Assembly: GCF_947494055.1 (NCBI RefSeq)
Contig: NZ_CANLTR010000030.1
Span: 1 to 41,046, forward strand
Length of the DNA: 41,046 bases
DNA from: an uncultured Jannaschia sp.
GTDB lineage: Bacteria > Pseudomonadota > Alphaproteobacteria > Rhodobacterales > Rhodobacteraceae
Reading direction: 5' to 3'
In this document: piece after piece, positions 1 to 41,046 of the stretch
Position numbering within the stretch: position 1 is the first letter of the stretch
How the letters are laid out: each line of letters starts with the position of its first letter
Notes under the pieces: generated by a model
Seen by the model: only the letters and a program-made list of their open reading frames with translations
The model's database searches: none
Told to the model about the DNA's origin: nothing
Program-made: the position numbers and the translations under genes

Positions 1-7
1 CGCACTC

Positions 8-23
8 CCCATCTTGAGATGGG
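8..23. promoter_or_regulatory. Short palindrome, possible operator
   Basis: CCCATCT, two central bases, then AGATGGG form 7-bp inverted arms. The site lies about 90 bp ahead of the direct-repeat array upstream of the Fic gene. It could be a protein-binding site or the terminator hairpin of a gene outside the window; no T-run follows it. Only the symmetry is seen, and the role is a guess. Confidence 0.3.
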
Positions 24-112
24 TAGATCTCGCAATCAGGCCGATGCCCGACAACGTGGGCCGCAGCCACCGCTTACGTTCCGGGCGGCTCGCTGCGAGC
101 ATTCTCGGTACT

Positions 113-223
113 TACTTGAGTTTGGCTTAAGAAATATACTTGAACTTGGACTGTAATATTTACTTCACAATGGACGACGCCATTTACTTGCGGTTGGACA
201 TATCTATATACTTATACTTGGAC
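113..223 (+). repeat. Five direct repeats with exact 24-bp period (putative operator array)
   Basis: Five 15-bp units begin at 113, 137, 161, 185 and 209, so the period is exactly 24 bp. The consensus is TACTT-N5-TGGAC. The first copy ends TTGGCT instead of TGGAC; the others keep both blocks. The 9-bp spacers are AT-rich and differ from each other, so the conserved blocks look like binding sites rather than a simple satellite. The array ends 23 bp before the start codon of the AbiEi-Fic gene, across the likely promoter. AbiEi-type antitoxins of known systems bind repeats in their own promoters and repress, so autoregulation by the N-terminal half of the downstream protein is the simplest inference. 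Plasmid-type iterons are an alternative, but no Rep gene is nearby. Confidence 0.85.
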
Positions 224-246
224 GCATACGACGAACTGGGACGGTT

Positions 247-1764
247 ATGGCAGACAAACGGGAGATCTTGGCCGGCGCCTTGGAAGCCCTGCACACCTTG
301 CAGAAGCAAGGACATCTTGTGGTTCGCAGCGGCGAAATCGACCCGGTGCGGATCAAGGCACTAAGGAAGGCTGGCTATCTTCAGCCCATCATGAAGGGCT
401 GGTATCACCTGTCGGACCCCAGTTCGCGTCCCGGTGACACGACGCCGTGGACGATGAGCTACTGGTCATTTGTCCAGAGATACTGCGAGCATCGCTTTGG
501 TAGCGACTGGGTTCTCAGTCCTGAAATTTGCCTCGATCTGCATACTGGATCGCAGGTGCCGGCTACCCAGGTGATCGTGCATGCCCCTAAAGGAGGCAAC
601 AATGCCGTCGAACTCCCTGGCAAGCGGTCGCTCTTTGATCTGAGGGTCAGGGAGCTTCCTGAGCAGGATCGGAGGACGCAGCTACCGAACGGGCTGAGGG
701 TCTACACTCCGGAGGCCACGCTGATCCATATGGCAGAGAATTGCTATCATACGCAGGCTATGTCAGTTGCAGCGCTAATAGGCAGCTACCGAAATGTCGA
801 TGCCCTGTTGCGCGCGGTGGTTGGCGGGGCGCACAGGCGCCCGGGTAACCGCCTGGTTGGCGCGTTCAAGCACTTGGGGATGGACGACCACTCCAAGCGC
901 CTGGCCGATGGCATGCGCCGCGCAGATATGGATCTGAGGAATGAAAACCCCTTTACTGGGGAAGGCATTGCTGTTGTTGCTGGCGCGGCCCCGATCTCGA
1001 ACATGTTGCGAGCAATATGGCAGAGGGATCGACAGGCGATCATTGACCTGCTACCGGCCCTGGGAGGGCCTGTGGATGTCGACGAGGTGCTTTGGCAGAT
1101 CGACGATGTCTACACTCATGATGCCTGGAACTCGCTCTCGATCGAAGGCTATAGGGTCTCCGAAGAGCTGATCGAGAAGATTCGCAGCGGAACCTGGGAC
1201 CCTGAGGCCGACAAGTCGGACGCCACCTCTCGTGATGCCATGGCCGCGAAGGGCTACTGGAATGTTTTCCAGTCTGCCCGCGAGGTGGTGAAAACATCCA
1301 TCGAGCGAGGTGAGCCGGTCTCGGTGCGCGACAATCTAAGCGATTGGTATCAAGATCTCTTCGAGCCGTCGATCGACGCGGGCATTCTAACGCGAGGCCA
1401 ACTGATCGGATATCGCAATCACCCGGTATTCATTCGCACAGCCAATCATGTGCCTCCGGCGTGCGAAAAGCTCATGGATGCGATGGAGACCTACTTCGAT
1501 CTCCTTGACGAGGAGGAGCACCCCGGAGTGCGTGCGGTGCTTGGTCACTGGCTTTTGGGCTACATCCACCCTTATCCGGACGGAAACGGGCGCCTCGCTC
1601 GCTTCGTGATGAACGCTGTGCTCGCGAGCTCGGGTTATCCATGGGCTGTGATCCGGCTCGATCAGCGGAAGCGCTATATGCAGGCTCTCGATGCCGCGAG
1701 CTTTGGAGGAGACATCACTCCCTTCGCGAAGCTGATTAGCGAGCATCTTGGCAATGAGCCCTAA
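247..1764 (+). CDS. AbiEi-like / Fic domain fusion protein
   Basis: 505 residues. Residues 1 to about 60 resemble the AbiEi winged-helix start (ALRKAGYLQPIMKGWYHLSD). The following roughly 170 residues look like the AbiEi nucleotidyl-transferase-like antitoxin body, including TPEATLIHM. The C-terminal half is a Fic domain with the motif HPYPDGNGR at 441-449, matching HxFx(D/E)GNGR; Fic enzymes usually transfer AMP to a hydroxyl side chain. Residues 296-301 (SLSIEG) match the (S/T)xxxE(G/N) inhibitory motif, here on the N-terminal side of the Fic core as in class II Fic proteins. A weak GGGAC precedes the ATG. The gene stands alone, directly behind the 24-bp repeat array. Domain assignment is confident; the target, and whether it acts as a toxin, are unknown. 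Confidence 0.9.
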   Translation: MADKREILAGALEALHTLQKQGHLVVRSGEIDPVRIKALRKAGYLQPIMKGWYHLSDPSSRPGDTTPWTMSYWSFVQRYCEHRFGSDWVLSPEICLDLHTGSQVPATQVIVHAPKGGNNAVELPGKRSLFDLRVRELPEQDRRTQLPNGLRVYTPEATLIHMAENCYHTQAMSVAALIGSYRNVDALLRAVVGGAHRRPGNRLVGAFKHLGMDDHSKRLADGMRRADMDLRNENPFTGEGIAVVAGAAPISNMLRAIWQRDRQAIIDLLPALGGPVDVDEVLWQIDDVYTHDAWNSLSIEGYRVSEELIEKIRSGTWDPEADKSDATSRDAMAAKGYWNVFQSAREVVKTSIERGEPVSVRDNLSDWYQDLFEPSIDAGILTRGQLIGYRNHPVFIRTANHVPPACEKLMDAMETYFDLLDEEEHPGVRAVLGHWLLGYIHPYPDGNGRLARFVMNAVLASSGYPWAVIRLDQRKRYMQALDAASFGGDITPFAKLISEHLGNEP

Positions 1765-1860
1765 CAGATTGCGCGGATTTTTCGCGCCAGCACGCTCCGA
1801 GCCGTGCTTCAGAACGCAAAATAGTCACCCAAAGAGGGACGCCATCAACATTTACCGTCA

Positions 1861-1937
1861 GGGGCTGGGCGCCAGCCCCCGGGCGTTCCGGCGGCAGCCG
1901 GCCGCGTGTCCCGGGCGCCCCGGCATTCGCACCGGGG
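1861..1937. terminator. Two GC-rich hairpins between convergent genes
   Basis: GGGGCTGG/CCAGCCCC with a 3-nt loop (1861-1879) and CCCCGG/CCGGGG with an 8-nt loop (1918-1937) lie between the Fic gene on the plus strand and the end of the minus-strand array. Neither is followed by a clear T-run, so they may block polymerase with Rho rather than act as classical terminators. The rest of 1765-2018 holds nothing I recognise. Confidence 0.35.
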
Positions 1938-2018
1938 ATCGTCTCCGGCCGACCGGGATGGGGTCAGGGATCAGCCGAAGAACATTCAGAATTCAGCGCC
2001 AGGGACTGGCGTCGTCCG

Positions 2019-2276
2019 TCAGTTCTGCCCCGAGAGCGCGGCGCTGTTGGCGTCCGCCTGGCCCTGTCGGGCGCAGTTCCGGACGATGCCGATCGCGGTG
2101 TCGGCGCGAAGCTCTTCGGGTATCTCGAACCTGACGCGCTTGCCCTCTATTTGAGTGTTGAGGTATGTCGTCGTGTCGCTGAGCGAGAAATTGGCGACAT
2201 GGTGGAAATTGTGGGATTTGCCCTCCCCGTCTCCGGACAGGAACAGAATTCCGGCGATAACGGTGCAGGTGAGCAT
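2019..2276 (-). CDS. Hypothetical 85-residue protein with hydrophobic N-terminus
   Basis: I chose the internal ATG at 2276 because AAAGGA sits about nine bases upstream on the minus strand. The longer frame to 2354 has no such site. Residues 1-15 (MLTCTVIAGILFLSG) are hydrophobic and could be a signal anchor. The rest is polar and ends in a short stretch containing one cysteine. I do not recognise a family. It is the last gene of the minus-strand array, 143 bp beyond the end of the 101-residue gene. Confidence 0.6.
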   Translation of the reverse strand: MLTCTVIAGILFLSGDGEGKSHNFHHVANFSLSDTTTYLNTQIEGKRVRFEIPEELRADTAIGIVRNCARQGQADANSAALSGQN

Positions 2277-2419
2277 CGGTAGGATCCTTTCGACAAGTGG
2301 CGTCCGCCAGTCTGGTCGGTGACGGGCTGCCAGGCAAGCCTCGAGCCTCGACACGGCCGGACGCCCCCGTCGTTGCGGCCCCGGTCGTCACGACGGTCGC
2401 CCCCGTCGGGCGTCACGGG

Positions 2420-2725
2420 TCAGTCGTCGCTGGGCAGGATGGTGATCGAGCGAACCGTCGCCCGGGGCACGCTGAACTCGGTTTCCGCGTCGGACAGGTT
2501 GCCCTCGATGAGGGTCTCCGGATCGAAGTCGAGTTCCAGGAGGAGATTCGCGTCGTGGCACGCGTAATGCGTCTCGACATAGCTTCGCTGGAGGCTCATC
2601 CAGATTCCCTGGCCGGGCATCTCGAGAACGGCTCCGGGGACGAGGTCGAACGTGAGCCGGCTGTCGGCACCGGAGGCGATGCGGCCCGTCGCCGGGTCGG
2701 CCCGCATAATTTTCCAGGCGATCAT
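2420..2725 (-). CDS. Hypothetical 101-residue protein
   Basis: The start ATG overlaps the stop of the preceding 38-codon frame as ATGA (2722-2725), which favours this start over upstream ones. The product is acidic, with alternating hydrophobic and polar residues, and ends VRSITILPSDD. The pattern of short beta-rich segments is similar to small single-domain proteins of mobile elements, but no family can be named. Translational coupling to the upstream frame is likely because only a weak GAGG lies about 14 bases before the ATG. Confidence 0.65.
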   Translation of the reverse strand: MIAWKIMRADPATGRIASGADSRLTFDLVPGAVLEMPGQGIWMSLQRSYVETHYACHDANLLLELDFDPETLIEGNLSDAETEFSVPRATVRSITILPSDD

Positions 2726-2838
2726 GGAAGGACGCCCTCGTCGGGCCGTTCGATCGGCGCGATCCCGGTCTCGGCATCCTCCGGGATGCGGTCCATGTCC
2801 GCCGCGTGCGAAAACTGCTCTCGCATCAGCGTGCGCAT
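2722..2838 (-). CDS. Tiny 38-residue protein overlapping both neighbours
   Basis: A frame of 38 codons starts at 2838 behind GAGGGAC and stops at 2722-2724. It overlaps the last 13 bases of the upstream 81-residue gene and the first bases of the next gene through ATGA. The product is acidic (it contains DMDRIPEDAETG) with no membrane segment. The site and the double overlap argue that it is translated, either as a real protein or as a leader coupling the flanking genes. It is too short for homology arguments. Confidence 0.5.
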   Translation of the reverse strand: MRTLMREQFSHAADMDRIPEDAETGIAPIERPDEGVLP

Positions 2839-3071
2839 TGCTGTCCCTCGTTTTGCCAACTCTCGTTTTTCCGTCTCTCGTCTCCGGGCACGCCTGTCTG
2901 TCTTTCGCGGGCCCGCGCATCGCGCGTTTCCCAGATGCCGTAGCCCTTTCCGAAGAGCGCGCCGGCGCCGAAGGTCACGACCGCCATATCGCCTCCGGGG
3001 AGAAAGAGGCCTGCGAAGACGAGTGCGAGGCCGCCGACTCCTCCGAGGATCATGTAGGATTTGCGGCTCAT
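2826..3071 (-). CDS. Small two-helix membrane protein, 81 residues
   Basis: It starts four bases after the stop of the 73-residue gene (3076), so the two are probably co-translated. Two hydrophobic stretches (ILGGVGGLALVFAGLFLP and MAVVTFGAGALFG) suggest two membrane helices. They are followed by a highly charged tail rich in Arg, Glu and Gln. I do not recognise a family. Small membrane proteins with charged tails recur in this array (60 and 88 residues), which hints at a membrane-associated complex, but that is inference. Confidence 0.65.
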   Translation of the reverse strand: MSRKSYMILGGVGGLALVFAGLFLPGGDMAVVTFGAGALFGKGYGIWETRDARARERQTGVPGDERRKNESWQNEGQQCAR

Positions 3072-3075
3072 CGAC

Positions 3076-3297
3076 TCACATCTCGTCGCAATGGGATCGG
3101 ATCGACGAGAGCAGGTGCCCGTCATCTTCGGGCAGAACCAGCCAGCCCGCTTCCATCGTCTCCGAATGGGACTTCCAGGCGCAATGCGCGTCGCGGAGCG
3201 AGATCCGGTAGCCGAGACCTTCCAGGCGATCCACGATCTCCTGCGCGTCGCGGAACTGGCGCATCTCTTCGGTCTCTCGATAGACAATCATCGTCAT
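3076..3297 (-). CDS. Hypothetical 73-residue soluble protein
   Basis: A clear GGAAGGA precedes the ATG at 3297. The sequence is soluble and looks like a compact alpha/beta domain: a start with MIVYRETEEMRQF, then an amphipathic helix (DAQEIVDRLEGLGYRISL) and a strand-like stretch (AGWLVLPEDD). No family is recognised. It lies 105 bp beyond the 328-residue gene and is followed immediately by the 81-residue membrane protein gene. Confidence 0.65.
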   Translation of the reverse strand: MTMIVYRETEEMRQFRDAQEIVDRLEGLGYRISLRDAHCAWKSHSETMEAGWLVLPEDDGHLLSSIRSHCDEM

Positions 3298-3402
3298 GGG
3301 GGCATCCTTCCAGGATTATCGCCCCTGACGGTCGAAGCAGGATGTGAGGCTTGGTCAGTCCTGTGCTTCGAGATCGACGACCTCGATCATGCATGGGCCG
3401 TG

Positions 3403-4389
3403 CTATTTGCGGATATGGTCGGGTGTGTCCGGGTGCCCCAGGAGATGAGCCGTATCCGTATGGGTTCGGGCGATCGCGGAAGCGGGCAGGACGAAATCGT
3501 TGTTCGGGTCCGACCCGTCGGCGACATCGACGGCATGATCGTCGACCCATGCCTGCGGATGAAAGCGCAGCTTCAGCAACGCGCCCGCCTGGGGCAGGAT
3601 CTCGAGCTTTTCGGGATCTTGGAAGCACAGCATGCAGTGGCAATAGAACGCCCGTGCGTCCGGCACGACCACGGGGGCGGACGCACGCCCGTGCCGTCCG
3701 GGATCCATGAAGATCGCGGGCGCGTCGCGCGCGATACCCGCATGGTCGAAGACATCCGCCGCCTTGCGGCGGGCGTCTGGCTCGAGGACGCGGTGCAGGG
3801 CGTCTGCGTAGTGATCCACGACCTCTTCGACCAGCCCCTGGCGTCCGACCTCCGCCAGCAGGCGGCCGAGGTGGCCATGCGTATCCTGCATGACGATGTC
3901 ACGCGCGGCGGTGTGGATCACGTTTTCGTCGAGCTCGACATGCGTGAGCAGGCGTTCCTCCAGCAACGCGGTGACGGTGGCGTCGCCGTCGGCGACGAGG
4001 CCCAACGCATCGTGGACGATGTCCTGAACGCTTAACACTTCGCCCACGTCACCGTGGATCGTCTCGGAGTTCGGCGCGGTGCTCGAGGGCGCGGTCGAGG
4101 GCGCAACCGGGGGCGCAATCGGGGGCGCAATCGGGGGCGCAATCGGACCGGACGCGAGACCGGGCAGCTCGATGCCGGGCTGCACGCGGAGCCCGTTCGG
4201 CGCATTCGTAATGTGGCCCCAGTCATGGCCGGGGCCGGACACGGCGCAGGCGATGGCGTTGAGGATCGCGTTCTTGGAGAGGCGGCCGGCCCGGGCCGTC
4301 TCGAGGATCCGGTCGGCCGCGTCCGAGATGCGGTCGGCGCGCAGCGCCAGGAGAGGGGCGGGAGCGCCGGATTTGGTCTTGCGAGACAT
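3403..4389 (-). CDS. Hypothetical 328-residue protein with shared N-terminal module and Pro-rich linker
   Basis: The start at 4389 is chosen for AAGGA eleven bases upstream. Residues 18-60 form a helical module ending SGPGHDWGHI that matches residues 13-55 of the 432-residue protein at 10852-12150. Residues 82-106 are a Pro/Ala/Ile-rich linker made of repeated PIAP units. The C-terminal region (about 115-328) is mostly helical, then carries a Cys/His cluster FYCHCMLC that could bind metal, and ends in an acidic part. The module resembles the short N-terminal helical pair (A-L-x-x-x-A ... G-x-x-x-W-x-x-L) seen in many plasmid and integrative-element proteins. That comparison is from memory and is weak. 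Function unknown. A leader of about 320 nt precedes it. Confidence 0.7.
   Translation of the reverse strand: MSRKTKSGAPAPLLALRADRISDAADRILETARAGRLSKNAILNAIACAVSGPGHDWGHITNAPNGLRVQPGIELPGLASGPIAPPIAPPIAPPVAPSTAPSSTAPNSETIHGDVGEVLSVQDIVHDALGLVADGDATVTALLEERLLTHVELDENVIHTAARDIVMQDTHGHLGRLLAEVGRQGLVEEVVDHYADALHRVLEPDARRKAADVFDHAGIARDAPAIFMDPGRHGRASAPVVVPDARAFYCHCMLCFQDPEKLEILPQAGALLKLRFHPQAWVDDHAVDVADGSDPNNDFVLPASAIARTHTDTAHLLGHPDTPDHIRK
4084..4143. repeat. Five 12-bp tandem repeats coding the Pro-rich linker
   Basis: Units of 12 bp start at 4084, 4096, 4108, 4120 and 4132. The last three are identical (CGGGGGCGCAAT) and the first two differ at two or three bases. They encode PIAP-type units on the minus strand. 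Because 12 is a multiple of three, gain or loss of units changes linker length without breaking the frame. Confidence 0.8.
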
Positions 4390-4518
4390 GGTTGTGATCC
4401 TTGTTCGAAGATCCCTCGACCCGTTCGTGACGGTGTCGGTGGCCATGTGGCGTCGTCTGGACCCGTCGGGCGCGCCTCGGCCCGGGATCGGGATACGAGG
4501 ATGCTGTCTTCGATCGAT

Positions 4519-4670
4519 ACGGAGCCTTGGGGGCTCCGTGGTCCGCGCACCGATCCAATCGGGTCCGGAGGGCTGCGCGCGAGTGCGTCCGCAGATCGCG
4601 GAAGCCCCATCCAGTCTCGAGCCTCGGGGGTCCGACGAACAGGGCACACTCACCCGGAAGTGTGCCCTGT
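4519..4670. promoter_or_regulatory. Two perfect stem-loops in the long leader of the 328-residue gene
   Basis: ACAGGGCACACT pairs with AGTGTGCCCTGT (12-bp stem, 8-nt loop, 4639-4670). ACGGAGCC pairs with GGCTCCGT (8-bp stem, 5-nt loop, 4519-4539). Both lie in the 319-nt region between the 88-residue gene and the 328-residue gene, which has no other convincing frame. The upstream hairpin may be the terminator of the 88-residue gene, an attenuator, or an operator. It lacks a T-run on either strand, which weakens the terminator reading. Confidence 0.5.
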
Positions 4671-4708
4671 CCGGGCGGCCCGGACCATAGCAAAAGGCGC
4701 GGCCTCTC

Positions 4709-4975
4709 CTATCGCGTGGCGGATGCGGCCGACGCTTTCGAGCGCCGCTTCGACGCGCGATGCGTCCGGTAGGCCTCTACGCCGACGCCGAAGGCCAGGA
4801 TGAGATTGATGCCGCCCGTGACCAGGACCAGAATGGTCACCACGTCGTCATAGCGGTTGTCGAGCATGCGGGCCTGCACGAAATAGACGAAGAGCAGGAT
4901 GTTGAAGACGGCCAGCGCCGCGGAAGCCAGGATTTCGGTCAGGCTCCGTCCGTCGGTTCGGGATCGCGTTGTCAT
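4709..4975 (-). CDS. Small two-helix membrane protein, 88 residues
   Basis: The ATG at 4975 follows CAGGACACCCG. Two long hydrophobic segments (LAVFNILLFVYFVQA and VVTILVLVTGGINLILAFGVG) are joined by a short acidic loop (DNRYDD). A basic tail rich in Arg, Lys and Ser follows. The expected topology is two membrane helices with the charged tail in the cytoplasm. No family recognised. It is followed by the 12-bp hairpin at 4639-4670. Confidence 0.75.
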   Translation of the reverse strand: MTTRSRTDGRSLTEILASAALAVFNILLFVYFVQARMLDNRYDDVVTILVLVTGGINLILAFGVGVEAYRTHRASKRRSKASAASATR

Positions 4976-5198
4976 CGGGTGTCCTGTCGTGACGTGAATG
5001 CAGAATGGTCGTTGAATCTCCGGCCGGCAAGACGCCGATCCGCTTCGGGCCTGCCGTCAGGTTCGGCGATCTTCCTCGCGGGCCGCTTCCCAGGCATCCT
5101 CGGTAGCAGTAGCTTCCCGCGGGAACGAGGCTCTCGTCGCCGCCGGACGCGGCGAAGCGGGCATCGGCGGCGGCAGGGCTCGAATCGTATTCGGTCAT
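4848..5198 (-). CDS. Doubtful small frame with good ribosome site, possibly frameshifted
   Basis: GGAGACACGCC precedes the ATG at 5198. The first 28 codons (MTEYDSSPAAADARF...) look coding. After about 5115 another frame reads better (TATEDAWEAAREEDRRT, then stop), so the intact form may be a protein of roughly 45 residues that needs a one-base shift. As it stands the frame runs into the 88-residue gene and ends at 4848. A sequencing error or a small decayed gene are both possible. Confidence 0.3.
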   Translation of the reverse strand: MTEYDSSPAAADARFAASGGDESLVPAGSYCYRGCLGSGPRGRSPNLTAGPKRIGVLPAGDSTTILHSRHDRTPDDNAIPNRRTEPDRNPGFRGAGRLQHPALRLFRAGPHARQPL

Positions 5199-5281
5199 GG
5201 CGTGTCTCCAGCAGGTTTCGGTCGTCCTAAGGGTCGGGGCGTGGCTTCGGCCACCCTGGTCGGGATGCGTCTGCGGCGCCG

Positions 5282-5521
5282 TCAGGCCGCCAGGCGCAGG
5301 TCCGATCCGACGCGGATCGTGCAGTCGAAGAACCCGTAGACCACGTGCCAGGGACCCTGGCTGCCGGCACGGTAATCCTCGGCGATCCGGCTGGCATCGG
5401 CCGGGGAGACGTAGAGGTGCTTCCTGGCGGCCGCGATGGCCTCCTCGATCGTGAAGGGACCCTCCTCGACCTTATTGAGGGGGCGGATGTAGAGCGGGGC
5501 GTCGTTCGGGGCGGTCATCAT
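5282..5521 (-). CDS. Hypothetical 79-residue protein
   Basis: The start at 5521 follows CGGAGACCCAG. The protein is soluble with a helix (PFTIEEAIAAARKHLYV) and a strand-rich C-terminal half (GPWHVVYGFFDCTIRVG). No family recognised. The reading frame is open further upstream to 5602 and beyond, where it continues the frameshifted segment described next, so the true start could be farther 5 prime. Confidence 0.6.
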   Translation of the reverse strand: MMTAPNDAPLYIRPLNKVEEGPFTIEEAIAAARKHLYVSPADASRIAEDYRAGSQGPWHVVYGFFDCTIRVGSDLRLAA

Positions 5522-5697
5522 CTGGGTCTCCGGGTCAATGGATGAGGCAGGGGCTCGGCCCCGTGTGAAGAATGGCGGGGTGAAGAATGGACGGAGGTAC
5601 ATCCGCGCGCCGCACGGAAGGGCCGTGCCGAGCGGGATCGCCGACAGGAGCGCGTCGGGAAGGGCGCGTGCGCGCCCCGGGCGAGGATGTCGATCAT
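5522..5697 (-). pseudogene. Probable frameshifted small gene joined to the 79-residue frame
   Basis: A strong AAGGGAGGG lies six bases before the ATG at 5697. The frame from that ATG starts MIDILARG. Within a few codons the neighbouring frame becomes the better one (ALPDALLSAIPLGTALPCGA) and runs on into the 79-residue gene. One indel in the GC-rich stretch near 5670 would fuse them. It is either a decayed N-terminus or a sequence error. Confidence 0.3.
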
Positions 5698-5710
5698 GCG
5701 GTCCCTCCCT

Positions 5711-5818
5711 TCATCGGGCGTTTGCCTTCCTGTCTGTCTTTCGCGTCCTTGCGCGGCGGGCGGCGGCGAGGTTCAGATCCGGGATATGGGGTCTTCCGAC
5801 CCCCGGGGCTCTCTCCAT
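5711..5818 (-). CDS. Possible 35-residue basic peptide
   Basis: A frame from 5818 to 5711 encodes a peptide whose last 16 residues are mostly Arg, Lys and Ala. It ends fourteen bases before the ATG at 5697. There is no ribosome site: the bases before its ATG are the T-rich tail of the hairpin at 5825-5852, so translation is doubtful. Confidence 0.2.
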   Translation of the reverse strand: MERAPGVGRPHIPDLNLAAARRARTRKTDRKANAR

Positions 5819-5824
5819 GAGAAA

Positions 5825-5879
5825 GGCGCCGGCTCCGCGCGGAGCCGGCGCCGTGATGCGACCGACCCTCCGGTCGGTC
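5825..5879 (-). terminator. 28-bp perfect palindrome plus 8-bp hairpin
   Basis: 5825-5852 is a perfect palindrome built on GGCGCCGGCTCCGC and its complement. On the minus strand it is followed directly by TTTCTC, as expected for a terminator of the 127-residue gene. Just upstream on that strand GACCGACC pairs with GGTCGGTC (5860-5879). The region 5522-5972 otherwise holds only the doubtful small frames listed separately. Confidence 0.6.
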
Positions 5880-5972
5880 CCTGACAGGGAAAAAGCCTCG
5901 CCCGGGATCGGATCACGGGGCTGCCATCGGCGCGGGACGAAACCCTCTTGCCGGCGGGCCGGGTCGGCCCCC

Positions 5973-6356
5973 TTAGAGGAAGGATCGTACGAGCGTCTCG
6001 AACTTGTCGCGTTGCTTCTGGTGGCGTAACGCGCCCTTCTTGACGGATGCGGGACGGGGCGGTCGAGCGACGCCCTTCCTGTCGGCCGCGGCGCAGAGGA
6101 GGGCATAGCTCAGAAGGGCATTCTGCCGGAGCGCGGCGGCTGCGGCTTTTCGCGAAGCCCTGCTGGGCGCGGCGGCCGCGGCTTTTCGCGAAGCCTTGCT
6201 GGGCGCCGCGGGATCAGGCCGCTGCGGGACGGATGCGGGATCCGGCCTGTCCGGCTTGCGTGACAGGAGGGGGTTGCGCACTTCCTGAGGATCGTAGGAC
6301 GACCATTGTCCTCCACGGATCGTGGTGCCGCCGCCGAGATACGAGTTCCGGCCCAT
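5973..6356 (-). CDS. Hypothetical 127-residue Lys/Ala-rich basic protein
   Basis: AGGAAGG eight bases before the ATG at 6356 fixes the start. The N-terminus MGRNSYLGGGTTIRGG is glycine-rich and ordered-looking. The middle holds two 12-residue repeats of the type PS(K/R)ASRKAAAAA encoded by a 36-bp tandem duplication. The C-terminus is helical and basic. Lys/Ala repeats of this type are typical of nucleic-acid-binding tails such as histone-H1-like proteins, so nucleic-acid binding is possible but unproven. A strong palindromic terminator follows. Confidence 0.65.
   Translation of the reverse strand: MGRNSYLGGGTTIRGGQWSSYDPQEVRNPLLSRKPDRPDPASVPQRPDPAAPSKASRKAAAAAPSRASRKAAAAALRQNALLSYALLCAAADRKGVARPPRPASVKKGALRHQKQRDKFETLVRSFL
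6131..6202. repeat. Two 36-bp tandem repeats
   Basis: Units 6131-6166 and 6167-6202 differ at two of 36 positions. Each contains GGCTTTTCGCGAAGCC, itself an inverted repeat around TTTTCGCGAA. They encode the Lys/Ala repeats of the 127-residue protein, in frame. Confidence 0.8.
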
Positions 6357-6488
6357 CGAGATGCCTTCCTGCCTTTCCCGCCCGTTGATTGCTATCACCG
6401 GGGCCGCCGGTTGCACAGCCTCCGGGCGGCTTTCATCCCGAGCCTGGCCGAGGCGGAGGCCGGCTCGACGACGCGCGGGCGCCGGCCG

Positions 6489-6671
6489 TCAGGGAGTCGG
6501 TTCGGACCATTGGAGCACGAGCCAGATGTAGAAGACGTTCGTGGCGACGACCGCGACCAGGCAGCACCCGAAGAACAGCAGGAAGTCCCTGTTGGTTTGT
6601 CGGATCTGCTTGCGCAGGCTCTCGAGGGCATCCTCGCGCAAGGTGTCGGCGTCGTCGTGGCGATCGGGCAT
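6489..6671 (-). CDS. Single-pass small membrane protein, 60 residues
   Basis: GGGGGAAG lies before the ATG at 6671, preferred over the ATG at 6707. The N-terminal half is charged and helical (DTLREDALESLRKQIRQTN). The C-terminal half is one membrane helix (FLLFFGCCLVAVVATNVFYIW). It resembles small YnhF/holin-sized proteins only in layout; no family is claimed. Confidence 0.65.
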   Translation of the reverse strand: MPDRHDDADTLREDALESLRKQIRQTNRDFLLFFGCCLVAVVATNVFYIWLVLQWSEPTP

Positions 6672-6788
6672 CTGGCTTCCCCCGGCGGTGTCCGAAGGCG
6701 TTAACATTCGGCCCGGACGGGGTCACCCGCGGCCCCGGGCCGGGGCGTGCGATCGGCGGCAATGCTCCTGTCCCGGTCGGTCAGCCCT

Positions 6789-7436
6789 TCAGCATGCCCG
6801 GTGAAGATGCTTGTTGGAGACCTGGGTCCCGACGCGTGCGGTGATCCGGCGATGCATTCCGACCTGACGGGGTTTCGGCAGTTTCGCGATCGAGGCGGCG
6901 TAGGCGGCGCTGGCCACGGGGCCGATGATACCCTGGCCGACGAGGCTCGCATGCGCGCTTCGGTCGGCTCCGGCGGCGACATAGCCGATCATGCCGCCCC
7001 CATCCGAGGTCAGCTGCTGATAGGAGGCTTCATCCGATTTCCGGCAGGGGGTCATCGGCGCACGCCAGGAGACGGCACCGCCGGCGGTGACGGCGAAGCG
7101 ATCGTGGTGCGGCCCCGTGCAGGCCAGGCTCATCGATGAGAAGAGCCTTTCGATCCGGGCGTCGTGCGAGATGTGGTAGGCCGCCGCGGCACCGGCACGG
7201 GCAACGCCGCCCGGCGCCTTGGCGCGGCTCGCGATGACGGGCCCGTCGCCGTGATCGAACAGGAATCCCACCTCGTGGGGCCGCGTCGAGTTGAGCGTGC
7301 CGGAAGGGCGGACGAGCAGGGCGACAAGGCCGTGACCGGAGGCGGACCCGAAGAGCGCGTTGAGGGCCTCGCAGGTCATCGGATCGAAGCCCGGGAAGGC
7401 GCTGAGCGACAGGGTGATTTCGGGGCGTGCAGGCAT
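6789..7436 (-). CDS. Hypothetical 215-residue protein
   Basis: AGGAGACGATC precedes the ATG at 7436. The protein is Ala/Gly/His-rich with no signal peptide. Segments such as GHGLVALLVRPSG and PHEVGFLFDHGDG suggest an alpha/beta fold, and a glycine-rich stretch (DGGGMIGYVAAG) lies in the second half. No catalytic motif can be assigned. A GC-rich inverted repeat (about 6730-6746) lies beyond the stop. Confidence 0.65.
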   Translation of the reverse strand: MPARPEITLSLSAFPGFDPMTCEALNALFGSASGHGLVALLVRPSGTLNSTRPHEVGFLFDHGDGPVIASRAKAPGGVARAGAAAAYHISHDARIERLFSSMSLACTGPHHDRFAVTAGGAVSWRAPMTPCRKSDEASYQQLTSDGGGMIGYVAAGADRSAHASLVGQGIIGPVASAAYAASIAKLPKPRQVGMHRRITARVGTQVSNKHLHRAC

Positions 7437-7560
7437 GATCGTCTCCTGGGAGTGCTTGGAACCGGGGGTCGGCGGCCCGGCGGGTGTCGTGCATGACATC
7501 AGGCGGGACGCGGATCGCCGCGCCGGCCTGTCGGGATTTCGAGGATGACGAGGAGCGTCA

Positions 7561-7814
7561 CGCCCGCAGCTTCGGCGCGACCATCCAGGTCATCGTGTCG
7601 ATCTTCGCGCTGCGCCGATCGGGGCAGCGTCCGCCAGGACGAAGGCGATGTTCTCGTCCTCGATGAGGACGCCCGGATAGGCGTTGCGGATCGGGCCGGT
7701 CATCGCCGCGAAGACGTTCATGTTGCGGGAGAGCGGCTCCGGATCGGCCATAGCCTGCTCGATCCGGGCGAAGCCCTTCAGCATCGCCTGCTCGATATCG
7801 GCGATCATCTCGTC
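7561..7814 (-). pseudogene. Truncated duplicate of the 126-residue gene
   Basis: This stretch matches the gene at 9875-10255 closely (shared EQAMLK, DPEPLSRNMNVFAA and YPGVLIEDENIAF). It lacks the first 14 codons and three codons after NVFAA. It also carries a 67-bp deletion between GCG microhomologies near 7629, which shifts the frame. Its 5 prime edge abuts the last codon of the 651-residue gene. The copy is in the same orientation as its parent, so the 651-residue gene is flanked by direct repeats. Confidence 0.8.
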
Positions 7815-9768
7815 AGTCTGCGAAGACGACCAACGGTGCGGGTACGTCCGCGGACACGGCCGCATCGGCACCGGGTTCGTCGGCCAGTGCAACCGCGCGC
7901 TCGGCGATGGCGGCCAGGCGCGCCAGTTCCAGCAGCCGCAGGACCGTGCGGTGTCCGGCGAGGAGTTCGTGCCCGTAGGGTGACTCGTCGTGCGAGGCGA
8001 GCCGGCTGAAGTAATCGTCCCGAACGCCCTCTTCGAGCGTCTCCTGTAGAGCAAGGGCCACGATGTCGACAAGGTTCGTCGTGTAGGCAGAGTTCGGATC
8101 GGCATGGATGCGGGCAGCTCTCGGGAGAGGGACAAAATTGTACCTGCCGCCGGGTATTGTCGCAGCTGCGCGAAGCAATCCGACATGAAGTTCGTTCAGT
8201 TCGGATTGACCGATCAACTCGAATTGACGGAGATAGCAGTAGCGATTTTCGTAATGCTCCTCGGATTTGGTATCGCCGACGGTCGAGATCTCCGGGGTCA
8301 GCAAGTCGTATTCCTCGACGCACGGGTAGACGAAGCCAGTCATTTCCGGCGGCATCCGATCGAACAATCCATCATTGACAAGAAAGGGGATGCTGGCCTT
8401 GACCGCATTCATCCATTCTTCGTCCTCGGGTTCGGACATGGAGGCGACCGCGGACTCGTGCGTGCCGCGCATCAAGTCCCCGAGGTACCGCAGATCGCGC
8501 TTGGTATCCGAATATTCTTGCAGGAAATCGCGATTTCCGGAGCTTTGAAACAGCTCGATCATCACGCGATCCCTCGCGTCGTCGAGAGTGCCGGCAAATT
8601 CCAGGTTGGTGCTCAGCGACCAGGGAAAACGGAAGTCATCCCGTTCGGTATCTGCAACCAGGCGTTGCCTGACATCCTCTGTCAGGGCCCTGTCGAGATC
8701 GTCCATTTCGAGATACCTGAGCCCGAGCCAGGCGAAGCCGATCTCCTCTTTGTCTGACATGCCAGCCGTGACGATTTCCGCCCAGGGCTCGTACGGCAGG
8801 ACGCCGTAAAGTCTTTCCATCTCGGTCAGAGAGATATCCGAATGCTCGGCGCGCATGTATGCGGTGACGATATCGACATGCCCGGTATCCATCAGGGCGC
8901 CGAGGGCGGCCTCGACATTTGCGTATCCCCGATACCAGGAATTCTTCTCTTCCAGAGACGGTTGCAGCGCGAGCTCGATCTCCGCGGTTCCCTCTTCCTC
9001 GATGAGGCGCGAGAGAAGCTCCCTGTTGCCGAACCGGACCACGAGGATTGCCGCCCCGGGCGTTCCGTCGCGCAGGAGCCTTTCCAGGCCGGCTTGCGTG
9101 CTCCGATTGGGTCCAGCGCTGATGATCGAGATTTCCCGGGCGAGGTCCTGGCGGTCGGGAATGGCGCCGCGGATATCCGAGTTGGCGCGCAAGCCGTCGT
9201 GGAAGGCGAAGATTTCCGGGGCAAAGCCAGCCTCGACGACCTCGGAGAAAACCCCTTTGACAGAGATGCCTTCACCCTGGAGTTGGAAATGGAGATCGCC
9301 GTCGATGGACCCACCGAGGGCAAGCCTGTCGATGATCTGCCGTGTCAGTCGATCGCTGTCCGACGCGTCGTCTCCGGACGTGGTCGCGTAGTTCTCGATC
9401 GCGACGCCCAGGCATTCGATGTCGCGAGCGGCGACGCATCCGGGAAGATTCAGCCCGAGCATGGCGCGGTCGACCGCTTCGTAGACCGAGTCGAGGCGGA
9501 AATCTCCGACCGAGCCGCCCGTGATGGCGAGCAGACCGAGCTCCGTGTCGGGATGCTCTTCGATCAGTCGGTCGATGGTGTCACGGGCAAGGATGCGGAT
9601 GCGGGCCGTATCGGCATCGACGGGGAGCCTGTCGGCCATCTTGCTCAGTTTGACCACGCCGGCCACCTGGCGCCGGGCGGTGTCTTCGTCTCCGGCAGTC
9701 GCGGGCGATGAGAACGCAGCGGACGTCAGGGCCGCCAGGAAAATCCCCCGTATTGTCGTATGTATCAT
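7813..9768 (-). CDS. Large exported helical protein, 651 residues (family A)
   Basis: GGAGGATCGAGC precedes the ATG at 9768. Residues 1-25 form a signal peptide (MIHTTIRGIFLAALTSAAFS, then ATA), so it is probably periplasmic or secreted. The mature part is almost all amphipathic helix, like TPR/HEAT-type scaffolds, with few cysteines. Around residues 75-125, ELGLLAITGGSVGDF and a CVAA...ECLG pair correspond to TGIKLITGDTFGAF and a CRDG...ACVI pair in the 611-residue protein at 38541-40376, so the two are distant paralogs. The stop codon is formed at the junction with the duplicated fragment downstream, so the natural C-terminus may be lost. Function unknown. Confidence 0.8.
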   Translation of the reverse strand: MIHTTIRGIFLAALTSAAFSSPATAGDEDTARRQVAGVVKLSKMADRLPVDADTARIRILARDTIDRLIEEHPDTELGLLAITGGSVGDFRLDSVYEAVDRAMLGLNLPGCVAARDIECLGVAIENYATTSGDDASDSDRLTRQIIDRLALGGSIDGDLHFQLQGEGISVKGVFSEVVEAGFAPEIFAFHDGLRANSDIRGAIPDRQDLAREISIISAGPNRSTQAGLERLLRDGTPGAAILVVRFGNRELLSRLIEEEGTAEIELALQPSLEEKNSWYRGYANVEAALGALMDTGHVDIVTAYMRAEHSDISLTEMERLYGVLPYEPWAEIVTAGMSDKEEIGFAWLGLRYLEMDDLDRALTEDVRQRLVADTERDDFRFPWSLSTNLEFAGTLDDARDRVMIELFQSSGNRDFLQEYSDTKRDLRYLGDLMRGTHESAVASMSEPEDEEWMNAVKASIPFLVNDGLFDRMPPEMTGFVYPCVEEYDLLTPEISTVGDTKSEEHYENRYCYLRQFELIGQSELNELHVGLLRAAATIPGGRYNFVPLPRAARIHADPNSAYTTNLVDIVALALQETLEEGVRDDYFSRLASHDESPYGHELLAGHRTVLRLLELARLAAIAERAVALADEPGADAAVSADVPAPLVVFAD

Positions 9769-9874
9769 GCTCGATCCTCCATGGGCGGCCCTTATCATCA
9801 CGGCATCCGGAAATCCGTCGCGGGATGATTAAAAAGTCAGATATTCTCGCCATTCGGACGTTCCCGAACGCGTT

Positions 9875-10255
9875 TCAGGCCTCGGTATGCGCCTGCAACT
9901 TCGGCGCGATTATCCAGGTCATCGTGTCGATCTTCGCGCTGCGCCGATCGGGGCAGCGCCGCACGAGGCCGGCGATCGCGCCGGTCAGCCCGTCGATATC
10001 CGCCGGCCGGCCGCTCTTGTGGGCGTCCGCCAGGGCGAAGGCGATGTTCTCGTCCTCGATGAGAACACCCGGATAGGTGTCGCGGATCGCGCCGGTCATC
10101 GCCGCGATGGCCGCGAAGACGTTCATGTTGCGGGAGAGCGGCTCCGGATCGGCGATGGCCTGCTCGATCCGGTCGAAGCTCTTCAGCATCGCCTGCTCGA
10201 TATCGGCGATCATCTCGTCCTGGGGGGAAGGCTTCTTGCGGAACAGTCCGAACAT
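9875..10255 (-). CDS. Hypothetical 126-residue protein, parent of the duplicated fragment
   Basis: AGGAGGATACCAGGC before the ATG at 10255 is a strong ribosome site. The sequence is soluble: an N-terminal basic patch (MFGLFRKKPS), then helices (EMIADIEQAMLKSFDRIEQA), a conserved core (SRNMNVFAA, YPGVLIEDENIAFALADA) and a basic C-terminus. No family recognised. Conservation of the core in the decayed copy 2 kb away shows which residues were present before duplication. It is 106 bp upstream of the 651-residue gene in the same orientation. Confidence 0.75.
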   Translation of the reverse strand: MFGLFRKKPSPQDEMIADIEQAMLKSFDRIEQAIADPEPLSRNMNVFAAIAAMTGAIRDTYPGVLIEDENIAFALADAHKSGRPADIDGLTGAIAGLVRRCPDRRSAKIDTMTWIIAPKLQAHTEA

Positions 10256-10320
10256 GCCTGGTATCCTCCTGCTTGAAAATTTCCTTGCCGGACCTGCCGC
10301 GGGGATCGGGAGGTCGCGGC

Positions 10321-10344
10321 CCGGCCGCAATATCCTGCGGCCGG
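10321..10344 (-). terminator. 9-bp GC-rich hairpin after the 120-residue gene
   Basis: CCGGCCGCA and TGCGGCCGG flank a six-base loop. The hairpin begins eight bases beyond the stop of the 120-residue gene on the minus strand. No T-run follows, so it may be an mRNA-stabilising or Rho-assisted structure. Confidence 0.45.
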
Positions 10345-10351
10345 CGTGCCG

Positions 10352-10714
10352 TCACCAGACGGCCCAGATGAAGCGCTTTCCGTCGCGACATTTGGGGAAG
10401 GTGATGTTGTCCCAGTCGCCGTCCCTCCTGCCTCGCGCGAGAGCGACCCGCGTCCGGGTGCGGGCGTCGCGCACGCAGAGCTTGCGGAACGTGGCCTTGG
10501 CCGAGCCCTGCGAGGAAAAGCCGTCGCGGTTGCGGTGCGTCCAGTCCCGCAGGCGCCGGTCGCGGATCTTGCGCGCCACGTCGGGCTCGAGCGCGTCGCG
10601 CGAGTATCCGGCGGCCGTCCGGACGAAGACGTGCAGCGTGTTCGAGGTCTCGATATAGCCCTCGAAGCACCCGTGTTGGGTATCGAGGGCGTGCTTTCGA
10701 TGGGTCTTGCCCAT
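10352..10714 (-). CDS. Hypothetical 120-residue very basic protein
   Basis: GGAGACCGAC precedes the ATG at 10714. The product is rich in Arg, Lys and His with a long basic stretch (about residues 45-95) and a tryptophan-rich end (FIWAVW). It has no signal peptide or membrane helix. The charge suggests nucleic-acid contact, but no domain can be named. It sits 137 bp beyond the 432-residue gene and is followed by a hairpin. Confidence 0.65.
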   Translation of the reverse strand: MGKTHRKHALDTQHGCFEGYIETSNTLHVFVRTAAGYSRDALEPDVARKIRDRRLRDWTHRNRDGFSSQGSAKATFRKLCVRDARTRTRVALARGRRDGDWDNITFPKCRDGKRFIWAVW

Positions 10715-10816
10715 GTCGGTCTCCTTGCAGTTGGTGAACTACAAGGCGTCGAAAACGGGCCCTTCGATGTAATCGTGGTGCATGTCCGGTCCTCTCGGGG
10801 TGATCGGAATATAGGG

Positions 10817-10836
10817 TCGCGCCCGGTCGGGCGCGA
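10817..10836 (-). terminator. 8-bp hairpin after the 432-residue gene
   Basis: TCGCGCCC and GGGCGCGA flank a four-base loop, fifteen bases beyond the stop of the 432-residue gene. On the minus strand it is followed by CCCTATATTCC, which is not a T-run. The placement matches the hairpins after other genes of this array. Confidence 0.45.
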
Positions 10837-10851
10837 AGATGTCAGCCTGGA

Positions 10852-12150
10852 TCAGGCGATGCGGGACAGAACACCTTCGGCATGGTCCTTGAGCAGAGCG
10901 CGGACCTGCGCGGTCAGCGAGGATGTGAAGGTGTCAGGCGCATTGTCCGAACTCACGTATCCGGCAAGAATCTCGACATAGCCTGCCGCTATCTCCCACA
11001 TTCGGCCGGTGACGGCGCCGCTGTCGAGATCTGCCTGCACCGCGGCGGCATTGTCCTCGATGTAGCCGCAGATCGCCTCGGGCTTGGCGTTCGCGCGAAG
11101 GACGCTCGCCATGAGTTCGACCCGGGGCGGATCCTCGACGACGGACCGGGCGGCCGTCGAGGCGGCACTGATCTCGCCTGCCTTGGCCCATGCTCTGGGG
11201 GTCGGGAGGATCAAAGGTTCCGCTTCGAGGACCACGGAGCGTCCTGGCGAGCCGTTGCCGCCGGCTGCGTGCATCGGCCCGGCGCGCATTCCTTCACTTT
11301 CCTCGAAGATCGGCATTCCGTAGAGCAACGACGGATCGACATCGCGGGATACGGGAATGTCGACGGTGTTGATTCCCTCTTCCGCGGCCGCCTTGGCGAT
11401 CACGCTGGACTTGGTCTCTTCGGTCGCGACGGCGACATTGATGTGAACGGCGCGGTCGCGGAGTCCGGAGGTGTCGACCTTGGCCAACATCCGGTTCAGC
11501 TTCTCGCCATCATACGTGCGAATGATGATCTGCCCCTGGTAGGAGCCTGACAGCAGGGGAAGGAACCGCGCGAGGTCGTCGAGGCTCAGACGCTCGAGGC
11601 CCGACAGGAAAAGGATGGAGGTCGGCGACATGGGCAGGAGGTAATCGTGCACGGCCTCGCGGTTTGCCGCGATGGCGAAGTCGATCTCCTTGATCGGGTC
11701 GTAGCCGTGAAGATAGGATGCGGCGAAGGCCTCGTGGCGAATGCTGCATCCGGCGGGCGCGGAGATGATGGTGACCTGGGAGCGGCCCTTCATTCCCAGG
11801 ATGGCGTCCATGAGACCCCGAAATTCCGATATGTCGATCGCGCTTTCCGCGACGCCCTTCGAGGACTGCACCGATCCACCAACGAATTCGTCGAGGAAGG
11901 GTGTGGACGCCGTCTCGCTTTCACGGCGGGCGATCTCGTAGTCGCCCGCGAGCGGGGTCGCGACGAAAGGCGCGTCCTGGCCGATCAGGAAGCCCCAGTT
12001 GTGCCTGGCGCCGGCAATGCGCGCGGCGGCGCGGTTCAGACAGGCCGACTTCTTCGAGGCCGGCGCGCCGGCAATTTCGAGGGCGTCGCCGATGATGCGC
12101 GACAGCATGTCGGTGTCGATGAGGAGCGGAGTCGGATTGGCATTGGCCAT
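10852..12150 (-). CDS. Hypothetical 432-residue protein with shared N-terminal module, possible degenerate ATPase
   Basis: GAAAGGACCTCCC before the ATG at 12150 sets the start. Residues 13-55 match the N-terminal module of the 328-residue protein, ending GARHNWGFL. The middle has TIISAPAG, placed like a Walker A loop but without GK(S/T), and about 50 residues later ILFLSGLERLSLDDLARFLP and GQIIIRTYDGE. These look like the Walker B and sensor region of PilT/VirB11-type ATPases. If so, it is an inactive or strongly altered ATPase; this is a pattern argument only. The C-terminal 150 residues are helical. It is the first gene of the minus-strand array. Confidence 0.65.
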   Translation of the reverse strand: MANANPTPLLIDTDMLSRIIGDALEIAGAPASKKSACLNRAAARIAGARHNWGFLIGQDAPFVATPLAGDYEIARRESETASTPFLDEFVGGSVQSSKGVAESAIDISEFRGLMDAILGMKGRSQVTIISAPAGCSIRHEAFAASYLHGYDPIKEIDFAIAANREAVHDYLLPMSPTSILFLSGLERLSLDDLARFLPLLSGSYQGQIIIRTYDGEKLNRMLAKVDTSGLRDRAVHINVAVATEETKSSVIAKAAAEEGINTVDIPVSRDVDPSLLYGMPIFEESEGMRAGPMHAAGGNGSPGRSVVLEAEPLILPTPRAWAKAGEISAASTAARSVVEDPPRVELMASVLRANAKPEAICGYIEDNAAAVQADLDSGAVTGRMWEIAAGYVEILAGYVSSDNAPDTFTSSLTAQVRALLKDHAEGVLSRIA

Positions 12151-12405
12151 GGGAGGTCCTTTCGGGATCGCGCGCTCTTGGACTGTGGCCCTCGGCCCGG
12201 ACACGCCGATCAGGAAAAGATCTCGGACGGTTCGCGGGGTATATGGTCTGGCCGTGGTCCCATCGGGCCCGGAGCACGGCTCGAGAAGGTCTGTTATCCG
12301 CGCAAACCCACATCGAGGTGGTGCATTTGGCTTCTCGCACAGGGAAGATAAGCCGCAATGCATCCAGGTCGTCAATGAATGACGTCCTCCAGGGGGAGGT
12401 GATCC

Positions 12406-12645
12406 TCAGCAGGTTCCCTGGGCTTGCTCGCCCTCCAGCAGGCCGAGCCACCGGCGAAAGAAGTTGAGATCGAAGAGGCTGTCGACGCCGCCTGGGTGCT
12501 CGCAGTCGAAGTGTCGGCCGCGATACAGGATCCAGCAATGGTTGGGTTCATTCACCACGATGGCGTCATGCCGTTCTCGGTCCGGCTCCGGGATGTCGAC
12601 AGCGAACAGGCGGGCGAGCATATTCCAGTCCCACCGGGTCGCGCC
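12406..12645 (-). pseudogene. Partial gene cut at its 5 prime end by an IS200/IS605 scrap
   Basis: The frame reads through TRWDWNMLARLF... and ends EGEQAQGTC. The usable ATG is at 12621 (71 residues, weak GGTGGGA site), but coding character continues upstream to 12645, exactly where the transposase fragment begins, so the N-terminus is probably lost. The core HCWILYRGRHFDCEHPGGVD has His and Cys residues spaced as in small papain-like or transglutaminase-like folds, but I cannot assign it. A CCTCC/GGAGG hairpin follows at 12384-12398; 12151-12405 otherwise shows no gene. Confidence 0.45.
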
Positions 12646-12839
12646 TGATCCGGCGCGACTTTGCCGGCTATGTCTCGAAGTTCTACTGGAAACCGGTCTT
12701 CTGGTCGCGCAGCTACTGCGTGATCTCCTGCGGCGGCGCGCCGCTCGAGATCGTCCGGCAATATGTCGAAAACCAGGAGAAGCCGGCCTGACGTCCGGCA
12801 GGCGGCCTTCACCACCCACCAAATGATCAGGAGATCATT
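12645..12839 (+). mobile_element. IS200/IS605 TnpA C-terminal remnant with end hairpin
   Basis: 12645-12791 translates to the last 48 residues of a Y1 transposase: FYWKPVFWSRSYCVISCGGA, then a helix ending RQYVENQ, whose tyrosine is at the position of the catalytic Tyr of this family. There is no upstream part. AATGATC and GATCATT (12822-12839, four-base loop) may be the recognition hairpin of the right end. The 5 prime cut coincides with the broken minus-strand gene. Confidence 0.75.
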
Positions 12840-12860
12840 CTGGAAGGAGCACTGGCCGCC

Positions 12861-12977
12861 TTATTGGTAGAGGGAAACGCCACGATCGGACCAGAGGGGT
12901 GCGACCTCGCAGATGATCGTGCCGAGCTCTTCGGGTGTCGCAATTCCCGCCTGGGCGGGCGCAGTGGTGCTCGTCAT
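12861..12977 (-). CDS. Doubtful 38-residue frame
   Basis: A frame from 12977 to 12861 encodes a peptide with ordered-looking composition (TPEELGTIICEVAPLW). No ribosome site precedes it. It may be the N-terminal scrap of a gene broken by the neighbouring IS200/IS605 remnant. Confidence 0.25.
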   Translation of the reverse strand: MTSTTAPAQAGIATPEELGTIICEVAPLWSDRGVSLYQ

Positions 12978-13025
12978 GTCTGACTGTCTGATTGGGGCAT
13001 CACACGCCCGCCCTACCAAGAAACG

Positions 13026-13661
13026 CTACGCAGATCGGATGCTATAGTTAGACCGCGACTGGCGAAGCCGGGAAAGTCCGAACAAGCACGCGAGACCGCC
13101 CACGAGAAACGGCAGCCCGGCCGGCAGAGGGACCGGCAAAGGGACCGGCGCCACGGTAGACTGAAGCCCAATGCGGAGGAACGAGTCCGAATTGTAGGAC
13201 AGGCCCGACACATTTACGAACAGCTCTTCGCCAAAGAAGCTGACGTTCGAATCTGAGATACCAAGGTTGGACACATCCCGGTCGACCTCCGCCCCTGTGA
13301 TGGTGAGCAGCGCGGCGGAGGAGAACCCGAAGATGTAGGTGTTCTGAAACCAGCTTGCGAAGGAGCCTGAGCCGGCATTGTCGAAATCGATCTCAAGGAA
13401 GTCCGCCCCCGCATTGATCGATGTATCGACGGTGAATGAGCCGGGAGGCTTGGGGAAATCCCCAAACAGACTCTCCGCGCTTGGAAATTCGACTTGCGGC
13501 TCGATAACGATGGCGCTCGCGGGAAAATCGCCCGTAAATATTTCGCTATTTTCAGTGACTTGATTGACTGATCCGATCCGTAGTTCTGTCCCAATGAGAC
13601 TGGCTTGCGATGCGGTCGCAGCCACCGCAAGAATAGAGGCGATTGATATGTATTTAAGCAT
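13026..13661 (-). CDS. VPLPAG/PEP-CTERM-like secreted protein, 211 residues
   Basis: GAGGAAGA before the ATG at 13661. A signal peptide (MLKYISIASILAVAATASQA) is followed by a Ser/Asp/Phe-rich beta-type ectodomain. At the C-terminus is a sorting tail: VPLPAGLPFLVGGLACLFGL then a basic LSRLRQSR end. This three-part tail (motif, membrane helix, Arg-rich end) is that of the VPLPA variant of PEP-CTERM proteins, which are cut by an exosortase and released or anchored at the surface. No exosortase gene is in the window. The ectodomain is not recognised. Confidence 0.85.
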   Translation of the reverse strand: MLKYISIASILAVAATASQASLIGTELRIGSVNQVTENSEIFTGDFPASAIVIEPQVEFPSAESLFGDFPKPPGSFTVDTSINAGADFLEIDFDNAGSGSFASWFQNTYIFGFSSAALLTITGAEVDRDVSNLGISDSNVSFFGEELFVNVSGLSYNSDSFLRIGLQSTVAPVPLPVPLPAGLPFLVGGLACLFGLSRLRQSRSNYSIRSA

Positions 13662-13837
13662 CTTCTTCCTCGTGAAACTGGTTAATACGGAACCGTTGCG
13701 GACAGGTGCTTTCGAGTCAAGCTTTATGGTTGCCCAGGTCTGTCGCAAGTGTGCATCATATGTGATCCCGAAGCGAAAAATATGCTCTTGGATCACCGGC
13801 CTAAACTGGTTGAATGTTGGCGGCGCGAGGTCCAAAA

Positions 13838-14005
13838 ATGTCCGGAAACAGGACGGCATGGGTCACGAAGAAGGGCGTTGCGAGGGGGAACTCCACAACG
13901 ATCTGGAAGCCAGTGCCGGTGCTCGACCATATGCGCGTGCGCCTTCAGGGAGATGTTGGAAAGCAGATGCGCCGTTCGAAGGAATACGGAATATCCCTGT
14001 CGTGA
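13838..14005 (+). CDS. Possible 55-residue basic protein; 3 prime half repeated at 38281-38347
   Basis: GAGG lies seven bases before the ATG at 13838. The product is basic (RTAWVTKKGVARG ... HMRVRLQGDVGKQMRRSKEY). Bases 13930-13995 are about three-quarters identical to 38281-38347, where the same reading frame carries a stop. Conservation at protein level (QGDVGKQM versus QRDVGKQM) supports a once-coding segment. Family unknown; it could be a fragment of a larger mobile gene. The rest of 13662-14200 shows nothing clear. Confidence 0.35.
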   Translation: MSGNRTAWVTKKGVARGNSTTIWKPVPVLDHMRVRLQGDVGKQMRRSKEYGISLS

Positions 14006-14200
14006 CGCTCTGCTTTTTCTGGTTGATAAGCGGGTATGTAATTGAGAGATGACCTTGGAACATCCGTTGCGGAAGGCAGCTTATTCCGCATAGCCATCCA
14101 ACACAGTTTGCGGACACCCCATTTACAGCATCTGTTGCAGCGATGAAGATGCTTGTTGCTACATTCAGAACCGAACGATCGTTCAAGAAGGGTGTGCCGA

Positions 14201-14812
14201 ATGGATTGGAGTGACATTCTCAAGGTTGTTGGCGCAATCGGCGGCATTGCATCAATATCGGCAGCAGTTTCTGGTTTTGTTGGAAGAATAGTTATTACTC
14301 GTATCGTAGAGTCATACAAATCCAAGTTGAACTTGCAGCTTGAGAAATATAAGAGTGAACTTGCCAGCCTTGCTGACAGGCAGAGGCTCTTGCTGAAACG
14401 TCAAGAGCTGATGTTTGAAAAGGAATATGCGGCAGCCTCTGACTTTTTCAGATTCTATTCTGGCGTTGTTCCTGATCCATGGGCTCCAGATCTGGACTGG
14501 AGTGATGCACAGGCTGAGATCGCCGGAAACTTTCATAAACATGCATCCGAGTTGAAGAAATTTCTTGCGGTGCACACCGCGTCTATTAGCCAGCCAACCC
14601 TAATGACGCTTGAGAGCGCATTCGCCTCGGCAAATGATGGAATTTTCAAGGTTGGCATGGATACGCACGGCGAAGATTACGGCCATGAACTGACACCAAG
14701 CCAAGATGTAAGGCAGTCTGTCGATGAGTTTTATAATTTTTTGAAGGCGGCGAACAAGCAAATAAGGGCGGATCTTGAAGGAGGATCTTTCTCTCTAAGA
14801 GGCGAAGGCTGA
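14201..14812 (+). CDS. Membrane-anchored coiled-coil protein, 203 residues
   Basis: AAGAAGGG eight bases before the ATG at 14201. Residues 5-35 are a membrane helix (ILKVVGAIGGIASISAAVSG). A coiled coil rich in Lys, Leu and Glu follows (KLNLQLEKYKSELASL), and then a helical C-terminal domain. The codon use is more AT-rich than the neighbours, which suggests separate acquisition. Similar layouts (one helix plus LEKYKSEL-type coiled coil) are common in orphan proteins of accessory islands. Function unknown. It lies 109 bp before the IS21 left end. Confidence 0.75.
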   Translation: MDWSDILKVVGAIGGIASISAAVSGFVGRIVITRIVESYKSKLNLQLEKYKSELASLADRQRLLLKRQELMFEKEYAAASDFFRFYSGVVPDPWAPDLDWSDAQAEIAGNFHKHASELKKFLAVHTASISQPTLMTLESAFASANDGIFKVGMDTHGEDYGHELTPSQDVRQSVDEFYNFLKAANKQIRADLEGGSFSLRGEG

Positions 14813-15039
14813 AGGAGCGTGTAGATTGCGCTTTCATCACTCGCATCCTCTGGGCGCCCGTGCTTTAATCACGGATTTTCATGTTAAGTCATGCGCTGAT
14901 TGTCGCGAAAGCCATCACAAGTGAGAACGGCGGTGAGAAAGTCGGCCACGGTAGCGGCGGGGTGACCCTGCTGCGGGCGGCGTAAAAGTCGTCCACCTTT
15001 ACCCTTTCTGGCGGCAGGGAGGGCGGGAGGATTCCTACC

Positions 15040-16527
15040 GTGGACTTGTATCGGAAGGTGCGACTGGCCTGTGCCGAGGGGATGAGCCAGCGAGAGGCGG
15101 CCCGGCATTTTAACGTCTCGCGCGACACCGTAGCCAAGATGATGGCGTTCTCGGTTCCCCCTGGATACCGGCGAACGGCTCCTGTGAAGCGGCCGAAGCT
15201 GGATGCCTTCACCGGCATCATCGACGGCTGGCTGGAGAACGATCGCGGAGTCCATCGCAAGCAACGGCATACGGCCAAGCGGGTGTTCGAGCGGCTCCGC
15301 GATGAGCACGGGTTCACCGGCGGTTACACCATCGTCAAGGATTACATGCGGGAGCGGGAACGGCACGGCCGCGAACTGTTCGTGCCGTTGGCGCATCCGC
15401 CCGGCCATGCTCAGGCCGACTTCGGAGAGGCGGCGGTCATCATCGGCGGGGTCGAACAGAAGGCGCATTTCTTCGTCCTGGACCTGCCGCACAGCGATGC
15501 CTGTTATGTCTGGGCCTATCCGGCGGCCACTGCCGAGGCCTGGGTCGATGGCCACGTCCACGCCTTTGCGTTCTTCGGCAAGGTGCCCGCGTCGGTCCTC
15601 TACGACAACGACCGCTGTCTGGTTGCGAAGATCCTGCCGGACGGGACACGCCAGAGGGCCGCTCTCTTCAGCGGGGTCGTGTCGCATTACCTGTTCCGTG
15701 ACCGCTATGGTCGCCCTGGAAAAGGGAACGACAAGGGCAACGCGGAGGGCTTGGTCGGCTACTCCCGCCGCAACTTCATGGTGCCGATCCCGCGGTTCGC
15801 GACTTGGGACGCGTTCAACGCCTACCTGGAGGAGCAGTGCCTCAAGCGTCAGGCGGACGTGCTCCGTGGCCAGTCCGAGACGATCGGGGAACGCCTCGCG
15901 CGGGATCTGGCCGTTATCTCCGAACTCCCGGCGGCGGCGTTCGATGCCTGTGATCAGACCACCGGACGGGTCAGCTCCCAAGCCTTGGTGCGTTACAGGA
16001 CCAACGATTACTCCGTGCCGGTCGCCTACGGCCACCGCGACGTCTGGATCAGAGGCTATGTCGACGAGGTCGTGCTCGGCTGTGGTGGCGAGGTCATCGC
16101 ACGCCATCCCCGCTGCTACGACCGCGAGGACATGGTCTTCGATCCGGTGCATTACCTTCCGCTCATCGAGCGTAAGATCAACGCCCTGGACCAGGCGGCG
16201 CCCTTGGCCGAGTGGGACCTTCCGCCGGAGTTCGCGACCCTGCGCCGCCTGATGGAAGCGCGGATGATCAAGGCCGGGCGGCGGGAATATGTGCAGGTCT
16301 TGCGCCTGCTCGAGACCTTCGACATCGATGATCTCCATGCCGCCGTGAAGAAGGCCCTGCAACTGGGCGCGGTCGGCTTCGATGCCGTCAAACACCTCGT
16401 CCTCTGTCAGGTCGAGAGGCGGCCGCCGAGGCTGGACCTCGATGTCTACCCCTACCTGCCGCGCGCAAATGTCGGGACCACGTCGGCGGCCAGCTACATG
16501 TCCCTGCTATCGGGGGATGCGGCATGA
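15040..16527 (+). CDS. istA: IS21 transposase IstA, 495 residues
   Basis: It starts with GTG at 15040 behind GGGAGG. The N-terminal HTH (MSQREAARHFNVSRDTVAKM) binds the IS ends. The DDE catalytic core shows QADFGE, VLYDND and a later Glu in GNAEGLVGYSRR. The C-terminal beta domain follows. The full length is normal for IstA. It catalyses cut-and-paste joining together with IstB, whose start overlaps its stop as ATGA. Confidence 0.95.
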   Translation: MDLYRKVRLACAEGMSQREAARHFNVSRDTVAKMMAFSVPPGYRRTAPVKRPKLDAFTGIIDGWLENDRGVHRKQRHTAKRVFERLRDEHGFTGGYTIVKDYMRERERHGRELFVPLAHPPGHAQADFGEAAVIIGGVEQKAHFFVLDLPHSDACYVWAYPAATAEAWVDGHVHAFAFFGKVPASVLYDNDRCLVAKILPDGTRQRAALFSGVVSHYLFRDRYGRPGKGNDKGNAEGLVGYSRRNFMVPIPRFATWDAFNAYLEEQCLKRQADVLRGQSETIGERLARDLAVISELPAAAFDACDQTTGRVSSQALVRYRTNDYSVPVAYGHRDVWIRGYVDEVVLGCGGEVIARHPRCYDREDMVFDPVHYLPLIERKINALDQAAPLAEWDLPPEFATLRRLMEARMIKAGRREYVQVLRLLETFDIDDLHAAVKKALQLGAVGFDAVKHLVLCQVERRPPRLDLDVYPYLPRANVGTTSAASYMSLLSGDAA

Positions 16528-17288
16528 CCGACACCCCGAAGATCCTGCTCGCGGATCATCTGAAGACGCTGAAGCTGCCCACCTTCCTGCGGGAATACGA
16601 GAAGCTGGGCCGCCAGTGCGCCGCCGAGGGGCTGGACCATGTCCAGTTCCTGGCGCGCCTCGTCGAACTCGAGCTGATCGACCGTGAGCGGCGGATGGTC
16701 GAGCGCCGTATCAAGGCCGCGAAGTTTTCGGCGACCAAGAGCCTCGACAGCTTCGACTTCAAGGCGATCCCCAGGCTGAACAAGATGCAGGTGCTGGAAC
16801 TCGCCCGCTGCGAATGGATCGAGCGGCGCGAGAACGTCATCGCCTTGGGGCCCAGTGGAACCGGCAAGACCCATGTTGCCCTCGGGCTGGGGCTGGCCGC
16901 GTGCCAGAAGGGGCTGCCGGTCAGCTTCATCACTGCCGCCGCGCTGGTCAACGAGCTGATGGAGGCCCGCGACGAACGCCGCCTGCTGCGCCTGCAAAAG
17001 CAGTTGGCTGCGGTTAAGCTGCTCATCATCGACGAGCTGGGCTTCGTGCCGCTCTCCAAGACCGGTGCCGAGCTTCTGTTCGAGGTGATCTCGCAGCGCT
17101 ATGAACGCGGCGCCACGCTGATCACCAGTAACCTGCCATTCGACGAATGGACCGAAACCTTCGGCACCGAGCGTCTGACCGGTGCCCTCCTCGACAGGCT
17201 GACCCACCACGTCAACATCCTCGAGATGAACGGCGACAGCTATCGCCTCGGCCAAAGCCGCGCTCGAAAGGCCGAAGTCCCAACCTGA
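16524..17288 (+). CDS. istB: IS21 helper ATPase IstB, 254 residues
   Basis: AAA+ ATPase with Walker A GPSGTGKTH, Walker B LLIIDELGF and the downstream sensor (LITSNLPFDEW). Its start overlaps istA at ATGA (16524-16527), giving coupled translation. IstB assembles on target DNA and activates IstA. All motifs are intact, so the element may still be active. Confidence 0.95.
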   Translation: MTDTPKILLADHLKTLKLPTFLREYEKLGRQCAAEGLDHVQFLARLVELELIDRERRMVERRIKAAKFSATKSLDSFDFKAIPRLNKMQVLELARCEWIERRENVIALGPSGTGKTHVALGLGLAACQKGLPVSFITAAALVNELMEARDERRLLRLQKQLAAVKLLIIDELGFVPLSKTGAELLFEVISQRYERGATLITSNLPFDEWTETFGTERLTGALLDRLTHHVNILEMNGDSYRLGQSRARKAEVPT

Positions 17289-17694
17289 TCATCCGTCACA
17301 GGATTGGCCCTGCGGGCCAATGCGCCATGGCACGCGCCAGCTATGTGGCAAGAGCGCGCGCCATGGCGCCTGGCGCCCCGCCACTGGCCTGGTTTTGCGC
17401 CGCCACGTGGCCGGTTTTTACTCCGCCGTTGACAGATCACCCTTCCTTCCTTTCCGCGGCGTGCTGTCGTTGCTTCGAATTAAAGATTGGCCAGTCGATC
17501 GAAAGACGAAGAAATAAAATCTGATCGCCGAGAAGAAATCGCGTTATGAGAGATCTACGCCTGCCCGAAGTAAGTGCAGCCACCCTTTTGACAGATGTAC
17601 CCCAAAGCCCAATTTTCCTCTGGACATTGCATCTCCGCTTGGGATCGAGGCAGACGCTGGCGAACACCAGCAGCCAGAGAAGAAGGTCATGGTC

Positions 17695-18045
17695 ATGGCG
17701 TCAGAGCAGAAGATCGACCTGTTGGAGTTCGCCCGAAACGTGAAAGATGGTCGCGGGACTACTGACGCTGAGTTCATCCGCCAGATGCGTCGCGTTCTTC
17801 CGATAGACGACCTAAGAGACATCACACCAGAGGAGGCTGAGTGGCTCTTCATGGCCGTAAGCTGGCTCCACGACTACAGCCTCCTGCTCTGGGAGTTCCA
17901 CCAGGTCGAGTTGAACAAGGGTCAGGACCCCGGGGCCGTTCCTGCCATCCCAGGCCCCAGCGGACCCGAGATCGAAACTATGCTGACGCGATCCGGCCCC
18001 GCGGACTTCTCTCAGCTTGAGGATTACGGTGTTAGTCGAGGCTGA
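17695..18045 (+). CDS. Hypothetical 116-residue acidic protein
   Basis: The second ATG at 17695 has AGAAGG at ideal spacing; the first, at 17689, is too close. The protein is acidic and helical (EEAEWLFMAVSWLHDYSLLL) with a Pro/Gly-rich linker and an acidic tail. No family is recognised. It lies between the IS21 right end and the IS5-type remnant. 17435-17694 and 18046-18245 show no convincing genes. Confidence 0.55.
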   Translation: MASEQKIDLLEFARNVKDGRGTTDAEFIRQMRRVLPIDDLRDITPEEAEWLFMAVSWLHDYSLLLWEFHQVELNKGQDPGAVPAIPGPSGPEIETMLTRSGPADFSQLEDYGVSRG

Positions 18046-18266
18046 TGTGCTGATCCCCCACTCGAACGCTTCCCGTCGTCCGGAGAGCTTCTTCAATCCA
18101 ACGGGGCTAACGCCCTCCGCTCGAGTAGCGCTTTTGCTACGGCATGTCAGTCTGTTTGGCGCAGCTCGAGGGAGGCCTCCAGGCGCCTCAGCATTTCCAG
18201 CTCCTCGTGCGCTGATTGCGCACGCTCCGACATGATATCGAAGACGGGCTCTGTTGCACGGAACGA

Positions 18267-18440
18267 TTAAAGGCCGAGCTTCCCTTTACCCCGAGCGGCT
18301 TGGACGACAGGCTCTGTGACGGGGATGCCGAGAGCAGTGAAGCGGTTCAGGATGGCGATGCGGACCTGGAGTTCGGCAGTTGGCGATCAATGTCTCGGGC
18401 CATGAGTTTCTGGCCGAGCAATTTCAGGTCGTGTCTCGGA
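18267..18440 (-). pseudogene. IS5-type transposase C-terminal remnant, frameshifted
   Basis: The reading gives LKLLGQKLMARDIDRQ, then after loss of one base AELQVRIAILNRFTALGIP and a stop. The same C-terminus (LLARDFERQVSELQIRAAAL) occurs on the plus strand at 38041. Family assignment to IS5-like DDE transposases is from the recalled pattern. The 5 prime side is cut at the IS256 left end. Confidence 0.65.
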
Positions 18441-18460
18441 AGTGGTGGAAAATTGAAGGC

Positions 18461-18525
18461 GACGTAATCTCCGGGTGACCTGAACCCACCCAACCGGCGG
18501 TGCCAATCGCCAGGGAGATTACGTC
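18461..18525 (+). promoter_or_regulatory. 12-bp inverted repeat masking the IS256 start region
   Basis: GACGTAATCTCC (18461-18472) pairs with GGAGATTACGTC (18514-18525), which touches the ATG at 18526 and contains the ribosome site AGGGAG. In a read-through transcript from outside, this stem would hide the site. A promoter inside the loop would make an mRNA without the 5 prime arm. Such leader stems are known from IS10 and IS50; the role here is inferred. Confidence 0.55.
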
Positions 18526-19763
18526 ATGATCGAGATTACCGAGAGCGCCATTTTTTCGCTACCGCCTGAGGAGGGGAGCTACGATCCGATCGAGGATCGG
18601 CTTCGGGCGAACGTCCGCGCCACCATTGAGGCGATGATCGAGGAGGAGCTGGCCGCCTTTCTCGGCCGCTTTCGCTACGGGCGCGATGGCGACGGGGTTG
18701 GTGATACCAAGGGATACCGCCACGGGCACCGCGAGCGGCAACTCACCGGGACCTTCGGCACCGAGACCGTGCGGGAACGCAGTTGGGCGCGGGTCGCCGA
18801 TGGCCACGGCCAGACCACCGAGTGGCGCTCGAAAGCCCTCCCGCGCTACCGGCGGCCAACGAAGGAGGCCGAGGCGCTGATCGCGGCGGTCTGCCTCGCC
18901 GGCACGAATACGCGGCGAGTCAACGCGCGCTGTTCGGGCTGTTCGAGGGCGCCGTGAGCAAGGATGTCGTCAGTCGCGCTTGGCGCAAGGTGAAGGGCGA
19001 CTGGGACGCCTGGTGCGTCCGCAACCTTGCCGACGAGGACATTATCCGCCTGATCTTGGACGGGACCGTCACCAGGACTTGGTTGGACAGGAAGGCCGCG
19101 AACATCTCGGTGTTGGCTGCCATCGGTGTGCGCCGCGACGGTCAGAAGGTGCTGCTCTCGATCCGCAACATGGGCGGCGAGAGCACCGCAGCATGGCGCC
19201 AGTTCCTCGACGATCTCGATGCGCGAGGTCTGACGCGGCCGGAGTTCGTGATCGTGGACGGCGCCCCGGGCTTGGAAGCCGCGCTCGTGACCTTGTGGGG
19301 CGAGGAGCTGCCGATTCAGCGCTGCACGGTTCACAAGCATCGTAACCTGCTCGCCCATGCGCCCAAGTACCTACATGACGAGCTGACCGAGGACTACCGG
19401 GACATGATCTACGCCGAGACGAAAACCGAGGTCGAGAAACACCACCGGGCCTTCCTTCGGAAATGGCGGCTGAAATGCAAGGCGGTGGCCGACAGTTTGG
19501 AAGAAGCCGGAGACCTGCTGTTCGCCTTCACGCGGCTCGATCCCTCGCAATGGAAATCGGCCCGGACGACGAACGCGATCGAGCGGCTGAACGAGGAATT
19601 CAGGCGCCGCATCAAGACTCAGACAGTCCTACCCGATGCCGAAAACGCGCCCATGCTGTTCTGGGCGCTGCTCGCCTCCGGCCAGATCATCATGCGAAAG
19701 ATCGATGGATGGGAAACGCTCGACCAACCCATCGCTGCCGAAACCGTTGACCGCGCTGCCTGA
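18526..19763 (+). pseudogene. IS256-family (mutator type) transposase with one-base frameshift
   Basis: Frame one runs 18526-18957 and frame two from about 18921 to 19763. Restoring one C at about 18921 (CGA GTC CAA CGC) gives about 412 residues, the normal length. Catalytic residues fit DDE: Asp in LILDGTVTR, Asp in VIVDGAPGLEAAL, Glu in TNAIERLNEEFRRR. The product as read is dead unless ribosomes shift. No classical slippery site is seen, so decay is more likely. Confidence 0.85.
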
Positions 19764-19907
19764 AGCAGCCAACCATCATCCGCCCGGAGAACACGCTCGG
19801 TAATTCCCCCCACATGCGCGACACCACCCAATTTCATGCAGTTCATTTTGGTCTCGGCGCGGCTTCTGCGGTGATAGCCGCTCCTGAGCCGGAAGTCCGG
19901 GCTCGCC

Positions 19908-20036
19908 ATGGCATTCCGGCTGATGATGTCCGCCAAGGCGAAATGGGGAAAGCTCGACAGTCGGAACTGCCTTCCGGAGGTCATCAGCGGGGTTCAGTTC
20001 CGCGACGGCGTCCGCCAACTTCAAGCCGCCGCCTGA
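19908..20036 (+). pseudogene. Second IS256-type transposase C-terminal scrap
   Basis: 42 codons ending in TGA give MAFRLMMSAKAKWGKLDS, then EVISGVQFRDGVRQLQAAA. This matches the usual C-terminal pattern of another IS256 branch (W-x-x-L, then G-V-x-F-x-D-G). It is not part of the IS256 gene that ends at 19763. It abuts the IS5 N-terminal piece, so an older insertion is likely. Confidence 0.6.
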
Positions 20037-20059
20037 TCACCCGTCACCAACTTTTGCGC

Positions 20060-20240
20060 ATATCTCAGCCTGGTTGGCGGCGTCGCCGTAGACCGACTGG
20101 CCGCCACGCTTACCTGACGGTGCCGCGTGCCAAGGCGTCGTCGGATCGAACCAGACGGTCAACGACCCACGCTCACGCAACGACGCGTTGCAAGCAGATC
20201 AGTTCAGTGTGCGGTAGCGGTTCGGAACAAGTTTCGACAT
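20060..20240 (-). pseudogene. IS5-family transposase N-terminal remnant
   Basis: From the ATG at 20240: MSKLVPNRYRTLN, a TGA in place of the usual Trp, then SACNASLRERGSLTVWFDP and APSGKRGGQSVYGDAANQ. This is the typical IS5-family N-terminus (RGSLT-W-FD, GKRGRQ-Y-DAA). Identity is lost near 20060, where unrelated sequence begins. The terminal repeat at 20300-20303 lies 60 bp upstream, as expected. Confidence 0.8.
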
Positions 20241-20404
20241 GCCGTCCAGCTATGTCGCTGGACCCGCAATGTGAATCCTACACAGGATTCGTGTAACAAG
20301 GCCGTCCTTCACTCGAGCGATGATGTCGCGCGGCTTCAAATGCCTGTCGTGGCGTTCTGAGAGAGGTTGGACGGTTGGCCTCTCCGCGCGAGCGCGTCGG
20401 CAGG

Positions 20405-21328
20405 TCAGGACCAGGGTCCAGTCTTTCTATCGCCGCGGACCTTAGGTATTCGACTTGCGGACACGGGTGTGCGCGAGGCCGGAGACGCCTGTGTACCTTG
20501 CAGCGTCATCGTGCGCAGCGCGGCCACACGGTTCTCCGTCGCTGGGTGCGTCGCGAATAGGCGGTCGCGCTTGTGGGCATGCAGTGGATTGATGATGAAC
20601 ATATGGGCCGTCGCAGGATTACGTTCAGCCGCATCGTTGTCGATCCTCGCAGCTCCCGTGGCGATCTTTTCGAGAGCGGAGGCCAGCCAAAGGGGCTCGC
20701 CGCAGATCTCGGCGCCGGCCTTATCGGCGGCATATTCGCGGGTCCGGCTGATCGCCATCTGGACCAGGGCAGCCGCCATGGGCGCGAGGAACATCATCGC
20801 GAGGGTTCCAAAGAGCCCCATCCGCTCCCGCGCCCCGCCGAAGAAGAACGCGAAATTGGCCAGCATCGAGATCGCGCCGGCGAATGTTGCGGTGACGGTC
20901 ATGATTGCGGTGTCGTGGTTACGGATATGCGCCAGCTCGTGAGCGATCACGCCGGCCAGTTCCTCGCGCGTGAGGCTGCGCACGAGACCGGAGGTCACCG
21001 CCACGGCAGCGTTTACGGGATTGCGCCCCGTGGCAAAGGCATTGGGCTGCGGCGTGTCGATGAGATAGACCTTGGGCTCGGGCAGGCCCGCGTTGCGCGC
21101 GAGCTCGGCCGTCATCGTGTGCAGACCCAGGCGGTCGCCGCGGGTCACCGGCTGGGCGTTGTGCATCCGCAGAACCATGCGGTCGGAGTTCCACCAGGTG
21201 AAGACGTTCATCCCGGCCGCGACGACAAGCGCCACCACCGCACCGGCGGCGCCTCCGATGAGATACCCCACGCCCGTGAAGAGAGCGGTCATTGAGGCCA
21301 TCAGCATCGCTGTCTTCACATAGCCCAT
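20405..21328 (-). CDS. htpX: Membrane zinc protease HtpX, 307 residues
   Basis: AGGAGACGAGA precedes the ATG at 21328. Two N-terminal membrane helices, the M48 zinc motif HELAH within [13 protein letters not shown], two further hydrophobic segments, and a downstream Glu in [15 protein letters not shown] as third zinc ligand. HtpX degrades misfolded inner-membrane proteins with FtsH. The enzyme looks intact, with a slightly long basic C-terminal tail. It stands alone between the IS mosaic and the apionate locus; it may be a second copy of a housekeeping gene. Confidence 0.95.
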
Positions 21329-21488
21329 TCTCGTCTCCTGGACGCCGGATTAGGAGGTGTTCGAAATATGGGACGGGGTACGCCCGGCGCAAGATGATCG
21401 TGCCGGGCGGTGATCCATCTCGTCGAGCAACGCTGTCAGACTTGGTAGGCGATGTGGCCTTGCAGGTCTTCATCGCGCGAGATCCAGC

Positions 21489-21623
21489 TCAGGCAGCTTT
21501 ACGCAAGAGCGTAATATCGGGCTCGAGTCCGGTGACCTCGGGAAGGGGCTTTCCGCTCATGCCGAACGTGTAGCCAAGGCGCACCTCGGTTTTGCAATAG
21601 CGCGCGTAGATCCTGGCCGCCAT
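21489..21623 (-). pseudogene. 44-codon remnant, probably the end of a frameshifted gene
   Basis: MAARIYARYCKTEVRLGYTF, then GMSGKPLPEVTGLEPDITLL and stop. A neighbouring frame just upstream reads LTFDVPKDPPGFWKTKT, and one indel near 21625 would fuse them into a coherent C-terminus. I do not recognise the protein. The remaining parts of 21329-21860 show nothing clear. Confidence 0.35.
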
Positions 21624-21860
21624 GTGTCTTGGTTTTCCAGAACCCAGGCGGATCTTTGGGCACATCGAAGGTGAGGGCGCGCCCTTCAGCCGAAGCGGCG
21701 CGTTGGGTCGCTCGAGGGCTGAAGATACTTACGGCACCAAGGCTTAATGAAACCCCGCAGACTGTGTGTAACAATGGACAGAGAGATTAGAATTTCTCAG
21801 ATTGGGAAATCCGGAATGTGTAGTCGACGTGCGACAATAGCGGAAAGGCAGATGGTTACG

Positions 21861-23762
21861 ATGAGCCTTGAACTATACGGAACGATGGATCTGCCGACGC
21901 CTTTGGAATGGTTCGACGTAGGGGACTGGCGCTTTGCCCTTGGTAACGGCGACGTTCGATATTTATCTTACCGGGGGCAGGAGGTTGTGCGCGCGATCGC
22001 CTTCCTTGCCCGCGATGCCAACTGGGGGGTTCATGCCATGACGGTCGGCAAACCCCGAGTTCTCCAAGAAGCGTCCAGTCTCCAGATAGAATGGTCCACG
22101 AAGATATACTCTGAAGATGCGCCTAAAATGCTGTGCGATTTCAGGGTGAAGGCCACGGGGAGGAGCGTGTCTCTTTCGATGGACGGAGCGGTTCACGCAC
22201 CGCTGATCAGCGCGCGCACAGGTTTCGTCCTTTTGCATCCGATCATCGGGTTCTCCGGACGCCAGCTTGAAGTGCGGGGGACAGGTGAAACCGCGCTTTC
22301 AGGTACCGTTCCCGTGAAGGTCAGTCCTTGCCAGCCCTTCAAGGATATTCGCGGCCTCGATTTCGACCTCGAGGGCGAGAAAACACGGATAGAAATCGAT
22401 CTTGCGGGGGAACATCCTTTCGAAATGGAGGATCAGCGCAACTGGACCGACGCATCTTTCAAGACGTACTACCGGCCTCTTGCGTTGGACAGGCCCTACA
22501 GCCTGACCCCCGGCGAACGCCTGAGCCAATCGATTACAGTCCGGGCGAGGGCACTCGAGGAGAGCGCGCCAAATGCGATCGTGTCAAAGCCGCAGGCCCT
22601 TGAGCTTACAGGACCCGCACCCATGCTTGGGCTCGTTTGGCTCGACGACGAAGACGCGCCGACCGATATCGCCACCCTGCGCATGCTCGGTTTACACCGG
22701 CTGACGGCGCAAATAGACCTGCGCCGCGACGACCCTTTGGTTCGGGTCCGCGCCGCCGCAGATCTGGCGGGTGATATTTCCCTGCCGCTCCATCTGCGTT
22801 TGGTGCTTCCGGATGAGGGAGACCAGAGCGAATTGCTGCACGCGATCGCCAATGAAGCCGGACCGGTGGAGTCGGTTCACGCTTTGCCCGCTGCTTTTTT
22901 GACAAGCTACCAGCCTGAAGGTCCGTGGCCTACTGGTCTGTCCTGCGCAGAGGCAGTGCAGGCGGTCCGACGGTTCTTTCCGCAAGCGCGAACGATTGAG
23001 GGCGTGCTGACCTTCTTTACCGAGCTTAATCGTTACCCGCCCCGCGCTGGCGGTGACACCGTCAGCTTCGGAACATCGGCAATCGTTCATGCCGCGGATG
23101 ATCGATCTGTCATGGAAACGCTTGAGGCGCTGCCTTCCGTGTTTGAGACAGCAAAGGCGCTGGCCGGGGATCGCCCGATGGAAGTAGGCCTCGCCTCGAT
23201 AGCGCTCTGGACCAACCCGTATGGCGAGGCACTGGTCGCCAACCCGAAGTGGGAGCGTCGACCTATGACCAATCGCGATCCACGTCTGCGGGCATTGTTC
23301 GGAGCGGCCTGGTTGCTGGGTTACCTGGCGCACGCAATACAGGCTGGAGTAGGCGCGGTCGGGGTAGGTACCTTGAATGGACCGATGGGGCTGCTTCCGA
23401 GCGCCGTCGAGGGCGAAGCGTGGCTCCAAGCTTTTCATGATGCGCGTCTGCGCCCGATCGCCCATGTGGCCAAGGCGGTCGCGGCCCTCCAGGGGCCGCT
23501 CGCGGCTACGGCTCCGATGTCAGCCGGAGATCTCGCCGTGGTCCGAGCGGGTGACAGGGCGCTTTTGGCGAATACAGGACCGGAACCATTGGTCGTTGAC
23601 CGCGTCGAGCGCCGCATCATGGCCGCTCGTATTCTGGACGCCGAAAGCCTGAATGATGCGCTGAAAGACCCTGAGTGGCTGTCTTGTAATCCTGCCTTGG
23701 TTACGGAGCCTCTTGCGCTGCCTGGATACGCGATCGCCCTTGTTGAGCTCGAGCGGCCGTGA
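21861..23762 (+). CDS. apnL: Putative D-apionolactonase, 633 residues
   Basis: No signal peptide, so cytoplasmic. The ATG at 21861 is chosen because MSLELYGTMDLPTP begins the coherent protein; GGAAAGG is 12 bases upstream, and the ATG at 21852 is an alternative. The N-terminal third is beta-rich. The later part looks like a glycosidase-type alpha/beta barrel (LRLVLPDEGDQSEL, EGVLTFFTELNRYP, AGVGAVGVGTLNGPMG). The assignment rests on context: it is convergent with, and 347 bp from, a set of genes matching the apionate pathway, whose lactonase ApnL is a large stand-alone family of about this size. Reaction: D-apionolactone to D-apionate. Name held with moderate confidence. Confidence 0.6.
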   Translation: MSLELYGTMDLPTPLEWFDVGDWRFALGNGDVRYLSYRGQEVVRAIAFLARDANWGVHAMTVGKPRVLQEASSLQIEWSTKIYSEDAPKMLCDFRVKATGRSVSLSMDGAVHAPLISARTGFVLLHPIIGFSGRQLEVRGTGETALSGTVPVKVSPCQPFKDIRGLDFDLEGEKTRIEIDLAGEHPFEMEDQRNWTDASFKTYYRPLALDRPYSLTPGERLSQSITVRARALEESAPNAIVSKPQALELTGPAPMLGLVWLDDEDAPTDIATLRMLGLHRLTAQIDLRRDDPLVRVRAAADLAGDISLPLHLRLVLPDEGDQSELLHAIANEAGPVESVHALPAAFLTSYQPEGPWPTGLSCAEAVQAVRRFFPQARTIEGVLTFFTELNRYPPRAGGDTVSFGTSAIVHAADDRSVMETLEALPSVFETAKALAGDRPMEVGLASIALWTNPYGEALVANPKWERRPMTNRDPRLRALFGAAWLLGYLAHAIQAGVGAVGVGTLNGPMGLLPSAVEGEAWLQAFHDARLRPIAHVAKAVAALQGPLAATAPMSAGDLAVVRAGDRALLANTGPEPLVVDRVERRIMAARILDAESLNDALKDPEWLSCNPALVTEPLALPGYAIALVELERP

Positions 23763-23924
23763 TCGGCCAGTCCTTCGTGCTGCACCCGTTGAGCTGACGA
23801 TCCAGCATGCGCAACTTTGCCTACGGGGGTGAGGTTGGCGGAGCCCTGCCCACCACGTCCCGCGCCGCCATCAGGCAAGCAGATCGGCTTAAGGGATCAG
23901 GGCTGTCGGGGACGGCTCTGATGA

Positions 23925-24000
23925 TGTGACCGCTCTCCTCCGTCGCTGACCCACCTTGGCACATCAGATTCCGTCCGGGGGCGGTCACACCATCAAAGCT
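23925..24000 (-). mobile_element. Solo left-end remnant of an IS110-family element
   Basis: Read on the minus strand this segment matches the non-coding leader at 40569-40645 before the IS110 transposase: both share TTTGATGGTGTGACCGCCCC, GATGTGCCAAGGTGGGT and GAGCGGTCA in order. The transposase gene itself is absent here. The rest of 23763-24109 holds nothing I recognise. Confidence 0.75.
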
Positions 24001-24109
24001 GTGTGAAGACCACCTGCGAATAACGGCATTGATTGTAGCTCCGCCGCTTTGTTCGGTGGACAAGTGGGCCTGCGTTTGAACCCCACAGCGAGCCTGATCT
24101 GCACCGTGA

Positions 24110-25105
24110 TCATATCCTGTTCGGCAGGGACTTGGCTGAAACCCTGCCTCGGGACCGACGCAATTCACCCCCGGCCGCAAATCCTAATATCACGATGACC
24201 ACGACACCCTGGACCATGTCCTGCACACCGCGAGGTAGACCCATAATTTGCATGATCGTCACCACGAGGATGAGCAAAATGCTTGCAAAGAATGTACCCA
24301 ATGCTGTCGAGGATCCGCCAAAGATCAATGTGCCGCCGATGACGACTGCCGCGACCGATTGCAGCAAGTACGGTTGCCCCATCTCCAGAAAGGCACCGCC
24401 AACATAGGCGCCGAGCAAAAGCCCGTTAAATGCGGCAAGGCAAGAACTCGTGAGAAAAGCGCCAATTAGGACTCGGTTTACGCGAACGCCGGCGAGGCGC
24501 GCCGCGACCCTGTTTTGCCCTACCGCAGACAGCTTTCGCCCGTAGGCCGTAAAATGAAGTAGAAGAGCCGCAAGAATGACAGTCGAGATTGCGATCATTA
24601 CCATGATCGGGACACCACCAACCCGCCCACTGGCAATCCATCGCAACGTGGGGCTTATCGCGGAGCCATTCAGCGAACTATTCGCAATCAAAGCCGCGGT
24701 GGCCAAAATGTATCCGGTTGCCAAAGTTGCGATAATCGCTGGAACTCGCAGTATGATTACAAGCATGGCATTGCATAATCCCACGCCAAGACCGATGCCC
24801 AAGGTCGCCAACAGTCCGAGCCAGATCAGGGCATCCTGTCCCTTGATGACGAGCAGTGCCACGTAGGCGCTGAGCGTGATCACGGACGCGATGGACAGGT
24901 CGATGTTGCCGCGCCCGGTGCTTACGACGATCATCTGCCCGAGGCCTGCCAGGGTCAGGAAGGAGGCCGACACAAGGATGCCCGAGAGGCTTGCGATGCT
25001 CCATCGGCCCGTGACGATGGATAAGATGATCCAAAGCACGATGACTCCCGCGGCAGACCATGACCATCGGTTCTTCTGCATAAGCCTCATCAGAGCATTA
25101 TTCAT
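24110..25105 (-). CDS. Ribose-type ABC transporter permease, 331 residues
   Basis: The start at 25105 overlaps the stop of the upstream fused gene (ATGA, 25102-25105). About nine hydrophobic segments and the family signature region around GRGNIDLSIASVITLSAYVA and RVNRVLIGAFLTSS place it with RbsC-like inner-membrane permeases. It pairs with the permease half of the fused protein upstream to form the channel. The substrate is probably apionate or a related branched sugar acid, by context. Confidence 0.9.
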   Translation of the reverse strand: MNNALMRLMQKNRWSWSAAGVIVLWIILSIVTGRWSIASLSGILVSASFLTLAGLGQMIVVSTGRGNIDLSIASVITLSAYVALLVIKGQDALIWLGLLATLGIGLGVGLCNAMLVIILRVPAIIATLATGYILATAALIANSSLNGSAISPTLRWIASGRVGGVPIMVMIAISTVILAALLLHFTAYGRKLSAVGQNRVAARLAGVRVNRVLIGAFLTSSCLAAFNGLLLGAYVGGAFLEMGQPYLLQSVAAVVIGGTLIFGGSSTALGTFFASILLILVVTIMQIMGLPRGVQDMVQGVVVIVILGFAAGGELRRSRGRVSAKSLPNRI

Positions 25106-27549
25106 TCTGCTTCCTCGCTGCGGCGGTTGGCGAAGTTCCGGAATGCCAGGATCGCCAGCAACAAGATGCCCTGAGTCGCGGCGTTGAGATCGCTCGCGAT
25201 ATTGAGCATGCCAAGAAGTGCCCCGATCAGCGAGAGGGTGATCGCGCCCACCACCACGCCCAGGGGCGAAATGATGCCACCCAACAGTGCGCAGCCGCCC
25301 ATCACCACCGCGGCAACACTGAGGAGAGTGTAGGAGTTGCCGGAATTGATGTCGCTGGCAGTGTTGATCGCTGTCAGCAGCAGCCCAGCCGATGCGGCAA
25401 AAAACGCAGCCAAAAGATAACGAAGAAGGGCATATCGTACCGGCGACCATCCACTCAGCGCCATCGCGGCAGCATTATTGCCGAAGCCACGCAGCACGAC
25501 GCCGAGTGGCGTACGATCGATGGCATAGGCAACCGCCGCGATCCCGGCCAGCAAGACGATAGGTGTCGGAACGCCCGGCACTTTCCAGCCGATAGTCGCG
25601 CTCAGCCATGACGGCGCAGAGCCACCCGGTGTCGGTTGTATCGAGAAGCCGATACCAAGCCAGATGAACGAGGCGCCAAGGGTGACGACGATCGCCGGTA
25701 TCTCACGCAGCTGGATCAGGCCGCCAAGGCTTGCGTAAGCCACGATGGCGGCCCCGATCGCCAGAACGCCCATTGCCGGATCTGTTGCAAGCAGTGTCGC
25801 GGAAAGAACGCTGACGAGCCCTGCGAATGCTCCCACACCGAGATCGATTTCGCTCCCGCCGATTATGAACATCTGCGCTATGGCAACCAGGGCAAGAACC
25901 ACAGCGGGCATCAGCAACAGCTCAAGTCCGAATGCAGTCGCCGTCATAGGGTTTGCGTTGAACATCAAGCCCAGCACCACGGCCAGACTGACATAGGGCA
26001 TCGCCATTGCTGCCAGCGACGCCAGCCGGCCGTCCTGCCGGTTGTCGCTCTTGTTCTCAGTCCTCCCGGTATCTGCGAAGGAGAACTGCAAGATGGATGC
26101 TTCCGAGATCTCATCGCCCTCGAGGTCGGCTACGATCTGCCCGCCAGCAAAGACCAGAACCCGGTCCGCCGCCATCAGCTCGGCATCCTCTGTGGTATAC
26201 CAAACAAGAGTCCGGCCCGCGTCCGCGATCTCGCCCGCCAAGCGGTAAAAATCCTGCTTCGTGGCAATGTCCACGCCGCGCGTGGGATCATCCAGGAGAA
26301 TGATCGGAGCATCATTGGCCAGCGCCCGGGCGACCAGTGCTTTTTGCTGATTGCCTCCGCTGAGTTCCGTTATCCCCGACGTCAGCCTGTCGCTGTCAAG
26401 ACGCAGCGCCTTGGCCGGACCTTGCGCCGCTTCCGCCTCGACCGTATCCAATACACTGCTGAAGGATCGGCGACGCGCGACCCGCCCGATACTGACGTTC
26501 CCAAGGACCGACCAGAGTGGAAAGATTCCTTCCTTTTGCCGGTCCCCGGCGACGAAACTTGTTTCGCTGGTCAGCGACACATCCTTGTCGCCCGAGAAGA
26601 TTCCGTGGAGCAGCTCACGCTGCCCACTGCCTTCCAACCCTGCGAGACCGACGATCTGACCCTGTCTCAGTTCAATCTCTGTCTGCGCACCCGCGACCCA
26701 CCTTCCTCCTACGCGGATCGCGACTTTCCCTTGTCCGCTTCGCATCCGGGTGGAGCGTGCCTGCGTGGCATCGCTACCACCCATCAGACCGATCAGGTGC
26801 CCAACGGTCGTTTCTTCCACGTCGCCGCGCCAGACCAGTCGGCCGTTACGCAACACCGAAACGCTCGTGGCGATGTCAACGATCTCGCTCAGCTTATGGC
26901 TGATGAAGATGAACGCCATGCCTTCGGCCGTTTTCCGATGGATGAAGGCTCGAAGCTGCTTCGATTTGTCAGCGTTCAGCGACGACGTAGGTTCGTCCAG
27001 AATGATGAGACGTACCCCGGGAGTTGCAACAGCGCGGGCAATCTCGACCATCTGGCGTTCACCGATGGATAGGCGCGCCATCCGAGCGTCGACATTCAGG
27101 CGATGATCCGGAAATACCGCATCGAGCGCCGCGGTTGCGCGCTGTCGAAATACTCCACGCCAAGCCGGATGCAGCCGCGCTGCTCCCGGCACCTCGACGA
27201 AGAAGTTCTCGGCAACAGTAAGGTTTGTGCACAGCGAAAGCTCCTGATGCACCATTCTTACGCCCTGAGCCTGCGCCGCAGCTGCGTTATACCGCTCCGC
27301 ATGCAGATCGCTTGCCGCGATGACGCCACCCGTCGGCTCTATCACACCACACAGGATCTTCATCAGCGTGGACTTGCCCGCACCGTTGCCGCCAACCAGT
27401 CCGATTACCTCACCCGGACGAACATCGAGATCGATGTCGACGTTTGCCTGAGTCGGTCCATAGGACTTGGAAATGCCCTGCAATGATATGATGGGAGACA
27501 CAGGGCCCGCCACGACATTGCGCGGATCTGCGAGGTCTTGTTTTGACAT
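25102..27549 (-). CDS. Fused sugar ABC ATPase and permease, 815 residues
   Basis: Residues 1 to about 495 are a tandem RbsA-type ATPase. The first half has Walker A GGNGAGKS (53-60), signature LSIGERQ (160-166) and Walker B LIILDE (181-186). The second has a degenerate Walker A (GLEGSGQRE), signature LSGGNQQ and LLDDPTRGVD. A short polar linker (TENKSDNRQDGR) leads into about 300 residues of an RbsC-type permease with eight to nine hydrophobic segments. In most relatives these are separate genes. The frame is continuous, so this is a real fusion and not a read-through of two start codons. The start is weakly supported (GGGACTTTAT). Confidence 0.9.
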   Translation of the reverse strand: MSKQDLADPRNVVAGPVSPIISLQGISKSYGPTQANVDIDLDVRPGEVIGLVGGNGAGKSTLMKILCGVIEPTGGVIAASDLHAERYNAAAAQAQGVRMVHQELSLCTNLTVAENFFVEVPGAARLHPAWRGVFRQRATAALDAVFPDHRLNVDARMARLSIGERQMVEIARAVATPGVRLIILDEPTSSLNADKSKQLRAFIHRKTAEGMAFIFISHKLSEIVDIATSVSVLRNGRLVWRGDVEETTVGHLIGLMGGSDATQARSTRMRSGQGKVAIRVGGRWVAGAQTEIELRQGQIVGLAGLEGSGQRELLHGIFSGDKDVSLTSETSFVAGDRQKEGIFPLWSVLGNVSIGRVARRRSFSSVLDTVEAEAAQGPAKALRLDSDRLTSGITELSGGNQQKALVARALANDAPIILLDDPTRGVDIATKQDFYRLAGEIADAGRTLVWYTTEDAELMAADRVLVFAGGQIVADLEGDEISEASILQFSFADTGRTENKSDNRQDGRLASLAAMAMPYVSLAVVLGLMFNANPMTATAFGLELLLMPAVVLALVAIAQMFIIGGSEIDLGVGAFAGLVSVLSATLLATDPAMGVLAIGAAIVAYASLGGLIQLREIPAIVVTLGASFIWLGIGFSIQPTPGGSAPSWLSATIGWKVPGVPTPIVLLAGIAAVAYAIDRTPLGVVLRGFGNNAAAMALSGWSPVRYALLRYLLAAFFAASAGLLLTAINTASDINSGNSYTLLSVAAVVMGGCALLGGIISPLGVVVGAITLSLIGALLGMLNIASDLNAATQGILLLAILAFRNFANRRSEEAE

Positions 27550-27619
27550 ATAAAGTCCCGCACCTGGGTGTGTGCCGGGCCCGAAGGCCCGGCTACATGA
27601 TCGGCGCCACGACCAGTTG

Positions 27620-28639
27620 TCAGTCGGTCAGCAGGTTTTCCTGCACCCACTCGAGCGAATAGCTCGGGCTGATGATCTCGCCGGACGGGAGGTCCGCGTA
27701 CTCCGTCAGGTTTTCGTCATCCACGGTGGCCACTGGCATGATCATTTCGCGCGGTGCTTCGGCCCCCTGCAACAGCGAGACACCAAGCCATAGCACGGCA
27801 CCACCGATCCCTGGCGTCGTGTTCATCGAGATAGTGTTGTATCCGGTGCGCGCGTTCTCTTCCGCCCACCATTTAACGAAGTCGGTGCCGCCGCCGCCTT
27901 CAATGATCGGCATGTCATCGGCGTATTCACCGCCGTATTGCACAAAAGCCTGCGCGATCCCCATGTCGTCACTGCCGCCCTGAGCGAGCACTGCATCCAC
28001 CTTGGGAAGGCTTGGCAGCACGTTCGTGATGGCGCTCTGCGCGACGGCGGCAGTCGCCTGTCCGTACACTTCGGCAACGACCTCGACGTCGGGATATTTT
28101 TCCAGAACCGACTGTTGCGCACTGTACATCGCCTCATCCGGAGCCGATCCGGCCACACCGCGCACGACGAGCACATTCCCGCTGCCACCGATCATCTGCA
28201 TGACCGCCTCAGCCTGTTGGGCCTTGTACCCGAGAAAATCGAAGTTGAGTTGATAGTTGCAGGGCGCCGATGCAATGGAATCGAAGCTGATGACGATGAT
28301 CCCGGCTTCGCAGGCCCTCTCGATTATTCCGTTCACCGCAGTTTCAGAGGCAGCGTTGATTGCTATCACGTCGACGCCACGCAGGATCAGCTCGGCCATC
28401 TGGCTGTTCTGCTGCACCACGCTGCCGTCGCCGTTCATTACCACATAGTCTGCGATCGCGCCGGAAGCCTTGGCCTGCTCCGCGGCATCTTCGAATGCCG
28501 TGACCATCTGTTGGCGCCAGGTATTTCCGTAAAACGAATTTGACAGTGCGATCACCGGCGCTTCCGGACTGGCTGTCGCTGGCACCGACGTAGAAAAGGC
28601 CAAAGCGAGCGCTGCCCCCGTACCTGTAATCTTGTCCAT
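27620..28639 (-). CDS. Periplasmic sugar-binding protein, 339 residues
   Basis: GGGAGG gives correct spacing to the ATG at 28639 but none to the one at 28645. A signal peptide (ITGTGAALALAFSTSVPATA) precedes a Peripla_BP_4-type fold: VIALSNSFYGNTWRQQM, then AAEQ, VDVIAINAAS and VLAQGGSDDMGIAQAF. It delivers substrate to the ABC permeases encoded just downstream (70 bp). Candidate operators and direct repeats lie upstream at 28672-28706. Confidence 0.9.
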   Translation of the reverse strand: MDKITGTGAALALAFSTSVPATASPEAPVIALSNSFYGNTWRQQMVTAFEDAAEQAKASGAIADYVVMNGDGSVVQQNSQMAELILRGVDVIAINAASETAVNGIIERACEAGIIVISFDSIASAPCNYQLNFDFLGYKAQQAEAVMQMIGGSGNVLVVRGVAGSAPDEAMYSAQQSVLEKYPDVEVVAEVYGQATAAVAQSAITNVLPSLPKVDAVLAQGGSDDMGIAQAFVQYGGEYADDMPIIEGGGGTDFVKWWAEENARTGYNTISMNTTPGIGGAVLWLGVSLLQGAEAPREMIMPVATVDDENLTEYADLPSGEIISPSYSLEWVQENLLTD

Positions 28640-28671
28640 GTTCATCCTCCCAAATGTAACAACGAAGTATC

Positions 28672-28706
28672 TTATACAGCCATAACCTTATACAGTCATC
28701 ATACCA
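28672..28706. promoter_or_regulatory. Candidate operator with direct repeat ahead of the binding-protein gene
   Basis: TTATACAGCCATAACC (28672-28687) is followed at once by TTATACAGTCATCATACC (28688-28705). The second copy contains GTCATCATACCA (28695-28706), which is repeated exactly at 35977-35988 ahead of dctP. The site is 56 bp upstream of the start codon, in a 179-bp gap between apnO and the ABC genes. Confidence 0.55.
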
Positions 28707-28818
28707 ATGCACGGTGGCCTACAGACATTCCCGTAGGCAGTAGTCGCGGCCCGGAAATGACTCCGACCATTGGGGGCCGGAGAAACCCAATTTCCGGACC
28801 ATTCGCGACGTCCATCGG

Positions 28819-29664
28819 TTACGCGGCGGTTTTGCAGATATCCTTGACGGACTTCATGACCGCTTCCTCGGAGAAAACACGGTCGAGCCAGCCTTCGCGG
28901 AAAATCATTGGCCTCGCCTCCTTGATTGCGTGCAATGCGCCATCAGAGAAGCGTCCTTCCGGGAAGACTTCGAAAGCAATCGCCAATTCGATCGTAAGGT
29001 GACCAAGCATGAAGTCAAAAGCTGCATCCCTCGGCACGCCACGACGGATCGCTTCGTCCGTTGCCTCCCGCAGCGCAAGGCACATCGTTGCCCCGACCGT
29101 CTCGGACATCGCGGGCTCCATGATCGCAATCTGCTCGACGGTGCAGCGATGCGAACGGATAACCGGACCGTAGATCGTTTTCGCCACTTCATTACACAGC
29201 GCATAGTGTTCTTCGGGTCCCTGCATCAGCGCGCAGACAATCGACTGCTTCGCTTTTACGCCGCCGAAGAAATCACGCTTCGCATCGCTGTCGACTTCAT
29301 CGTTGAAGATTGGCGGGTGGCATGGATGAGTAACGAAGTAGGAGATATCGTCTCTGTCTGGCAGCTGTCCGGCGTGTGGCGCCGCAGCGTCGAGAACGAT
29401 CAAAGCGGTACCGCTTTCAACCAAGGGTACGATCTCCTGTGCAATCTTGCCAATAAGTGCATCGGGAACCGCCATCACGACGACCGCGGCACCGTGCAGC
29501 GCATCATCGAGTGACACGCATTCGGCGCCGGTCGACGTTTTCAGGCGTTCGCGACCCTCCTCCGAAACTTCCACGTGATCGACGCTGAAGGCCGAGTTCT
29601 TCAGGTTCGTCGCAAGACGAACGCCCATTTTCCCGCCTGCACCGAGCAAAGCAATCTTGGTCAT
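28819..29664 (-). CDS. apnO: Putative D-apionate oxidoisomerase, 281 residues
   Basis: AGAGGAGAAGACC precedes the ATG at 29664. The N-terminal Rossmann fold carries IALLGAGGKMGVRLATNL. The C-terminal helical domain is of the 6-phosphogluconate-dehydrogenase-like type (MEPAMSETVGATMCLALREA). In the known apionate pathway ApnO uses NAD to oxidise and isomerise D-apionate to 3-oxo-isoapionate. Adjacency to the DUF1537 kinase and RuBisCO-like genes strongly supports this over a generic dehydrogenase. Cytoplasmic. Confidence 0.75.
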   Translation of the reverse strand: MTKIALLGAGGKMGVRLATNLKNSAFSVDHVEVSEEGRERLKTSTGAECVSLDDALHGAAVVVMAVPDALIGKIAQEIVPLVESGTALIVLDAAAPHAGQLPDRDDISYFVTHPCHPPIFNDEVDSDAKRDFFGGVKAKQSIVCALMQGPEEHYALCNEVAKTIYGPVIRSHRCTVEQIAIMEPAMSETVGATMCLALREATDEAIRRGVPRDAAFDFMLGHLTIELAIAFEVFPEGRFSDGALHAIKEARPMIFREGWLDRVFSEEAVMKSVKDICKTAA

Positions 29665-29710
29665 GGTCTTCTCCTCTGATCGTTATGGTAAAGCGGCCGC
29701 CCAGGTTGCA

Positions 29711-31090
29711 TCATTTGCCATTCCTGACACGGCCAAAGAAATCCCGGTCACCCATCTGGCCTCCCTTGAGGGTAAGCTCGAGTCCGTCTCTCGAGGGCTC
29801 GTCCGAACGGGCACGAAAGAGCGCAGCGCCAGGCGCCAACGGAGCAATTGCCTCGAGTGCGAAGATCCCCAGCGCTTTGGCGGCATAGCCGGAGCTGTCA
29901 CCGCCAGAAATCAATGCTCTCCCGGTTCCGGTTTGACGCAGAACGGTATCTACCATGCGTCCGAGGCCGTCGCCGATCCGGGCGCTGAGAACTTCGGTAT
30001 CAACTCCGGCACGCATCGCGGTTTCCGAAGCCTTGGATATAGCCGGATCGTCCGGTCCGCGCGCCGTCGCCATGATCGGATCGCGCCCCTTGCCGATCAG
30101 GCCTGCCGCCAAGCTGGCTGCGCGAGCGATCTCCTTCTCCCATATCGCAGGATCGACGGCTTTGGATGCGTCGACATCGACAATGCTGAAGTCGTGCTCG
30201 GCCGCCCATTGGAGCTGGCTGTCTGTAACCGGAGAGCAGGAGCCCGACGCAGCGACCACCCTGCTTGAACGCGCCCCTTGGGGCGGCGGTGGGTCGGCTG
30301 GGATCAGACCGATGTCGCGCCAGTGTGCTGCCAAGGCATATTCGAGGCCTTGTGAGCCGACCGCGAAGATGCCCTCACCGCGGCGCTCCCAGACGAGTGC
30401 GCCAGCAGCCCGCAGTGTCTCGTCGTCGATGACGTCCAGAACGACGATCTGGCGCCCCGCAGCCATCTCCTTGTCCAGAAATGTTCCAGCGTTTCCAGTG
30501 TGCAGTGCCAGGATGTCGATCAGTCCCAGCGGCTGCTCGGTCTGACGCTGAAGATGGCGTCGGACGTCGGCCTCGTTCATTGGCGTCACCGGATGACGGC
30601 TCATCGTGGGATGTCTGTCGAGGCGATGCGGGATACCATCTACGATCGCGAAAAGATTACCAAAAACCTGATATCGAGCGATGGCGGGGGCAGCTATAAC
30701 GACCGGCGTCCACGCGCTATCGAGGATCGACCTGCCGATATCTATCGCCTTCCCGATCGAACCGATCTGCGGCGCAGAGTCCAGGGTTGAACAGACTTTG
30801 TAATGCGTGATGGGGGCGCCGAGCGAGGCGAGGGCCTCGAAGACCGCCGGAAGCTCTCGTTCCATCCACTGGGGGCCGTGGGCGCGCGCCACACCGGCAA
30901 TGCCGATGCCGCGTCGGTCACGAAAGCGGGCAAGCTGTTCCGCCGTCGGCGTCTCAAGGAACAGCACTGAAGGCAGGCCAGCGAAGGTAAGGACTTCGGC
31001 AACGGCGCTCGAGCCGGTGAAGTCATCGCCATACCAGGCAACCAGTGGCCCCTCGGCCGGCAGGCTGTTCTTTTCGAATATCTCGCTCAT
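29711..31090 (-). CDS. oiaK: 3-oxo-isoapionate kinase, DUF1537 four-carbon acid sugar kinase family, 459 residues
   Basis: N-terminal substrate domain with WYGDDFTGSSAVAEVL and YKVCSTLDSAPQIGSIG. C-terminal nucleotide-binding domain with GGDSSGYAAKALGI and the terminal KGGQMGDRDFF. These are the signatures of the DUF1537 kinases. It overlaps oiaX by ATGA (31087-31090). Reaction by context: ATP-dependent phosphorylation of 3-oxo-isoapionate at O4. The family also acts on threonate, erythronate and related acids, so the exact substrate is inferred. Confidence 0.85.
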   Translation of the reverse strand: MSEIFEKNSLPAEGPLVAWYGDDFTGSSAVAEVLTFAGLPSVLFLETPTAEQLARFRDRRGIGIAGVARAHGPQWMERELPAVFEALASLGAPITHYKVCSTLDSAPQIGSIGKAIDIGRSILDSAWTPVVIAAPAIARYQVFGNLFAIVDGIPHRLDRHPTMSRHPVTPMNEADVRRHLQRQTEQPLGLIDILALHTGNAGTFLDKEMAAGRQIVVLDVIDDETLRAAGALVWERRGEGIFAVGSQGLEYALAAHWRDIGLIPADPPPPQGARSSRVVAASGSCSPVTDSQLQWAAEHDFSIVDVDASKAVDPAIWEKEIARAASLAAGLIGKGRDPIMATARGPDDPAISKASETAMRAGVDTEVLSARIGDGLGRMVDTVLRQTGTGRALISGGDSSGYAAKALGIFALEAIAPLAPGAALFRARSDEPSRDGLELTLKGGQMGDRDFFGRVRNGK

Positions 31091-32358
31091 GCCCGGTTCT
31101 GCTCAAGCGCCCGCGCAAGCGCGTCGTCCTCGGCTGCGCGCTCTTCGAGTGGCACTCCGGCGATGGCTGCGTCCCAAGCCGCGCGCAGGCTCGCGACACC
31201 GCCTGCCGGTCCATTCTTGTGCCCCATGACGCCGCCGCCGGCAGCAAAGATCAAATCCGTCGATTTTAGTCGATCATAGGTCTCGGGCGCTTGCTTGGCC
31301 GACTGGCCCGAAGAGAAAACAGGCATCGCGACGCATGGCTTGTGCGACCACATGGGCGTCAGGCAGGCCTTGGCAGAGGCAATGACGCTCTCGTCATTCT
31401 CGCAGAACTTGTTCGAGAGCCCGTTAACATGCATGTGGTCGGCCCCGGCCAGGCGCCAGGGCTTCTGCCAGGCGACATAGGACCAGCCCAGCAAAGGATG
31501 TCGGCTGAGGCTCCCCCAGCCGTTGCGATGTGCGTGTATGGGGAGCTGGGAATGGCGCCCCAATTCGATCATTCCCACCATGCCGACGGCGTTGAGACTT
31601 GCCATGACGCACGTGCCGCCCAGCTCCTGAACAAGATCGTGGCGCTTGCGCATCTGGTCCAGATCTCCGGTGATGTTGAAGGCGAACATCACCTTTTTCC
31701 CGGTCCGCTCCGCATGTTCGTTCACCACCTGCATCACCGCGCGCGCCCGTTCCTCGAACGGACATCTCGAGCCATCCGACTGGAGCTCGTCGTCCTTAAT
31801 GAAGTCGATACCAGCTTCCGCGAGGGTGTGGACCATATCCGCCGTCTCCTCCGCCGTGTATCCGATGCTTGGTTTGATGATCGTGCCGATCAAGGGGCGA
31901 TCAGCGACCTTGCTAAGTCGGCGCGTGCCTTCAACACCGAACTTCGGGCCGGGATAAGCATCTGCGTACGCCGTCGGCAGCCGCAAGTCCTCGATCCGCA
32001 GGCCCGAAAATTGACGCAACTCGTACAAGTTACCGGCAATGGTCGCGATCAGGTTGGGCAGCGAAGGACCGATGTTGTCCAGCGGCCAAGACAGTGTGAC
32101 CCGCGCGCGGTGGATGCGCCCATCCCAGTCTGCCGGTTGGGCTGCTCCCGGAAGCGAGGCAGAGGGCGCATCCTCCAGCTCTTCCAGATGCTCGATGCGC
32201 GCCGCCGACCGTTCCTTGAGCTCCGGCGTTTCGCCGGGGACCGGGAGGAACGTGCCGCTTGACTGTTCGCCAGCCATCGCTTCGGCCGCTTGGAGCGGCG
32301 CGAATGCTGTTTCGATCACATAGTCGGCTTCGATACGCGTGGGGGGTGTCGCGATCAT
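31087..32358 (-). CDS. oiaX: RuBisCO-like protein, 3-oxo-isoapionate-4-phosphate transcarboxylase/hydrolase, 423 residues
   Basis: The C-terminal barrel keeps RuBisCO landmarks: IIKPSIG with Lys162, FIKDDE with Lys188, Asp190 and Glu191 (carbamate and metal site), HAHR at 275-278, SSGQSA, and the phosphate-binding GGGVMGHKNGPAGG. The loop-6 lysine of true RuBisCO is not seen, so CO2 fixation is unlikely. In the known pathway this RuBisCO-like type forms 3-phosphoglycerate and glycolate. It overlaps both neighbours by ATGA, giving a coupled gntR-oiaX-oiaK unit. Confidence 0.85.
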   Translation of the reverse strand: MIATPPTRIEADYVIETAFAPLQAAEAMAGEQSSGTFLPVPGETPELKERSAARIEHLEELEDAPSASLPGAAQPADWDGRIHRARVTLSWPLDNIGPSLPNLIATIAGNLYELRQFSGLRIEDLRLPTAYADAYPGPKFGVEGTRRLSKVADRPLIGTIIKPSIGYTAEETADMVHTLAEAGIDFIKDDELQSDGSRCPFEERARAVMQVVNEHAERTGKKVMFAFNITGDLDQMRKRHDLVQELGGTCVMASLNAVGMVGMIELGRHSQLPIHAHRNGWGSLSRHPLLGWSYVAWQKPWRLAGADHMHVNGLSNKFCENDESVIASAKACLTPMWSHKPCVAMPVFSSGQSAKQAPETYDRLKSTDLIFAAGGGVMGHKNGPAGGVASLRAAWDAAIAGVPLEERAAEDDALARALEQNRA

Positions 32359-33128
32359 TTGTCTGCTCCGTTGCGGTGCTCGGTCTGCGCAAAATGAAGG
32401 TAGAGACTGTTGGCGCGGCTAAGGTGATCGTGCATGGCATGACCGGCCTCTTCAGGGTTGTTGTCTCGAATAGCAGCCAGAATCCGGGCATGCTCTTCGA
32501 GCGTCAGGGCTTCCGCGCCCGGCACGCGCACGAGCTGGCCATAATATTCTCCAAGCCAGTCGAACATTGCTTCGATCAGTGCCGGATAGATCGGGTTGCC
32601 AGTCATCCGCGCGATCTCGCGATGAAATGTCATGTCACGCCGTACGAAAACGTCGAGTTCGTTGAGCGCTTCGACATGCGCTGCGTGCGCGGCCTCGAGA
32701 GCTTCGATGCCGGCTTCCCGGACCCGTTCAGCCGCTTGGCGGGCAATGCCGACCTCGAGGAAGAGGCGTGCATCCTTCAGATGGTCAAGCATCGCCGGGT
32801 CCATCGAGAGGACGTGCCGTGCACCGCTCGCAATCTGGTTGATCAGCATGTTGGCAGTCGGGACCGTTATACGCGCACGCTCACCGTGAGAGATGACGAC
32901 GATTCCTGCGCGTTCGAGACCCTGGAGCGCTTCGCGCACCGACGGACGGCCGACACCGTACATGCTCATCAGCTCTCGCTCGGATGGCAGATGCTCCCCC
33001 GGGCCGAACTCGCCGGCGCTGATCCGGGCGACCAGCCGGGAATGCACTTCGTCGGCCAGCTTTCGGCGCGGGATTGGGAGAGTTTCAGAGCCCAACTTCT
33101 GAAGCTCGTTCGTGTGTTTCATCGACAT
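32355..33128 (-). CDS. FadR-type GntR transcription regulator, 257 residues
   Basis: The start at 33128 is chosen because its ATG overlaps the dctM stop (TGATG). The winged-helix domain shows LPSERELMSMYGVGRPSVRE. The C-terminal FCD helical domain carries the Asp/His metal- or ligand-binding residues (HREIARMTGNP, ALTLEEHARILAAI, AMHDHL). It probably represses the locus until apionate or an intermediate binds. The two copies of GTCATCATACCA, ahead of dctP and ahead of the ABC genes, are candidate sites. Confidence 0.9.
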   Translation of the reverse strand: MSMKHTNELQKLGSETLPIPRRKLADEVHSRLVARISAGEFGPGEHLPSERELMSMYGVGRPSVREALQGLERAGIVVISHGERARITVPTANMLINQIASGARHVLSMDPAMLDHLKDARLFLEVGIARQAAERVREAGIEALEAAHAAHVEALNELDVFVRRDMTFHREIARMTGNPIYPALIEAMFDWLGEYYGQLVRVPGAEALTLEEHARILAAIRDNNPEEAGHAMHDHLSRANSLYLHFAQTEHRNGADK

Positions 33129-34393
33129 CAACGCATGACCCTCGGCAGCCAGAGCGCAACATCCGGGACGAAAATAATCAGTACGAGAACCGCGAGCAGC
33201 GCGAAGAAGAAGGGAACGACTGCGCGCGACGCCTCCGTGATCCCTATTTCGGCAATCGAACTTGCGACGAACAGACAAATGCCCACAGGTGGCGTGACGA
33301 GCCCGATTGCCAGAGCGACGATAGTAATGACCCCAAAATGCACCGGGTCGACGCCGAACTCTTGCACAACTGGATAGAGCACCGGAACCAGGATGATAAT
33401 GTTGGCTCCGAGGTCCAGAATGGCACCCGCCACAAGGTAGAGCAGAACGATGAGAAACAGGAGCAACATCGGGCTTTCAGTCATCCCTGAGATCAGGCTG
33501 GCAGCATCGGCAGGCACCTGCTCGCGCGTCAGGACCAGTCCATAGAGCGAGGCGGCGGCCACCATGATCATGACTGCTCCGGTCGTGACAGCAGTTTCTA
33601 TCGCACTGGCGACGATCTCCGGCCATCGGAGCCTGCGGGTCACCATGCCGAGAAGAAGTGCATAGGCGACAGCCAGGACAGCTGCCTCCGTTGGCGTCAC
33701 CACTCCCGTCAGGATGCCACCGATTATGATTACCGGCGTCAGAAGCGCAGGAAGGCCCACAATGAACGTCCGGCCAACCCGAGGCCAATTGAAGCTGGTG
33801 ACGGGAACATTGCTGTTCCTCAGCAACAGCCAGGTCGTGAACATCAGTACCAAGCCTACGATGATCCCCGGCACGATGCCGGCGAGGAAAAGCTGGCCAA
33901 GAGAAACGCCCGTCACGACCGCAAAAAGGATCATCGGTATGCTCGGCGGTATCATCACGCCAATTGTCGACGAGGATGCGGTGACAGCCGCGGTCAGGCC
34001 GCGATCGAAGCCCCTTTCGAGCATCGGACGGATCATGATGGACCCGACCGCGGATGTATCCGCCACGGCAGCGCCGGTGATGCCACCGAAAAACATGCTT
34101 GTCGCGATATTGACCTGGGCCAACCCGCCGCGGATAAACCCTACCAGCGCCTCGGCGAAATCGAAGATCGCCTGCGCCATGCCGCCCCGGCTCATCAGCG
34201 CCCCGGCGAAGATGAACAGCGGGATTGCCAGAAGCACAAAGCTGTCCGCCGCTGTTGTCATTCGCTGGACCACAAGCGCCATTGGGACGCCGCCATAGGC
34301 GAGCGACGCCATGCTCGCGGCCAGCAGCGCAAAACCAACCGGCACGTTCAGGACGAGCAGGACAATCAGCATCAGCACAAGAATTGTGATCAT
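33128..34393 (-). CDS. dctM: TRAP transporter large permease, 421 residues
   Basis: Twelve or so hydrophobic segments span the whole protein. Typical DctM stretches include MFFGGITGAAVADTSAVGSI and MIPPSIPMILFAVVTGVS. The start overlaps dctQ (ATGA, 34390-34393). It is the ion-coupled channel subunit that works with DctQ and the binding protein DctP. Confidence 0.92.
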   Translation of the reverse strand: MITILVLMLIVLLVLNVPVGFALLAASMASLAYGGVPMALVVQRMTTAADSFVLLAIPLFIFAGALMSRGGMAQAIFDFAEALVGFIRGGLAQVNIATSMFFGGITGAAVADTSAVGSIMIRPMLERGFDRGLTAAVTASSSTIGVMIPPSIPMILFAVVTGVSLGQLFLAGIVPGIIVGLVLMFTTWLLLRNSNVPVTSFNWPRVGRTFIVGLPALLTPVIIIGGILTGVVTPTEAAVLAVAYALLLGMVTRRLRWPEIVASAIETAVTTGAVMIMVAAASLYGLVLTREQVPADAASLISGMTESPMLLLFLIVLLYLVAGAILDLGANIIILVPVLYPVVQEFGVDPVHFGVITIVALAIGLVTPPVGICLFVASSIAEIGITEASRAVVPFFFALLAVLVLIIFVPDVALWLPRVMR

Positions 34394-34893
34394 GCCTGCC
34401 CTCCGACACGCACCTTCAGCGCTTCTTCAAGCCATCCCAGGAAAATATCGACAATGACGAGAATAGCGCCGACCAGGAAGGCCGAGTAGACGTAGATCAT
34501 CGGCAAACCCATCACGGCCGAACCCTGGTTCAGGGAGATCGACACGAGCCTGCCACTTGTCCCGACAGCCCAAATCAGCGTGATCAGGATGATTGTCTGG
34601 GACGATAACTCGAGCACCTTGCCAACGGATGGACCCACCATGTAGGGCAGCATGTCGAGGCCGAGATGCGCACCCTTCCGATAGGCGAGATAGAGCCCGA
34701 GGAACGAGATCCATACGAAGATGTATCTCGCGAGTTCCTCGGACCAGCGCAGTGGTGCATTGAAACCGTATCGCAGAATCACCTGCATCAGGGTGATGCC
34801 GACCATTGTGAAGACGAGTGCGACCAGACACGCAGTGGCTCCCCGTTGAAGCGCACCCCGCGTGCCGGATATCATCCGGATTGTTCCGAGCAT
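34390..34893 (-). CDS. dctQ: TRAP transporter small permease, 167 residues
   Basis: Four membrane helices, with the family pattern RWSEELARYIFVWISFLGLY in the middle. It overlaps dctM by ATGA and follows dctP by 70 bp. The start at 34893 has only a weak GAGA site; the ATG at 34875 is possible. Confidence 0.9.
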   Translation of the reverse strand: MLGTIRMISGTRGALQRGATACLVALVFTMVGITLMQVILRYGFNAPLRWSEELARYIFVWISFLGLYLAYRKGAHLGLDMLPYMVGPSVGKVLELSSQTIILITLIWAVGTSGRLVSISLNQGSAVMGLPMIYVYSAFLVGAILVIVDIFLGWLEEALKVRVGGQA

Positions 34894-34963
34894 GGATCTC
34901 TATCCGCCTGAGGTTCGATCGAACGGCCCGCGCCAAGCGGGCCGACCGCGATGTGACGGCTAC

Positions 34964-35935
34964 CTATTCGGTATCGAGAATCGATTGGACGAGCTCTTCG
35001 CCGAACTGGGACGAGTACTTCTCGTAGACAGGAGTCATCGCCTCTTGGAACGGTGAGGTATCGATTTCGACGACTTCCATTCCCTCATCTTTCAGGAGCG
35101 CCATTTGTTCCGCTTCCAGCTCGGCGCTTTTTTCGCGTTGAAACTGGGTCGCTTCCTGTGCGGCGGCGCGAATAATCTGTCGGTACTCCTCGGGCAATTG
35201 CTCAAGGGAAGCCGTGCTCGCGAGAAAGACATGCGGTCCGTAAACGTGCTGGGTCAGAACAACCCGATCCTGCACTTCCCAAAGCTGATTTGTGTAGATT
35301 ACCGTGATCGGGTTTTCCTGTGCGTCGATCACGCCCTGCTCGAGGCTGGTGTAGACCTCGCCCCAGACCATCGGCATTGGGTTTGCACCTAATGCCGCAA
35401 AGGCATCCATGTGGACCTGGTTTTCCATTGTCCGCAGCCGGACTCCCTCGAGATCGGTCGGCTCGGTGACTTCCTTGTCGATCGTCAAGTGACGCCAGCC
35501 ATTCTCCCAAATGGCCAGACCGGTAATACCTTGCGCGTCGAAGTTATCCAGCAGCGACTGGCCAACTTCTCCATCAAAGACGGCGTAGGCGTGCTCGCTG
35601 TCCCGAAATAGAAACGGCATGTCGAGCACGTTGATTTCAGGAGAAAAGCCCCCCAGCGGTCCGGTCGAAACGACTGCCATATCGACCGTACCCAGTTGCA
35701 AGCCCTCGACCATTTCACGCTCTTCGCCGAGCTGACGGTTCGGATAAACCTCGACCTCCACCGCCCCGTCCGTACGCTCGGCCACAAGTTCTGCAAAATG
35801 CTCGAGACCAAACTGAGTCGGGTGCTGCTCCTGTGCCCCATGGCCAGCGCGCAAAGTGTATTCTTGAGCATTCACGCTGCCTGCGACGACCAGGGCCAAC
35901 AAGGAAACAGCGGAAACATTCTTGTAGAATCGCAT
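34964..35935 (-). CDS. dctP: TRAP transporter substrate-binding protein, 323 residues
   Basis: GGGAGAATAATC precedes the ATG at 35935. Signal peptide MRFYKNVSAVSLLALVVAGS then VNAQ. The DctP fold shows EGLQLGTVDMAVVSTGPL, a conserved Arg in GVRLRTMEN that usually contacts the substrate carboxylate, and QGVIDAQENPITVI. First gene of the catabolic operon; carboxylate preference fits apionate. Confidence 0.92.
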   Translation of the reverse strand: MRFYKNVSAVSLLALVVAGSVNAQEYTLRAGHGAQEQHPTQFGLEHFAELVAERTDGAVEVEVYPNRQLGEEREMVEGLQLGTVDMAVVSTGPLGGFSPEINVLDMPFLFRDSEHAYAVFDGEVGQSLLDNFDAQGITGLAIWENGWRHLTIDKEVTEPTDLEGVRLRTMENQVHMDAFAALGANPMPMVWGEVYTSLEQGVIDAQENPITVIYTNQLWEVQDRVVLTQHVYGPHVFLASTASLEQLPEEYRQIIRAAAQEATQFQREKSAELEAEQMALLKDEGMEVVEIDTSPFQEAMTPVYEKYSSQFGEELVQSILDTE

Positions 35936-35975
35936 GATTATTCTCCCATCGAGAGCGCACTCCTCACACTCACAA

Positions 35976-35988
35976 GGTCATCATACCA
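35976..35988. promoter_or_regulatory. Candidate FadR-type operator ahead of dctP
   Basis: GGTCATCATACCA lies 41 bp before the dctP start. GGT and ACC arms around six bases give weak symmetry. The 12-mer GTCATCATACCA recurs at 28695-28706, the only other place noticed, also upstream of an operon start in the same locus. Confidence 0.5.
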
Positions 35989-36008
35989 GTTGAGTCTTTT
36001 TCCGCAAG

Positions 36009-36458
36009 TTGGTAATGGATCGCGGGCCGGCCTCGCCCTACCTCGCCGTCATGCTCGAGCTGCATTCCCGGCGCGTCATCGGCTGGGCGGTCAGCAATCG
36101 CCTGAAGAAGGATTCGGCGATCCGGGCGCTGAACATGGTCATTGCCCTGCGATGGCCACCAAAAGGCTGCATCCAGCATAGCGATCGCGGCAGCCAAGGC
36201 GGCTCCCACGACTATCAGAAGGTCCTTCGCCAGCATGGGCTGAAACCGTCAATGAGTAGCAAAGGAAACTGCTACGATAACGCCGTCTTCGAGACGTTCT
36301 TCAAAACCCTTAAAGCCGAGCTGATTTGAAGGCGGTCTTGGCCGACACGGCGAAGCGTCGAGCTGGCCCTTTTCGAGTATATCAACGGCCTCTACAATCC
36401 GCAGCGTCGTCGTTCAGCCCTCCGCTGGAAAAGCCCCTTGTCCTTCGAACGGAAGTGA
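36009..36458 (+). pseudogene. IS3-family OrfB remnant, truncated and with nonsense codon
   Basis: From about 36030 the frame reads YLAVMLELHSRRVIGWAV, QHSDRGSQ, KGNCYDNAVFETFFKTLKAE, which is the second and third catalytic region of an IS3 transposase. TGA at 36327-36329 replaces the usual Trp. Coding resemblance continues (LFEYINGLYNPQRRRSAL) to the stop at 36456. The N-terminal two thirds are missing, cut next to the apionate operon promoter. Confidence 0.85.
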
Positions 36459-36518
36459 TCCTGCCCCGTTCGAGTGGACACCCATGATAGGCTTTCGAGC
36501 CAACACGAGGAGTGTCCG

Positions 36519-36836
36519 ATGGAGAGGAAGAAACGCCGGTATTTCCCGGATGAGTTCAAGCGCCAGGCGGTCGAGCGGGCAGATACGTCTGGACTGTCGG
36601 TGATGGATGTTGCCGCCGAGCTCGGCATTCACGAGACCCAGCTGCGCCGATGGATGCGTCAGTTCGGTAGATCGGGGACGGGGCCTGCGTGGCGCCCCAT
36701 CACGCAGGCGCAGGGTCCGTCCCCGGCCGACCTGGCTGCGGAGAACGCGCGATTGAAACGGGAGCTTCAGAGGGCAAAAACAGAGCGCGATATCCTAAAA
36801 AAAGCCGCGCTCATCTTCGGAGCGGCCACCCGATGA
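36519..36836 (+). CDS. IS3-family OrfA, 105 residues
   Basis: GAGGAG before the ATG at 36519. HTH domain (RRYFPDEFKRQAVERAD and AAELGIHETQLRRWMRQF) followed by a leucine-zipper-like helix (ENARLKRELQRAKTERDILK). It binds the IS ends. Its stop overlaps the orfB ATG (36833-36836). Confidence 0.93.
   Translation: MERKKRRYFPDEFKRQAVERADTSGLSVMDVAAELGIHETQLRRWMRQFGRSGTGPAWRPITQAQGPSPADLAAENARLKRELQRAKTERDILKKAALIFGAATR
36797..36803 (+). other. A7 slippery sequence for -1 frameshifting
   Basis: Seven A residues in CTAAAAAAAGCC near the end of orfA. A -1 slip on A-AAA-AAG would join OrfA to the frame of OrfB and make the OrfAB transposase, as in many IS3 elements. The motif is seen; its use is inferred. 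Confidence 0.7.
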
Positions 36837-37693
36837 CGTTCGGGTTCGTCGATGAGCACCGCCACCTCTGGCCCGTTCGCACGATCTGTGCCGTGCTCGG
36901 CGTCTCCGTCAGCGGCTACTACGCTTGGCGGGGCCGGCCGGAAAGCCGCCGCAGCATTGAGAACCGGGCCCTTCTCAGCGATATCCGCTGCGCTCACGCG
37001 GAAAGCGGCGGGTGCTACGGCGCACCGCGCGTCCATGCCGTTCTGCGTGCTGCCGGCCGGTGCGTGGGGCGCCACCGTATCGCGCGCCTGATGCGCCTTG
37101 CCGGCCTGCGAGGACTGGCTGCGATTCCGCGCCGGGTGCGGACCACGGACAGCCGCCACGACTATCCGATCGCGCCAAACAGGCTGCACAGGCACTTCGC
37201 CGCGACCGCGCCGAACCAGGTCTGGCTCGCCGACCTGACCTATATCCGGACGGGCGAAGGCTGGCTGTTCCTTGCCGCGCTGATCGACATGCATACCCGC
37301 AAGGTTGTCGGCTGGAGCATGCGAGAGACCCTGCGTGCCTCGATCGCCCTCGAAGCACTCGAGATGGCCGTCAAACGCCAGCGACCGCCACCAGGTCTGA
37401 TTCAGCATTCGGACCGCGGCATTCAATACGCCGTCGACGAGTATCGCCAAGCCCTTGTCGCCGCGAAGATAATCCAATCGATGAGCCGGAAGGGCAATTG
37501 CCTGGACAACGCACCTATGGAGAGCTTCTTCCACACGCTCGAAGTCGAGCGGGTTCATCACCGCGTCTACGCCACGCGGGACGAAGCGCGACGGGATCTC
37601 TTCGCCTACATCGAGGGCTTCTACAATTCACGGCGCCTCCATTCCGCGATAGGCTACCGTTCACCGGCCGACATGGAGCGCATGGCGGCATGA
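36833..37693 (+). CDS. IS3-family OrfB transposase domain, 286 residues
   Basis: HTH_21-like region (CYGAPRVHAVLRAAG), then the DDE core: Asp in WLADLTYI, Asp in IQHSDRGIQYA, Glu in PMESFFHTLEVE. No damage is seen. The active form is probably the OrfAB fusion made by frameshifting. An ATG at 36833 allows separate OrfB. Confidence 0.93.
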   Translation: MTFGFVDEHRHLWPVRTICAVLGVSVSGYYAWRGRPESRRSIENRALLSDIRCAHAESGGCYGAPRVHAVLRAAGRCVGRHRIARLMRLAGLRGLAAIPRRVRTTDSRHDYPIAPNRLHRHFAATAPNQVWLADLTYIRTGEGWLFLAALIDMHTRKVVGWSMRETLRASIALEALEMAVKRQRPPPGLIQHSDRGIQYAVDEYRQALVAAKIIQSMSRKGNCLDNAPMESFFHTLEVERVHHRVYATRDEARRDLFAYIEGFYNSRRLHSAIGYRSPADMERMAA

Positions 37694-37721
37694 CCCCGTC
37701 CACTTTCCCGGGGCAGGATCA

Positions 37722-38025
37722 ATCTCGGCTTTCCGCACCCGTTCCCTGGTAGATTGCAGGCACCCGAAAGCGATTTCGGCGCCCCGCCAACGAATGCGTC
37801 GTCGATCTCGACAATGTCTGCCAACGGCAGGAGTTCGCCGTTTCTATCGTCCGTCACCTCTCGGATCGCGTGGCCCATTTTCCAGACAGTCTTCTGGTTC
37901 TTGCCAAGAAAGCGAGCCATGACCACCGACGAGATGCCCTTGCTCGATGTTAGCATGAGGAACATTGCGGAGATCCAGATACGAAGATCCAACTTGCTGG
38001 CGTGAAGAGGCGTCTTCGTTGACAC
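37722..38025 (-). pseudogene. IS1595-type (ISXO2-like) transposase fragment
   Basis: On the minus strand: LDLRIWISAMFLMLTSSKGI, VVMARFLGKNQKTVWKMGH, IVEIDDAFVGG. This is the central part with the first catalytic Asp. The zinc-ribbon N-terminus is missing beyond about 38030, and the C-terminal part was removed at the IS3 insertion at 37721. Confidence 0.75.
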
Positions 38026-38040
38026 CTGCTGGGGCAGAGC

Positions 38041-38203
38041 CTCCTGGCGCGCGACTTCGAACGTCAGGTCTCAGAACTCCAGATCCGCGCCGCCGCGCTG
38101 AACGGCTATACAGCGCTCGGCATACCCATCACAGAGCCCACCGGATGAATGCGTCTGGGGAAAGGGGAAGTTCGGGCTTCACGCAGTTCGCGCAAAAGAG
38201 CCC
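38041..38203 (+). mobile_element. IS5-type 3 prime end remnant
   Basis: 35 codons (LLARDFERQVSELQIRAAAL ... ALGIPITEP) end at TGA 38146-38148. The following non-coding stretch ends CGCAAAAGAGCCC. Both the protein and the end match the minus-strand remnant at 18246-18440, so the same IS type once sat at both places. Confidence 0.65.
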
Positions 38204-38280
38204 AGGTGACGGAGCAAACGTCCGATAGGCTGGGATGCAAGTGGTCTGGTTCTACGGAAATCATACAATCTGATTCATAG

Positions 38281-38347
38281 ATGCGCGCCTTCCTTCAGAG
38301 AGATGTCGGCAAGCAAATGTGACGCTCGAGGGAATTTGGATTATGCT
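38281..38347 (+). repeat. Diverged copy of 13930-13995
   Basis: ATGCGCG, CCTTCAG, GAGATGT, AAGCA and GGAAT match in order, with about three quarters identity. The frame that is open at 13838-14005 has a stop here. The rest of 38211-38540 shows no gene apart from the leader of the 611-residue protein. Confidence 0.5.
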
Positions 38348-38540
38348 GGCTATGATGTCGCCGCCTCCCGGGCAAACGAGCAGGTTGAAGGCTGTCGGCG
38401 GTCAATCGACCGAACAGAAAAGAATAGCTCAGTCCGATTGGCGATCCGCTCGCTCGCGATGCGCGCCGTTTTCATGGCCGTCTTGCTTTTCGATATCCTC
38501 ACCGTTTAGCGTCGTCCGTATTAAAGCGAGGAAATATTCA

Positions 38541-40376
38541 ATGAAGCAATTTGCGAGAGTGGCCGTGATATCCCTTGCGCTTGTCGCGATCGGAACCGGC
38601 GAAGTCCTGTCCCAGGATGTCGAGGCCGCGGAGGAACAGGCCCGTTCCCTGCTGGTCGAGGCGATCCGGAACGCGCAGGAAGCACAAGGGGCGGAGGGGC
38701 TCGCGGAACGTCTCGCCGCGCTCGACGCTGCCGATGCGGCCCTGACCCGGATCGAGACGGAGTTCGCGACGACTGACACGGGCATCAAGCTGATCACGGG
38801 CGATACGTTCGGAGCGTTCGATCCGGCCAGCGTCAACACCGCGCTTGAGGCTGCGCGTACGGAGGCGGAAGTTGAAAATCGCACGACGGAGGCTTGCCGT
38901 GATGGGGTAACCCCCGCCTGTGTGATTGCTGAATTGGAGGCCGACGCAGGCGTCTCACCCGACGACAACGTGACGCCCTTCGTGGGGGTCGAGATCCTCG
39001 CCAGTGCCGACGGGCCGGACTGGGGCGCGTCGGCGATAAAGACAGCGGCGGGACTGGAGGCGAATGACGCGATCGCCATCTACAGTAGCCTATGGCTTAC
39101 TGGCCGGCTGCCCGAGATGCTGTCGCTTTACGCCGCTCTTCCTGAATCCAGCGCTACACGACAGGAGTGGCCGAGTTACGGGGCCCTTCTCAACGGGATC
39201 GCCGAGCTGTACGGCATGAGCGATGAGCCTGCCACGCGGATCGGCCTCCGGCGCTTGATGGCCCAGGGCGAGGCGCCCGAACGTCTCGTGTTCGGCATCG
39301 GCGGACAGGAAGAAATCCAGGAACACATCGCCGCTCTGGACGACCCGGTCGCACGGATTCGCGAATTGATCGACAACGGAACGCTCGACGCGACGTCGAG
39401 ACAGGCCGCCTTTGCCGCCGTCGCACTCGAGCGGGCGGGCCATAGCGATGCGGCGATGGACATTGCCCTCCCGGTCGATCCGGAATCGCAACATGGCGGT
39501 TTCGGGATCGTTCTCGCGGGCTTCTCGCCCGATACCGCAATCGACTACGCCGTGGAGCGGCATGCGCGCGGCGAAGTATGGTGCGATACGATTTTCTGGA
39601 AAGCGGTCCGGGCTTTGCCGACGGAGCGGGTGCCCGACCTCGCAGAGCGCTTGCCCGGCAATCCGCTTCTGAGCGGGTGCAACAACGTAGTCAGGGACGT
39701 GGCTCTGTCGGCTGGACTTGACGGCCGGCAGGATCTCCGGGACCTGGTAATGAAGACGCCTGAAGGGGACGATTCTTCGGCAAGAGGCGTCAGAAGCACC
39801 TTCATGGAATCCTACGATCTCGGCGCCCGGGTGGCGGATGAGGGTTCCGCCGAGGATATCCTCGGCGCCTTGGGCGTGCTCTCCGGTGATGCCACGGACG
39901 CAGTCCTTCCTGTCGTCATGGAAAATCTGGTCGAACGGGGACGACCAGACGTCGCTGGCGAGGTCGTTCGCGGGCTCGAGACCCTCGGATCGAGAAGCAG
40001 TCCGGGCCCGCTCGCTGCTGCCGCGGCAGCGGCCTATATCGGCGATCTCGATGCGGGTATCGAGATGATCCGCAACGGCGAGATCGAGTGGTACGAATAC
40101 GAAATGATCACGAAAGCCTACCGTGCCCATCTCGACGCCGTACGCCGGGCTGACGAAGATGAAGAAATCGATGCGTCAGCCTTGGAGCGCCTGTTCGACG
40201 CGGTTCCCGACCCGGGTTTAGCCTTTGTTCCTGCCTATCAACTGGCCTTTCTCGACGACGAAGGGGCGTCCGGTCATCCGGAGATGGTTTACCGGGCGCT
40301 GCCATTCGCCGATCCGGAGCGTCGATCGGGCATCCTTCATTGGGTGTTGCCAGCGCTTCTGGTGCCGAACGAGTAG
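38541..40376 (+). CDS. Large exported helical protein, 611 residues (family A, second copy)
   Basis: GCGAGGAAATATTC before the ATG at 38541 fixes the start. A signal peptide (MKQFARVAVISLALVAIGTG) is followed by a mature part made of short helices in TPR/SEL1-like succession, acidic overall. Near residues 75-140, TGIKLITGDTFGAFD and a Cys pair match the same region of the 651-residue protein at 7813-9768. The rest is too diverged to align by eye but has the same helical layout. Flanked by IS remnants on both sides. Function unknown; periplasmic scaffold or repeat protein is the most I can infer. Confidence 0.8.
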   Translation: MKQFARVAVISLALVAIGTGEVLSQDVEAAEEQARSLLVEAIRNAQEAQGAEGLAERLAALDAADAALTRIETEFATTDTGIKLITGDTFGAFDPASVNTALEAARTEAEVENRTTEACRDGVTPACVIAELEADAGVSPDDNVTPFVGVEILASADGPDWGASAIKTAAGLEANDAIAIYSSLWLTGRLPEMLSLYAALPESSATRQEWPSYGALLNGIAELYGMSDEPATRIGLRRLMAQGEAPERLVFGIGGQEEIQEHIAALDDPVARIRELIDNGTLDATSRQAAFAAVALERAGHSDAAMDIALPVDPESQHGGFGIVLAGFSPDTAIDYAVERHARGEVWCDTIFWKAVRALPTERVPDLAERLPGNPLLSGCNNVVRDVALSAGLDGRQDLRDLVMKTPEGDDSSARGVRSTFMESYDLGARVADEGSAEDILGALGVLSGDATDAVLPVVMENLVERGRPDVAGEVVRGLETLGSRSSPGPLAAAAAAAYIGDLDAGIEMIRNGEIEWYEYEMITKAYRAHLDAVRRADEDEEIDASALERLFDAVPDPGLAFVPAYQLAFLDDEGASGHPEMVYRALPFADPERRSGILHWVLPALLVPNE

Positions 40377-40568
40377 AAGCCGACTGCTCTTCGATGAGCG
40401 GTCGGGAAACAATTTCTCTGCTCGAAGGGATATTGGCTATACTGTCCGTGATGCAGCTGCTTTCTTTGATGGATAAGCGGGTTTCAGATCGTGTCCAAGC
40501 AACAAAGATGATCCGAGGAACATAGGCTATTTTGCGGGGATGCTCTGACGTGGACCGGTACAGATCGG

Positions 40569-40645
40569 CTTTGATGGTGTGACCGCCCCCCGACGGCATC
40601 GATGTGCCAAGGTGGGTTTGCTGTAATCCACGGGAGGGAGCGGTC
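40569..40645 (+). ncRNA. IS110 left-end leader, candidate bridge-RNA region
   Basis: This non-coding stretch before the IS110 transposase is conserved in the solo remnant at 23925-24000. In IS110-family elements such as IS621 the left-end leader is transcribed as a bridge RNA that pairs with target and donor DNA. Conservation of a non-coding stretch in two copies fits this, but no transcript or loop assignment can be shown here. Confidence 0.4.
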
Positions 40646-41046
40646 ATGTCGGAGATTATCACGGTCGGGCTCGATCTGGCGAAGAATGTGTTCCAGCTTC
40701 ATGGAGCGGACGCGTCCGGTTGAGCGGTGCTACGGCGCAAATTGCGGCGCGGACAGGTGCTCGAGGTTCTGTCGAACCTTCCGTCTTGCACGGTGGCGAT
40801 GGAAGCGTGTGGAGGCGCTCATCGCTGGGGCCGGGAGATCGGGAAGCTGGGCCACCGGGTTCGTCTGATCCCGCCGGCCTACGTGAAGCCGTTCGTGCGG
40901 CGGCAGAAGAACGACGCGGCTGACGCCGAAGCCATTTGCGAAGCGGCACAACGTCCGAACATGCGCTTTGTGCCGGTGAAGAGCGAGGAGAAGCAGGGCG
41001 CGGCCGCGGTGTTCCGCGTGCGCGAGCTACTGATCCGGCAACGCAC
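40646..41046 (+). pseudogene. IS110-family transposase with early nonsense codon, cut by window end
   Basis: From the ATG at 40646 (GGGAGGGAG upstream) the frame reads MSEIITVGLDLAKNVFQLHG. TGA stands at codon 26 (40721-40723), where CGA (Arg) is likely ancestral. The same frame then continues with CTVAMEACGGAHRWGREIG and FVRRQKNDAADAEAICEAA. Asp10, the Glu of AMEACGG and the Asp residues of KNDAADAEA give the DEDD RuvC-like catalytic set. The protein continues past 41046. Inactive unless read through. Confidence 0.88.

Follow-up and report, generated by a model that had tools for sequence, protein, structure and literature searches.

A direct-repeat array with a conserved 24-bp step upstream of AbiEi-Fic fusion genes: a probable autoregulatory operator

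The window, by which we mean the whole 41,046-nucleotide stretch of DNA analysed here, begins at a contig end (position 1 is G000:C30:1) and carries a gene for a protein with an AbiEi-like N-terminal half and a Fic C-terminal half, preceded by an array of five short direct repeats (Table 1). The starts of the five units are exactly 24 bp apart, at the positions given in the earlier note, and the array ends at 223, leaving the 23 bp before the ATG at 247 that had also been claimed. The same note took TACTT-N5-TGGAC to be common to all five units; this holds perfectly for units 2 to 5, whereas unit 1 keeps only eight of the ten core letters.

Table 1. Coordinates of the array, the fusion gene and associated features in the window
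Feature	Position	Strand	Remarks
Operator unit 1 (putative)	113..127	+	TACTTGAGTTTGGCT, 8/10 core letters
Operator unit 2 (putative)	137..151	+	TACTTGAACTTGGAC
Operator unit 3 (putative)	161..175	+	TACTTCACAATGGAC
Operator unit 4 (putative)	185..199	+	TACTTGCGGTTGGAC
Operator unit 5 (putative)	209..223	+	TACTTATACTTGGAC
Promoter-like site in array	183..212	+	TTTACT, 18 bp, TATACT; 9/12; consensus match only
AbiEi-Fic fusion gene	247..1764	+	505 aa
Predicted winged-helix part, residues 1-57	247..417	+	AlphaFold2 model
AbiEi-like N-terminal region, residues 1-234	247..948	+	model pLDDT 92.2; Foldseek
Class II inhibitory motif SLSIEG, residues 296-301	1132..1149	+	alignment, 66 members
Fic catalytic motif HPYPDGNGRLAR, residues 441-452	1567..1602	+	Pfam Fic, 66-member alignment
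Right terminal inverted repeat of transposon-like unit	1844..1868	-	kept by window

Five in-register copies matching at least eight of the ten core letters are present upstream of the gene, whereas 2000 mononucleotide shuffles of the same DNA never gave more than one. Across the 246 bp upstream of the gene the best period is 24, with 43 of 72 matches, a score that none of 100 dinucleotide shuffles reached (shuffle mean 30.2). The array is absent from the listings of both Tandem Repeats Finder and a general repeat search, presumably owing to the low likeness (about 60%) of adjacent units. The exact unit pattern occurs five times in the 4.7-Mb genome, four times in the array and once elsewhere, and its reversed control also occurs five times; a unit followed by the next TACTT, with up to two mismatches allowed, was found at seven places, four of them in the array, and its reversed control at 14. 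Neither the exact nor the two-mismatch search found a second array in the 4.7-Mb genome, and a regulon reading was rejected on that ground. Elsewhere in the window there is a single near-match to the unit (9/10) inside the gene, at 871-885, as well as two tandem repeats, one of 12 bp at 4083-4146 (5.3 copies) and one of 36 bp at 6123-6211 (2.4 copies).

An AlphaFold2 model of the protein, built from an 18-row alignment, has a pLDDT of 91.6 over the whole chain. With the whole chain as query, Foldseek matched Fic enzymes, FICD first, and with residues 1-234 it returned 6y8q_A (E 2.2e-5), 1zel_A (1.2e-4) and 6y8q_D (6.7e-4), all with a probability of 1.00, although the TM-scores of these top AbiEi-fold matches by query length are only 0.38-0.49; 6y8q is the AbiEi protein of Streptococcus agalactiae and 1zel is Rv2827c, and the best match to any other protein had an E of 0.034. 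The model places a winged helix at the very N-terminus (helix 4-20, strand 25-28, helix 33-42, wing strands 45-49 and 52-55), and this part would be the one that reads the array. In searches by sequence, the Pfam AbiEi models matched none of 66 family members at E up to 1, the N-terminal profile found no PDB sequence with an E below 0.28, and the matches of the window protein in NCBIfam, Pfam, PADLOC and PHROGs were confined to the Fic half (Pfam Fic, E 4.6e-12; best in PADLOC a SoFic model, over residues 286-496 and so the Fic part only, E 2.7e-18). The 66-member alignment, which also underlies the core classes, residue associations, motif counts and set below 80% identity given below, leaves out three interrupted genes (L013, L028, L081) and two near copies (L019 of L011, L035 of L034). 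In it the Fic motif HPFx[D/E]GN[G/K]R is present, with H441, P442, D445 to R449 and R452 invariant in all 66 members and its F position occupied by Y in 51 and by F in 15. The inhibitory motif [S/T]xxxE[G/N] lies N-terminal to it, with S296 and E300 in 66 of 66 and G301 in 65. From the AbiEi-like fold and the intact motifs, the chain is an AbiEi-like half fused to a Fic enzyme of the autoinhibited type (class II), and the label AbiEi-Fic that had been put on it is right by fold and by motifs, despite the lack of a Pfam AbiEi match.

Relatives of this protein were found at 10 loci in genome contigs, at 9 loci in viral contigs and in 79 of 72,556 plasmid records; none was found in 50,697 phage records. 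Among genomes drawn from the same family, class and phylum they occur in 11 of 394, 13 of 385 and 14 of 398, each count including the window's own genome and the first including two relatives without the N-terminus. They range from Roseobacters and Rhizobia to Vibrio, Pseudoalteromonas and Bacteroides (Pseudomonadota and Bacteroidota). The N-terminus could be aligned in 71 loci, the window included, and 70 of these had enough upstream DNA; the relatives among them are 33-98% identical to the window protein. Three loci were left out of this count, L026 and L027 for want of an N-terminal match and L053 because only 67 bp lay upstream. Starts of the relatives were set by rule at the in-frame ATG, GTG or TTG nearest the aligned start, except in L020, L021 and L065, where no start codon fitted and the aligned position was taken.

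All periods from 8 to 60 were scored in the 250 bp upstream of each gene, each against 100 shuffles. The best period was 24 in 53 of the 70 upstream regions, 23 in 7, 48 in 6, 46 in 2, 43 in 1 and 10 in 1, so that 23, 24 or a doubling of either won in 68; 57 had at least 40 of 72 matches, and 64 scored above all 100 of their shuffles (the exceptions being L015, L017, L020, L030, L064 and L075). In 1808 control windows elsewhere in the same loci, these four periods were best in only 167 (24 in 80, 23 in 30, 48 in 49, 46 in 8), and one window had at least 40 matches. Since the 70 include near-identical copies, we counted separately a set of 50 loci kept below 80% identity to one another (pairwise identity with a median of 47% and a minimum of 32%): 24 was best in 40, 23 in 4, 48 in 3, 46 in 2 and 43 in 1, which puts 49 of 50 at 23, 24, 46 or 48, with 46 of 50 above all 100 shuffles. 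Several of the weaker cases sharpen when only the last 170 bp are taken: 24 wins in L064, L030, L075, L015 and L020, which were weak or off in the wider test, and ties with 33 in L017. It also wins there in L039, whose 46-bp signal is a separate tandem repeat, located further out than the array at about 260 to 146 bp before the gene. The loci with a 23-bp (or 46-bp) step are L032, L033, L034, L035, L057, L062, L068 and L072, and L068 additionally shows 47 (23 + 24).

The array does not appear to be a general mark of Fic or of AbiEi genes, a reading that we rejected on finding it absent from nearly all control upstream regions tested. For other Fic genes, 24 was the best period in one of 21, and weakly so (34/72); of the 30 loci taken for this control, 8 had no ORF bearing the search motif and 1 was too short. 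For AbiEi_4 genes, 22 of 30 loci entered, 1 was too short and 21 were scored, of which L121 had 24 as best period (32/72) and L119 a tie of 13 and 23 (38/72); several of these genes match Pfam only weakly, and with starts placed at the first in-frame codon the true ones may lie further down. A profile of the N-terminal subfamily matched 14 of 385 genomes. Thirteen of these matches are the fusion, in the same genomes as the relatives of the class draw, and the fourteenth is a 110-codon fragment with, by eye, three CCTA units 24 bp apart upstream of it. With both control groups nearly devoid of the array, it goes with the fusion among the genes tested.

The earlier note had proposed looking for the same repeats upstream of homologous genes and named their lack as a refutation. 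This check did not refute it, since nearly all relatives tested have the array; what they keep, however, is the spacing and not the letters. Read by eye, the unit is TACTT-N5-TGGAC in the window's clade and TACTTGAA-N2-CAGAC in three of the four units of a Paracoccus locus (L016). Many Rhizobia and Roseobacters have an ACTTG core, often with CA before it, another large group has ACCTA or AGCTAA, the rhizobial plasmid group (L069-L071) has TTAGTG, two Bacteroidota plasmids (L064, L081) have ACGAGTA, and L032-L034 and L072 have AGTAA at a 23-bp step. A script sorted 65 arrays into ACxxG (24), xCTA (17), four smaller classes (13) and none (11). Because the letters differ in this way between clades, the spacing of 24 (less often 23) bp is, on the sequences compared, what the family conserves. 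In 60 arrays, motif similarity correlates with protein identity about as well for the middle region and the Fic domain (Spearman 0.54 for both) as for the winged helix (0.46), and the columns most tied to ACxxG versus xCTA cores are spread all over the protein. The operator thus appears to co-diverge with the protein as a whole, and in these 60 arrays the unit letters could not be assigned to recognition residues, the Fic domain co-varying as much as the winged helix. Palindromic units were also considered, with a mixed outcome: dyad symmetry exceeded that of shuffled columns (p<0.05) in 19 of 50 loci, and the window is not among them, its unit being no more self-complementary than shuffled columns.

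In five relatives (L008, L009, L010, L011 and L013), the array and the gene together make up a unit of 1906-1951 bp with no transposase gene (4695-6645, 4717-6636, 4717-6622, 4717-6633 and 4717-6629, respectively). DNA homology starts and stops sharply at its terminal inverted repeats, and it is flanked in the five genomes by target duplications of 9-12 bp whose sequence varies between genomes and of which one contains a single mismatch. Of the two terminal repeats, the window retains the right one. Stretches of 77 bases from window positions 1-79 are found again, without a difference, at the ends of contigs C63, C52 and C31 of the same genome. The left end thus seems to have given way to another repeated element, which would abut the array some 34 bp before unit 1. 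When 54 of 55 loci were scanned for terminal inverted repeats in other clades (L029 was too short), clear pairs were found only in L008, L009, L011 and L013, and L048, L055 and L062 scored 17/20, 1 or 2 above the shuffled maximum. A 2338-bp element at L148 5064-7401 has the same ends and its own target duplication; within it, an interrupted ORF bears a weak resemblance to IS1 transposases (E 8.5e-8; 32 bits, where the cut-off is 100), and the element may be related to the one that mobilises the array-gene unit. On a Sulfitobacter dubius plasmid, L142 6001-6200 is 94% alike to the left end of the unit and by eye holds one leftover array unit; this site, without an annotated Fic gene, is a relic. 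In three rhizobial plasmids (L069, L070 and L071), the gene sits inside the conjugation region, flanked on one side by a TraH-family gene and on the other by a small HTH gene adjoining traM.

Plasmid iterons are tandem sites of about similar spacing. Together with the presence of relatives in plasmid records, this might suggest that the array is bound by an unrelated host factor, such as a nucleoid protein or a plasmid replication or partition protein that reads iterons. We think this very unlikely, as the array is found directly upstream of this gene in two phyla, whether on genomes, plasmids or viral contigs, and as its letters are specific to clades while the spacing is one and the same; nor did the searches of the window's own genome find a second array.

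The window and the five mobile copies can be aligned without gaps over their last four units. Among these six close copies, 5 of 40 columns in the TACTT and TGGAC elements vary, as against 31 of 56 of all other columns (Fisher p 1.6e-5), which bears out the earlier claim that these are selected sites with varying spacers. A decaying tandem duplication without function would fit the differences in copy number among relatives, whose best segments hold 3 to 8 copies by a rough rule, and the single unit retained by the Sulfitobacter dubius relic. It would not be expected to conserve the core while leaving the spacers free, or to retain a 24-bp step while the letters change; the contrast between core and spacer led us to reject a satellite or slippage array, whose probability we put as next to nil.

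The promoter-like site of Table 1, one found as against a mean of 0.3 in shuffles, has its predicted -10 overlapping the start of unit 5. In the set of 50 loci such sites were found in 19, as against 7.0 of 50 expected from shuffles, and in 17 of the 19 the site overlaps the array; these consensus matches thus occur in fewer than half of the arrays. Activators can sit upstream of a -10, which is where most of the window array lies relative to the predicted one, and the units might instead be activator sites or elements of a leader RNA. However, occupancy of an array that overlaps the -10 would block polymerase, and the predicted leader would be only about 28 nt long; we find this alternative to a repressor operator very improbable.

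Our preferred reading, which we regard as probable, is that the array is an autoregulatory operator on which one winged-helix monomer per unit binds cooperatively, head to tail, and shuts off the Fic gene. The AbiEi-like winged helix at the N-terminus of each monomer would recognise one unit, and the fixed 24-bp step would set neighbouring monomers in a single head-to-tail geometry, leading to cooperative binding over the promoter. Occupancy of the array would then shut off the gene and keep the autoinhibited (class II) Fic AMP-transferase scarce, the outcome being tight negative feedback on a potentially toxic enzyme. We infer that this protein is the binder, that it binds as one monomer per unit and cooperatively, that it represses, and that it AMPylates and is toxic. 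The direct rather than inverted order of the units means that each monomer would meet the next head to tail, and a step kept strictly while the letters drift points to a protein-protein contact of fixed geometry. S. agalactiae AbiEi, described as monomeric, binds cooperatively to 23-bp sites in its own promoter and represses it (PMC7319586, PMC3985639), and one such monomer on each unit would suit a step of 24 bp. The earlier note had rightly put the step at just over two helical turns: 24/10.5 gives 2.29 turns, which rotates neighbours by about 103 degrees per unit. A wrapped geometry, of the kind that the note thought this rotation would suit, is only one way to use it. Counting against the operator reading, the known AbiEi and Rv2827c sites are inverted and the units in the window are direct, and cooperativity is not general among proteins of this fold, as Rv2827c shows. 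The same holds for several results given above: the co-variation of unit class with the whole protein, the 11 of 65 arrays outside any core class, the dyad symmetry in 19 of 50 loci, the six of 70 loci that do not exceed all their shuffles, and the promoter-like sites in fewer than half of the arrays.

A bolder reading, which we hold to be unlikely, makes the array also a scaffold on which the oligomeric state of the Fic domain is determined, so that array-bound protein would be non-AMPylating or deAMPylating and the DNA would act as an antidote. Loss, damage or titration of the array would then release the AMP-transferase, and the 24-bp step would be conserved because it fixes a protein-protein interface rather than a DNA letter code. 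FICD, also class II, is reported to switch by oligomeric state (PMC6826200), and DNA-induced dimerisation is reported to toggle CbFic2 of Coxiella burnetii from AMPylation to deAMPylation, with its authors speculating the same for CccR (PMC10628234). The inhibitory motif lies in the same chain as the predicted DNA-binding part, the array moves together with its gene on transposon-like units, and relatives are found on plasmids. On the other side, dimerisation of Sofic is reported to be indispensable for toxicity, which is of the opposite sign (PMC12249575), and the CccR authors reportedly concluded that regulation and toxicity are independent (PMC10628234). Moreover, a handful of sites per cell would hold only a handful of molecules, and autorepression alone would account for the conserved spacing. 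It seems doubtful that we are looking at a one-gene, one-protein toxin module with the array as both antidote and sensor, in which head-to-tail assembly on the units would repress the gene and also keep the Fic domains in an inactive oligomer.

Operators are usually traced through their letters. For the proposed autoregulatory operator, the letters change between clades, yet from Roseobacters to Bacteroides the step remains 24 or, less often, 23 bp, and it is the geometry that is conserved. A period of 23 or 24 upstream of a Fic gene could therefore serve as a simple signature for finding members of the family, which offers a natural series on how a repressor and its sites co-diverge under a fixed architecture. 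It is also a direct test case for DNA-templated assembly controlling a class II Fic protein, a point that the authors of the CbFic2 work left open for CccR (PMC10628234).

Fic proteins that repress their own genes and autoregulation by AbiEi are already known. An AbiEi-Fic fusion with a phased direct-repeat operator that keeps its spacing longer than its letters was not found among the matches listed in the open-access literature (subscription papers and preprints lie outside this scope). The fold of the N-terminal half is shared with AbiEi and Rv2827c, antitoxins of type IV AbiE systems. Rv2827c, too, represses its own promoter through 23-bp sites, with no or negative cooperativity (PMC7319586). 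For both proteins the sites overlap the promoter and monomers bind them (PMC7319586, PMC3985639). As described there, the sites of these proteins form inverted-repeat pairs (either 23-3-23, or two pairs 4 bp apart, each with an internal gap of 13 bp), whereas those in the window are direct repeats, and no paired 23-bp inverted-repeat operator of the type IV AbiE kind was seen in the window. The toxin of those systems is a DUF1814 nucleotidyltransferase encoded by a separate gene, whereas here a single chain carries Fic as its C-terminal half.

Similar in its catalytic half is CccR of Yersinia pseudotuberculosis, a class II Fic protein with a DNA-binding domain that represses its own promoter (PMC9755527). 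It is described as a dimer with a C-terminal HTH that binds one inverted repeat with a 26-bp spacer, in contrast to the N-terminal AbiEi-like region and direct array found here; neither a C-terminal HTH nor a spaced inverted-repeat operator was seen in the window protein and its array. CbFic2 and SoFic likewise combine a class II Fic domain with a winged helix, but theirs is a C-terminal wHTH paired with an N-terminal DUF4172 domain, and no tandem operator is described in the parts of that account cited here (PMC10628234). Two further proteins offer parallels for the array itself. BldC forms head-to-tail multimers on direct repeats (PMC5859096), although it is a 68-residue MerR-like protein that uses 9-bp repeats and regulates many genes, unlike AbiEi-Fic. 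RptR, a defence-island repressor, binds with positive cooperativity to direct repeats that overlap the -10 (PMC12255303), but these are 9-bp repeats, each with a 6-bp palindrome, bound by a homodimer encoded by a separate regulator gene. As these two are described, cooperative binding on direct repeats exists, as our preferred reading of the array would have it.
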